A DNA stretch of 64,000 nt, taken from positions 33,499,676-33,563,675 of the forward strand of contig CM049311.1 of the NCBI GenBank assembly GCA_026874595.1, in the 5' to 3' direction. The DNA is from Sipunculus nudus (Eukaryota > Annelida > Sipuncula > Golfingiida > Sipunculidae). The translations under genes were made by a program, and so were the position numbers. Below the pieces are notes generated by a model that was given only the letters and a program-made list of their open reading frames with translations, ran no database searches and was not told the origin of the DNA. Shown here piece after piece: positions 1-64,000 of this stretch (positions are counted from its first letter, which is position 1; each line of letters opens with the position of its first letter).

Positions 1-339
1 ATATGTTTTAGTTTCTGAACATTTTCATCAGTATTTTGAATTTGGATAATACAATATTATGTAAATCGTACATCTCAATTTTGTCCTCGAAAATAATTTT
101 TTTAGATCCTACGAGACCATATGTTTCTTCAATGGAACCGTCTACTATAATAAGTTAATGCTTTGATATATTTTCAAGAGTATATGGCCTGTTTATATAC
201 CCTGGAGTTTGCATTTCGCTTCAGTATTTTGATTACGCAAAACACAAAATTGTAAATATTTTATATTTTTTCCTGGATTTTCTCTAATAAAAATGTAACT
301 TCATCAATAACATTATTTTAAAATGTTTGGTTTCCAAAA

Positions 340-500
340 GTACTCTGTAAAGTACTCATGGGTGCATTCTGAATACTCGGTACTCCTACTCGAGTACTTT
401 TGAAAAAAGTGCAAAAGTACTCATACTTGTACCCGAGTACTTTTAAAGTACTTAGTACTCGTACTCGAGTTCTTAAAAAGTACTCGGACCCAACTCTGTA
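340..500. repeat. Palindrome-rich AGTACTCGAGTAC repeat, probable transposon debris
   Basis: The motif AGTACT/ACTCGAGTAC occurs again and again on both strands, because GTACTCGAGTAC and AGTACT are their own reverse complements or nearly so. The minus strand stays open for about 60 codons, but the peptide only reflects the repeated word and no domain is visible. Repeats of this kind commonly derive from the ends or inner parts of DNA transposons; that assignment is inference. Confidence 0.4.
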
Positions 501-1522
501 GGTCACAAATATGCACCTGATATTTATTTTTCATCTTTACTCCCATAGTCGATCCCCGATCACCGCTCAGTTGCGGATCCCGGGAGGGATGGACTCGGCT
601 TCCAGTGATGAATACATCTAATTCTTTAATTGGAAATTAAAAAGTAATATCCACGTTCGTATTAATCTATTTATAGATTTTTTAGGGTTGATGAATTTAT
701 TTCTATATCGATATTTAGGTCAAAATATAGGCTTCTTATGTTTCCTAGATTGTGAACCCATCGAGGTTTTTTCTTTCTTATGTTCCCGTTTGCGTTCTTA
801 TGTTCCCCTTTGCGTTAGATTTGCACATTAAGTTTATATTTAACCCTGATCCAATTTTCACGGTCGTGTACAAAATTTCAATTGCGAGCCGGGGAGGGGT
901 GGAAGGATGGGGGTTTCTAATGATCTCTTACTGTTTGCTGGTATATCTACGTTGATGCTTAATTAAACCAGTCACGTAGCATATGATCAAAGGAATTCTG
1001 ACATACATCAAAACATACAAACAAGATCACGTGCATATGTAATATTAGAGACTACCGAGAGAGCACACAGCTCCAACAACAAAACAGCTTACGATCTGAA
1101 ACGCCTCCACAATTTAACGAGAGGTATGGAATCGCTCAGCGTTCACCGGTAGCCTCTACCGTCCCCCTTAACGCTAACATGGAATTTGATATATAGCGTA
1201 AAACGAAAGCCGAAATAAGATATCAGTTGTAAATATGTCACCTGTGAATATTAATTTAAGAAGTAAAGATAGGTAAATAAGCCGTTTTAGCGAACCAGAG
1301 CAAACACTAGCAACAGAAAGTATCCCCCCCCCCCTCCAAGAAAAAAAACTGAAGACCCAAAAACCAATAACAAATTACTCATCGATCCCTATGGGTGGAT
1401 GCTAAATCAATTGTTCCTTGCCATTTGATCCTCCTTTCTACAGACCTCTCTACAAATTACAAGCACGGTTGAAAGCATAACCACCGTTGGTGAAGTATGT
1501 CAGAACCTACGTTGGAACTGAC
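501..1522. other. Intergenic stretch without a recognised gene
   Basis: Mostly AT-rich unique-looking DNA with a run of about 12 C near 1326. I looked here on the minus strand for the terminal CC-C-rich exon that should follow the paralogous exon at 1523-1679 and did not find it; it may lie outside the window or be lost. Confidence 0.4.
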
Positions 1523-1679
1523 GCTATCTGAGGGTCTTGCGCTTGGAGCTTCGGGTTCCGGCAGATGGCGTTACAGTCTGGGCCATGTTTGCATGGCCTC
1601 CTGACGGCGAACACCCAGCCGTGGGTACCAGAGGAACTGGTGCATATTGCTTGCGCCATCTGATCTTCCATGCAGGCAT
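1523..1679 (-). CDS. Orphan internal exon of a secreted cysteine-rich protein (paralogue of the gene at 14478-17367)
   Basis: The minus strand has a 3' splice site (CTTTCAG) ending at 1680 and an acceptable 5' splice site (GC|GTCAGT) at 1521-1522. Read with one incoming base, the exon gives DACMEDQMAQAICTSSSG, then GWVFAVRRPC and a C-x(n)-C-x3-C pattern. It lines up with exon 2 of the gene at 14478-17367 (AQAICTSSS, GWVYAVRRPC, then QDSQ against QDPQ), with the same entry and exit phases (157 nt against 172 nt, both 1 modulo 3). No signal-peptide exon to its right and no CCC-containing last exon to its left were found. It is either part of a gene reaching beyond the left edge or a leftover of a broken duplicate. 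The reading frame is intact. Confidence 0.6.
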
Positions 1680-2165
1680 CTGAAAGTGATATATAAGAGT
1701 GGTTTGACTTATGTAAAATGCAGAATAAAAATACACTCAGTTTTACTTAACCATAAGGCCCCGGGCAAACTCCCCCAGATGGGGCTCTCCTCAACAAAAA
1801 CACACATCAGCCTAAATAATCTTAAAGCTAATCATTCACCTACTTTTTTCTGCAGTATTAACGTAATTTCTAGCTTACTCTCTGTACATATTAATGAACA
1901 CTAGATAATTCTGTTGAGAAAAGTTCTTATATACCTCTTGACAAATAAAAAAATACAGGTAATTTAAGGTTGTGGATTGCATATTTACATAATTTTAATG
2001 GTCACTGTTTAAACTCTTTTCTTCTGACAAGATGTCCCCTACTGTATGTGTTTGGATTATTTTCGTGGGCCAGCTTCATAGTATAAGCAAGTCCTTATAA
2101 TAAAAATCTTTCTCCTTCACCTTCTGTTGTAATCGTTAGTGTATGTATTTGACGTCACTCTCATT

Positions 2166-2352
2166 CTCACTCTCTCTCTCTCTCTGCTTATATTAATCTT
2201 TAAAATCTTAGTGTATGCATATGGTCTCGATCTCTCTCCGTCACATACATACTTACATACACACACACCATATATTAATCATAAAAAATCCTAAGTGTAT
2301 GCATGTGATCTCTTTCTCTTACACACACACACATACACACACACACCCACAC
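2166..2352. repeat. (TC)n and (CA)n microsatellites
   Basis: A CT run near 2166-2185 and CA-rich runs near 2246-2268 and 2316-2352 alternate with TACATA steps. The overlapping open frame simply translates the dinucleotide. Confidence 0.8.
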
Positions 2353-2909
2353 TTACCAACAACGACGTTTGCCAGAAGGAGAATGACAACTGCCAGGCGG
2401 TACGACCTCGCTGATATACGAAACAGTTATTGATACTAGATGGAGATCTCTGTTACAGCTTTATTACAAGGCTTCATCAAAACCAGCCCTAGTTCTCCAT
2501 CATATACATGTCTACCCTCGTTGACAACGTGTTATTAGCTTCCCGGGCCTTACGTGAGAACGTGTGATAATATTATTTAGAATATATCCTCGTAAAGCCG
2601 CTAATCCATTTCAAGCTACAGTCTGTCAAGAATCTGGCAAATATTCGTTTCACTTCAGAGAAAGGTAGCTATGATGCAAGGGAACTGAAGTAATCAAGGA
2701 TACTTTATTTTGACATGCAGGAAATCCATGCTGATATATTGTACTGACTGACAATACTTAGAGACATAGGAATGACTGTAATAACCTTAACTAGAATACG
2801 GGTAGTCGACAAGCGACTACGTGTATCCGCCTAAATCAGAGTGGAACGGGTGAAGTGAGGCATGGATTAAGTGGCAAGGGGAAATAGAGTGAAGTGTTGC
2901 ATATTAGCA

Positions 2910-4035
2910 TGGATGTCTGCAGCCAAATTGTGTATGAAGGTTGCCCCCCCCCCCCCCCACCACAAAATCCAGAAAGCCGTCCAAGTTGTATACATATGCA
3001 AAATTTAAGGCAGATAAGTCAAACCACTACATGTATATGAGTGATTTTAGCCCGTGGCAGACAATCAGATGGACGCTGAGCAAATATGGTTGCAGGTGAC
3101 GCCACCAGTTTTGCGTATGATAAAGAGCTATGTGAGAACTATACACATGCAAAACTTTGGCCTAATCGGTCAAACGGTTCCCAAGATATGAGCTTGGATG
3201 TCTGCTGCATAAACTAGAATGCAGGTGGCGCCACCTTTCATAAAATCAAGAGAGCTGTCGGGAATGTATAAACCTGCAAAATTTTAGCCAGATATGTCAA
3301 ACCACTGCCGAGATATGAGTGATTTTATCCTATGGCAGACAAACAGACAGGAGCTGTGCAAAAATGGCTGCAGGTGGCGCCACCAGTTTTGCGTATGATA
3401 AAGAGCTATGTGAGATCTATACACATGCAACATTTTGGCCCAATCGGTCAAACGGTTCCCGAGATATGAGCTTGGATGTCTGCAGCGTAAAAGTGAATGT
3501 AGGTGGCGCCACCTGTCATAAAATCAGAAAAGCTATCCAGGATGTATACGCATGCCGAATTTCAGGTGAATTAGTCAAGTCACTGCAGAGATATGAGTGA
3601 TTTTAAACCAAGGCAGACGAACAGATGGACACTGTGCAAACATGGTTGCAGGTGGCGCCACCATTTTTTGTGTATGTTATAAAGCTCTCCAAGGGCTACA
3701 TTTGTGCAAAAAAAATTTCTGATCGGTCAAACGGTTCCCGAGATATGAGCTTGGATGTCTGCAGCGTAAACGTGAATGTAGGTGGCGCCACCTGTCACAA
3801 AATCAGAAAAGCTATCCAGGATGTATACGCATGCCAAATTTCAGGTGAATTAGTCAAGTCACTGCAGAGATATGGGTGATTTTAACCCAAGGCAGACGAA
3901 CAGATGGACACTGTGCAAACATGGTTGCAGGTGGCGCCACCATTTTTTGTGTATGTTATAAAGCTCTTCAAGGGCTACATTTGTGCAAAAAAAATTTCCT
4001 GATCTGTCAAACGGTTCCCGAGATATGTGGGTTTA
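2910..4035 (+). repeat. Four-copy 279-bp tandem repeat with GGTGGCGCCACC palindromes
   Basis: The word GGATGTCTGC recurs at about 2910, 3196, 3474 and 3753, so the unit is about 279 bp; the last two units are nearly identical and the first is the most worn. Each unit holds two copies of the 12-bp perfect palindrome GGTGGCGCCACC (3224, 3373, 3502, 3651, 3781 and 3930; the first unit has a damaged version near 3091), spaced about 149 and 129 bp in turn. Each unit also carries the word GGTCAAACGGTTCCCGAGAT. The open frames here are fragments of the repeat and are not conserved as protein between units. Confidence 0.85.
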
Positions 4036-4189
4036 TGTGTGGATACAGACGCACAAACGGACGCAGAGCGCAGAGGAAAGGTCAGAGGTCAAAACAAAAT
4101 CGGGGCGCAGCAGTTCACATGTGACCCGAACATAATCCCGGGTTTCGTAAAATTCCGCCCAGCGGTTACGGAGGAGTTCTCCGGACATC

Positions 4190-4215
4190 TACGCCGCGGC
4201 GGCGGCGGCGGCGTG
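4190..4215. repeat. (CGG)n trinucleotide run
   Basis: Six to seven GGC/CGG triplets stand at the right border of the GC-rich end of the tandem repeat. Confidence 0.85.
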
Positions 4216-4230
4216 CAGCTGAAAACATAG

Positions 4231-5838
4231 TATCCGCAAAACTCTGTTTTGGCGGATACAATTAATACCAATAGCCCATCAGCACAATTAAATTTCCTTT
4301 ATAATGTGACTTTTTTAAAATTTTAGTTAGCTGAATGCGTATGACATAGTCGCTGAAGATGTATTTATTTAACAAATATACAATATTATATATATATTTG
4401 AGATTATTATCCTCCACTATACTCTGAGATGGTTGATTTCAAATTAAAGTTCATTCATAACCTGAACTGTCTGGACATTTTATGCAAACGGGCGTGTTTT
4501 TAAGATCAGTATGTATTTATTAACTTCAGGACATGCTAGATGGTCACTGACAGGGGATATTTATACGATGTCTTCTTTTGTTAAATACCGGTACAGCAGA
4601 TTCATTTGGTATATGATAATGACTTTACTGCAAAAGTTTATACAAATATATTATTTTACTGATTCATTTTTTAGAAGCGCACCAAATTTACGGTCATTCC
4701 ATGAAGAAAATTCTGTGATCCCTTGTAGTATGAATATGTGCCTTAAATGGGTTATACTGAGGAAGTAACATGTCAAAAATACTAGTAACACATTTGATAA
4801 CTATTTGACTAAATTAGATAGAACAAAATAATTACAGTTTTATGAGTCAATCTACTTTGCTGAACTGAAACAGTATGAAGACTACTGTTTATCAATCTCA
4901 AGTACGATTAAAATTGAGAGAAAAGACCGTGATTTAGATGGATACACCAGTCTCATGCAATGAGTGGGGGCATGTACAGGGATTTCAGAACCTGGAGCCT
5001 TTGTTTCAGGTTTGACCCAAAGGATGGAAAGTCCTCTGTGCTATTGCAAACTCCATTGACCGTCTTCCGTTATCCTGGCCGTCCGTTTAATTGTAAAAAG
5101 ATATCTGTAGACAGGTCTTGATTAAAGCTGCTTTCAAAAGAGCTGTGAATATGGCGTTGGTAATCCCAGGCTATAGGTGTTGTCAAAAATTATTTATATG
5201 GGGACTCAGATATTATCGCTCATGATTATTATCACAGGCGCCTAGTCCTTATGGTTGTAAATGTTGGCCTTTACAGTTTTCAGTCTTCTTTATAAACATT
5301 AAACTGCTATTTACCGGGATCCAAAAGACAAATTAAAGGTGCCGATTCACCTATCTAGATTCGAAAATGAATTTATGTGATTTCTGGCTTCTCTGCGTAT
5401 CTATTAATGATTTAAGGGTAATTTTGGTTGTGAGAAGTTCCTACAGGGCCTTCGTGAAGGATGTGTGATTTTTTTATCAACAACATGTTTGTAAACACAG
5501 CAATGTTGACAAATGGAAAAAAACATGTAACATAAGGTGGTAGGTTGCATATATCAGGAGGTAGAAAGGGCTTTCGCTTATCTGACTTGCTGATAGATCC
5601 CCTTGTTGAACTTGTTTTGATTATTTTTGGCGAGCCCCCACATATTATAAACACGCTCATACTAACAGAACAAGCATTATTGTTCAGTTTAGTAACGGTC
5701 CCTATAATAGCTATATCAATTTACTACCACTGAGCTGTATTAGTATTTGCCTGTATAACTTCGACAAAAAAAAACTCAGTTTTGGGTCTCTTTTGGACAA
5801 CTTCATAACTAAATTCTGACGAGGAACTTTTTTCTCTG
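4231..5838. other. Intergenic stretch, no gene recognised
   Basis: AT-rich DNA with short open frames of 82-85 codons (4511-4768 plus, 5412-5660 minus). Neither has a recognisable domain, good splice borders or biased composition, and I do not call them genes. Confidence 0.4.
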
Positions 5839-5840
5839 AG

Positions 5841-5860
5841 ATATATATATATATATATAT
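5841..5860. repeat. (TA)n microsatellite
   Basis: A run of about ten TA steps. Confidence 0.9.
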
Positions 5861-6619
5861 GATGTGTCGAAGTGTTTTGTTGGTCCCCAGCTAATATTTC
5901 TATCGATTAACTCGAAGTCATGTCGCTTGAATGTTTAGATAACAGTTGTGCACGCTCCATCAATTATACCTACGGCCGTGTTGACCAGTTACATAATTAA
6001 TACCGGCAAGGATCTTATTCATCAAGCGCGATAGTTTTCACACCTGGTCAGTTGTGGACCTGTTTGGCCAATTGCTTACTCATGATTAGTCCTTTCTTCT
6101 TTCGCATACAAAGTCATAATTCGAAATGAGAAGTTTTTAATAAACCAAACATAATATAATCCTTACCTTTGATGTGTCTGGGATACACATATACAGATCT
6201 CTAGATAAGGAGAAAGATTTGATCTTTCAGACTGACTCTTATTTGTACCATAGAGTACGTTATATAGCTTTACTGCTTCACTTTAATAATGTTCGTGTCC
6301 TGTTTGCTATGGCGTCGCGACCAGCTCAAGTATGACATTGATAAAAAGTACGAAGCGCTGGTCCAGGTAGAACGTGGTGGCAAGGCCAAGACACAGATTG
6401 CATTTGATGATGTGTGTGGTTTCATACCTGCATGTGCTCCCATTTCACTTTCTTGATTTTCCTTATCCTATTTTTTTGTTACTTGTGCGCTTTTTTATTA
6501 ATAAATAAATTATTTTTATAAATCTGTGTTGTTCTTTTTACGCAAAAATTTGTTAGAACTATATAATATAGGTCCTGTAAATTAGTACAGTATTTATTGA
6601 TAATAATTAAGGCTAAAGA

Positions 6620-6713
6620 TGGTTGAATATAATGAATATCGGTTGTCTCGAACTCCGGATTTATCGAAGTAAATTCACCGGTCCCTTCGACTTCGACACA
6701 ACGAGGTTTTACT
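6620..6713. mobile_element. Right terminus of a pogo/Tigger-like DNA transposon or MITE
   Basis: The right end reads GAGGTTTTACTG followed by TA, so the terminal repeat is CAGTAAAACCTCGTTGTG. This is the usual form of Tc1/mariner-pogo ends, which insert at TA. I could not find a convincing matching left end, so this is probably a solo or truncated terminus. Confidence 0.5.
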
Positions 6714-6767
6714 GTATATATATATTAAGTGATTGATTGATTGATTGATTGATTCATTCATTGATTT

Positions 6768-7064
6768 ATGTATGCATGTATATATAGAGAATCTGTCGTG
6801 CACTCACTTTGCGAATGTCATACTTCCACCACGTTTTATATGCAGATCAAAACTTGGGTCGGATACAGGAATATCACTATGCCATCTCTTGGTCCAAGCG
6901 TAATTTATATGGGTGTTGAAAGTGAAGAAAACGTTAATCTTATGAACACGCTGCTCCTGATATATAAATACGTGGTTTATAAAACCCGTGAGAGTCCAAC
7001 TTCTCTGTGCATTGAGAAGTACATTATGCATGTTAAAAATACAGAACAAATGGAAAGAAAGTAG
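6768..7064 (+). pseudogene. C-terminal tail of an L1/Tx1-like LINE ORF2
   Basis: An open frame of 98 codons resembles the very end of L1/Tx1-type LINE ORF2. It begins with a remnant of the zinc-knuckle segment (C-x-C-H...F...I..WVG), continues with a hydrophobic LLLIYKYVVYKTR segment, and ends in a charged helix with IEKYI and NTEQMERK before the stop. The upstream reverse transcriptase and endonuclease are missing, so it is a 5'-truncated dead copy. It lies just right of a pogo-type terminus. The family assignment rests on remembered pattern, not on a search. Confidence 0.5.
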
Positions 7065-7500
7065 CAAAAAATGGAAACAAAAATTCTATTCATGAGCGAA
7101 AGTGGGAGCCACTTTTCGAGGTACTATGATTTTTTTATATGTAATCACATTACCATTGTAAATTTTATAATATGTTATATCATAAGAAATCAGAACATAG
7201 AACTTTTTACTTCTGCTAAAATAATTAATACCTCTGTAATTTTAGTCTTTTGGTTTGTTATTTGTAAATATCACATTTAAATTTGAACTTAATTGTCATT
7301 ACCGGAGTGACAATGAAATTATTTATTCTTAAATCGCCTGCTGTGTATATAAATAAATTATTCTTTAAAAATAAAATCGGTGTCTGTGATGAAATGAAAT
7401 ATATTTGAAACGATAAAAACCGATTTCATGATCTGAGACACCTAAAAGGAGAAAAAAAAGAAGAAAAAAATGTATGTATATATATGTATGTAAATATGTA

Positions 7501-8013
7501 CAGTGATACCCCTCTGGGGCGGACAGTCACGGGACCGGACGATTTTTCCGTTATGACGGGGTGTCCGTCCCAGAGGGGGTCGGCCCAGGAGTTTCAGCTG
7601 CGACCACTAGTCTGAAGCCAAAGTATGAGACTTAATCAACCATGAAAGCCGGTATTTTCTTCTAATATTTGATATTACAAATATGTTATATGTGAATAAA
7701 ATGTATTGCTATCGGTTTTTGTGTTTTATTTTTTATTTATTTAGAATGAGGCTTTTAATATTACCTGGAACATTATCGTCAATACAATTATTTGCAAGTA
7801 TTTCTGCTGACTTCGATGGAAGCGGCCGCTTGGGTGTCCGTTGACCGGGGTGATATAAGCCTTTGGGTGGACAAAAAATGCCCGTTGTCCTGAATAGCGG
7901 GTAGTCGGCCCCAGAGGAGATCTTAAGGTAGTAAAAACGCTCGGTCAGACCAAAAAGTGTCCGTTAGGCGGGGTGTCCGCCCTAGAGGGCTGCCCGCACA
8001 GCATTGGGTTTCA

Positions 8014-8016
<3 letters not shown>
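7501..8016. mobile_element. 516-bp pogo-like MITE with TA target duplication
   Basis: The ends are CAGTGATACCC on the left and GGGTTTCACTG on the right, inverted repeats with one mismatch, each flanked outside by TA. Inside each end a second shared block (CCTCT-GGGCGGACA, then GGGGTGTCCG) extends the similarity as a subterminal inverted repeat. There is no transposase frame, so it is non-autonomous. The CAGTG start and the TA target duplication are typical of the Tc1/mariner-pogo superfamily. Confidence 0.75.

Positions 8017-8075
<59 letters not shown>
8017..8075. repeat. (TA)n microsatellite
   Basis: About 29 TA steps grow directly from the TA target site of the neighbouring MITE. Confidence 0.95.
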
Positions 8076-8079
<4 letters not shown>

Positions 8080-8237
8080 ATGTTGGCTTTAATGCAACCT
8101 GGCATAAAGGCTACAGCAAACCAGAACTAGCAAAAAGTTTCAGTATTGTCTTCCGCTCCGGGACATGACTAATGGAGCCAGTATTTAACTACTTCACATA
8201 ACAATATTAGAGTATTTTAATGTACATGTTTTTCTCT

Positions 8238-8385
8238 AGGGGGCGCTTGTGAAGTGTGCTGCACGGTGGGCAAAGGACGATGTATCAGTTACGTAAAACT
8301 GCTCGGATTCCACTTGAATAAAGATGCTTGCACGATGTGTTAGTGAAGTTGAAGGAATTTCAGCTTAATATATTTGTAAAAGAAA
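8238..8385 (+). repeat. Dispersed repeat, copy 1 (pair with 10425-10680)
   Basis: It shares GGCGCTTGTGAAGT, CTTGAATAAAGATGCTTGC and GCACGATGTGTTAGTGAAG with the later copy in the same orientation. No protein frame is common to both. Probably a short interspersed element or the tail of a retroelement; class unknown. Confidence 0.55.
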
Positions 8386-8390
8386 AAAAT

Positions 8391-9926
8391 AACTTGAAAG
8401 CCATTTCTGTGGTGCAGAATCCTAATAACTGGTTCTAGTAGCAAGAAACGACGTTGTCATATTATGAAGGTAAAATGAAGAGGAGATGTTAGTTGGACCA
8501 AGGTCACGCATAAAAGGGACCTGCGTCTCAACCCCCGAAGTTTTATCGTTGCTGCCTGTTGTACTCGCAGGGAAGGTCCATCGTACTCGTGGTCACATAA
8601 CGAAACCTCGCTAATATAAGCCGTGCGCGTACATTCATATATAAGAGTAAAGACTAGCGGAAGTATATAGTGGCATAGTGGCATCTAGGTGTTCCTTACT
8701 ACAAAATATGCTACTGTCATTAAATCATTATGCCTGATCAACAACGCAAGCGGAATGGTCATCTGTCTTTCCGGTCGTCCGTTAACAAGTCACGTCTTGT
8801 AACCGTTGGACCTATGAATACAAAATACTATATACAGTAAGGTGTCCCCAAGTTCTCCTTCTATACCAAAAGCGGGGTCAATGCGACTTTGTTCCTCCGA
8901 GAAATTACGGGAAAATTAATGAAATTTTCCAGTAAAAACCTATTGTTACATTTCAAAACTGCCAACTATGAAAACCACTGAACTTAATGTATTCATGTTT
9001 GATATGACCATTCCTGCCTATATTTCCTATGTACAAGCCAGAATTAGGTAGACACTGCATGAGGAAACTGTTGAAATTATGGGCTCAAGCATTTTGCATT
9101 TTGTAAAAATCAGGAATTATTTACTCACCTAAAAAGATAATTTATTGAAACTAGACACTTGTTTTCAAAAAATATGTGTTTATTTAATCAAGATTCAACT
9201 TTATACCAGACACCATATACATCTGCCTTTCCAACAAGCGTGCTAAGAAAAAGAAGAAAGGATTGTTAATTTAAAAAGGACATATGACTGTAAAATGGTA
9301 AGTTATTCAACAGTTATTCGTTAATTACAGAAAGTGTTAAAAAATTACATTAAATTTATTTATCACAAAGCTAAAAGTTCAACATTGCTTTGTCTGTATA
9401 TTTACAACTTGATTATATGGAAGAAAGAAATATATTTTAAAGAATAAGAGAAGTATAATTATTTTTAAATTGACATATCAGTGTTATCAAAAACACACGC
9501 ATATATATTAAATTTATTATATTTTGATTATGTTTTGAAACTATTTGTATTGGGTTTTCGAAACATAGTGGGCCTGAGGAACAAAACAAAGTCTCCCAAG
9601 TGTTTGGTCACGCTTAATTACACATTCAACGAAGGTGTTCTCTCATTAACCTGGTGCTATATTAACTCATTAGTACAAGTGTAAATTATACTTAATTAAG
9701 TTACCCATCCGTTCGTTCTCTTAGAAGAAACCAGATACATCTGTATGGCTAGCAAAAGTGCAGATGTAAAAAAAGAGTGAATTTTCTTGTATGTTATTCC
9801 AGATTGTTTCTAAATCATAAAAAGTGTTATAATGCACATTTAATTGTGTACCATTAATCAAAAAACAAATCCAAGATATTTCGTTTGTTTGTATTTACCA
9901 CCTGATTTAGAATATGATTACCAGTA
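8391..9926. other. Intergenic stretch, no gene recognised
   Basis: AT-rich. A 75-codon minus frame (8457-8684) and a 67-codon plus frame (9481-9684) lack domains and splice context. Confidence 0.35.
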
Positions 9927-9928
9927 TA

Positions 9929-10373
9929 CTGTGGTTGCCTTTTTGTTCGCGAGGGTTTTAATTTCGCGATATTCGCGAATGGGAAATAATCGCGAAAATG
10001 AAACCCTCGGGAATAATCGGCCAATTGAGAATGTTCTTCTTATTTAGTGTAATCAATACTTGTATGGTAATAGGTTAGAACAGAGAGAATTTTTAATAAA
10101 TTACATCCTTGCAGGTAAAGGGAAATTTAAACCTTAAATTTGAACTAAACGACCTATATATATGCTGTGTGAAAATGAATATATATGCTGTAAGAAAATG
10201 TCACAAACTCATGACCTATTCTCATTTTATAAAACACAAAGGTATATGGTTTTGCCAAAGATTTGATATACTAGTATAGGTTCTTGTGAGATCGCGAAAA
10301 TGAAACCCTCGCAAAACATTAAAAATGGAAAAATCGCGAAATTTCAGCTTCGCGAATATGAAGCCAACCACAG
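9929..10373. mobile_element. 445-bp TCGCGA-rich MITE with CTGTGGTTG ends
   Basis: The left end begins CTGTGGTTGCCTT after TA. The right end closes AAGCCAACCACAG before TA, giving an inverted repeat of about 13 bp with one mismatch and a TA duplication. Near both ends are inverted blocks built of TTCGCGA, ATCGCGAAAATGAAACCCTCG and CGCGAAATT. A related, more decayed copy lies at about 18300-18716, and solo end-like pieces appear near 37955 and 54470. Confidence 0.7.
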
Positions 10374-10424
10374 TATTTGACTTCTTCACGTAAAAATAAA
10401 TTATTCTAATTTGCATGATTCTCA

Positions 10425-10680
10425 CTAGGAGGCGCTTGTAAAGTTTGCTGCATGGCAAAGGACTATAAACTGTCCATTTCAAGTTAGACATTTTAGTTTT
10501 TATTTAAGACGTATCAAGAACGTAAAACGACCTGTCCATGTTTTCATGAAATAAATAAGAAAAGCTCATATACACGTGGTTCATACTTTTTACGTCTCGC
10601 TGTTCGGATTCAACTTGAATAAAGAACCTTGCACGATGTGTTGGTGAAGTTGAAAGAATTGCAGCTTTATATATTTGGGA
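10425..10680 (+). repeat. Dispersed repeat, copy 2 (pair with 8238-8385)
   Basis: Same core words as copy 1 (GAGGCGCTTGTAAAGT, GGATTCAACTTGAATAAAG, TGCACGATGTGTTGGTGAAG), but about 80 bp longer in the middle. It begins about 50 bp right of the MITE at 9929-10373. Confidence 0.55.
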
Positions 10681-11530
10681 GTTGACATTAAATGCATGCG
10701 TCTATCCATGCGCAGTCAACGACTGTGGATTTTTATATGTCGATACCAATATTTGGCACCTAAGAAGATCTTATTCAACCTTATTTTGTTTGTTCAGTAG
10801 GCTACCTTGGGTGTGGCGTGTGTATACATTTTTGAACAGAGCCTGTACCGGGGGTTGAAATTCAGACACTACCGAACAATTAAAATGATTATTCTTCTTT
10901 TTACAAAAGTAAGCACATATGCTTGTCACTGGTGCAGAATTATTGTGTGTATCATTTCGATTTACAAGGAAAGTCGCTATAACCAATGCTCTTCGCGAGC
11001 TGAGAAATACCCTACTAATTACTGTTTTTCTGCGAGCAAAGTCCTTATCAGAGTCAGTGAAATACCAGTATAACACCGAGTAACGCCCAATATAACATTA
11101 TGCAATAAACTTACATCCTCAAAATGAATTATATTCAAATGTTATTCATGTTTAATAGGGTTTTTGTTTTGATAGCTGAGAAGTCACGGTTAACATCGTG
11201 ATATATCAGAGATAACGCTATAGGAATCTATTTACAATAGTTTTAGGTGCCAGCAGCTAAGGAGCTATTATACTTCGGGGTTATAAACATCATGCATACG
11301 TATCATGAAATTATGAACAAATCAGTGGATGCCAACACATACTCGAGGGAACTGTCACGCCATCTAGTATCAGAAACACAATTATTCAGCTTGCAAAATC
11401 ATTCTGTTTTGTAAAATGTAACCTTTGTACATCTTCAACCCCTTCTCCTCAGTGTGGTCATGGTCTTCATGTAAGGTCTCAGAACGACTTAATGAGCATG
11501 TTTAAACATTGTTTCAGTTTTCCTTAACTG

Positions 11531-12010
11531 TCCCCGAAAGGAGGGTATGCGATCATTCCCGTTCGTGTGTATGTGGGTGTGTTGTTCACAACATAACTCA
11601 CGCAATTTTGAGCGGAATCTCATGAAATTTTAGAGACATTTATAGGGAATGGGTAAAGGGAGAAGGGATTAGATTTTGGTGTGCATCTAGTATCTTCTCG
11701 GGATTCTGCGGCGTCATAAATGAATATTCACATATGTATCGTCACTTATATTTAATAAACCTGAGAATATAGGCCAAAATATAAGTGAATGCAAATAAGG
11801 TCCAGCCTCATGCACGCACCACAAACTGTTCTGTAGCCACTGTTCAGGTCACAGACGAGCGCCAGGCATCTCGGAGGGTTCCTAGAGCGGTTTTTAAACG
11901 TGTGCTCTTAGTTCTGAGGTGAATGGATGCACGCCCCCGTTTGGAAAGCATCCCACAATAGAGACCCACAGGAGGCGGGCATGGATCCATTGAGATGCAG
12001 ATTTCTAATT
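11531..12010 (+). repeat. Dispersed repeat family R, copy 1
   Basis: A GT-rich start is followed by ACAACATAACTCACGCAA, GGAATCTCATGAAATTT, then TCACTTAT..TAATAAACC, GCATCCCACAATAGAGACCC and a final AATGCAGATTTCTA-like block. The same order of blocks occurs at 13595, 15005 and 20150. This copy carries about 150 extra bp before the last blocks. Confidence 0.65.
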
Positions 12011-13015
12011 ATCTATATTATAAATGACGGTGGTGGCATAGCATTGTTGTTACGGAACTCCTCTATGGCAAGTCATCAGATATGCACCATTTTGGTCTCG
12101 AACTGTAGGGAATGATGCAAAATATGTCCGGGGGGATATTCCAAATTTTCCGTAAATCTAGGGGCATTTCAAATTCAATTTACAAAGGGCCATCTGTGTG
12201 CAACTACGATTGTGCTACTCTGATCCAAGACCTGACATCCCCCGCTTCCATGTTTTTGACATAGAGTCAGACAATGCAAACTGTTTAGAATTTATAAGAA
12301 CAGCAACAAGCACAATTATATTTTATTTATAAAATATATGGCAAGCAGGGTTTGAAATAAACTTGTGTGTGATCTCTTTATGATTGATTTGCAAATTATC
12401 TTTTTGCATGTTGTGACTTTGGCATGTGCAAGAGTAATCCCGTCACTGGTGTTTTAATATCTTATCTTGTAATATTAATTGTTTAGCCAGTCGTCATTGA
12501 ATATTAAAATAACATATGTTTTATTTAAAAAGAGACTAAAATAGAATTCAAGTCAAAGAAATGATTGGGTTTGATAAGCTAGTTGCACAAACTACTGGTC
12601 TGGGACCCTTGGCTTGTACATGTTCTAAAAGCTAAGAATGAGCCCTGTACGTTGGTATATAGAAAGTTTTGGTTTTCTGATACCGGTTGATTTTTTTTCA
12701 TTTAATTTTTTTTACAGATTTTTTTAAGAGTTAAATATATTTGACTAAAACCATTCTTCCAGCATATCTGTAACAGCTACAGAAAAAATCTAGGCATAAT
12801 GTTAAAATAAAGTTTTGAGAATGGAATGTTTTGAATCATAAATGGCTGAGAAATATCGATTTAAAGTAAAAATTTATAAAAAAAAAACAATTTATTTAAT
12901 ATTCAGATATATTAGTGTCAGAAACAGTGTAAGCCTTTGCACGCACTCATGTAAGCGTTATTATAAATTTTATTCATTTTACATGGATTGTACAGGTAGT
13001 TTTAATAACTAATAT
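12011..13015. other. Intergenic stretch, nothing recognised
   Basis: AT-rich DNA with homopolymer runs. No gene, tRNA or inverted-repeat element could be supported. Confidence 0.35.
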
Positions 13016-13019
13016 GAGG

Positions 13020-13170
13020 CACTCTCCAAGGCTCGGGTGATGGTGTTCGGTATAGTCACTGGAGGCTTAGGAAACCAGAGGACCCGGAGAAAACCATCGG
13101 TCTTGGACGACTCACTACAACCCACTCTCATAGCAACGCCGGGAATCGTTGAAAGCTAAAGTGAGGAGTA
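13020..13170 (-). repeat. Repeat with the GGTTTTCTCCGGGT motif, possible MetaSINE-type domain
   Basis: On the minus strand it reads GATGGTTTTCTCCGGGTCCT followed by CTGGTTTCCT, a word pair that I recall as a very common repeat in marine invertebrate genomes. It may be the conserved domain of a SINE superfamily, but I see no clear tRNA-like head here, so the class is uncertain. Confidence 0.35.
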
Positions 13171-13594
13171 GAATGTTATCCATGTTTTTATTGAGTTTAT
13201 TCTTCCTCCGTTAATATTTTTAAAGGTACTACTTAAACAACCATCCGTGTTACAGATAATTCACCCCCTTCATGTCAAGAGTGTACACACAGGCACATTG
13301 TAGTTCCATAAGTTTCAACCAGGCGATGCTTTTATTCAAATGTTTGCCCTTTGTTCAAATCTAATATAACTGTTTCACTGCCAAGCCAGGCTGTAGTAAA
13401 CCCTTTTCCTGTCTAAACATTACCACAGACCTGTTCCCGAGGACGTTTTTTTCCCTCCCTGGCAGAAGCTCATCTGATCTGGTGAACTATTGTTCTGGGT
13501 CAGTCAGCTTTGTCCTTTCGTCACAAAAGTAACGAGATTATCTGAATATGTGTTTGTGTGATTATCTACAATATATATATATACATTAAGAATC

Positions 13595-13762
13595 GGCACA
13601 TGATCCGGATTCAGTAACGTCATCAAGGAATAATCACAAATGCACAGTCACTTATGCACGAATGAACCTTGGAATATATAAGTGAAAGCAAATACTTTGG
13701 GAGCATCCCACAATAGGGTCCCCGACATGGCTGATGCTTGCATTCCTTAGAATGCAGATTTT
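13595..13762 (+). repeat. Dispersed repeat family R, copy 2 (3' half only)
   Basis: It matches the second half of the family: CCGGATTCAGTAACGTCATC, CAGTCACTTATGCACGAATG, GAGCATCCCACAATAGGGT and CCTTAGAATGCAGATTT. The GT-rich first half is missing. Confidence 0.6.
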
Positions 13763-14477
13763 ACTTTTTTTTTATTGTACCAGTTATATTAATGAACAGT
13801 ACGAATAAAATGGTATCAAACTAAAGTCACTGCGTAATATAAGAGAATGAAGTCTTATACATGATTTTTTTCTGTGGTCAGAGCAGAACAATACAATATA
13901 GTAATATCATGAGAAATTATGACCAGAAAATGGCAAATCGCCTGGTTATAAAAATCTCTGTGTGGTCCGATTTTTTTACAACGACTCACACAACAATATA
14001 TTATAATGATTATCTGTCAAAACTCAACTTGGCACCAGAATTTTTAACTCCGTATAATGTCTGCGTCTATTGCACACACGCGCATGTACACTTGGAAAGC
14101 AAAATATCATATAGTCTTACTTTTATTACAGGGACTAAAATAATGAATCATCACCGTTCACAAACAAGTTATATCCAACGGACTCAGAATTAATGATGCA
14201 GTGCAGCATAAATTTATTGTAATTTCATGAATTATGCAAGCCTTAACACAGTGCACAGGCAGGAAACGACAATGAATAGCTTATCTATGAAAATTATTAA
14301 GACATTAAGCAGGAAAAAATGTATCTGCCATCTGATTAGTTATGTCTATAATAGTATTAATTATATGTGTTTTGTCAAATTCATAACTCATTAGGACTTA
14401 ATGTTCAAAGTTTCCAGCGTGCATCAAACTGTTTGCTGCATACGGTTTAACCTCGTGTATAAGTCGAACGTATGAAC

Positions 14478-17367
14478 CTAATAAAAGTAGGAACAACAGC
14501 AGTAGTTGGGACCGCACTTGCCGACGGTACAAGAGCGGTAGAGGTAGACCTTTGGTCCGAACGTCTCTGGAGCGTGGATTTTCGGCCGTCTGGGGTAGAC
14601 GTGTAGAGAGTCAACGCAGCCCCCTCTGAAAAGAGACAATGTTAGAAAAAATGAAAGCAACTGAAAGTTGGTTGTGTAGTTATGTGCTTTAACTGTTTAT
14701 GTATGAAGTTTGACTTGAACATATGAAACGTATACCTTAACTGGCCCAATAAGGTTATGAATAATAAAATGATAGCTGCAGTGGTTTTTCTTCAAATAGA
14801 AATTTTGTTTTAATGGATATCTACTGTAATAGCATGCAGTCTAATGTATGGGTGTTTGGATGGAAGAATAAACATTAACTACGTTCTACTTCAAACCCAC
14901 CCAAGTAATTATCTTATTACCATTTACTCATTTACACAGTGCTCATAAGCGCCATCTAGCGGTGAATTCTAAATCTGTGTATTTAATTTTTCCCTTTGCA
15001 TCATTGTCTCCGACAGGGGGGGTAAGCGTTTCTTCCAGGTATTGTGTGTTTCATGTGCGTGCGTGTGTTTGTGTGTTTGTCAAAACATAACACACGTAAT
15101 CATGAAAGGAATCTCATGAAATTTCCACGGCATTTCGGGAATGGGTCAATGAAGAATTGATTTGAATTTTGTACGTGACCTGGATTCAGGAATGTCTTCA
15201 AGGAATATTCACACATGTACAGTCACTTATGCAGGAATGAATATGTGAAAGCAAATACGGTTTTGGGAGCATCCTACAATTGAGACCCCCTACATGGCGG
15301 ATGCATGCATTCCTTAGAATGCAGATTTCTAGTTCATTATTAATCTTACAATTCATTTTGTCAAGAAGTTAATGGACAAACCGTGTGAATGTATTGTCAG
15401 TAAAAAGTAGCATGGTTAACAAACAGTTTTTACATCATAGTTCATAGTTCATAGCTAATATATTAATACTTATAGGGATATACATGAACTGGTATAGATA
15501 ACGGCCTCGTATCCTTACCTGGGAGCTCAGAGGAAAGGATAACGGATGTTAAATAACGGATACATGGCCCTCGAACGGCACTGTAGATTTATCGAAGACT
15601 TTAGCCCAGCCAGCTCACACAGAAATGTTAATATGGACAGAAAAATGAATAATCAACATTAAGGCCAGTCATACGGATGTTGCATGTATTTCTGATTAAA
15701 ATGAAATCCATTGACTTATAATGAGGATTCGGGCGTCGTTTAAAACAAGCATTATACCGATTTAAACACTCCCGATACACGGCTACTTGCCTTCAAACCC
15801 TCTCTGCATTAAGATTCTGCAATGGACGCTTTCCTCGGAGTACTTTCATGTCGTATCCCCGCGACCTTATCGAACCATGATAGGTATATCTCCCACTTTC
15901 TACACCACTCATGGGGAATGCCATTTTACGTATGCACATAAAAATCTCAGGTCGCATGTGGAATTTATGTGTATATCTCTAGTGTTTTATTATGTGTAGA
16001 GTGGATGAGGTTATAGCTTACCTCTTGGCCGTTTTCAACTGAGAATCTTGTCGTATGAGACTTGGTTTCAGACAGATGGAGTAGCAGCTCGTCTCACCGC
16101 CGCATGGTCTTCTGACCGCATAAACCCAGCCGGGCGCTGTAGAACTACTGGTGCAAATAGCTTGGGCCAACCTGTCGTCTTCCCAGGAGCTCCCTGAAAC
16201 ATCAGCCATTGTTTAGTGTTTATTTATGCAACTGTGTCATTATAGTATCATATCATTAAAGTGACACTATCAGTTTACTTTTGCTTTATACAAAAGTTTC
16301 CCAGCTAAACCTCACAACAAACAGTCTAACTATCTCGCATAGGGCTGTTTTACATCTTGTTATGGCTTCGCGTGTTGGTAAGCACATTCCATCTATGTCT
16401 GTCAGTTTACCGAAACGAGGCCGCGTGATTTTTCGGGCCAAGTCAGTCAAGGCATCTCTTGATTGACACGTGTTGTGGCTCCGCGATGTTCGCGCCCGGT
16501 CCACTGTTTATAATACTCGTTTACAGTAGTAAGCAAACCAATATTTTACCAGATACAGAATTATTTTAAAGAGAAAAAGCTATTTTTCGTGTTAATTCAA
16601 CATGCTTTTGAGGTGATTGGGCCCCTTAAACAACATGACTTAATACATGAGGTAGATAATGATCATTAACTTTGGACAAATACAGTGAAGCCTCTATATT
16701 TTGGGCATCATTGGGATTGGGCCAAATTACCCACTTAATAGAGGATGAGAGAATAAAATAACAGACTCTCAAACTCTCAAAAACTTCCCACTAAATATAA
16801 GTGCCCACTAAATGGAGGTTATCACCTCATGACAAATTATGAGGAGTAAAAAAGGACTATAAAAAACTGCCCATCATACAGAGGTGCTCCACCTATGGAG
16901 GGGCTCACTAGGAAAGGTTCCAACGTAAATTCCCTACTTCTGAACAATTTTTAAAAAAATGACCGATGAATTGCCTTTAAGAGAAGCCTATGAGCTTTAA
17001 AATTTGAATATTTAACCAATGGATAAAGATCCAACATGTTTCAATTAAAACATAACAATTGTTTCTTAACCTGCCTAATTTGTAGTTTTATCACCCGTTA
17101 GTCAAATTTTAATTTTAATCCCGACTGGCATTAACTTACTTTTATGAGTTTAACATATATTATCTTAGTTATATTGTACTGGACCTTGAGAGCAGTTCGC
17201 AGGACGGGCACCAACAACAGAATAATAAATATTAGAAGCAATGTTTCTACCTTTTCCTTGTCGAAATTCCCATGCCTTGTGCATGGGTGCAAACATTACA
17301 TACCAGTGATGGTCTGGACTGCGAGAGTCGCCAGGATTACCAACGCGCTTAGAGTGGCTCGAAACAT
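14478..17367 (-). CDS. Secreted cysteine-rich protein, three exons, 127 residues
   Basis: Three exons on the minus strand join in frame: exon 1 17304-17367, exon 2 16022-16193, exon 3 14478-14625 (384 nt with TAG stop). All borders fit the rule: G|GTATGT, TTTCAG|GG, AG|GTAAGC, TTTTCAG|AGG; introns about 1110 and 1396 nt. Exon 1 encodes a clean signal peptide (MFRATLSALVILATLAVQTI). The mature part has ten cysteines: four in exon 2 (AIC, RRPC, TSC, SIC), six in exon 3 (GGC, RSC, GKC and a final CCC in NYCCCSYFY), plus GWVYAVRRPC and DSLHVYPRRP. A dibasic-like KR precedes GGC at the exon 2/3 joint, so cleavage into two pieces is possible but unproven. I do not recognise the function; it resembles uncharacterised cysteine-rich secreted proteins of molluscs. 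The start was chosen because the signal peptide begins exactly there. Confidence 0.8.
15005..15332 (+). repeat. Dispersed repeat family R, copy 3 (inside intron 2)
   Basis: Complete-looking copy of the family, from a GTGCGTGCGTGTGTTTGTG start through CATGAAAGGAATCTCATGAA to CCTTAGAATGCAGATTTCTA. It lies in intron 2 of the secreted cysteine-rich gene, antisense to it. Confidence 0.65.
16255..16630. mobile_element. Possible hAT-like MITE (TTAAAGTGACACTATCA end)
   Basis: The left end TTAAAGTGACACTATCAG and the right end GGTGATTGGGCCCCTTAA are weak inverted repeats. The body is GC-richer than its surroundings and open on both strands for about 60-70 codons, without a domain. It lies in intron 1 of the secreted gene. 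Weak evidence. Confidence 0.3.
16683..16910. mobile_element. 228-bp pogo-like MITE in intron 1
   Basis: After TA, the left end reads CAGTGAAGCCTCTATA. The right end, read inverted, is TAGTGAGCCCCTCCATA, the same sequence with a few changes. Internal words (ACTAAATATAAGTGCCCACT, CAGAGGTGC) repeat the end motif. It lies within intron 1 of the secreted cysteine-rich gene. Confidence 0.5.
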
Positions 17368-17955
17368 GTTCTTGTTGCGTAGGCTTCGATCAAGTATGTG
17401 TCGCAAGATGCAAGCTTACTTGACTCTATGAAACGTATGGAGGACTATATAAACGCTTCAAAGACGTAGGCAGATTAATACCCAGACCTTATTAACCTTC
17501 AGGTGCGAAGAAATGGGCGGAAATTTTGCAGATATAAATGTAGCAATGACATGTCCCAAAAACTAAAACACTAAACTTTGGTTTCATACCAATTTGGAAA
17601 GGTTAGGCTCTGAGCTGGAACTTACCCTGTTATTATTCAAAACACAGGAAAAAACACCCTTGTAATAAAACCTGTGCTCGGTGCATAGATCTTTCAGTGA
17701 ACTGCTCAAACGTAAGTATTCCAGCAGGTCGAATGCACCCTTTCACATCACCCCCCCCCCCCACTCTCTCTCTCTCTGTCTCTTCAAGTTTCTGAATGTA
17801 TGTGTGTGTGAGAGTGAAATACAACTCACTTACATACATAAACTCAGGATTTTTTCCTGCTATTCAGAGAATAAGAGAGATACTTATATATATATGCTTT
17901 TATAGATAAATTAAAGGAGGTTGATATATCTTGCAGAGGGTGAGATATGATTAAC
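17368..17955. other. Region 5' of the secreted cysteine-rich gene
   Basis: Upstream flank of the minus-strand gene. An AT-rich TATATAAACG-like string on the plus strand (near 17450) reads CGTTTATATAG on the minus strand, about 80 bp before the ATG, and could be a TATA element; not tested. Further right is a C run (17749-17761) followed by (TC)n. Confidence 0.35.
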
Positions 17956-17957
17956 AT

Positions 17958-18024
<67 letters not shown>

Positions 18025-18025
18025 T
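17958..18025. repeat. (TA)n(GT)n microsatellite
   Basis: About 25 TA steps interrupted by one CA, followed by about nine GT steps. Confidence 0.95.
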
Positions 18026-18299
18026 ACAGTCAATGTGTAAAATCAGTCAATTTGTAAATTGCCTGAAATATCAGACAATGAATAGTGTGATAATAATGGA
18101 CATTATAATGGACACATCCAGAATTTATATTATAATAAAACTGACAATACAAGGCATGTTCATCCATATGAGGACAGAGTGAGACACAATCAGACATTTA
18201 TATAGGTAATATCAGACACATTCCTATATAAATTGTAAAAAAATATGGCATATCTAGGCATTAGTATTAAAGGAATATAAGACACATTCACACACACTT

Positions 18300-18716
18300 T
18301 AGTTGCCTTTAGGGATTGTGGTTGCACGAGAGATTCAAGTTGGGGAATGAAAAATTATTGCAAAAATGAAACTCTCGTGAATATGCGGCCTCTTCGTCTG
18401 GTGAGGTGCAAAGGCCAATGATTGATGCTATTTAATAACTACACATCTTGTACTGTTCCCGTAAATCAAAGTAAAATTTATTGTTAAATTATATCAGATA
18501 GTTATCAATTTATCTGCTTAGTCTGGAACAGTAATTTCTACTAATTCCCTCTTCCCAAGGGTCCCTGTCCAGTTGTTATCTTTTGCGCACATATTGTTTA
18601 ATTCAATTCAAGGTGTGTAAAATCCTTGCAAAGTGAGATCGCGAAAATGAAACCCTCGCGAAACACTGAAAAGTGAAATTGCGAAATTTTGACTTCGCGA
18701 ATATGAAGCAAGCTAC
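18300..18716. mobile_element. Decayed relative of the TCGCGA-rich MITE
   Basis: The right part (GAGATCGCGAAAATGAAACC, CTTCGCGAATATGAAGCAAG, then CTACTGTA) matches the right part of the element at 9929-10373. The left part (TTGCCTTTAGG, AATGAAACTCTCGTGAATAT) is more worn. It is inserted in the 30-bp minisatellite. Confidence 0.5.
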
Positions 18717-19000
18717 TGTATGGATAAAATATGGCATACCCATGCAGGCATGTATATATAAAGGAACATCAGTCATATTTGTATACAAACGAGGACAAAA
18801 TAAGACATGTACCGGCATTTATACGAAATGATGGTAACATACACATTCATGTATGGGGACAACATCATACCTCTTAGCATTAAAAGGGGAAATCAATACC
18901 CATCCACACATTTATTGAAGTACAGAAACATAAGATAGATCGATATATTCAAGCTTATCATCGCAGACGTGCCATCGTATTCCGTGATACCCATATCATA

Positions 19001-19372
19001 AGTCTCTCCAACAGACGCCAGGTGCCGCTACCGCTCTGAACCAGTACGTCTGTTATTGGACGCCATTTTTTTCAAAATCTTGAAAAACGGAAGTGCCGTT
19101 GGGCATGCGCAAGGAAACTACCCTAGCATCTGGTGAACCAGAATGGATGTCGCCCTTGCACAGACCCGGCAGACCCCAATAAAGACAAGTAAACAATATT
19201 GTTTGTTTTTATCGCAAAAATAATCCTCTTTTGCTTGTCTATTGCAAGGGTGGGATAGTAGGGGATTCCTTGCGCATGCCAAATAACACTTCCGTTCCTA
19301 AGAAAAAATGGCGTCCTAAACAGACGTACAGGTGCAGAGCGGTAGCGGCACCTGACGTCTGTTGGAGAGACT
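19001..19372. mobile_element. 372-bp MITE with about 120-bp inverted ends and 11-bp target duplication (Mutator-like)
   Basis: The left end AGTCTCTCCAACAGACG and the right end CGTCTGTTGGAGAGACT are inverted copies, and the similarity runs on for about 120 bp on each side (CAGGTGCCGCTACCGCTCTG, GACGCCATTTTTT, GGCATGCGCAAGGAA). The flanks are a perfect 11-bp direct repeat, ACCCATATCAT, at 18989-18999 and 19373-19383. Long inverted ends with a target duplication of 9-11 bp are the hallmark of Mutator-like elements. It has no transposase, so it is non-autonomous. The ends carry ETS-like (CGGAAGTG), YY1-like (AAAATGGCGTCC) and half NRF1-like (TGCGCATGCC) words. Confidence 0.8.
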
Positions 19373-20149
19373 ACCCATATCATCAGGCACATCCAATTAA
19401 GGGATAACGTCAGATGCATTCGTTTATATTTAAGGATATCATTGAACACATCCACCTATTAATGGATAACATAAGACTCATCCACTCAGGATTTCCTCAC
19501 ATATACGTATAGCAAAACCACACATTTAGTATAACATTAGTCACATTTAACACATTTACTTTTTGGTATAGCATTAGGTACATCCACACATCTTAGAATA
19601 GCATTAGGTATATTCACACTTTTCAGTATAGCATTAGACACATCCATTCATTTAATGATACCATAGGACACACCAATGCATTTTATGGTGTAACATCACA
19701 CACATCCACATAGTTAAGTATATAGCGTTGGGCACATCCACCCATTTAAGAATATCACTTGACACCTCGGCGGTTTAAAGGGTATATAACTTTGGATATA
19801 TCCGCGCATTTCAAGATAACATGAAACATATAAGAATATAAGGAGACACGTGTTCACATTTTGTGACATCATCAAAACAAATCAACAGATTTTAAAATAT
19901 ATCATTTAAATATGGGTAGTAAAAAATGTATATTTATTAACATAGAAATTTGAACAAAGCCAAAGTAAATTTCATTTTAAATCAATGTGAAGGGTGCATA
20001 AATAAAGAGAGACTATTACATTCAAAATCAACTCGATTTTAGAAATAAGTTTAAGGGCAAGGTAGTTAGATGAACAGGGTAGCGATTTTGAAGTGTTTTG
20101 CGACGAGAGGGCTATTTATACTTAGTAAGGGGATCTTTCCTTAAACGAG

Positions 20150-20432
20150 TGCCTGTGCCGGCAAAGTATGCTTTCATCCCCGTCGGTGTGCGTGTCTGAG
20201 TGTGTGTTTGTTTACAACATAATTCACGCAACCATGAAGGGAATCTCAGGATATTTTCAGGGCGTTTTTGGAATAGGCCAATGAAGAATCATATCCTAAA
20301 TTCAGGTACGTCACAGAGTAATATTCACAAATGAACAGTCACTTACGCACGAATAAACCGGGGATATGGGCCGAAAAAGTGTATGCAAACATTGAGAATT
20401 GCATTCCTAGAATGCACATATCTGATTAACAT
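20150..20432 (+). repeat. Dispersed repeat family R, copy 4
   Basis: Same order of blocks as the other copies: GTGTGTTTGTTTACAACAT, ACCATGAAGGGAATCTCAGG, CAGTCACTTACGCACGAATA, CCTAGAATGCACATATCTGA. Confidence 0.6.
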
Positions 20433-20600
20433 ATAATATGAAGCAATATACATATAAAAATACCTGTATTTTTTAGTTTTGAGTATTCTAGTATTTAGTT
20501 TTGAGGAATTCTAGGCTGCTACTTGGCAGAATCTACAATTTTCTAAATATCAATACCGACTGTCCTACACAAACATTTATTAAGTTAATAAACACGCACA

Positions 20601-20602
<2 letters not shown>

Positions 20603-20642
<40 letters not shown>
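20603..20642. repeat. (TA)n microsatellite
   Basis: About 20 TA steps. A C run followed by (CA)n stands at about 20829-20860. Confidence 0.95.
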
Positions 20643-20645
<3 letters not shown>

Positions 20646-23600
20646 AAATAACCCCCTGCCCTTCGTGGAATCCAGACTACACCCGTTCTAAAAATAATGT
20701 GCCGCGTACATGGGTAAATTAATTCATATTTGCATTTAGTATTGATTCAAAACACGGCACGTGTGAATATGCGTGTAGGCCTACTTGCAGTGGTGCAGGG
20801 GGGTTATGCATCTAGTAGGCATTCCCTGCACCCCCCCCCCCCCCCCACACACACACACCGACACACATTTAAACACTCCCACACCTAGAAGACGCTATCC
20901 GATTCACTCATCTTTCCCAGCGTACACTTGTTTATGAGTGATAAGTACTACCTGGTGTGGGATACGTGTTTTATTGTTTTGCCTCAATGACTTGAAGAGA
21001 ATGTAGGGGGTCGGGTATATGACCGAAGAGGAAATATACATCTCTAAAATGGTATTCCATGTTATATATATAAGTGCAAAGTCCCGTCCCTTAAGTTTTG
21101 CGTCCATTTTGTGAAAAACTAGCTGTGAGCTTATGTGGGCTACCTGAAGATACGCAACAAAAATGGAAAATACGATTATTGGTCATGTCGTACGCATGAA
21201 ATTGGTGTTAACACTCTCCTCCTCCGGCGTAATAATCAATAACAGAAGGTACGCCACTACAGGCGAAAAGTACGTCATATCGGGTACTTTTGTACACCAT
21301 TAAGGATTCGCAAACGCTTACCTAACGCGAACCTCCGCGCTCATTTGTCCGAGCTTAAGTGTGAGGTTTTTAAGTGATCGATGCGTCAGAAGAGGATGCT
21401 AATTGATGACTTCCGGAACCGCACCATCCAGCACTTCCTTTTCAGTAATAAATACACCTACATCAATTACAGATTCAACGTACATTTATTGGAGGTCAAG
21501 ACCGTTTTGAGTAATATTACATTAAAGCACAACATATTTGTTAAATAACTCAGCTTTCTCAAAAGCATTTATTACAAAGTTGCCCTCATTTTCGAGTGAC
21601 TATATTCCTCGTGTTAATTTACCTCTATATTAGGAACAGGATAACTTCTACCAGCATTTTGCGCAGGTAATCACATAATTCATTTTTAATCTTTAAAGTA
21701 TGAGAGTTAAATAAGCTCCGTTTAAATTTGACCACGTCATTGCTAATCCTCTTGTATGACTGATAATCTTTATTATTTCTGTCCTAGAAACTACTTTACA
21801 GCACCTTGTAATGTAAGTGGCCGCATAACTCAGTGGCCGCATAATTCGGCATATTTTAAAATCTGCTATTGGGTAGGTCAGTCGTGCAACTCTAGGTGTT
21901 CAGTCTAGAATATATGTATTTTATAATATAAAGGTATTTTATTCAGTTTTTACGTAGTTAGTATAATTGTATAAGGAGTCTTGTTTGAGAGAAGATATAT
22001 CGGTATACCTTCTGTAAAATGTCATACTTGACATGGAAATATTCGATTACCTTTTTGTTTGTGTAGTTTCACGGTGTGTCAAGTAGACGGTGTATTAGGT
22101 ACAAGACTCAGGTACCAAAGGTTTAGACAAGAAATCATGATAAAAGTTTAAAAGGGTTGGGATAAAAATTGTTATGACAAAGGAAATGATTCAACGAACC
22201 TGTACAAAAAGGAATAATTGGTACCCCGCGCAATTAGGTGTGGATCCCCATGCACGTTGGATCTGAAATGGTGTGTTCTGAAGCAGTTCGTAAAATCATT
22301 CCACTACCTCCCTATACTCCGCAGCGGGTTCTAAACAGTCAAGCGTATACATGAGCCGGTCATATATCATTTTTATCCGTACGAATTCATTCACCTTCTT
22401 CAGGCATGGGGTTTCCTGGTTCGGTTAGTGTTGTTGATCGACCTGTCTCGTCGATCATCCATAAACGGATACATTGCATTCTAGCGTGACGAGTGCTGTA
22501 TGGCAGGGAACATGTTGATAGCACTTGATACTAATCGTTTAGCTCAGAATCATGACCAATCATTTATTTACCGGAAGTAATCATTCTTGTTAGCTACTAC
22601 CGTTGATTATGTCATATATTAGTATATGTATGCCCATTGTCATGGAATAACTTAATTAATGTCTTAGCAGTTATAATTCTCCCAAATTCAGCAACGTTCC
22701 AAATAACTGAAAACATCTCTCTCAGCTTTTTGTGTTTCAATCAACATGACTCCTTTTAGATTTTATCTGTTTCATTTTGATAGTACATGTACTTCATTCT
22801 TGTGGTATCAAACGAATTCTCGCTTGTTAAATGAAACAATGTTTAAAATGTATTTTATTAACCAACATCTCTTCTAAAAAGTAGTCCATCTATTAAAACA
22901 CTGATTTAATGAATGTTTACATTAGACAATGTTCAAAAGTAAAATGACGAAAATGACGAAACATATTCGTGGTATACATCTGCAATATCAAAATATAACG
23001 TGAATGTGAACATTAATATATTCATGCTTAATGTATTAAATAACAAATCAGTTATCTGTACATTCATTTAACAAAATAGTGTCGGTACAAAATCAATGCC
23101 AACACCGCTGGAGCTATCATGCAACACACAAACATATAGATGTAATTAAAGAGAAAGAGATGCATACATATGTCTCCATATACTCTCTAAAATACTTCTC
23201 TAATATATGCTTGAAAACGGATATACATGCCTATACCATTTATCCATAAAAAATATATAAATGTGACAGTAAATTATCTCATAGTTACAAATGAGCAACT
23301 CCAAGAGAAAATAGCTTTTTTTCAAACCTTGGGGAGATATACCCACTCATTTCCCCAACTTTCGGATAAGTGAGCCGATATTCTAATTGGTTAGCCATTG
23401 GAACATACCGCTTGTACCGGGTTTGAGTGAAACCTACATTTAGCTTACTGAGTAATCATGTAAAAATTGTAAAACTTAGATGCATTTCATATGAATAAAA
23501 TTATTGATCGTTGGCTCATGTTCAGGTCTGTTTTAATTTTGATACAAGGCCTCACTTATGAGGATAATTCCACGAAATTTTTAACCCCACGAATACTGTT

Positions 23601-24095
23601 TCAAGTCAAAATCATTAACTTATAAAGCCACGTAATTTTCTGAAACTACGATATATGATATATTATATGAACAATCACATCACAATATCGTATATTAATA
23701 ATCAAACTTTTTTTTTATTTCTGATTACATTACGCTCAACATGAAATATCCAAGAGAAACAATACGCTGATCTAATTACCTCACTCAAATTAAAACATTG
23801 TTCAATTATAAACCCAATAACCATAAGGTATAGACATACATTGACACTGGACACCACAAAAAGTAACGCTGAGCAGAATGAGGTTTTCTTGAACACATTT
23901 GAAATGAATACACGAATATAGAATACACATTTTTTTCTAGAATTAAAATTGTATCTGTACATGATACAGGTGTTGCAAAAGTTCCTCCTCATATCATAAA
24001 TATTGTAATTATTTACGGTTTATATAAAAATTCTACTTCAGTTTTGCATTTACATGATACATGCAGGGTAAATTATTCATATAAATACACGAATA

Positions 24096-24098
<3 letters not shown>

Positions 24099-24172
<74 letters not shown>
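24099..24172. repeat. (TA)n microsatellite
   Basis: About 36 TA steps with one interruption; absent at the matching place in unit B. Confidence 0.95.
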
Positions 24173-24173
<1 letters not shown>

Positions 24174-24687
24174 TCCACTCACATCTATTAATATACCAAA
24201 TATAGTTGAGCATAGCATAACCGCTGCTTATCGAGTGGTTAAAAAGAATTAAATACACCTGATTTGACTGACGCCCTCATATTCAAAGTGAATTTACCCA
24301 CTTTCATTCCCTAAGAAATAGCATCAATTCAAAATCTGGTTTTAACTGTTCAATTATTGATGTTAAGTGCAAGTCCAACCTTGAGTGCTGCTCATATGGG
24401 TTTTTTGACAAAAAAAAGTATAAAATAATTAGTGCAAATTCTTAAATATTAAAAATAATAAATTAATACAAAGTTGTAAAATCAATTTTACTACACGTGA
24501 TAATACTACACAAATTTTAGCATGATGTTATGTAGTGAGTTTTATCACGAGTCCACAGTATTTTGTATTTCCGGGAATTATATCAGACATTGGCGAGATG
24601 ACAACAAATGTCTGCTAAATAAAATGCTACTTTTAAACATAAAAAGATTATGTATATTGTTGGTTCTGAAATGTATGCGTACATACC

Positions 24688-25044
24688 TTAATTGTCCCAC
24701 AAGCGGCGTATTTTCCTTTGTTCTAACTCTACGTTCTAATCTGCTTGCATCACAGGGTCATGAAAAGTCACCATGCAAGTGTAGTTGCATGGTGACTTTC
24801 CAAATATGGCGAAGAATTGGTGGGTAGCCAAATATGACACGCGTGACCTTTGACCAAGGAGGCGGTGCATGCGGGACAAATCAGTTATAGCCCAATGAAA
24901 TGTAAAGCAAGCCCTGAGATTTGCTTGGCTCTTGTCAATCATGGCAGGCTCGCCTTAACGGTTCGCCTGCCATGTGACACAAGCCTCGCAAACCTCGCGG
25001 CTTGCATTACATTTCATTGGGCTATAACCAATACATGCCACATG
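24688..25044. mobile_element. Unit-A-specific insertion made of foldback sequences
   Basis: Unit B runs through this place without it (compare 44775-44805). It holds a perfect 15-bp hairpin (24764-24799) and a 140-bp near-palindrome (24888-25028). No protein is encoded. It is probably one or two short inverted-repeat elements inserted after the A/B split, but unit B could instead have lost it. Confidence 0.55.
24888..25028. repeat. 140-bp foldback element with TTATAGCCCAATGAAATG ends
   Basis: The left arm begins TTATAGCCCAATGAAATGTA and the right arm ends TACATTTCATTGGGCTATAA, its inverted copy. The arms stay similar to the centre (GCAAGCC, GGCAGGC.CGCC). The same end word, TATAGCCCAATGAAATGT, reappears near 56252. 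Confidence 0.65.
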
Positions 25045-25139
25045 TAAGCGATAGTTTCGACCAAAATGTATAAATGTTAAGAACATCGGACAAACCTATT
25101 AAAAAAATATAAATTGTAATTTTAATGAAAAAAGTAAAA

Positions 25140-26170
25140 TATCCTTTATAAAGCATGGAGTGAGTTTCAGTAAGGATGCAATACCACAGCCCTTACCAAA
25201 CTTTTATAAAATAAAACTGCCAATAAACCTTGGCTGAACTGTTAAAAAGTAAACCTTCTAATAAAAAAGAAGTGTAACAACATACAATATGGAACAATCC
25301 TTTGTTATAATACAATAATACAATTTATTATAAAAACTATTTCATTGAAAGGCATTAATCATGTTAAAGATTTGTTTAATAATGATGGTGGTTCCGTTGA
25401 AAATAACAATGATTTTCAATTTTGTTAATACACACCTTAACACACCAGTCGTTGCCTCAGTAGGTAAAGAGCTACAGAAACTCGATTATGACAATGAAAT
25501 TCCTGATGACTGTGAGAATACGGTATTGATTAACTATATATCATATGTTATCAATCAGATAACTAGTAATGTTACATATTAGAAATTAATTGATAATATT
25601 TTTGAGTATAAAAAAAATGTTTGATACGAGTATTAAAAATACTGAATCAGAGAGATATAAGCAAATTTCTGCAATATATTTCATCACATTGAAAGGTATA
25701 TGGGGGAGTGTCATTACAAAATAATGAATAGCTATCAAGCCAGTGAACAGTATTTTATTTAAAGGAAATTGTCTGATAGTAATAGGTGTGATAATTGTTT
25801 CCTTTTTACAGAGACACCTTATTATCTGTTTTATCATTGCATGGTGGCAAAGAATTTTTATTTTACAATCTCTGAATGGCTAAATAGAAGTAACATGAAT
25901 ATGCCTAACATTGTCAGAAAGTATAATTCTTTTTTGGAATATTACCAGTACATAAGGTAAATTCTCAATGAATCTGAAAAAAGGTTTTAAGAGCATGAAT
26001 ACCTTATTCTTAAAATTTAAATCTAGAGTCAAATCCTCCCAGAATGAAGAATATCTTACAGCAGAAGAAAACAAAAAATAGATCTGCATTTAAAGAAATG
26101 GAGCCTACTTTTGCCACTGATAATGCGAAATCACCTTATGATGTGAATTTCATATACGAAAAGGTTAGAT
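25140..26170 (+). pseudogene. Decayed L1/Tx1-like LINE ORF2 C-terminus (unit A)
   Basis: Broken frames on the plus strand preserve the end of a LINE ORF2. There is a piece equivalent to VKDLFNNDGGS near 25365, a piece GKELQKLD near 25470, and then a zinc-knuckle segment (CDNCFLFTETPYYLFYHC near 25786-25840) followed by ISEWL. Stops and frameshifts interrupt it. The matching copy in unit B (44900-45960) is broken differently, so the element predates the duplication. Confidence 0.55.
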
Positions 26171-26499
26171 TTAAGTATTCCTCTGTTTTAGCAGTATGTT
26201 AAAATGTGGAGCAGACGTTGCTGTCTTCACTATTTTTATCCTGCTTTGTCTTGTATCTATGTTGCATGTTGTGATGATGTTTTGTAATAGCCGGTCTTAT
26301 GTTTGCATTGTGTAATATATTTCTGTCCTGTAACCAGAGTTCAGGCAGATGTTTGTTTTTGAAACAATCACAACTGTAAAATAAGAATAGTCTCCATAGG
26401 TAAATTTGGATCAGAAAGAGATTATGTGTTTATGGGAATTTATGTTCGATATATCTTTCGTTGTGTATCAAGAAATGTCAAATAAACTGTTATAAACAG

Positions 26500-27046
26500 T
26501 ACGGAGTGGCAGAACTGAACCCATCAAGACAGGTAAAGGGATTTATCAACGGCCAACTCATGTTATGAACCGGATACAGAGCCCCCGGTCCATGTAGTAC
26601 GATACTTCGTGTCAGGTCGATATCACTACCGGTACCATGAGTTACAACCGTCCGGTAGATGAGCTGTGCTCAATAACTAAGCGATCCTGGATGACTTTGA
26701 CCAGCTTCACGGGTCGTATGATGTAATTTTGCTCAGAGATGCACAGCACCGGAACGTAAACCGACAAAAACAAGGTTCGTGTATATGTAAAGATGTCGGC
26801 ACGTGTGCACTGTTGTTTCACGGATTACTGTTTAAAAATAAAATGACTCTACACGTTTGAATGTATTGTTAATATGCATGGCCATTTAAAATAAAATATT
26901 TGAATTTGACTGTTGGACATTTATTGTCTTCGTATTGGCCTACGGTCAGTCGTATCGTGCCTCGTCCCATCGGGCCTCAGGCTGACAGGCTGCCCTCAAG
27001 CCAATATGAAGGCAATCCGAACAGGCCGGTTAAGAACACACAAGTA
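26500..27046. other. 3' flank of receptor gene A, probable 3' UTR and repeats
   Basis: It contains a block shared with 46280-46840 (GTCAGTCGTATCGTGCCTCG and GGCAATCCGAACAGGCCGGT). On the minus strand an AATAAA at 26920-26925 lies about 290 bp after the receptor stop and is a candidate polyadenylation signal; the matching site in unit B is lost by substitution. The open frames in this block are not conserved between units. Confidence 0.45.
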
Positions 27047-27048
27047 CC

Positions 27049-27204
27049 ACAGTGAAACCTGTGTAATAAGACAACCTGTGGGAGTGGCCTCAAGTGGTTT
27101 TAATTCACAGGTGGTCTTATTGGACAGGTCAGTTATAAGCAATGCGAATGATTTCAGTTCAGTCGTGGTTGTTCTTAGAGGGTGGTCTTTCAGACAGGTT
27201 CCAT
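27049..27204. mobile_element. Pogo-like MITE at the 3' end of receptor gene A
   Basis: The left end is CAGTGAAACCTGTGTAATAA and the right end reads GACAGGTTCCA, its inverted counterpart. Inner words GTGGTCTTATT and GTGGTCTTTCAGAC repeat. It lies about 11 bp beyond the receptor stop codon and so forms the first part of the 3' UTR; the same insertion is at the same place in unit B (46856-47011). An ATTAAA on the minus strand inside it could serve as a weak polyadenylation signal. Confidence 0.5.
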
Positions 27205-27215
27205 GACAAACTCCC

Positions 27216-27740
27216 TCAGATGCGAGCAGTTGCAGTAACTCCGGTATCACTGGCTGATGAAGAAATAGACGAGAGACTGTGTTTACCTGTGCCGGATGAG
27301 GTGGAAGTACGTTCATTGAAATTAAACGAAGAAACTTTTATCTGATCCAAGGGGATGAAGTACACGGCGTAAATCTTGGGGCAGATCATGCAGAGGAGAA
27401 CCGCAGTGGCGTTCAGGAAAAGAGCCAAGGATAATAGCGCCGCTTTGTGGTAGGCGTAAAATGCCAGGAAATATGTCGGCAGGAAGGCGACCCAGACAAA
27501 CAGGGTGACAGCCACGGACAGGAAGATGTACCAGGATTCGTTGAAGTTGTCCGGGAGTTTGCGTGCCAGGAAGCCGAAGATGGCGCAGATCAAAAGGGTG
27601 AGGAGATTAAAAATGAGAGGAATCAGCAGCGCTTCCAGCTCTATCCGACAGTACAGCTCAGTATACGGTTCGGTTATTACCGGCATCTGTATCACCGCGG
27701 AGGGTCGGAAAATAACCACCGCACACACCAGCAAAACAAC
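27216..27740 (-). CDS. mGluR-like class C GPCR, gene A, exon 2 (end of TM4 to C-terminus)
   Basis: Second coding exon, 174 residues plus TGA. It starts after CCCTACAG (acceptor at 27741-27742) in phase 0 and continues exon 1 (28271-30352) as residues 695-868. It contains the rest of helix 4, the extracellular loop with the conserved Cys (about residue 725, partner of C636), and helices 5 to 7. Family signatures are clear: LPDNFNESWYI before helix 6, WVAFLPTY in helix 6, and CMICPKIY at the end of helix 7, equivalent to the PKVY motif of mGluRs. The cytoplasmic tail is short (about 50 residues), rich in Ser/Thr, and has no long Homer- or PDZ-type tail that I can recognise. The intron is 530 bp (27741-28270). 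Confidence 0.9.
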   Translation of the reverse strand, partial: VVLLVCAVVIFRPSAVIQMPVITEPYTELYCRIELEALLIPLIFNLLTLLICAIFGFLARKLPDNFNESWYIFLSVAVTLFVWVAFLPTYFLAFYAYHKAALLSLALFLNATAVLLCMICPKIYAVYFIPLDQIKVSSFNFNERTSTSSGTGKHSLSSISSSASDTGVTATARI

Positions 27741-28270
27741 CTGTAGGGAGAGAATGCTAGTAAGTCATTGAAGGATTATCAATAAATAAGGCCATATAAG
27801 CAAACATATCTGTTTTACGAAATCGCTGATTTTTTTATTATTTGCAAATGAGCACCACATACTCGGTAATACTATTGATCTGAATCATTGCTATTATCTC
27901 AACCTAGTCAAATAGTAATGGAAATCTGGCGGTTCATTTATGGATTCATTACTGATATTGATTGTAGAATATAGTTGTTCAAAAATTCCCAGACATTTTT
28001 GTATCATTTCTTATATTGAAATTTCACAAATTTTAGAAACGGGGAAATAAGAATAAATTCCCAGTTGGCTTCTAATGATTGGTTCTTAGAACAATTTATC
28101 TTTTTAGCATACCAACAGAAACACAGGAATGCAGGGATGAACATATACACTCACGGTATTTTAGAATACCCAAATTAATGTTGCGAATGCATTTTCAACT
28201 TGACAGTCTTAATATTGAATATAGTGTTTAATTTATTTCAAGACATTACTCATAAACCGTATTAACCCAC

Positions 28271-30352
28271 CATAGTAGCCAGGAGTGCTGCCGTCTGTAC
28301 GATGCAGGATATGGCACTGATGCCGATTTCAGGACGCTGACATTTCTCTGCTGCCATAAATATCCGGTAAATCCGGAGACTCTTCACAAAGAGAGGGACA
28401 AACATCAGAGACACGCTCAAATGAAAACCTGCAAAGTTAACTATACAGGTAGCATCACGTGGCATAGCAACGAAAAGGAATATGGTGATGTAGCTCATCA
28501 TCATCCCAACGAAAATAATGGCCATTTGCTCTCGTGAGGATCCCTTGATTGCTTTATGATCTCGGAACCATATGAATACTGCGCATGCACATACCGTCAT
28601 AATTAATCCGACTGACGCCAAGATCGTCAGTCCCATACCATAATCCGCTACCCATACCAGGTATTTGGGAGCGATATCCTGACACTCCGTGAATGTCTCC
28701 GGATCTGGCCACGCGTTGGTTGGACAAATATCACAGCCTTGGTTATCAGGTCTGACAATCTCATTTTCCCGGCAACGCCGGCATTCCCAGCAACACTTAA
28801 GCTCACCCTGAATGCGGAATTCCCCAGTTTTACAAGGCCACGCACAAACCGATTCAGGAACATGTGAAGTACTGTTCACCTGGTCGTTATACCTCATCTG
28901 CCACTGGACAAGACTTTCATTGACCTCAGATTGCCGGGTACTCCTCTTCCACGTGCCCACAGTCTCGTGATCATACCCATTTTCCGTTACTATTACTTGT
29001 TTAATTAAATAGCTGCCAATCAAGTCGCCTTTTTCATCCATTTCCACTGGTCCTGATTCTCCTTCAAACTTTGTTTTTCTAACTGCGGAAAGCAGATCGG
29101 CCTGGCGAACGCATTCCGTAAGGTTTTCCGGATTAATGTCTGAACAAGAATGTTTTATGACGTAATCAAGCGCGTGAGCAAACACGTTAACACTATCCAT
29201 GAAAACGGGTGTGTCCCCACGGTAAAAGAAATCTTTGTATGACAAAGCAGATGGATATTCCTGGCAACTCTTCTTTGTGGAGTTGTTTTCGAAACTACAG
29301 TCAAACATATCCTCCCAAAAATCCTCAATCCATGGGTTTGGATCGTGTTCCACAGGACCTCTTTTTTCGTAAAACTCTCGAAAACTCTTAGACTGATTCC
29401 GTTGTATCATATAAGAGAAAGTTCCGACAGCGGATGATTCGATGCCCTTGAGGGATCTTAGGTCGAAGGATTCTCCACCGATGAATATAAACGCCCCAAC
29501 GGCATTGTTACGGACCAGGGCCTCGAAGAATTTTTCATAAGTCTCAAAGAAAGCGATCACTACTTTAGCATTTTTGTTCTCACGCAGATGGTAAATGATG
29601 TTATCGTATTCACTTTCGTCGGCGGTTCTGGAAACCTGTCGAACATAAGCGATGCAGATGTCCAACACCTTTGTCCGCTTCTCAATGTCTTTCATAGCGG
29701 TGTAACCATATGAACCCTCGATAAACAGGATAGAGATGTAGGTCCAGTTATAATGATGCACCAAGTCCATGATCGCTTCAGCTTGGTATTGGTCTGGAGG
29801 AACGATTCTAGAAAAATACTTGTAATTATCTTTATTGCTGAATTCCGCACTTGTGCCGAAGCTAAGATGGGGGATCTTGTGTTGGCTCAGGAGAGGGCTA
29901 ATGAGAGTGGCTTTTGGGCTTGTGGTTGGTCCGATAACACCCACGACATCGTAATGGTGTTGCGAGAAATGTGAACCAGTTTTCCGACATTGGTCTAGCA
30001 TGCACGGAGCAAGAGGAACAAACTTTGATGCTTGGGTCAGACTCGTAGCGGGGGTATTGCAGTCATCCAGGATGACAAATCCTAGGTTCGTATTTGGGAG
30101 GATTTCTGAATTGTTATTGATCTTTTCTACCGCAAACACGATGGACTCTATCAACATGAATCGAGGTATCGAGATATATCCGCTGCATGGACGGCCCTTT
30201 TCAGGTTCATGGACAACAAGAAGAATGCCGAGGTTTATGTCACCTGGTCTTGAGTAGACAGTCAACGGGAGATCCTCAGTGTGAAATAATGCCACCACTA
30301 GTGAAGATACACTCATCAACGACAAAACTGCTCGTGTTGTTAGCCCGGCCAT
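28271..30352 (-). CDS. mGluR-like class C GPCR, gene A, exon 1 (signal peptide, Venus flytrap, Cys-rich, TM1-TM4)
   Basis: Codes residues 1-694 from ATG at 30350-30352 to donor ATG|GTGGGT. Order: signal peptide (about 1-22); Venus flytrap ligand-binding domain (about 35-490); cysteine-rich domain with all nine cysteines (C503, C507, C520, C521, C524, C527, C540, C543, C557); helices 1-3 and most of 4 (about 565-694), with helix-3 Cys C636. In the pocket, the residues that hold the amino-acid backbone in mGluRs are kept: S145 (in GPTTS), T167 (in FGTS), D187 (in PPDQ), Y215 (in GSYG), and E294 in place of Asp. The residues that hold the glutamate side-chain carboxylate are not: the Arg of helix 1 is Leu67 and the Lys loop is shortened. 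It is expected at the plasma membrane as a disulfide-linked dimer coupled to G proteins. The ligand is probably an amino acid other than glutamate (inference). An ectodomain in one exon is unusual. Confidence 0.92.
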
Positions 30353-30386
30353 CGTATCTTTATTTCAATCTTCGTTTCTGATCAGT
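30353..30386 (-). promoter_or_regulatory. 5' UTR piece and conserved 3' splice site before the receptor ATG
   Basis: On the minus strand CTTCTTTCCAG stands directly before position 30386. The pyrimidine tract and AG are kept in unit B (TCCTTGTTCCAG, exon from 50191) and unit C (from 61051). This suggests that the ATG exon is preceded by an untranslated exon and an intron; I could not locate that first exon. Confidence 0.55.
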
Positions 30387-30430
30387 CTGGAAAGAAGAAA
30401 TGAAGAACTGCTGTAAACAGTTTAAGTATA

Positions 30431-30602
30431 CACTGAAATCTCGCAAACCCGACCACCTGCTGGACAAGAGAATGTGTTCGTGTTAGCTGGTTGGTCATTT
30501 AAGCGGGAGGTTGTTTGATGATTTTCATGAATCCGGAACCAAAGCAGTCGTCTTAGCGGGGTGGTCATAATAGTGAGGTGGTCGTCAGGCGAGATTTCAT
30601 CG
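30431..30602. mobile_element. 172-bp pogo-like MITE just upstream of receptor gene A
   Basis: After TA the left end is CACTGAAATCTCGC; the right end is GCGAGATTTCATCG before TA (14-bp inverted repeat, two mismatches). Inside are inverted copies of GACCACC and GTGGTC words. The same element lies at the same distance upstream in unit C (61096-61267) and, with its left end lost, in unit B (about 50230-50379), so it predates the duplications. Confidence 0.65.
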
Positions 30603-31299
30603 TATTTATATGTGTGCAGATACAAACCAGCAGTTTCGTCTATAAATAGAAGAATTCGTCATGATGCCTTGAAACCGCCCATACAAACTGGGCTGAGATC
30701 GCTGTAAGATAAGTTGATACCACCTGGACTCAGGACCACTGCACACATTCCTCACTACTATTAAACTAATCAATATATTAAAAAGCCTTGTATCGTCCCA
30801 AACTCTTAAGTCCAGATTCGCCCTGCACCAACGTCTTGCGTAAGACCTTATCTAAAAAAATAAAGCTGTAAAATACGAGATTGGAGTATCCTTTTGAATC
30901 ATAAAAATATGTATCTTATATGTGTCAACGTGAATTAATTAGCTTTCAGTTATCTTCTGTTGGATTATGAAAGTCTGTGATGGTGATTTTAGTGGTGTAA
31001 TGCAAAACTGCCCTACACACAGACGACTTCTGGGAGCCGTGTTGTTTATACATAGGTCAATACGTCATGATGCCTTGAAACTGCCCATACTACCAGGAAT
31101 GAGACCAGTTTAAGATAAGTTGATACCGACTGGACTGAGGACCACTGTAAGATTAGGTTGATACCCTGTCCATAATGAACTGGGTATCAGTTTCCGCTTC
31201 AATCAAGAAGGCAAAGGTCACTAAGTCAGGATTTCAACGTCATATTTAAAATAAGTAGGAGATTTGCGATGATCCTTTTTTTTAATATGATTTTGTTGG

Positions 31300-31520
31300 T
31301 GGTAAATGCCTCCGTTTGTTGAACACGGGCCCTGGGTATGAAATCCACCCCAAAGCTGGATCATAACATCGAGGAAACACCGAAAGGCGCACTCGTGTGT
31401 CAGTAAAACCTGCTAGGTTTGGGTCGACCGTGAAAAATCTCATCGCCACGGCTGAGATCCGAACTCAGGATCTCCTGGTTTGGAGTCTTGGGTTCTACCC
31501 CTGAACCACAGAAGCCGGCT
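31300..31520 (-). mobile_element. tRNA-derived SINE, unit A copy
   Basis: On the minus strand the head reads GCCGGCTTCTGTGGTTCAGG then GGTAGAACCC (box A-like), and 50 bp later GAGTTCGGATCTC (box B-like), the internal RNA polymerase III promoter of a tRNA. The tail runs into unrelated sequence to the left. The same copy occurs in units B and C at the same place, so it was inserted before the duplications. Confidence 0.65.
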
Positions 31521-32364
31521 TACGATGATCGTTAAGGGATGGTTTAAGCTCTCAGAACTGCCTGCAGTGTCTGCTTTAACAATGAATCAGTTTTATTTAA
31601 TATAATCCAAATATTTGCCTGGGTCTTTCTGACATGTACATATTCTTACAACTCTTCTCTACGATTAAGCCTATAAAAACCTTGGGATTTTAACTTTAAA
31701 GGGATGTGTCTCAGTTATTTATGGTTCAAAACATTCCTATGGTACCAGATAGAGTTGAAAACATATGTTTGGAAATGAATATTCTTATTTTGCTTCAATT
31801 CTTTAATTTTAAGCTTTTTATAAGTGAAAATTTACAAGAATAAATTAAATTTTATACACTTAAAAATAAATATCCTATGAAATTATAATTTTGGAAACTT
31901 ATCAGTAGACAGATTCTATAGGGGATTATTACCTGTATTTTATCATTATGCCCAGATGTATTTTTAGGTTGTTACAAGTAAGTTATATTATTTTGTTCGA
32001 ATAGCTGAAATTAATTAAAATAAATTATTGATAGTACCAGACATCCCAAATTTATATACCAACATGTAGAGCACATCCTTAGTTTAAGAATATGAACAAG
32101 TCAAGGGGTCTAAGATCAGTATTTTGTAAAAATATTAAGGAAAAACGGAGACAATGGTCATGAGATACTTATGAGACCTTCACTAAAATATTAAGAAACG
32201 ACATGTTATACTGTTGTCAACAGAACCCGTTTACTTCCAAAGGTAATGGACGAGATAATTTTGATGTTTATCTTGTACCAAATCATCGTTACATGACCTA
32301 ATCTAACAATGCGATTCGCCTCCGCCTTCCACCTTTTCTTTTGTGAATAAGCACCCGGTTGATA

Positions 32365-32763
32365 TATGTACTCAGTGTGATCACAGGAATTTTTACATCA
32401 AATTTTTGTCAACTGGACACGTTGTAATCACAGGATCATTTACATCATAAATTTTAACTGGACACGGTGTGAGAGCAGGATCTTTAACGTCAAAATCATC
32501 AATTAGACTCGGTATTATCTTAGGATCTTTTACATCAAATCATCAACTGGACATAGTGTGATCGCAGAAACTTTTACATCACAATTATCAACTGGACTCG
32601 GTGTAATCACAGGATCATCCCCATCACAATTATCAACTGGACTCGGTGTAATCATAGGTTCTTTTACATTATAATAATTAACTGGATTCGTTGTGATCAA
32701 AAGATCGTTTAAGTCACAATCACAAATTGCACATTCCAGTTTGGATGTGCGAATATTGAACAT
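32365..32763 (-). repeat. 45-bp minisatellite, eight units, partly open as a 15-residue repeat
   Basis: The unit (AACTGGACTCGGTGTAATCA, then AGGATC and TTTTACATCA) repeats every 45 bp, for example from 32583 to 32628. On the minus strand a frame begins at 32763 with MFNIRTSKLECAICDCD and runs into repeats of the type VDNCDGDDPVITPSP. It stops at 32530, where a one-base length change breaks the frame. A CTGACAG just before the ATG resembles a 3' splice site. Unit B has only about three worn units and an early stop; unit C has lost the whole block. Probably a former repeat-coding exon or plain minisatellite. Confidence 0.6.
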
Positions 32764-33491
32764 CTGTCAGCGTGCTGTAAACGCATCTCGAATCTCAATT
32801 TAAAATAAGTAACGTCTATAAGTCGTTCTTAAGGAAAAAAAAAACTGCACAGAATCGTACTCTTAAGAGGGCCCTGCAGGTTAGGGATCGATGGCAAAGA
32901 AATCCTCTCTCCACAATGCACTTGGGCTACTAACTACACCGTCGGCTTGGTTATAAATGCAGTAAAGATAATATAGTATGGTTAGTGATGTTGGAAAAAA
33001 TTTGTTACAAGACAAATTACATGATCATGGAAAGTGTTTTTGGTAGGAACCTTTTTCTGAAAAAAAAAAACAAAACAGAAAGTATTTTCGTGAATGGTGA
33101 TTTTTTGTTTAAGTTTGACAAGTGAGACAAGAGGTTCCGGTTGTCCCCAATAGGCCAAATGGAAGAAATGTGGTATTGGGTAGAAACGCCATCTGACGGA
33201 AGCGTATTATGCTTCTTGAATGAATAATAACAGAGTTCAATGAAAGACGACAATTCTTTATTCTTTTAAGGTGTCGACTTTCTAAATTACTGCGCAGTCA
33301 ACAGTGAAAGTTTTTAGGCTAATCCATATTAGCTCATGGTTCCTTGGCGTTTAAATTTTTTATTGCTTTTTTATTTATTTTCTCAGACTGTGGGTGTGAT
33401 GTCTTGAATATACTGAATAAACTGTAAATGGCCAAACAACATCAAATTAATCTTATTCTTAAATACAATGTACAACGTCAAAATAAACCAA

Positions 33492-33640
33492 CAGAAGGTC
33501 CAGTCACAGAGTAAAGGACCAGGGGTCTATTAGGAACAGGTAGGCTATCAGTGGAATCCCTTCTCCATTATTGGTCTTCTTTGATGCCATTCAAGGTCAC
33601 CCTATAGGGGTAAAAGTATATTATTGGCATTCCGTGTATC
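33492..33640. other. Strongly conserved non-coding block (units A, B, C)
   Basis: This block (GGTCCAGTCACAGAGTAAAG, CCCTATAGGGGTAAAAGTAT) is kept almost without change in units B (about 52855-53000) and C (about 63150-63290), while the flanks differ more. No frame is shared. It could be a repeat or a regulatory element. Confidence 0.4.
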
Positions 33641-34494
33641 AAACTGTTCAAACTGCTAGACTGTGTCTTTGACGTGAACGAAGGTGGTTGGTTGCAAATG
33701 AACGACTGACAGATCATTCGCTGGAAAATGACCTTTGTGCGGTGCGATCAGCGTTTTCTGGCCAATTTTTATACAAGTTCAAGAGATCTTCTTAAGGTAA
33801 CAGACGTCACATAAGTCGCTTTAAAAATATTTCTTTTTATTCTATTTGATATGTGTATTTTTTCTTTTCAAACGAAAAATTCATTACTTTTCATAGCCGA
33901 AATAAAATTACTATATTCAGGACCGACAACCGGGACTTTTTTCCATTAAAACATTTAATTTACAAATCTACTTAAAAAATACAATAAAAGCAAACGTACA
34001 TGTAGACAAATATGAACATTACTAGAGAAATCTCAGAACTGAAATAGCCCATATCAGTGTAAAACTTGGATGGGAAAAGAAACAAGAAATATTCTTTTCC
34101 ATGATGGACGGACTTTTTCGGTTAGGACACTCCGGAAATCTGACATTCCGCAAAATACATTAGACAGGTCCTTTTGTATGAAAATACTATTGGTTTTGAA
34201 CCAAATGGAAATGAATTCAAATGCAGGCCAATCAAATGCTCAAATATGTCTGTGAAAAATGTAGGGAAAATGTATGAAGACAGTTTTCTTCAAATCCGCA
34301 CGATGAAAGGAACATAGGTTAGTGGATAGCCTATTATTTTTTTATTATTTTTACCAAGATAATAATATACATAACCCATTGCTAAAATTGTGTACACTTT
34401 CCATACGGCCTTAAAGAAACGCACATAATACACGCTACAGACAACTGCAGCTCACTTTGTCCAGCATAAACACATATATAACATATATTGGCTG

Positions 34495-35337
34495 GCAACA
34501 GGACCACTACCGCCTGGACAATTACCCCCCGGACAACTGCCCCCCGACAATAACCCCCTGGACAATTACCCCCGAGACAATTACCCCCTCGGACAACTAC
34601 CCCCCAGACAACTACCCCCAGGCAATTACCCCCCGGTACAATTACCCCCGGACAACTACCCCCTGGACAATTACCCCCATGGTATAAACCATAAAAATAG
34701 AATCACTTTAGATAAAAATATCATGCTATTACTTATTATAATATCACTTATAGAGACTGGTAAGAATGGATCAGAATGAATGGTATTCCCTATTTGAATG
34801 GAATTATATGTAAGCTTGCGGGTAGTTATAAGGACCATAGGTTTATAAAGCTTTTGTTTTACAACTTGCTAATGTAAAGCAAATTTCATATAATGGACTT
34901 TTTACCATATATTTACAATTTTATTTACAATACATAATACCATCATCTGAGAGGCATTGCCTAGAACTAGTAAACAGCTACTGAAAACTTGATGTGATGG
35001 ATTTTTTTTCTGTTTTTACAATATACATGATGTGTGCACCTATGCTTGGTTTGAAATAATATCATCGGTATTTGTTTTACTTACAATCAGAATATTTTAC
35101 TTGAGTTTGAACAATATGTACTTTAAAAGTGTAATTATACCGTGGGGGTAGTTGCCCGGGGAGTAGTTGTCCGGGGGGTAATTGTACCGGGGGGTAATTG
35201 TCTGGGGGGTAGTTGTCTCGGGGGTAGTTGTCCAAGGGGGTAATTGTCTTGGGGGTAATTGTCCGGGAGGTAATTGTCGGGGGGTAATTGTCCGGGGGGT
35301 AATTGTCTAGGGGGGGGGGGGTAGTTGTCCTAGAGCC
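34495..35337. mobile_element. 843-bp foldback element with inverted G-rich minisatellite ends and 10-bp target duplication
   Basis: The left arm (34501-34679) is about a dozen tandem copies of GGACAATTACCCCCC. The right arm (35141-35331) is the same repeat inverted (GGGGGGTAATTGTCC). About 460 bp of AT-rich spacer without a gene lie between. The outermost ends match in inverted form (AGGACCACTACC and GGTAGTTGTCCT). The 10-bp word ATATTGGCTG flanks the element directly on both sides (34485-34494 and 35338-35347). Arms built of short tandem repeats and a target duplication near 9-10 bp recall Foldback-type elements. Runs of five to twelve G in the arms could form G-quadruplexes. Confidence 0.8.
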
Positions 35338-35724
35338 ATATTGGCTGTATCTGTTGAACTATTGTTTTGAAAAGGTATTATTAGATAGACAGAACGATGG
35401 ACCCCGATATATCGCTGTATGGCTAACAGGTCAATTGTACATCACTGTGTCATCGACATTATAGAAGTATTTAATTAAACATGGTTGGCCGGGTAAGGGA
35501 AGGATGTAGCCTTCAGGAGCACAAGGAGTTGACTTCCGTGATACATGTACCTGGTTCATTCGAAATCAGTGCCTCAAAGGCAAAATTACCAAAACTTGTC
35601 TTCCATCTACATGACCATTTCAAAAATGTCCCTGAGTCTGTTTTGTCAAGTGTCTGTTTTCTTAATATTACCTGAACTGTTGTTCTGGGATCACCTGATA
35701 CATATTCTGAAACCTAAGGATATT

Positions 35725-36940
35725 TATATTTACCTTTAAAATGTTATTTCCTAACTATTAATGGTTCAAAACATTAAATTATCAACATATTGAGTTGTAA
35801 GCATAAACACTTAAATGCTATAACGGGTCCAATCTTGAACAGGAAGACGTTTATAGGTAAAAATTTGAAGAAAAAAATAATTTATGCTTATTTAAAACGC
35901 AAATGTCCTAAAAAGTATAATTTTGAAAGAAAGCAAGTTTCCCTAATAAAAATTTGTAAATATGTTTTAGGATTTAGCATATATTTACATGATGCATAAT
36001 TTTCGCATTTATGTTGGAATAAATTAGTCAAATATCCTGAAATCCGTTAAGGATATTTTTAAATCAGATCAAATAATTCGTGATTAGTATTGCCAAGGTT
36101 TTCATATAGTAACATGAAGAGTGTATTTTTATTTGTGTAACCAATATGTTTTGTTTTCATTTTGACCACGAAATATGAATTCGGCTCTTAACCTGAGAAA
36201 GCAATCAAAGTGCTGAGTAAATTGATGAATATGTATTCATAAGCCAATTGAAACAAAAAAGATCAGTTTACATATATATGTAAATCGGAAATCTGTTCAC
36301 ATGACACAATTTACTGAATAAGTAAAGTTATTTGCATGCAAATATAATTTTGAATCCCCTCCTGAGGTCGTGCAGATATACTTTACTCATGTCAGTTTAC
36401 ACCAGGGGTATTTATTCCCATATATGCAAATCTGTACACATGACACATTATACTTGCATTAGAAAATTTATATCCATATGTATATATACTTACAGGAGTA
36501 AATGGGTGCATGTGAATTGGGCTTGAGGGAATGAATTTTCTCAGTCTTTGTCAATTCGGCAGCAGTTTATATATTTTTCAATTAAATTCTATTGAAATTT
36601 TATTCACGTTTTGTTGTGAAAGGGTTCGATATTTATAATCACGACCCGCCCAGTAAAAACCTGGATACAGCCCTGAAGACAAATTGTTGAAAGACAAATA
36701 ACATGATCTTTGTTTTTTTTGGGGGGAGGGACATTTTTGTAAACAGAAGGTATGTTCGTGATTGTGACAATTTTAAATTTAGAACCGGCAACCAGGATTT
36801 TCTTTTCAATTAAAACATATTATTGACAAATCTACGTAAAAAACACAAATATAAGAAGATACACCAATAGACAAGCATTTAAATTTAGACAGACATCGCA
36901 CAATTTATATAGCCCATTTTATTATAAAACTTGAATGAAA
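35725..36940. repeat. Partial internal duplication within unit A
   Basis: Blocks here repeat blocks found further left. ATGGTTCAAAACATT with the following AT-rich text (35760-36100) resembles 31730-32100. GAACCGGCAACCAGGA...TATAGCCCAT (36780-36940) resembles 33920-34060. Unit B has only one copy of the second block, closer to the right one. Local duplication or unequal exchange has shaped the 3.6-kb piece between them. Confidence 0.5.
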
Positions 36941-39002
36941 AACTGAATCACCGTGACCTCCGTTCCGTTATGCTCTTGGAATACAGTTGGCATACACACA
37001 TTAACTGTGTGGCCGCAGCGGAGCGTGACGTCACGCTATCTTCCTCATCAGTCAAGACGTCATCCGTATGTGTTCCAGTTTAAATATGGTGTAAATGTAA
37101 ACACACGGGGCCTGCAATCCAGATTTTTTGTTGTTTTTTCTTTTCTTTTCTTTAATTATGTGAATTCTGTACGATTTTTTTCTTCTTTAATTATGTAATT
37201 CTGTAGGATACCATATAACCATGGTTATCAACGAATGAAAGTCGAATGAAATTTGATTAGTTGTGTGTTTATATGAAAAAGGTACCTTTTATGTAAATAC
37301 CAAATATAGTATCATAATAATTACAATGCAGAGAACGGGAGTTATAAGTTATTGATAAGAAAACACAATGGTAACACACTAAACATAGGTAATTGCAATC
37401 GCATGATAAAAAAAAGATGTTTTGAGTGGCTCCTATTTTCTTAAATTTTCTACAATTCATTAATGTAAAACAGGCATTCTTTGTGCCCTGCTATTAAGAA
37501 TATAAGTTGCAATCTTTATATACTTGTGTTGTAATCGACGCCGTTAACACAATGTTAAAAGTTTAAGTTAGCCTTTTCATTTTATCAAAGAATATAAGTC
37601 GAAGGTACAAACATTCTTAAACCATTTCTGGCATTCTCCAATACGCCAGTTTACGTCCCGCCGATTTCCTTAACAAGCCTATCTAAAGTGTGAGCGTTTG
37701 CAACCGGAGATTGATAAGCACTGCAGGACGTTTTCATAATAAATTGAATATTCGTGTTATGTCAAGGATGGGATATACTGATAAAAAAGACTCGCCAGTT
37801 CTGTAATCCTGACAAGCCACTCACGCCACCGTATATGACGAACATATTTGTGACCTTTGCATTCAGGGATAGATAGCCCTGAGTAAATTTCAGTGAGCTG
37901 TGTCGGACTCCTTGACCCGGCTCACATCACGTGATCAAGAGGGTTGAATTACTATGGTTACCTTCATATTCGCGGGGTTGATTATTCGTGAATTTTACCT
38001 GTTTGATGTGTCTTGATCTTCTATATGGGCGATCTCTGTGTAGCGTAATCCATACGGAGTAAGCACATTTTTTTTATATGTCACGCTATCTTGCTTACCA
38101 GTCTAGACGTCATCAGTATGTGTGCCAGTTTAAAATTTGTGTAAATATAAACACACGGGGACTGCAATACAGATAATCTTTTTTTTTCTTTAATTTTATT
38201 AATTATGTATGATACCATAGCATACCTGTTCGGTGTGTCATGATTGTCTATTTCCGCGATCTCTGTGTAGCGTAACCCATACGCAGTATGCACATTTTTT
38301 ATATGGATTTTAAAATGTGCGCCCCACATGTTATCCAAGGGAACATAGATCTGTTGGAAATGCACATTTATTATTGGCAGATAGAATAATATTGATAATA
38401 TTAATCTTTGATTTTCACTTAACATAAAAAGCTGTTATTATTCATATATCAATCTGCTCCTGACCATACAAAGAAAGATAATGGATAGGAGTTGCCAAAG
38501 AGGCTACAGTATTCACAAAACTGTATAAAATATGCGTCTTACTCAATGTTTTAATTTCAAAATATTTCTCTTTTGCTAATATCTTAAATTTAAAACTCCT
38601 ATGATCTAATATATGCACCGTACCCTTATGACCTAATGCAATCACACATGTTGATGACAAGCTTCCTTTGACAATAAGGGCCAGAGATATGCTACTTGTT
38701 AAAAATATATTCATTATTTAAAGAGGGGCTGTTAACATATTTACTCCTCAGGTTAAATGAAATGGAAATGATAATGTAGGTATGTGATTACATGTCAATA
38801 TGATTAATAAAGCGCTTTAGTTATCGATGACGTCATGATCGGCTTTGATCGACTGAGACTTGATTATACAGAACATATTTTCTTATATACAAAAGAACAT
38901 TGTGAATTTCATCTTTCTTTGAAATAAAAAATAAAATTAAAAAATCAACAGCGGTCAAAACAGCGAAAATGCTGTCTCTCTCCCTCTCCCCACTTTACTC
39001 GT

Positions 39003-39004
39003 CC

Positions 39005-39065
<61 letters not shown>
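39003..39065. repeat. (CT)n(TA)n microsatellite at the A/B junction
   Basis: About 19 CT steps followed by about nine TA steps lie exactly between the end of unit A and the start of unit B. Confidence 0.9.
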
Positions 39066-39414
39066 CACCGTACTCGTCTCCCTCTACCCGTTTCTTTTCG
39101 GTTTCTCTGTCCGTCTGTCTGTCTTTCTGTCTGTCACACACGAAATGGGTAATGTCGTACTTATAAAATTAATGTTACCCTCGCCTCCTCATCCGGCGTA
39201 ATACTCAAAAACAGAAGGTACGTCGCTATAGGTGAAAAGTACGTCACATCGGGTAGTTTTGTATGCCATTAAGGATTCGCAGATGCTAACCTAACGAAGT
39301 TTTCCTTATGAAATTCCGCGAGCCTCCGCGCTCATGGCTTCGAGCTTTTATGTGAGGTTTAAGTGGTCGTTACACACACTAAAGGATGCTAATTGATGTC
39401 TTTGGGAATGCACC

Positions 39415-40362
39415 TTCATGAAATGTATAAGCAGATCATTTCTTTTTGCTCGTTTAAGCTCGACGTAGAACCATAACAAGGACACGTCGCTTGCTGCCAC
39501 ACCGTTAGTCACTATTATCAACATCGTGTTTGGTTTGAAGATATTTATTTTGACAGGACTACAAAGTAGCCATTGGCTAACGTGCATGCTCTCCTGTAAA
39601 CATGTTACATGTTCACAATGACAATCACAACATATATACATATAAGCATAAGGTGACATTTAAGCACGTAATGCAATATGGGCAACATAATATATACGAA
39701 CAATAACCCCACAAATGGACAAAACCTAAATAGACATACAACAGGACATACAGGATAACCGTTAACTGTATACTGTCCTAGTGGCGGGTTTCAAGACAAT
39801 AATCAGTGGACCACTGTGATATATACAAACTAAACATTTAAAACGTTCCGTTTATGTGATAAACCGTGTTGAGGCCATGCGTATCCTATATCTTATAAAG
39901 TCTGATGGGACATTCCTCCAATATGAAAGAATTATTTTAATTTTTCATTTTCACTTTTAGTTTAAAGATCAAGGTTGATTAAGAATTTCACATCATATTT
40001 TTCTTCGTCAAATGCTGAACGTGAACATGTCAGATCGACATTTGCTATACCTTGAACAGAGGAATAAATAGTGTTCTTTGCCTTTTTTCAGCTGCTGTAC
40101 AGTTACAAAATTGACTCTCTGCTTTCCCGATTTAAAATAAGTACTTATTTAAGGGACAAACCCCGAATCTAAACCTTATGATAATTATCTCGTTTTTTTC
40201 TGACAGGAAAATGAAACATTTGTCTCCAGCTTTCTTTCTTTCTTTTAAATTAATGTTTTCTTTTCAGGGCGTGCTTAAAAGAATCAAGAAAATTTACATA
40301 TCTTATTTCAATCGGCAATGCATAACATTTTTACTTTTTTCATAAGTGGTATACATATATAC

Positions 40363-40406
<44 letters not shown>

Positions 40407-41640
40407 GTTTCATTCTCAAATTATCAGATTTGGAATCGTCGCGGGTCTCTGGAAGTAGTTTCCTCCAATAAATTGGTTTTAGTTATTGACTGTTTTGTAA
40501 AATGTGAGAAGCATTTGGAAATCTCTGATCAAGGAGAGTTGCGGCTAATGCAGCTCACCGTACGTTTTGTTTGAGCTGGTTTTAATTAAAGCGCCGGTGC
40601 TGATGAGTGCGGCTCTTCCCTGGAATTTTTCTAATTGATTACCTTGTTTCGCTGTGCAGCTGTAAATTATTTCTGATGCGTGTTCTAAAAAAACAATGAT
40701 TTGTACAATCGTTCAAGTACTTTCATAACATCTTGAATTTGTTATATTTTAAAATGGCGTTTGTTAAAGCATTAAGACATAAAATATTAGTATGTTCTGA
40801 CAATGACAAGTTTTAGTAAGTATTAACCAGAGGTGTTTTACGCTGGTTATATCAGTCAGTTTGACGTCATCAAAATTCAGCGGTGATGCGTGTTATACAG
40901 TTTATAACTTGAAAAACATATAACTTTAGTTTTTGTTGGGTTGAACTGTTACTGTCATTTTCTAGCCCACTGGCTCAAGCGCAGCAGAACACGGTTGAGA
41001 GACTCGACTTGGTTCTCAGTAACAAATGTCATCAGTATACATTTTAATATTGTTCTCAATGTGTAAGTCAATGTCATTTATATAAACAGGAAACAACAGT
41101 GGTCCAAGTGTTGAACTCTGCGGGACACCTGAACAGATATATAAACTGTTGACTTTGAGCCTCATAGAACCACGCACTATTTCCGATTAGTTTTCAATAA
41201 AGTTAAATAGGGACCCCAACACCGAGGCCTTTCAGTAAATTAAGTAATCCTTATGCCACACCCTGTGGAAAGCCCTTACTGCGTCGGGTCTCATAAGACC
41301 TATATCAAATATTTCATGACCTATATCAAAACCGCTATAATTCTCATCGCAGAGTGAAATTATCAAATTAATGGCCGAGTCGTTCTTCTGATACTCTGAA
41401 TTTTTAAAGGACTAAAGGCTCAAAGTACTCAAAAAGTCTATTATGAACTATTAGTTCCATAATTGTTTAAATATCATTGAGCAGAGATATCGGTCTATAG
41501 TTTTCCACCTTGAGTCGCGTTCCTTTTTTATATATATACTGGGGTCAATATGCAGTGTTCCAGTCAGAAGGAAACTCTCCTATTCCTAAATAGTCAATAA
41601 ATATCCCACCTGGACCACCAGTTATACATTTTTCATTACA
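39415..41640. mobile_element. 2.2-kb insertion private to unit B, containing LINE debris
   Basis: In unit A the flanking words GCACC and TCCAGCAC (21421-21434) are adjacent; in unit B they stand 2226 bp apart. The right third of the insert is a decayed reverse transcriptase; the left part has a (TA)n run at 40367-40402 and no recognised gene. Confidence 0.6.
41000..41640 (-). pseudogene. Decayed non-LTR retrotransposon reverse transcriptase
   Basis: On the minus strand the conserved blocks of a LINE reverse transcriptase appear in the right order and spacing: a PSDWNTA block (about 41549-41572), ENYRPISLLND (about 41476-41505), SGVPQ..TLGPLLF..YINDI (about 41060-41132) and a catalytic YTDD box (41028-41039). 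In-frame stops follow NTAY and YTDD-ICY, and the middle needs frameshifts, so it is dead. It is of the CR1/jockey-like kind, but the exact clade cannot be told by eye. Confidence 0.75.
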
Positions 41641-43125
41641 TCCAGCACTGCCTATTTCAGTAATTAATACACCAGTTATAGATTCAACGTTATTTATTGG
41701 AGATCAAGACCGCTTTGGGTAAAATTACATTAAGGCACAAAATGTTTGTTTTTAACTCAGCTTTCTCTAAAGCATATGTTACAAATTAAGTTCCCCTTAT
41801 TCTCAAGTGACAATATTCCTTGTATTATTTTACGTCCATATAAGGAACGGGATAAATTCCACCAGCGTTTTGCGCAGGTGTCGCGATCACATAATTCATT
41901 ATTAATCTTTAACATATGGAAGCTAAATAAGCACCGGTTAAGTTTTACCACGTCATTCCTAACCCTCTTGTATAACTGATAATCTTTATTATTTCTGTCC
42001 GAGAAACTACATTACAGAATCTTGTCATGAAAGTGGCCGCATAATTCGGTGGCCGCATAATTCAGCATATTTTATTATTGAAATATTCGATTACCTTTTC
42101 GTTTGTTTAGTTTCACGGTGCATCAAGTAGACTGTGCATGAAGTACAAGACTCAAGTACCAAAGGATGAACAAAGAAATCATGATAAGGTTTAAAGGAGT
42201 GGGATAAAACTTGTCATGACAAAGGAAAAGAATCAATGGACCTTTAGAAAAGGGAATAAAGGCACTTGGATTCATTCTATGTGTTATTTAGTGTCAAGCT
42301 GCATCACGCCTAGAAGTTAAATTGGTAGCCCGCGCAATTAGATGAGAGTCGCCATGCACGTTGGATCTGAAATATTTGGTTCGAAGCAGTTCGTAAAATC
42401 ATTTAAACTGCCTAACTGTTACACCGCAGCGGGTTCTAAACAGTCAAGTGTAAACATGAGCCGGTCACATATCATTTCTATCCATACAGATACATTCACC
42501 TATTGCAGGCATTGGGTTTCCTGGTTCGGTTAGTGTTGTTGATCGACCTGTCTCTTCAATTGTCCCTAAACGGATACATTACATTCTGGCGTGACGACTG
42601 CGGTAAGGCAGGGAACATATTCACAGCACTCAATACAAATCGTTTAGCTTAGAATCCTGACCAATCATTTATTTACCGAATGTAATCATGCATATTTGCT
42701 TCTTTCGTTGATTCTGTTATATATTGGTACATGTATGTCCATTGTCATTGAATAAATTAATCAAAGTCATAACCGTTATAATTCACCAAATTCAGCAACG
42801 TTCCCAATAACTTTAATCATCTGTTTTAGCTTTTCGTATTTCAATCAACATGGAATGACTCCTTGCCAGAATGAAAGTGAGATTTTATCTGTTTCCTTTT
42901 TAAAGTACTTCATTCTTGTGGTATCGAACACATTTTTCTCAATACAAGTGAAGCAATATTTAAAAATTGTTTTATTAACCCACATATACTGATTCACAAA
43001 GTCTACTATCTATCAAAGCACTGATCTAATTAATGTTTACATTAGAAACTGTTCAAAAGAAAGAGACGAATATGACGATACATATACGTAGTATACATCT
43101 GCAGTATTGAAATATAACATGAATG

Positions 43126-43150
43126 TAAATATATATATATATATATATAT
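43126..43150. repeat. (TA)n microsatellite
   Basis: About 12 TA steps. Confidence 0.9.
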
Positions 43151-44899
43151 TCAGACTTATCGTATTAAAGAAAAAAAACAGTTATTTGCACATTTATTAA
43201 AAGAAATAGTGGCGGTACAAAATCCATGCCATCATCGCTAGAGCTATCATGCAACACATAAACATAAAAATGTAATTAAAGAGAAAGAGATCCATACATA
43301 TGTCACCATATACTCTCTAAAATACTTCTTTAATATATACTTGAAAACGGATATACATTCATTTACCATTTATCCACAGGGAAATATATAAATGTGGCGA
43401 TAAATGATCCCAGAGTTACATATGAGCAACTCCAAAAGGAAATGGCTTTTCTCATCATATATATTTGCCGTGACTATTCTGGCTTAACGACGAAACTAAA
43501 AACCCTGTCGAGATATACAAAACATTTTCCCAAGTGAGACGATATTCTAGTTTGGCTCCATTGAGACATACCGCTTATGCCGGGTTTGAGTAAAAATTAC
43601 ATTTAGGTTAACCAGTAGTCATGTAAAAATTGTAAACGTTAGATGCATTTTATATCAATAATTCATTGATCTTTGGCTTTGTCCCAGGCTGTTTGGGCGT
43701 ATATTTTGATACAAGGCCTTACTTTTGACGAAAAATCCACGAAAGTTTTAACCCCATGAATAGTATTTCATGTCATACCATAAAATTATAAACCCACGAT
43801 ATTTTTTTTAAATCATGGTATATGATATAATATATGTACCATACAAATCACAGCGCAATATCGTGTATGAATAAAGAAACTTTTATCATTTCTGATTACG
43901 TTACGCTCATCATTAAATATTCGAGAGAAACAATACGCTAATCTAATTACCGCAGCCCAAATAACAACATATTGATTAATTATATACCCATTAACAATAC
44001 AGTATATACATACATTGAAACTGGACACTATAAACAGTAACGTTGAGCTAACTGAGGTTTCCTTAAACACATTTGAAATAAATATACAAATATATAATAC
44101 ACTTTTCAGAAAAAAAAAATGTATCGGTACACGATGCAGGTGTTGCATAGGTTCCTCCTTAAGTCATAAATATTGTAAATATTTACGACCTCTATAAAGT
44201 TTTACTTCAGTTTTCATCTTGCATAATATAATGATATAGAATAAGTTTATTCAGGAAAAGTATATTTACTCCACTCACATTTATTGATGAACCAAATATA
44301 GTTGAGCATAGCGTAACCACTGCTTATGGATTGGTTTAAAAGAATTAAATATACCTGATTTGACTGATGCACTCATATTCAAAAATGAATTTACCCAATT
44401 TCAGTCCCTAAGAAATAGCATCAATTCGAAATCTGGTCTTAACTGTTCACTTATTGATGTAAAGTACAAGTCCAAGCCTGAATGGTGCCAATATGGGTTT
44501 ATTGATAATCAAGTATAAAATCATTAGTGCAAATTCTTTAATATTAAAAAGAATAAATTAATACAACATTGTCTAATTATTTTACTACATGTGATACTTC
44601 TACACAAATTTTAGTATGACATAATGAGGTGAGTTGTATCACGAGTCCACTGTTCTTCGTTATTTCGGGCACTATATCAGATATTGGCGAGATGACAACA
44701 AAAGTCTGCTAAAGAAAATGCTATTATTAAACATAAAAAGAATATGCATATTGCAGGATCAGAAATGTATGTGTAAATAGCCTAAAATGCCATTTTAAGC
44801 GATAGTTTCGACCAAAATGTATAATGTTTTAAACATCTGATAAACATATTAAAAATATATAAATAGTGTTTTAATGAAAAAGTTTAATTATTCTTTATA

Positions 44900-45960
44900 A
44901 AGTATGGAGTGAGTTTCAGTAGGGATGCAATACCAAGTCACACATTTTTATAAAAGCTGCGTATTAACGTGGGCAGAACAGTTTAAGAGTACACCTATTG
45001 ATAAAAAAACAAGTTTTACAACATACAATATTGAACAATACTTATTTAAACTTAATAATAAAAACAATAATGAAAAATATTTGATTAAACGGCATTTATC
45101 AGGTTAAAGATTTTTTTAATAATGATGGTGGTTCCTTTAAAAATGATAATGATTTTAAATTTTGTAAGCTAACACCTCTTGATATGTTAAAACTTAAATG
45201 CTCGGTAGGTAAAGAGCTACAGAAACTCGACTGTGACAATGAAAAAGAAATTCCGAAAGATTGTGGAAATATGGTATTCATGAACAATATACCATATTTT
45301 ATTTATCAGATAACTAGTGAAGTTATATGAAAGAAATTGATTGATGATATGTTTGAGTGTGAAAATGTTGGATACTAGTATTAAAAATACTAAATCAGAG
45401 AGTGACAAGCAATTTTCTGCAATATATCTGATCACGGTCGATAGGTATATGGGGAAGTTTCAGTAAAAAATAATGTATAACTATTTGTTGGTGAACAGTT
45501 TCTTATTTAAATGGATATTGTCTGATAGTAATAAGTGTGATTATTGTTTCCTGTTTACAGAGACACCTTATCATCTGTTTTATCATTGCATAGTTGCAAA
45601 GAATTTGTATTTTAGAATCTCTGAATGGCTTCATTGTAGTAATATGAATAAGCCAACATTGTCAGAAAGTATAATTATTTTTGTAATATAACTAGTAAAT
45701 AATGAATATTCTCTAAATATTACAATCATGCTATTGTACAAATTGACATTGTAGATAGAAAAAAGTTGTACGAGCAAGAATACCTTTTTCTTGAAATTTA
45801 AATCTAGAGGCAAATCCTTTCAGAATGAAGAATAACTTATAGCAGAAGAAAAACAAAAGTTAGAACTGCATTTAAAGAAATAGCCTACTTTTGTCACGCA
45901 TAATGTGAAATTACCATATGAGGTAAATATTATAAACGAAGAGGATAGATTTAAGAATTC
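44900..45960 (+). pseudogene. Decayed L1/Tx1-like LINE ORF2 C-terminus (unit B)
   Basis: Counterpart of 25140-26170. A first open piece (44925-45107, ending NEKYLIKRHLSG) is followed in another frame by VKDFFNNDGGSFKNDNDFK-like sequence and GKELQKLD. A third frame holds the zinc-knuckle segment CDYCFLFTETPYHLFYHC (about 45537-45590) and RISEWL. More of the frame is intact than in unit A, but it is interrupted by stops. Confidence 0.6.
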
Positions 45961-46855
45961 CTCTGCAATACCAATATGTTAAAATGTGAAGTAGACGTTG
46001 CTGTCTTGACCAATGTTATCCTGTTTTGTCTTGTATCTATGTTGTATGTTGGGATAATTTTTTGTTATAGTCCGCTCTATGTTTTTATAGTGCAATATAT
46101 TTCTCTCTTGTAACCAGAGTTGAGGAAGATGTTTGTTTTTGAAACAATCAGAACTGTAAAATAAGAATAGTTTCTATACGTAAATTTGGATCAGAATGGG
46201 ACTCTATGTTTGTATGAATTTATGTTCGATGTATCTTTTGTTATGTATCAAGAAATGTCAATTACCCTTAAAAAAGTATGGAGTGGCAGCACGGAGCCTT
46301 CTCAAGATAGTTAAAGGGTTTTATCAACCGCCCACTCATGTTATCAACCGTATACAGAGCCCCTGGTCCATGAGGTATGACACGTCATGTCTGGTCGATA
46401 TCACCACCGGTTTACATGGCCTAAAACCGTCCGGTACATTACTTGTGCTCAATGACGCAGCGATCCGGTATGACATCGACCAGCATCACGTGTCTTATTA
46501 CGTCATTGTGCTCACAGATGTACAGCACCGGAATTTTAACCGAAAGTTTCCCTGGACATATGAGGTCATATAAGGTCCCTGTAAATGTAAAGATGTCGGT
46601 GCGTGTGCACTGTTCAGTTGTTTCACTGATTATTGTGTGAAAATTAAATGACGTTTGAATGTAATGTCAACATGCATGGCCATTAAAAAAACCTTTGAAT
46701 CTGTCTGTTGGACATTTTTGTCTTCGCATTGGCCTACGGTCAGTCGTATCGTGCCTCGTCCCCATGGGCCAAACGCCGACAGGCTGCCCTCAAGCCAATA
46801 TAGAGGCAATCCGAACAGGCCGGTTAAGAACACATAAATACCACATGAATTACTA

Positions 46856-47011
46856 CAGTGAAACCTATGTAATAAGACCACCCATGGGACTTGCCAAAAG
46901 TGGTTTTAATTCATAGGTGGTCTATTAGACAGGTCAGTTATAAACTATGTGATTGTTTTCAGTTCAGTCGTAGGTGGTCTTAGAGGGTGGTCTTTCAGAC
47001 AGGTTCCACTT
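46856..47011. mobile_element. Pogo-like MITE at the 3' end of receptor gene B
   Basis: Here the left flank TA and the start CAGTGAAACCT are intact, and the right end AGGTTCCACTTG is the inverted counterpart with one extra base. It ends about 15 bp before the receptor stop codon, as in unit A. Confidence 0.55.
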
Positions 47012-47026
47012 GATTAACAAGCTCCG

Positions 47027-47551
47027 TCAGATGCGAGCGGTTGCAGTGACTTCGGTATCACTGGCTGATGAAGAAATAGACGAGAGAGTGTGTTTACCTG
47101 TGCCGGATGGGGTTGAAGTACCTTCACTGAAATTAAACGAAGAAACTTTGATCTGATCCAAGGGGATGAAGTACACAACGTAAATCTTGGGACAGATCAT
47201 GCAAAGGAGAACCGCAGTGGCGTTCAGGAACAGAGCAAAGGATAATAACGCCGCTTTGTGGTAGGCGAAAAATGCCAGAAAATAAGTGGGCAGGAAGGCG
47301 ATCCAGACAAACAGGGTGACAGCCACGGACAGGAAGATGTACCAGGATTCGTTGAAGTTGTCCGGGAGTTTGCGTGCCAAGAAACCGAAGATGGCGCAGA
47401 TCAGGAGGATGAGGAGATTAAAAATTAGAGGAATCAGCAGCGCTTCGAGCTCCATTCGACAGTACAGCTCAGTGTACGGTTCGGTTATTACCGGCATCTG
47501 TATCACCGCGGAGGGTCGGAAAATAACCACCGCGCACACCAGCAAAACAAC
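47027..47551 (-). CDS. mGluR-like class C GPCR, gene B, exon 2
   Basis: Same length (174 residues plus TGA) and same phase-0 acceptor CCCTACAG as gene A; the intron is 524 bp (47552-48075). About eleven substitutions separate it from gene A. They include Arg to Met in the second extracellular loop (YCRIELEA to YCRMELEA), Thr to Ile in helix 5, Val to Ile in helix 6, and several in the tail (ERTSTSSG to EGTSTPSG). The NFNES and PKIY motifs and the loop Cys are intact. No frameshift or stop is present, so the gene appears functional. The AATAAA of gene A is not preserved downstream. Confidence 0.9.
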   Translation of the reverse strand, partial: VVLLVCAVVIFRPSAVIQMPVITEPYTELYCRMELEALLIPLIFNLLILLICAIFGFLARKLPDNFNESWYIFLSVAVTLFVWIAFLPTYFLAFFAYHKAALLSFALFLNATAVLLCMICPKIYVVYFIPLDQIKVSSFNFSEGTSTPSGTGKHTLSSISSSASDTEVTATARI

Positions 47552-48075
47552 CTGTAGGGAGAGAATGCTAATAAGTCATTGAAGGATTATCAATAAATAA
47601 GGACATATAGGCAAACATATTTTTTTAACGAAATTGCTGATTTTTTATTTGCAAATGAGCATCAAATACTCGGTAATAATATTTATCTTAATCATTGCTA
47701 TTTCCAACCCAGTCGAACAGTAATGAAAATGTGACGGTTCATTTTTGGATGCATAATTGATATTGATTGAAGAATATAATTGTTCAATAATTCCCAGAAT
47801 TGTTTGTATGCTTTCTTATTTTGCAATTTAGTAAATTTTCAAACGGGAAAAATAAGAATAAATTGCCAGATGGATTCCAATGATTAGTTCTTAGAACAAT
47901 TTATGTTTTTAGCATACCCACGGAGACACAAGAATACAGGGATGATCATGTATACTCACGGTATTTTAGAATACCCAAATTAATGTTGCGAATGTATTTG
48001 CAACTTGACAGTCTTAATATTAAATATTTCATTTCACTTATTTTAAGACATTGCTCATAAACCATATTAACCCAC

Positions 48076-50157
48076 CATAGTAGCCAGGAGTGCGGCCGTC
48101 TGTACGATGCAGGATATGGCACTGATGCCGATTTCAGGACGCTGACATTTCTCTGCTGCCATAAATATCCGGTAAATCCGCAGACTCTTCACAAAGAGAG
48201 GGACAAACATCAGAGACACGCTCAAATGAAAACCTGCAAAGTTAACTATACAGGTAGCATCACGTGGCATAGCAACGAAAAGAAACATGCTGATGTAGCT
48301 CATCATCATCCCAACGAAAATAATGGCCATTTGCTCTCGTGAGGATCCCTTGATTGCTTTATGATCTCGGAACCTTATGAATACTGCGCATGCGCATATC
48401 GTCATAATTATTCCGAATGACGCCAAGATCGTTAGTCCCATACCATAATCCGCTAGCCATACCAGGTATTTGGGAGCGATTTCCCGACACTGCGTGAATG
48501 TGTCCGGATCTGGCCAAGTGTTGGTAGGACAAATATCACAGCCTTGGTTATCAGGTCTGACAATCTCATTTTCCCGGCAGCGCCGGCATTCCCAGCAACA
48601 CTGAAGCTCACCCTGAATGCGGAATTCCCCAGTTTTACAAGGCCACGCACAAACCGATTCAGGAACCTGTGAAGTACCGTTCAAGTTGTCGTTATACCTC
48701 ATCTGCCACTGGACCAGACCTTCCTCGACCTCGGATTGCCGAGTACTCCTCTTCCACGTGCCCACAGTCACGTGATCATATCCATTTTCCGTTACTATCA
48801 CTTGTTTTATTAAATAGCCGCCAATCAAGTCGCCTTTTTCATCCATTTCCACTGGTCCTGATTCTCCCTCAAACTTTGTTTTTCTTACTGCGGAAAGCAG
48901 ATCGGCTTGGCGAACGCATTCCGTAAGATTTTCCGGATTAATGTCTGAACAAGAATGTTTTATGACGTAATCAAGCGCGTGAGCAAACACGTTAACACTA
49001 TCCATGAAAACGGGTGTGTCCCCACGGTAAAAGAAATATGGGTATGACAAAGCAGATGGATATTCCTGGCAACTCTTCTTTGTGGAGTTGTTTTCAAAAC
49101 TACAGTCAAACATATCCTCCCAAAAATCCTCGATCCATGGGTTTGGATCGTGTTCCACAGGGCCTCTTTTGGAATAAAACTCTCGAAAACTCTTAGACCG
49201 ATTCCGTGGTATCATATAAGAGAAAGTTCCGACAGCGGATGCTTCGTTGCCCCTGAGGGATCTTAGATCGAAGGATTCTCCACCGATGAATATAAACTCC
49301 CCGACGGCATTGTTACGGACCAGGGCTTCGAAAAATTTTTCATAAGTCTCAAAGAAAGCGATCACCACCTTAGCATTTTTGTTTTCACGCAGATGGTAAA
49401 TGATGTTATCGTATTCACGTTCGTCGGCTGTTCTGGAAACCTGTCGAACATAGGCGATGCAGATGTCCAACACCTTTGTCTGCTTCTCCATGTCTTTCAT
49501 AGCGGTGTAACCATATGAACCCTCGATAAACAGGATAGAGATGTAGGTCCAGTTATAATGATGCACCAAGTCAATGATCGCTTCAGCTTGGTATTGGTCT
49601 GGCAGAACGATCCTGGAAAAATACTTGTAATTATCTTTATTACTGAATACCGAACTTGTGCCAAAGCTAAGATGGGGTATCTTGTGTTGGCTTAGGAGGG
49701 GGCTGATGAGACTGGTTTTCGGGCTTGTTGTTGGTCCGATAACACCCACGACATCGTAATGGTGTTGCGAGAAATGTGAACCAGTTTTCCGACATTCGTC
49801 TAGCATGCACGGAGCAAGAGGAACAAACTTTGACGCTTGGGTCAGGCTCGTAGCGGGGGTATTGCAGTCATCCAGGATGACAAATCCTAGGGTCGTATTA
49901 GGTAGGATTTCTGAATTGTTATTGATCTTTTCAACCATAAACACAATTGACTCTATCAACATGAATCGAGGTATGGAGATGTCTTCGCTGCATGGACGAC
50001 CCTTTTCAGGTTCATGGACAACAATAAGAATGCCGAGGTTTATGTCACCTGGTCTAAAGTAGGCAGTCAACGGGAGGTCCTCAGTGTTAAATAATGCCAC
50101 CACTAATGAGGATACACTCATCAACGACAAAACGGCTCGTGTCGCTAACCCGGCCAT
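48076..50157 (-). CDS. mGluR-like class C GPCR, gene B, exon 1
   Basis: Exactly as long as exon 1 of gene A (694 residues) with the same donor ATG|GTGGGT. The start is the ATG at 50155-50157, homologous to gene A; the frame stays open upstream only from a TTG and into the splice acceptor, so I do not extend it. All nine Cys of the cysteine-rich domain, C636 and the amino-acid-binding S145, T167, D187, Y215 and E294 are kept, and Leu67 again replaces the Arg that binds the glutamate side chain. About 50 residues differ from gene A. Several lie next to pocket residues (PKAT to PKTS after S145, SAEF to SSVF after T167, Pro to Leu before D187), so the two receptors may differ in ligand preference. 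Confidence 0.92.
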
Positions 50158-50229
50158 CGTCTCTTTGTTTCGATATTCGCTTCCGATCAATCTGGAACAA
50201 GGAAATGAAGAACGGCTATAAACAGTTAA

Positions 50230-50379
50230 GCACCTGCGGGACCAGCCAGAGTGGTCGTGTTAGCTGGTTGGTCGTTTAAGCCGGAGGTTGTATGATGATT
50301 TACAGGAGTCCGGGACCAAATATTTCGTCTTAGCGGGGTGGTCATGATAGCGGGGTGGTCGTAAGGGGAGCTTTCGACG
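50230..50379. mobile_element. Upstream pogo-like MITE, unit B, left end lost
   Basis: Inner GTGGTCGTG..GGTTGGTCG words and the right part before TA at 50380 match the copies in A and C, but the left CACTGAAATCTCGC end has been deleted. Confidence 0.5.
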
Positions 50380-50949
50380 TATTTATATGTGTCCAGTTAA
50401 GTTCATTACTTCTATTACACTAAACATGTTATGGACAAAAAGCCTTGTCTCGTCCCAAGTCTCTTAAGTCCCTATTCGCCCTGCACATATCTCCAAGTAC
50501 GACCTTATCTAAAAAAGATGTAAAGATCAAGATAGGTGTATCCTTTGGAATAACAAAAAATGTGTTCTTTAAGTTTTGCTTTGTTAATAACCTTGCAGTT
50601 GTCTATGATAGGATTATGAAAGCCTGTGAAGGTGAAAACAGGGATGTAATGCAAAACTGCCCCACAGTGACGATTTCTGGGAGCCGTGTCGTTTATACAT
50701 AGAACAATTCGTCATGATGCCTTGAAATTGCCCCTACTACCTGGACTGAGACCACTCTACGATTAGTTGATACAACCTTGACTGACGACCACCGTAAAAT
50801 AAGGCTGATACCCTGTCCACAGTGACAGGGTATCAGTCGCCATTATGACAAGAAGGTTAAGGTCACAACGTCGGGATTTAAAAATCATATTTAAAATTAG
50901 TTGCGATGAAATTACGGCAGACTTGCGATGATCTTTTTTAGATATGCTT

Positions 50950-51217
50950 TGTTGGCGGCTAAGGCCTCCATTAGTTTATTGCGGGCCCTTGGTGTGAAAT
51001 CCTCCCCCTAGCTGACTCATTCAACCGTGAAACCCCTGAAAGGCGCACTCGATTGTGAATGAAATATGGCCGTTGAGCACGGCTTCCCTTTAAGCCAGCA
51101 GAGCGCTCATCCTTGGTGGGGGTCGGCCGGGAAAATGTCATCGCCACGACTTAGATCTGAACTCGCGATCTTCCGGCTTTGAGTCTTGTGCTCTAACTCT
51201 GAGCCACAGAAGCCGGT
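50950..51217 (-). mobile_element. tRNA-derived SINE, unit B copy
   Basis: Minus-strand head GGCTTCTGTGGCTCAGAGTT with box A-like and CGAGTTCAGATCTAAG box B-like parts. It is more worn than the copies in A and C and about 55 bp longer in its 3' part. Confidence 0.55.
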
Positions 51218-54200
51218 ATGCAATGATCGTTAAGGGGTGGATTAAGCTCACAGTGAAACTCACAAGAATTAATTTATATCCTTTCATTAAAAAAATACCC
51301 TATTAAATCATATTTTTGGAAACGTATGATTAGACACAGTCTTGGGAATTTTACCAGCATTTCAACATTATGCCCAGATGTATTTTTTAGTTGTTACAGG
51401 TATGCTTTGATAAATTATTTTTTGTTCGAGTATTTTAAATTCATTAAAATGAACTTTTGGATAAAACCATCAATTACCAGACATCCACAATTTATAAAAA
51501 ACAACATGTACAGCACATCCTTAGTTTCAGAATATGCACATGTCGAGGGGACAAAGGCCAGTATTTTGTAAGTATTAAGTAAAAACTGAGACAATGTGTA
51601 CATATATTCATGAGAGAGACAATATGTACACATATTCATGAGAGTGCAATATGATATTCACGAAAATATTAAGATACGACATGCTATACTGTTGCCAACA
51701 GGACCCGTTTACTTCCAAAGGCGATGACGGGTTTATTTTTATGTTTTTCTTGTACCAAATCATTATTGCATAGTCCATCTGAACCCATAGCCGAGCCACA
51801 ACTGTGAACGTGGTATTGCAGCAGTTAATTCAGCTACAATAAAACACAAAACAGGCCGCTATTAGGGGATAAGGATAAAGCGTATATTTCGTTTATGCCA
51901 TACACCTCCGCCTCCGGCCTATCTTGTGTGAATAAACATCCTGTTCATATATGTACTCAATGTGATCACAGGAATTTTTACATCAAAATCATCAACTACT
52001 ATAGACTCCTTGTGATAACAGGAACTTTTACCTCTTAGTCATCAAAAAGACTCATTGTGTTAACAGGATTTTTTTTAAATCATAATCACAAGATTCACAT
52101 TCGGGTTTGGATGTGTGGATATTGAACATCTGTCAGCTAACTTCTGTAATCGCTCTTTCGGTCAAAACAATTATGTTTCCACACTGCACAGAATCGTACT
52201 CTCAAGAGTAAGACCCTGCAGTTAAGGGATGGCTGGCAAAGAAATCCTCTCCCCACAATGCGCATGGGCAGCTTACAATACCGTCGGCTCAGGTATTAAT
52301 GTAGTAAAGAGGTTAATGTAATCCTTTAACCGATGCTGGATCAGAATTGTTGCAAGGAAAATAACATTACCATGGTTGCTTTTTTTTTGTAAGGACTGAA
52401 AGGATACATTTTAGTAAGCATGCGCATGCGTAATGTAAACAGAAGTTATTTTCTTGAATTGTGACAAATTTTAATTCTTAAGTTTGACAGTTGAGACAAG
52501 AGGTCCCGGTCGTCCCCAAAATGCCAAACGGAAATAGGTGGGGTTTTGAGTAGAAACGCCATCTGGCGGGAGCGTGCTTTGTTTCTTTAATGAATAATAT
52601 CGGAGTTTGATTAAAGACTACATTACTTCATTCTTTAAAGGTGTCGAATTTTCAAATCACCGGACAGTTAATTTATTAAGGCTACTTCATTTTAGCTCAT
52701 GGTTCGCTTGGCGTTTGTTGCTATCTTATTTATTTTTTTTCTCAGATTTCTAATGTCTTCTGACATATATTGAAAAAAAGTACTCCATTGAATGGCTAAA
52801 CAACATCGTCGACTTTGTTTCAAACTAACCATACTCTTAAATATAAAGTCCAACAAAAGGTCCAGTCACAGAGTAAAGGATCAGGGGTCCAATAGAAACA
52901 GGTAGGCACTCAATGGAATCCCCACTCCATTATGGGTCTCCGATGATGCCATTCAGGGTCACCCTATAGGGGTAAAAGTATATTATTGACATTCCTTGTA
53001 TCAAAATTTTCAAACCCCAAGACAGTATCTTGAACGTTACCAAGGTGGTTGGTTGCACATGTACGGAGGCTGACAGGTCACTCAGCGTTTTCTGGCCTTT
53101 TTTTTATAAGAGTTGAATTGATTCTCTTTAAGTAACAGACAACAGAATAGGCCACTTTATTTTTTTATTCTATTTTAAATGTGTATTTTCCCTGTATTAA
53201 CGCCGAAATTTAAAAAAAATTTCAGAACCGGCAACCAGGACTTTTCTTAATTAAAACATATAATTAACAAATCTACGTAAAAAAGACGCACAAAAAGACA
53301 AATATGAAAATTTAGACAGACATCGAGCAATTTATATAGCCCATATTAGTATAAAACTTGAATGGGAAACTGAATCACCGTGACCTCCGTTCCGTTATGC
53401 TCATGGTACACAGTTAACATACCAACGTAAATTGTGTGGCCGCAGCTGAGCGTGACGTCACGCTTTCTTGCTCCCCATGCAGGCTAGACATCATGTGTGC
53501 CAGTTTAAACTTTGTGTAAATTTAAATACACGGGGAATGCAGTACAGGTATTCTATTTTTTAGATGAATTATGGCAATTCCATATAGGATCGCACATAAC
53601 CATGGTTAAGCAACAGCTATAGTAGTGGTTAATCACAAAATGCAATGAAATTTGATGGGTTGTTTGTATAAATGAAAAAAGTGCCTATTATGTAAATACC
53701 AAATATAGTATCATAACATTTTACATTATAATGCAGAAAACAGGAGTAATCAGTTATTTATCAAAAGACACAGTTAACAGAAGTCATTACAACGGCATTG
53801 TAAAAAAATATGTTTTTTTTTAATTGCTCTGTCTATTCCTTCATCTACCATACATATGGTTGACGTGGTGTGTAAGACATATAAAACTGGTTTCAATGAT
53901 TTACATCCTCAATAAGACGATAAATATTTTGTAGACCTTCCCCTCCCACGATAGAATAAATATAAGTATATAACCATATTTTTATTTAAATCAATTGATC
54001 CCGATTTCAAAACAAGATATTATATAATTTGGATAATATAGTACCATGCACTTGCACAAGGATGATTCCTTCTGTGGTTCATAAGAACCGATTTTCTAAT
54101 TTTTTCCAAAAACTTCATTTATGTACGGGCGGTCCGGTGAAGAATGTTAAAGTTTAACATCTGTTTCAGTTAGCCTACTCTTTTTTTTTGTTAATAAAAT

Positions 54201-55248
54201 ATCAATCGAAGGAACTGGTATTTATATATAAAACGTCACTAGGGCCCGCCGATTTCATTAATAATCACACCAAAGTGGGGGCGAGGATGGAATACACTGA
54301 TAAAAAGAGACTCACCAAACTGACCATCACGCACTCCACCATATGAGTGGATCAAATTTGTGAACTTTGCACCCAGGGATGGTCATGAGTAAATTTCAGT
54401 GAACTGTGACGGATCCATCGGCCCTTGACGGCAGACATATGTAACGTGGTCAAAGAGTGTCGAATTACTATTGTTGATTTTTCGCGATTTTGACCTTTTC
54501 GTTATTTCGCGATTTTCTATTTACACGACCTCAGTTTAGTGCGGTCCCCCCGAAACACCCAATACACCGGTGTTTTGGGTATCTGTGAAAAAAAAACTCA
54601 CGAAACACCATCTTAACTTCAAATTTGATATAAATGGGTACACTCCGTATGGGCTATTATAGGTATCCGTTTTATATAAGGATTATTCAATAAGCGCCCG
54701 ACATCTCAAGAATTTGAGGGGAACCCAGAAGAATATAGATCGGTTGGAAATTCGTGTTTTTTAATAGGCAGATAAAGTTGTCATAATATTTATAATATTA
54801 ATCTTTTATTAGCGTGTAACATAAGACAGCTGTTATTATTTATGTTTTTATAGTATCTATAATATAAATAATTTACCCTACAGAAATAGATTATGGATAC
54901 GAGGTGCCAGTAAGGCTGAAGTATTAAAATATGTGTACTATATATAGTGGCGGTCTTATTCACCAAAGTTATTTTCCTGTTAATTTTCCCATCGTGAATA
55001 TCGCGAATGTTCAGTTTAAATAACATGAAAAAAGTATTTATAATGCACGTATGTGACTACAAGTTAATATGTTTAATCAAATGATTTAATTATCGATGAC
55101 GTCATGATTGGCTCTGATCGACCGAGGAATCAATTTCAAGGTAAGATATTTTGATAAAATATAAAATATTTTTTTCTTGTTTACAAAAAAACTTTGTGAA
55201 TCGTATCTTTCTCTGAAATAGAATTAAGAGATCAGCACAGTATCAACA

Positions 55249-55506
55249 GATGATACATTCATCATGTGATAATACAATATATAATATTTATATATTACAA
55301 AATAAATATATTAATAAAGAGAATTATAGACTTTGGTTCCATTTATAAGTTAACTAAGAAAAGTTATATCTAAACATGGTTAACAATTAACTTATACTCC
55401 ATTATAATATCTTTTTTCTAAAACCTTATAATTAATTGTAATATATCTGAAATGTGATTAAGTACATATATACCTGTATTTGAAATGTGCTATACAGATC
55501 CTAAAA

Positions 55507-55557
<51 letters not shown>

Positions 55558-55905
55558 ACATTCATCATGTGTTAATATAAAGCAGGGGCTCCAATATAGG
55601 GAGGATGGGGGTAAATATCCCCCCTCCACTTTTTGGTAAGGGGGATGGTCAATGTAATCACCCCCCCCCCCCCAAACACTATTCAACGAATTATATTATA
55701 TATTGCAGAAGAAATATATTAATAAATAGAATTATACACTTTGGTCCGTATCAAGGCCTGGTATAGAATTAACTTATACTGTAAACATAATACCTATTTT
55801 CTAAAACCGTATAGTTAATTGTAATATATTTGAAATGTGATTTAGTACATATACATATATTGAAAATGTGTCATTCAGACGCTAAAAGGTATATATGTGT
55901 GTAAT
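55249..55905. repeat. Two-copy tandem duplication of about 310 bp
   Basis: GATACATTCATCATGTG, AATATATTAATAAA, TTAATTGTAATATAT and GAAATGTGATT recur in the same order at 55249-55553 and 55554-55905. The second copy has an inserted C-rich piece (55585-55680). Each copy ends near a TA run. Confidence 0.7.
55510..55554. repeat. (TA)n microsatellite
   Basis: About 22 TA steps between the two copies of the 310-bp duplication. Confidence 0.95.
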
Positions 55906-55971
55906 GGTGTGTGTGCGCGCAAGTGATCAGCCGCCCTAGAAGAAAATTGACGGCGCTGACATAAAATATTT

Positions 55972-55974
<3 letters not shown>

Positions 55975-56034
<60 letters not shown>
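55975..56034. repeat. (TA)n microsatellite
   Basis: About 29 TA steps. Confidence 0.95.
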
Positions 56035-56036
<2 letters not shown>

Positions 56037-56244
56037 GCTAGCGTCACACTGCTATTGTAGATAAGTGATAAAGATAATTATTGAAAACTCACTGTTAATT
56101 TTTCTACTGAAGAGCTGTGATGGGCAATAGTGCTGATGTGCGGTGACCATATACAAATATCAAAGAAATGACCTACATGATACAGAAATTATCTGCACAT
56201 CATAAACATGCAATACATAATTGTAATAGATAAAACCTTATATG

Positions 56245-57062
56245 TATTGAATATAGCCCAATGAAATGTTATACATCAGTTAAGGTTTTACAATGCGTTG
56301 GTAATGCATGGAATCGCGACGCGAGGCCGAGCGAATGTTGTGATTGACACACGCCAAGTAAAACTTTACTGGTTTATAACTGAACTGTCCCAAATGTTTT
56401 GCTTCAAGCTCGAAGACAATTTTATTTCTGCCCATGCTGACACGTGTAGCTTCACTAAACTTTCTTACACAGGTCATTTTATGTGTACTAGCCAACAATG
56501 GGGACCATGGCAACCACCGACTGCCAGTCTGAAGCAGCGCACTAACATCTACCCACGCGCGCAGTTCCGTCGTCTTGATCGCAGACGGATCGGGGGCCGG
56601 TTGCTGCGGGATCATCATGATCGCAGCCCTGTCGTGGACTGAGCTCTTCATTGGGTAGTAGGGACCTCATGCGGACGTAAGGGGAACGCAGTTTGATCAT
56701 AAACGACGGTGTAACAGCAACGGGTAGGAACGGCATAAAACGACCGAAAATTGCACGCACTAAAAACATGCACGGTTGGTTGTGACCGGGGCTTTACTGA
56801 CACTAGCGCAAGTTGATGCGGCGGCCGTGTACAGGCAGCCACCTACGGGCTCCGTACGGGCTCCGTACGGGCACCGTACAGTAGACATACGGAAGTCGTA
56901 GAATACCCATGCGATTATCAACGCCTGCTCGGCTATCCGAGAGACGTATGGCGTACCTGCGGCTGTCGTAAGGGGGCTTTGCGGCTTCCGCAAGGTTAGC
57001 TTGCGGCGTCCGCAGAGTTAGCTCAGGCCCGTAGGCTGACTGCTGAGTGGGAAGGGTCGTTT
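56245..57062. other. GC-rich island, probable transposon debris
   Basis: Base composition rises to about half GC, and both strands stay open for 60-125 codons in several frames, with no domain in any of them. It starts with the foldback end word TATAGCCCAATGAAATGT. It contains three tandem copies of a 12-bp word (GGGCTCCGTACG, 56846-56880) and inverted words around TGCGG..CCGCA (56990-57020). GTTGTGACCGGGGCTT resembles the GTTGTGACCGAGGCTT of 59200. Likely a mosaic of non-autonomous elements. Confidence 0.45.
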
Positions 57063-57080
57063 TCACTGATAATGGAACCT

Positions 57081-57091
57081 TTATATATATA

Positions 57092-57128
<37 letters not shown>
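57081..57128. repeat. (TA)n microsatellite
   Basis: About 23 TA steps with one A-A break. Confidence 0.95.
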
Positions 57129-57129
<1 letters not shown>

Positions 57130-57133
<4 letters not shown>

Positions 57134-58143
57134 GATGTTTGCTTTTAACGGAATAAAAATAATCCAAATAAGCATACAATTTTTAGCGAATTGTCCTTTC
57201 TCTCGCCGTGTGTACTCGGAAAGTCCCATCCAAAGCGTTTTACAAGCGTCTGCTACAGCACAAGTGTGGTCATAAGGTGGATTCGTATATATATACGTGT
57301 ACACTAAACAGGGGCAAAAAAGTGCATGGACACCCATTTCATTTTAGATTTGAAAAAGGAAACTATCATTTATGTCAAACTCACACCTCAGTCACCTGAT
57401 ATTCTCCGGTTGATGTCTTTTCGAATGATTATTACGTTAACTGACAGTTAGATGAGGTTGCTTGAAATTTAAATATATTCACTGCAGATAACTTGAAAAT
57501 TAGCATTCTTGGAAATAAGGCGAGGCAGTTAGAAGCTGAAAGTCAGAAATTAAAAGGAAATTCTTTGACAAATGGCGCAGTATATAGAACAGAAATGGGC
57601 TTGAGTTGGAACTTTAATAGGTCATTCAAGATCCCCGGACACTTCTGCGAGTTCCGAATAAAAACAAAACTAATTAGGTATATAAATTGTACTGTATGAC
57701 AAATGAAATGTGTAGACTGAACTACTTAGGGGAATATAGCCTAAAAGCTGTCAAAATAAACGATCACAGTAACTTCGAGAGCCTCAGTGATTGAAATCCA
57801 TATTTATATTAAACATATTTCATGATAATTATGCTATTCGTCAGTCCATACAGGCAAGGGGCACACAGCAGCTGTGCTCCACTTCGGCATATACAGGTAT
57901 ATAGAAAAAACGTAGGCTTGCCCTCCATTACACTGTGGAGGTGGCCTGTCCACTGTTTTAATTTCTGGATGAACTGAGCTCCAGCTTAAGCGGTTAACAT
58001 ATTCATTGAGTATAGAGATTCTCGACTAAATACATGATCCAGTCCATATTTTTTTCTAATTACTCAACACCGACTTACTTTATATCGTACCTATTATAAT
58101 GAAAAGCTCTGTGCCTAAATCAAAACAATACAGGCTAAACATA

Positions 58144-58195
<52 letters not shown>

Positions 58196-59020
58196 CATAT
58201 ATAAGGCAGTCTTGAATTGTTATAATAGGTTTTGAATGCAAGCTGGTTTAGTTTAATTTTTCAAAGGAACAGTGCACAGTGACCTAGTTTCCGGTTTGAT
58301 AGAACTTCTGTACATCGTATTGTACGTAAAATTGCAAATCCGTAGGTAACGATGTAAAACCACTCTAATCTAACGGGCAGACAAACTGCTGATAGGACGA
58401 CTATAAACAGTGAATTATCGTATTATAGTCTTCTAAACTAACGAAGAAATATGCAAGGCCTTCCTTTTATTTTGCAACACCAACAATCAAAAATTTCCAT
58501 AAGCTCATTTATAAATCTTTATACGATTTATTTTGTTAATCTTTTCTTTTTTTTCTTCCTTAATTTATTATTCTTATGGAATTAAGCTGGGTTTAGACCC
58601 TTGGCATGTATGCCACCTGTGCCCTGTTGACAAAGTGGACTGAGTTACACCCGTTGGCCTAGAAACAAGAGGATGCTACTCCACTCTTTGCATGAGAGGA
58701 ACAATTAAAAAAATTCCCTTTATCCCCTCTCACACAGCAACAAACAACCAGTTCTGGATTATAATCTGAAGCAAGCAGTAAACGGGTTATTTAAAGCTTT
58801 TTTCAGAGGTGAAATTTATATTTTGAACTGTACCTGCAAGCTACATTCTTGACAAAGCTGAATGAAAGAGGCCGCTATAAACAATATTTATACATAAATA
58901 TAATCTATATATATAAGAGATATAAGCATGGAACCGGACAAAAAGAGTTAAACATAAAGTTCTGTTTAATGTTCCAAGATATAGCACATCTGTATTCGTC
59001 AGGCGGAACTCAGATGCTCA
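57130..59020. other. Intergenic stretch with a (TA)n run, no gene recognised
   Basis: A TA run lies at 58153-58191 and the rest is AT-rich. Short frames (for example 57493-57699 plus) have no domain or splice context. A G run of about 20 bp stands at 59024-59046. Confidence 0.35.
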
Positions 59021-59139
59021 GCGGGGGGTTGGGGGGGGGGGGGGGCGTCCCAACCCTACGGGCCTGTAGCTTACTTTACCGTGCGAAGGACGTGAGAATG
59101 AGGAAGACCCCGTACCGTTCCCGCACGTCGGCCGCATAA

Positions 59140-59580
59140 GTATTCCTGCGGTTACAAAAACCGAACGGTGATCAACGGTGTGCGGTGGCCGAAGTGGGTT
59201 GTGACCGAGGCTTAAGGCCAAAAAAATAAGGTATGGTTCTCAGGCATTTTTTTTTTCAGAAATCAGTGCGGGCGGGCGGTATTTTATTTTTGACCTTTTC
59301 TTGAGTGTTCCGATAAAAAATGTCATATGATCAGGGAGAAGCATGAAAATAACAATTTTTTTGCTAAAAAGAAAAAAAAACACTACATAAATTGTATTAT
59401 TTATCTTCTTGAAAGATAAAAATCAAAATAAAAATTCTTGATGCGGGGGTGTAAAATTGACGTGGGCTGTGCCTAAGAACCATACCTTTTATTTTTTTGG
59501 CCTTAGTATTCTTGCGGTCCCCAAAACAGTGCGGTACTCTACGGTGTGCGGTGACCGCAGCGGTCTATGACAGAGGTTTA
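59140..59580. repeat. Pair of 80-bp direct repeats flanking a MITE
   Basis: AGTATTCCTGCGGTTACAAA...ACGGTGTGCGGTGGCCG (59140-59215) is repeated as AGTATTCTTGCGGTCCCCAA...ACGGTGTGCGGTGACCG (59505-59580), each ending in GAGGCTTAAG or GAGGTTTAAG. The MITE at 59213-59505 sits exactly between them. Confidence 0.6.
59213..59505. mobile_element. About 290-bp MITE with GGCCAAAAAAATAAGGTATG ends
   Basis: The left end TAAGGCCAAAAAAATAAGG then TATGGTTCTCAGGCA is mirrored on the right by TGCCTAAGAACCATA and TTATTTTTTTGGCCTTA. The inverted ends are about 35 bp and nearly perfect. The flanks are TTA/TTAA-like, but the exact target duplication is unclear. There is no coding capacity. Confidence 0.65.
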
Positions 59581-60459
59581 AGTGGAATGTCTCTAGTCTT
59601 CTTATAGGATCTCCCAGGCCCCGATTTACCATAATTTACCATAGGTCTCCCGGAAAGCTATGACCAGTTACTATGCTAATCAGAAGAAACCGCGTGTATT
59701 CCTTAACACAAGTTGCCTTGCATCACAGCTTATTGTAATGCGAGTGGAATTGAACGTATACAGTCAGAACAAAATACACTCCACATGTTGCATAAATGTA
59801 AAAATGCGTATTTGTACTTAACAGGTTATCACAAGTAAAATACACACACAAAAACAATTTATGTTTTTCTTTAATGTTATATGTATATTAAATATTAAAT
59901 ATATATTGCCAATATGTGTACAGTTGTCTGGGTACTTTTGATCATATTGTCATATGACTATACTTGTCATATAAAATTGTAATGTTGATCGTTTTTAATG
60001 ACGGTTTTAATTTATGATTCTGTCCATACCTTTGAAGAATAAAATAAGAAGGGGAAAAAAGAATAAATAATTCGAAATAATTTGCATATTCAGACTTCAG
60101 AACAGTGCTGATTGGCATTGGTGCTAGACTGGCCGACTCATATACAAATAATAATTGAAATTAAATTATCTGTATATAACATAAATTAACTGCATATCGC
60201 AAAACTGTATACTGTGTGATTACTTGAGTACATTATTCTTCGGCCTATTTTACGTTATTTCTGTCCAATGTATATGTAAACATAAAACCTTGTTTTTTAT
60301 TATTCAAAACAAGATTGGAATTTATATTATATTGTTATCATCATTATTATTATTATATTAATTCAAAACCGTATATACACAAAAACATGAATATGATCAA
60401 AACAGATTAAAAAATATAAATAAAATTATTATAAGCATCGCATAAAACATCAGAAACCA

Positions 60460-60625
60460 CTAAAGATGCGCTTCCCTAGCTATATTGATCTTTAAACGAA
60501 AGCTAAAACAAGTAAATGGGTCCGAAGGACAACCATTTGACGGGAACTTGTTCCAAATATCTGGGGCAACATTTGCAAAGCCCTGTCACTAAACGTGGAT
60601 AGATTTACTGCTGGCTTGAACATAT
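60460..60625 (-). pseudogene. 3' end of a CR1/jockey-like LINE ORF2
   Basis: On the minus strand the end of a LINE ORF2 is readable: SDRA, then after a one-base shift FANVAPDIWNKFPSN, and on to a stop at 60460-60462 (ending NIAREAHL). This matches the general R-x-F-x-x-x-A-P-x-x-W-N-x-x-P tail of many non-LTR elements. Its 5' side joins receptor sequence at about 60718. Confidence 0.6.
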
Positions 60626-60718
60626 TTTATTCCTATATAATGTTGTTTGGTTGGTTTATAGTCAATTTCGCAAACGTAATCTACTTTTAAGATTAGAAAG
60701 GAATATAAACCTGCGAGA

Positions 60719-61017
60719 GTATTGCAGTCATCCAGGATGACAAATCCTAGGTTCGTATTTGGGAGGATTTCTGAATTGTTATTGATCTTTTCTACCGCAA
60801 ACACGATAGACTCTATCAACATGAATCGAGGTATAAGGATATATCCGCTGCATGGACGGCCCTTTTCAGGTTCATGGACAACAAGAAGAATTCCGAGGTT
60901 TATGTCACCTGGTCTTGAGTACACAGTCAACGGGAGATCCTCAGTGTGAAATAATGCCACCACAAGTGAAGATACACTCATCAACGACAAAACTGCTCGT
61001 GTTGTTAACCCGGCCAT
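60719..61017 (-). pseudogene. Truncated third receptor copy (gene C), first 100 residues only
   Basis: ATG at 61015-61017 and the first 100 codons match gene A with one amino-acid change (Ser61 to Leu), including the signal peptide and the start of the Venus flytrap domain up to DDCNT. There the similarity stops within a few bases, and the frame runs on for 42 foreign codons (60589-60718) formed by LINE-derived and unknown sequence. The rest of the receptor does not appear elsewhere between 55.2 and 60.7 kb. It cannot make a receptor; at best it could make a short secreted fragment. The 5' splice-acceptor region and upstream MITE are intact, so transcription remains possible. Confidence 0.85.
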
Positions 61018-61095
61018 CTTATCTTTATTTTAATCCTCGTTTCTGATCAATCTGGAAAGAAGAAATGAAGAACTGCTGTAAACAGTTTAAGTATA

Positions 61096-61267
61096 CACTG
61101 AAATCTCGCAAACCCGACCACCTGCGGGACAAGAGAATGTGTTCGTGTTAGCTGGTTGGTCATTTAAGCGGGAGGTTGTTTGATGATTTACATAAATCCG
61201 GAAGCAAAGCAGTCGTCTTAGCGGGGTGGTCATAATAGTGAGGTGGTCGTAAGGCGAGATTTCATCG
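61096..61267. mobile_element. Upstream pogo-like MITE, unit C
   Basis: It has the same CACTGAAATCTCGC and GCGAGATTTCATCG ends and TA flanks as the copy in unit A, with only a few base changes. Confidence 0.65.
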
Positions 61268-61959
61268 TATTTGTATGTTTGCAGATACAGACCAGAGTTT
61301 CGTTTATAAATAGAAGAATTCGTCATGATTCCTTGAAACCGCCCATACTAACTGGACTGAGATCGCTGAAAGATAAGTTGATACCACTTGGACTAAGGAC
61401 CACTACACACATTCCTCACTACTATTAAACTAATCAATATATAAAAAAAAAACCTTGTATCGTCCCAAACTCTTAAGTCCAGATTCGCCCTGCTCCAACG
61501 TCTTGAGTACGACCTGATCTAAAAAATAAAGCTGTAAAATACGAGATTGGAGTATATTTTGGAATCATAAAAATATGTATCTTGGCGATGTCAACGTGAA
61601 TTAATTAGCTTTCAGTTATCTTCGGTTGGATTATGAAAGTCTGTGATGGTGATTTTAGTGACGTAATGCAAAACACCCCTACACACAGACGACTTCTGGG
61701 AGCCGTGTTGTTTATACATAGGTCAATTCGTCATGATGCCTTGAAGCTGCCCATACTACCAGGAATGAGACCAGTTTAAGATAAGTTGATACCACCTGGA
61801 CTGAGGGCCACTGTAAGATTAGGTTGATACCCTGTCCATAATGAACTGGGTATCAGTCTCCGCTTAAATCAAGAAGGCAAAGGTCACGAAGTCAGGATTT
61901 CAACGTCATATTTAAAATAAGTAGCAGATTTGCGATGATCCTTTTTTTAAATATGATTT

Positions 61960-62186
61960 TGTCGGTGGTAAATGCCTCCGTTTGTTGAACGCGGGCCCTG
62001 GATATGAAATCCATCCCAAAGCTGGATCATAACATCGAGGAACCACCGAAAGGCGCACTCGTTTGTCAGTGAAACTTCCTAGGTTGGGGTCGACCGTGAA
62101 AAATCTCATCGCCACGGCTGAGATCCGAACTCAGGGCCTCCTGGTTTTGAGTCTTGGGCTCTACCCCTGAGCCACAGAAGCCGGCT
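61960..62186 (-). mobile_element. tRNA-derived SINE, unit C copy
   Basis: Best-preserved head of the three: GGCTTCTGTGGCTCAGGGGT and AGAGCCC (box A), then GAGTTCGGATCTC (box B) on the minus strand. Confidence 0.65.
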
Positions 62187-64000
62187 TGCGATGCTCGTTA
62201 AGGGATGGTTTAAGCTCTCAGAACTGTCTGCAGTGTCTGTTTTAAAAATGAATAAGTTTTATTCAATATTACCCAAATATTTGCCTGGGTCTTTCTGACA
62301 TGTACATTTTCTTACAACTCTTCTCTACGATTAAGCCTATAAAAACCTTGGGATTTTAACTTTAAAGGGATGCGTCTCAGTTATTTATGGTTCAATGGCT
62401 GAACATCTGTCAGCGTGCTGTAAACGCATCTCGAGTCTCAATTTAAAATTAGTAACGTCTTTAAGTCGCTCTTAAGGAAAAAGAACACTGCATAGAATCG
62501 TACTCTTAAGACGGCCCTGCAGGTTAAGGATCGATGGCAAAGAAATTCTCTCTCCACAATGCACTTGGGCTACTAACTACACCATCGGCTTGGTAATAAA
62601 TGCAGTAAAGATGTTAATATAGTCTGGTTAGTGATGTTGGAAAAAATTTGTTACAAGACAAATTACATGATCATGGAAAGTGTTTTTGGTAGGAACTTTT
62701 TTTCTGAAAAAAAAACAGAAAGTATTTTCGTGAATGGTTATTGTTTGTTAAAGTTTGACAAGTAAGACAAGAGGTTCCGGTTGTCCCCAATAGGCCAAAT
62801 GGAAGAAATGTAGTATTGAGTAGAAACGCCATCTGACGGAAGCGTATTATTCTTCTTGAATGAATAATAACAGAGTTAAATGAAAGACGACAAATCTTTA
62901 TTCTTTTAAGGTGTCGACTTTCTAAATTACCGGGCAGTCAACAGTGAAAGTTTTTAGGCTAATCCATATTAGCTCATGGTTCCTTGGCGTTTATTGCTTT
63001 TTTATTTATTTTCTCAGACTGTGGGTGTGATTGAAAAGATGTCTTGAATATACTGAATAAACAGTAAATGGCCAAACAACATCTTCGACTTTGTTTCCAA
63101 TTAAGCTTATTCTTAAATACAATGTCAAAACCACAAAATAAACCAACAGAAGGTCCAGTCACAGAGTAAAGGACCAGTGGTCTATTAGGAACAGGTAGGC
63201 TATCAGAGGAATCCCTTCTCCATTATTGGTTTTCCTTTATGCCATTCAAGGTCACCCTATAGGGGTAAAAGTATATTATTGGCATTCCGTGTAACAAACT
63301 GTTCAAACTGGTAGACTGTGTCTTTGACGATAACGAAGGTGGTTGGTTGCAAATGAACGGCTGACAGATCACTCGCTGGAAAATGGCCTTTTCAGCGATC
63401 AGCGTTTTCTGGCCAATTTTTATACAAGTTCAAGGGATCTTCTTAAGGTAACAGACGTCACATAAGTCGCTTTAAAAATATTTTATTCTATTCTATTTGA
63501 TATGTGTATTTTTTTTGGCAAACGAAAAATTCATTACTTTTCATAGCCGAAATAAAATTACTATATTCAGAACCGACAACCGGGATTTTTTTCCATTAAA
63601 ACATTTAATTTACAAATCTACGTAAAAATACAATAATCGGAAACGTACATGTAGACAAATATGAACATTAATAGAGAAATCTCAGAACTGAAATAGCCCA
63701 TGTCAGTGTAAAACCTGGATGGGAAAAGAAACAAGAAATATTCTTTTCCATGATGGACGGACGTTTTCGGTTAGGACACTCCGGAAATCTGACATTCCGC
63801 AAAATGCATTAGTTTTAGACAGGTCTTTTTGTATGAAAATACTATTGGTTTTGAACCAAATGGAAATGAATTCAAATGCAGGCCAATCAAATGCTCAAAT
63901 ATGTCTGTGAAAAATGTAGGGAAAATGTGTGAAGACAGTTTTCTTCAAATCTGCACGATGAAAGGAACATATGTTAGTGTATAGCCTATTATTTTTTTAT

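Follow-up and report, generated by a model that had tools for sequence, protein, structure and literature searches.

A putative non-autonomous Mutator-superfamily transposon with Foldback-style arms in a receptor gene array of Sipunculus nudus

Introduction

Within an array of class C receptor genes in the genome of Sipunculus nudus, two tandem arrays of one short unit face each other in opposite orientation and are flanked by a short perfect repeat. Did this structure arrive in the locus as one mobile unit, and, if so, to which kind of transposon does it belong? A sequence-only reading of the window (the whole stretch of 64,000 nucleotides analyzed here) had proposed a mobile foldback-type unit with G-quadruplex-prone arms, a perfect 10-bp target duplication, and a repeat unit belonging to no described family. 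We examined these proposals in the window and across the genome of the host, which comprises 1.43 Gb in 153 contigs. Our preferred reading, to which we give a probability of about 0.9, is that the element, with its Foldback-style arms, is a non-autonomous (MITE-like) transposon of the Mutator superfamily whose type is probably Phantom/Muta.

Results

The element spans 844 bp (positions 34494 to 35337, + strand, with its X end on the left and its Y end on the right), starting with GGCAACAGG and ending with CCTAGAGCC. Its extent was fixed by comparison with 16 other copies whose ends are readable. The string ATATTGGCTG occurs exactly twice in the whole 64 kb, at positions 34485 to 34494 and 35338 to 35347. 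Because the comparison with the 16 copies shows that its tenth base, a G, is the first base of the element itself, the target site duplication is ATATTGGCT, located at 34485 to 34493 and at 35338 to 35346. A perfect duplication on both sides is therefore present as proposed, with a length of 9 bp and not 10 bp. Both copies of the duplication were delimited by the search for exact repeats and by copy comparison, and the left copy also by the empty site described below.

From left to right, the element is composed of an asymmetric terminal motif X, GGCAACA (34494 to 34500, + strand); a left arm that is a ladder of 12 units of GGACAAYTACCCCC of about 15 bp each (34501 to 34678, + strand); an A+T-rich interior (34679 to 35143); a right arm of 12 units in the opposite orientation (35144 to 35330, − strand); and a different terminal motif, Y, which reads GGCTCTA on the − strand and TAGAGCC on the + strand (35331 to 35337). 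The two arms are about 465 bp apart and are 90% complementary across 180 bp. The interior has no open reading frame of at least 150 amino acids in the list of such frames, and its alignment with other copies shows it to be about 100 bp shorter than the family interior of about 565 bp. The arms account for 24 of the 25 matches to GGACAAYTACCCCC in the window (at most 2 mismatches), the remaining match being at position 55607, while shuffled window sequence has on average 0.45 matches and at most 3. These counts bear out the proposal of two opposed arrays of one short unit. Long inverted arms made of internal tandem repeats are the structure by which Foldback elements are recognized. Sea-urchin TU elements also have long arms with internal tandem repeats.

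The surroundings of the element allow its arrival to be placed relative to the history of the array. Positions 21178 to 64000 of the window are three tandem units (A, B, and C) with class C receptor sequence, of which unit C extends past the window end; open reading frames of units A and B contain the Pfam domains ANF_receptor, NCD3G, and 7tm_3. The part of unit A at 32757 to 34494 aligns with unit C up to 155 bp past the window end (92.5% identity), and the part at 35338 to 35502 aligns with unit C from 146 bp past the window end (97.6% identity). The two alignments overlap by exactly one ATATTGGCTG, so that unit C has a single copy of this string. The unit C site is thus cleanly empty, being the paralogous site minus exactly the element, which fits insertion into unit A after units A and C split. 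Insertion of the window copy into unit A of the receptor gene array after that separation is the most likely history; precise loss of the element from unit C is a less likely alternative.

In the self-comparison of the window, unit B has no match across the element stretch, the region of unit A without a match in unit B being about 34077 to 36775. Positions 53217 to 53369 of unit B match both edges of this gap, and the edges look like a direct repeat of about 150 bp. Three further stretches of unit A (31730 to 32756, 35503 to 36757, and 37231 to 39728) are missing from unit C at the corresponding place and have no clear target duplications; the first of them contains a 45-bp tandem repeat at 32375 to 32711. 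Another tandem repeat, with 3.6 copies of a 278-bp unit, is located at 2964 to 3955 of the window.

Similar elements are dispersed across the genome. A 21-base unit pattern (at most 2 mismatches) was found at 663 + 689 genomic places, compared to 1 + 0 for its reversed control. The family interior, represented by one copy (L037), initially had 176 candidate matches; 40 of them were scored, and every one matched at 90 to 100%, where 100% is the query itself. We read 19 places from unit-pattern matches and 9 from interior matches; because the choice relied on exact matches to the pattern or on matches to the interior, the sample is biased toward well-preserved copies. Paired arms less than 1,500 bp apart are present at 14 of the 19 unit-pattern places and at all 9 interior places, which gives 24 copies with the window copy included (L040 repeats L035 and was not counted). 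The other five unit-pattern places (L022, L031, L033, L034, and L038) have only a single array. Seven of the 24 paired-arm copies (L021, L025, L026, L027, L063, L064, and L070) have an end that is truncated or too altered to read and stand outside the duplication count. The sequence-only reading had called for a genome search for other copies with 9- to 10-bp duplications, and we found a 9-bp duplication with one mismatch or none in 15 of the 17 end-readable copies, exact in 13 of the 17; none was found in the remaining two (L029 and L071). In a mispaired control, 0 of 272 combinations matched with at most one mismatch and 1 of 272 with two.

The 21-base X end, GGCAACAGGACAACTACCCCC, has 84 + 83 = 167 genomic copies with at most one mismatch, and the 21-base Y end, GGCTCTAGGACAACTACCCCC, has 81 + 79 = 160 (reversed controls, 0 + 0 for each). 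Together, the genome has 327 X and Y ends in dispersed positions. In the 200 of these that were listed (the first 100 of each kind), 46 convergent pairs lie within 12 kb, of which 45 are X-Y, 1 is X-X, and none is Y-Y; the 45 X-Y pairs have a median length of 980 bp (range, 283 to 7,697 bp), the two longest being 2,366 bp (C6:81627892) and 7,697 bp (C3:93766472). Descent of all copies from a single X-Y master would account for this pairing as well as function would. The empty unit C site, the dispersed copies with 9-bp duplications, and the convergent ends together uphold the claim of a mobile foldback-type unit.

The sole X-X pair among the ends listed (C10:76512064-76512834, 771 bp) is perhaps a recombination product. 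Local duplication of the family is suggested at two places: in L024:4512-5896, another right arm follows after 1,176 bp, and three X-Y copies are about 10 to 12 kb apart on one contig (C15:34464119, 34476531, and 34486835).

Across the 17 end-readable copies, the arms are 154 to 234 bp long and have 9 to 14 counted units, with low counts being lower bounds because badly changed units were merged. Of the 395 tabulated units of 12 to 18 bp, 224 are 15 bp long, and the core ACAAYTAC is more than 95% conserved at each position, partly because the unit finder requires it. Particular rungs carry their own marks, CGACAA in 29 of 34 arms and GTACAA in 30 of 34, at the same place in the ladder as judged by eye. 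When X and Y arms of different copies are compared, the in-order score exceeds the unit-shuffled score in 270 of 272 pairs, which leaves free minisatellite turnover unsupported. The two arms of a single element (likeness, 0.918) do not resemble each other more closely than an X and a Y arm from different elements do (0.916; permutation test, P = 0.25), and homogenization or conversion from arm to arm through a hairpin is not seen. For reference, likeness is 0.927 between X arms, 0.933 between Y arms, and 0.938 between interiors (average of 93.8% in 105 pairs from 15 copies, with L028 and L035 left out). Given this lack of extra likeness within an element and the conserved order of the units, the ladder looks as if it was inherited whole and then drifted.

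The composition of the arms raises the question of whether they fold into structures of their own. In the arms, G runs are 3 to 12 nucleotides long (mostly 5 to 6) and are spaced by 8 to 11 nucleotides. No canonical G-quadruplex motif, with loops of 1 to 7 nucleotides, is present in either arm, and motifs appear only when loops of up to 12 nucleotides are allowed (3 and 2 in the two arms). Mean G4Hunter scores are 1.31 and 1.19, with maxima over 25 nucleotides of 2.40 and 1.84. In its usual sense, the description of the arms as quadruplex-prone is therefore not supported: canonical motifs are absent, and the predicted potential takes the form of long-loop motifs and high G4Hunter scores. In a folding model, the whole 844-nucleotide strand forms one long stem, and a model that permits quadruplexes prefers a quadruplex in the first 90 nucleotides of the right arm as RNA (−41.1 versus −28.9).

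These predictions could be given a larger part in the biology of the element in two ways. The X and Y tips may be functionally different ends that the transposase would have to pair as X-Y, with a ladder that is more than a row of binding sites, in that long-loop quadruplexes or a giant hairpin would aid excision and seed new satellites; we regard this as unlikely. Alternatively, the arms would act mainly via structure, with quadruplexes formed by the G-rich strand of each arm and a giant single-strand hairpin leading to excision, replication slippage, or arm-to-arm repair. The long G runs, the G4Hunter maxima, the predicted single stem, and the modeled preference for a quadruplex in right-arm RNA speak for such a role. 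However, the arms lack canonical motifs and are no more alike within an element than between elements, and the ladder order kept across copies implies that turnover by slippage is slow. We consider a mainly structural role to be quite improbable, and the element can be explained without invoking quadruplexes.

What transposase could have moved such elements? One copy, L035 (1,485 bp; duplication, 8 of 9 bases), has about 500 bp of extra sequence inside, with an open fragment of 124 amino acids that has no Pfam match. A genome search with this fragment gave 21 places, seven of them at 73 to 100% likeness. Arm units are in the same 3-kb stretch as the fragment match at L040 (which is L035 itself), L042, L045, L046, and L047. 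Of these, L042 and L045 mark opposite ends of a single 3,686-bp element, and L046 and L047 have a single arm only. When read wider, one more place (L041, as L061) has arms at both sides, and another (L043, as L062) has no arms found. In total, MULE-type pieces lie between both arms at three places (C5:53.75M, C5:63.98M, and C7:49.64M). The two long elements have decayed duplications of 7 of 9 and 6 of 9 bases, the latter depending on where the changed left end is placed. Arm units are common to the coding copies (L035, L061, and the C7 element) and the non-coding copies.

L061 has several broken pieces, in different frames, that follow the order of a MULE transposase. The L035 and L061 pieces align to local proteins (L052, L056, and L058) with best E values of 9e−17 and 1e−14, as obtained by tblastn against a single locus. 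All three proteins score for the Pfam MULE domain; L052 does so at 2.6e−14 and also scores for FLYWCH (2.1e−7). Scanned directly against Pfam, one of the four L061 pieces reaches the MULE entry PF10551 with an E value of no better than 0.092 (13.6 bits, versus a cut-off of 27.6), and the other three have no match. FLYWCH was not found in the arm-bearing pieces scanned, which are incomplete. The N-terminal piece of L061 has one other genomic match, at 36% likeness. An intact transposase, or an autonomous arm-bearing copy, was not found in the assembly; a non-autonomous copy would not need an intact transposase of its own. MULE domain matches in the genome number at least 131, with 150 of 252 candidates having been scored. 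None of the 131 is within 33 kb of the 200 listed ends (of 327), the nearest being at 33.8 kb.

Of these 131 MULE domain matches, 43 are in open frames of 607 amino acids with near-equal scores (46.4 to 49.0 bits). Their uniformity suggests a MULE family that was recently amplified and is perhaps active; by the distance between listed places, none of its members is near a listed foldback end. In the long coding copies, a stretch of the family's transposase gene has turned into a satellite at L061:4532-7486 (49-bp unit, 60.4 copies), and nearly the same 49-bp unit is repeated 56.0 times in the element composed of L045 and L042 (C7:49642339-49646024). A 29-bp unit, in at least 51.3 copies, lies beside one arm at L047:1599-3087 and reaches the end of that stretch.

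Discussion

We conclude that this is a genuine mobile element, that it is typical of its kind, and that it represents a new non-autonomous family of the known Mutator/Foldback type. The probable placement in the Mutator superfamily draws on the length of the duplication, the arms, and the decayed homologous coding pieces: the 9-bp duplication falls in the 8- to 10-bp class, and long terminal inverted repeats are found on coding and non-coding copies. Among animal MULEs, the groups Phantom and MULE-Mollusca have been described, and Phantom has 8- to 10-bp duplications and, in some members, FLYWCH (PMC6446971). The element resembles Phantom in its duplication class and its animal host.

The closest plan is that of Tm1 (Transposon in Meloidogyne-1) of root-knot nematodes, a Mutator/Foldback transposon with asymmetric 7-bp outer motifs A1 and A2, followed in both arms by GGA and by mostly 14-bp tandem units (PMC3169594). 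As described there, the duplications of Tm1 are mostly 9 bp long, copies with a transposase coexist with MITE-like ones, and the protein is a Phantom-like FLYWCH-MULE. The element likewise has asymmetric 7-bp tips, GGA, a ladder of about 15-bp units, and 9-bp duplications. It is not a member of the Tm1 family, since its tips and unit differ from the motifs printed for Tm1 in M. incognita (CGGTTAA, CCTACCC, and the unit CGATTCAGTATCGC). In addition, Tm1 is reported with 1 to 9 units, compared to 9 to 14 in the family described here, and some Tm1 copies are predicted to code for a 496-amino-acid transposase (PMC3169594), whereas none was found for this family.

A nearly equal plan of tip, ladder, and 8- to 9-bp duplication is present in Muta1 and Muta5 of Aedes aegypti, to which the element is likened by its plan. 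Both have a terminal motif of 8 to 10 bp, 8- to 9-bp duplications, a FLYWCH-type MULE, and many derivatives (over 300 for Muta1 and over 200 for Muta5); in Muta1, termed a type 2 Foldback, a 10-bp tip is followed by nine 12-bp units spaced by 3 to 4 bp, and in Muta5 the unit is 15 bp long and likewise occurs nine times (PMC5225508). Muta1 is an intact transposon that is mobile in yeast (PMC5225508), while the element lives in another host and has two terminal motifs that differ from each other. Galileo and Foldback of Drosophila share long, internally repeated arms with the element (PMC4079207), a likeness of structure.

Is the unit itself new? Four unit strings searched in literature text gave a single occurrence of one string, in a plant virus study, which we take as chance, and among the papers listed by literature topic searches, none was recognized as describing a relative in bivalves or molluscs. 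The unit pattern was absent from viral contigs, and 11 stretches of other genome contigs, all bacterial records, had one match each, which we also treat as chance. The claim that no described family has this unit stands for the four unit strings in the text searched, aside from one match taken as chance, but not for the kind of element, which is described in Tm1 and Muta1/Muta5.

Foldback-like elements have differing transposase classes, and the transposase of Galileo is P-type (PMC3169594). The element could accordingly be a foldback element of another class, such as the P-type, with the MULE pieces as captured or nested passengers. The coding copies seen are few and all broken, and direct Pfam scores are absent or below the cut-off, as this alternative would allow. 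Nevertheless, the 9-bp duplications in 15 of 17 copies, the MULE-type pieces between both arms at three separate places, and the close match of the arm plan to Tm1 and Muta1/5 argue against it, and we judge it very improbable. A local, immobile inverted duplication of a minisatellite, which the sequence-only reading would have favored had there been neither another dispersed copy nor an empty site, accounts for arms made of tandem repeats of a short unit but is ruled out for practical purposes by the empty unit C site, the duplications in 15 of 17 copies, and the 327 dispersed ends.

The element shares the plan of Tm1 and Muta, and it probably works as they do. As a non-autonomous Mutator-type element, it would be mobilized by a transposase made elsewhere that binds the unit core ACAAYTACCCC, repeated with spacers of a few bases, along each arm. 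The bound transposase would bring the two element ends together, and cutting at the GG...CC tips would be followed by cut-and-paste insertion via a 9-bp staggered cut. Polarity of the element would come from its two different tips, X and Y.

With this family, the known Mutator/Foldback transposons that combine a unit ladder with asymmetric tips gain one more family. The satellites inside its long copies exemplify tandem arrays that arise from a transposase gene. Nearly the same plan, with a short tip, a ladder of units of about 12 to 15 bp, and an 8- to 9-bp duplication, is now found in a nematode, a mosquito, and this animal. If the unit sequences are unrelated, as seen for the comparison with Tm1 only, the transposase of such elements may need the spacing of the units rather than their letters.
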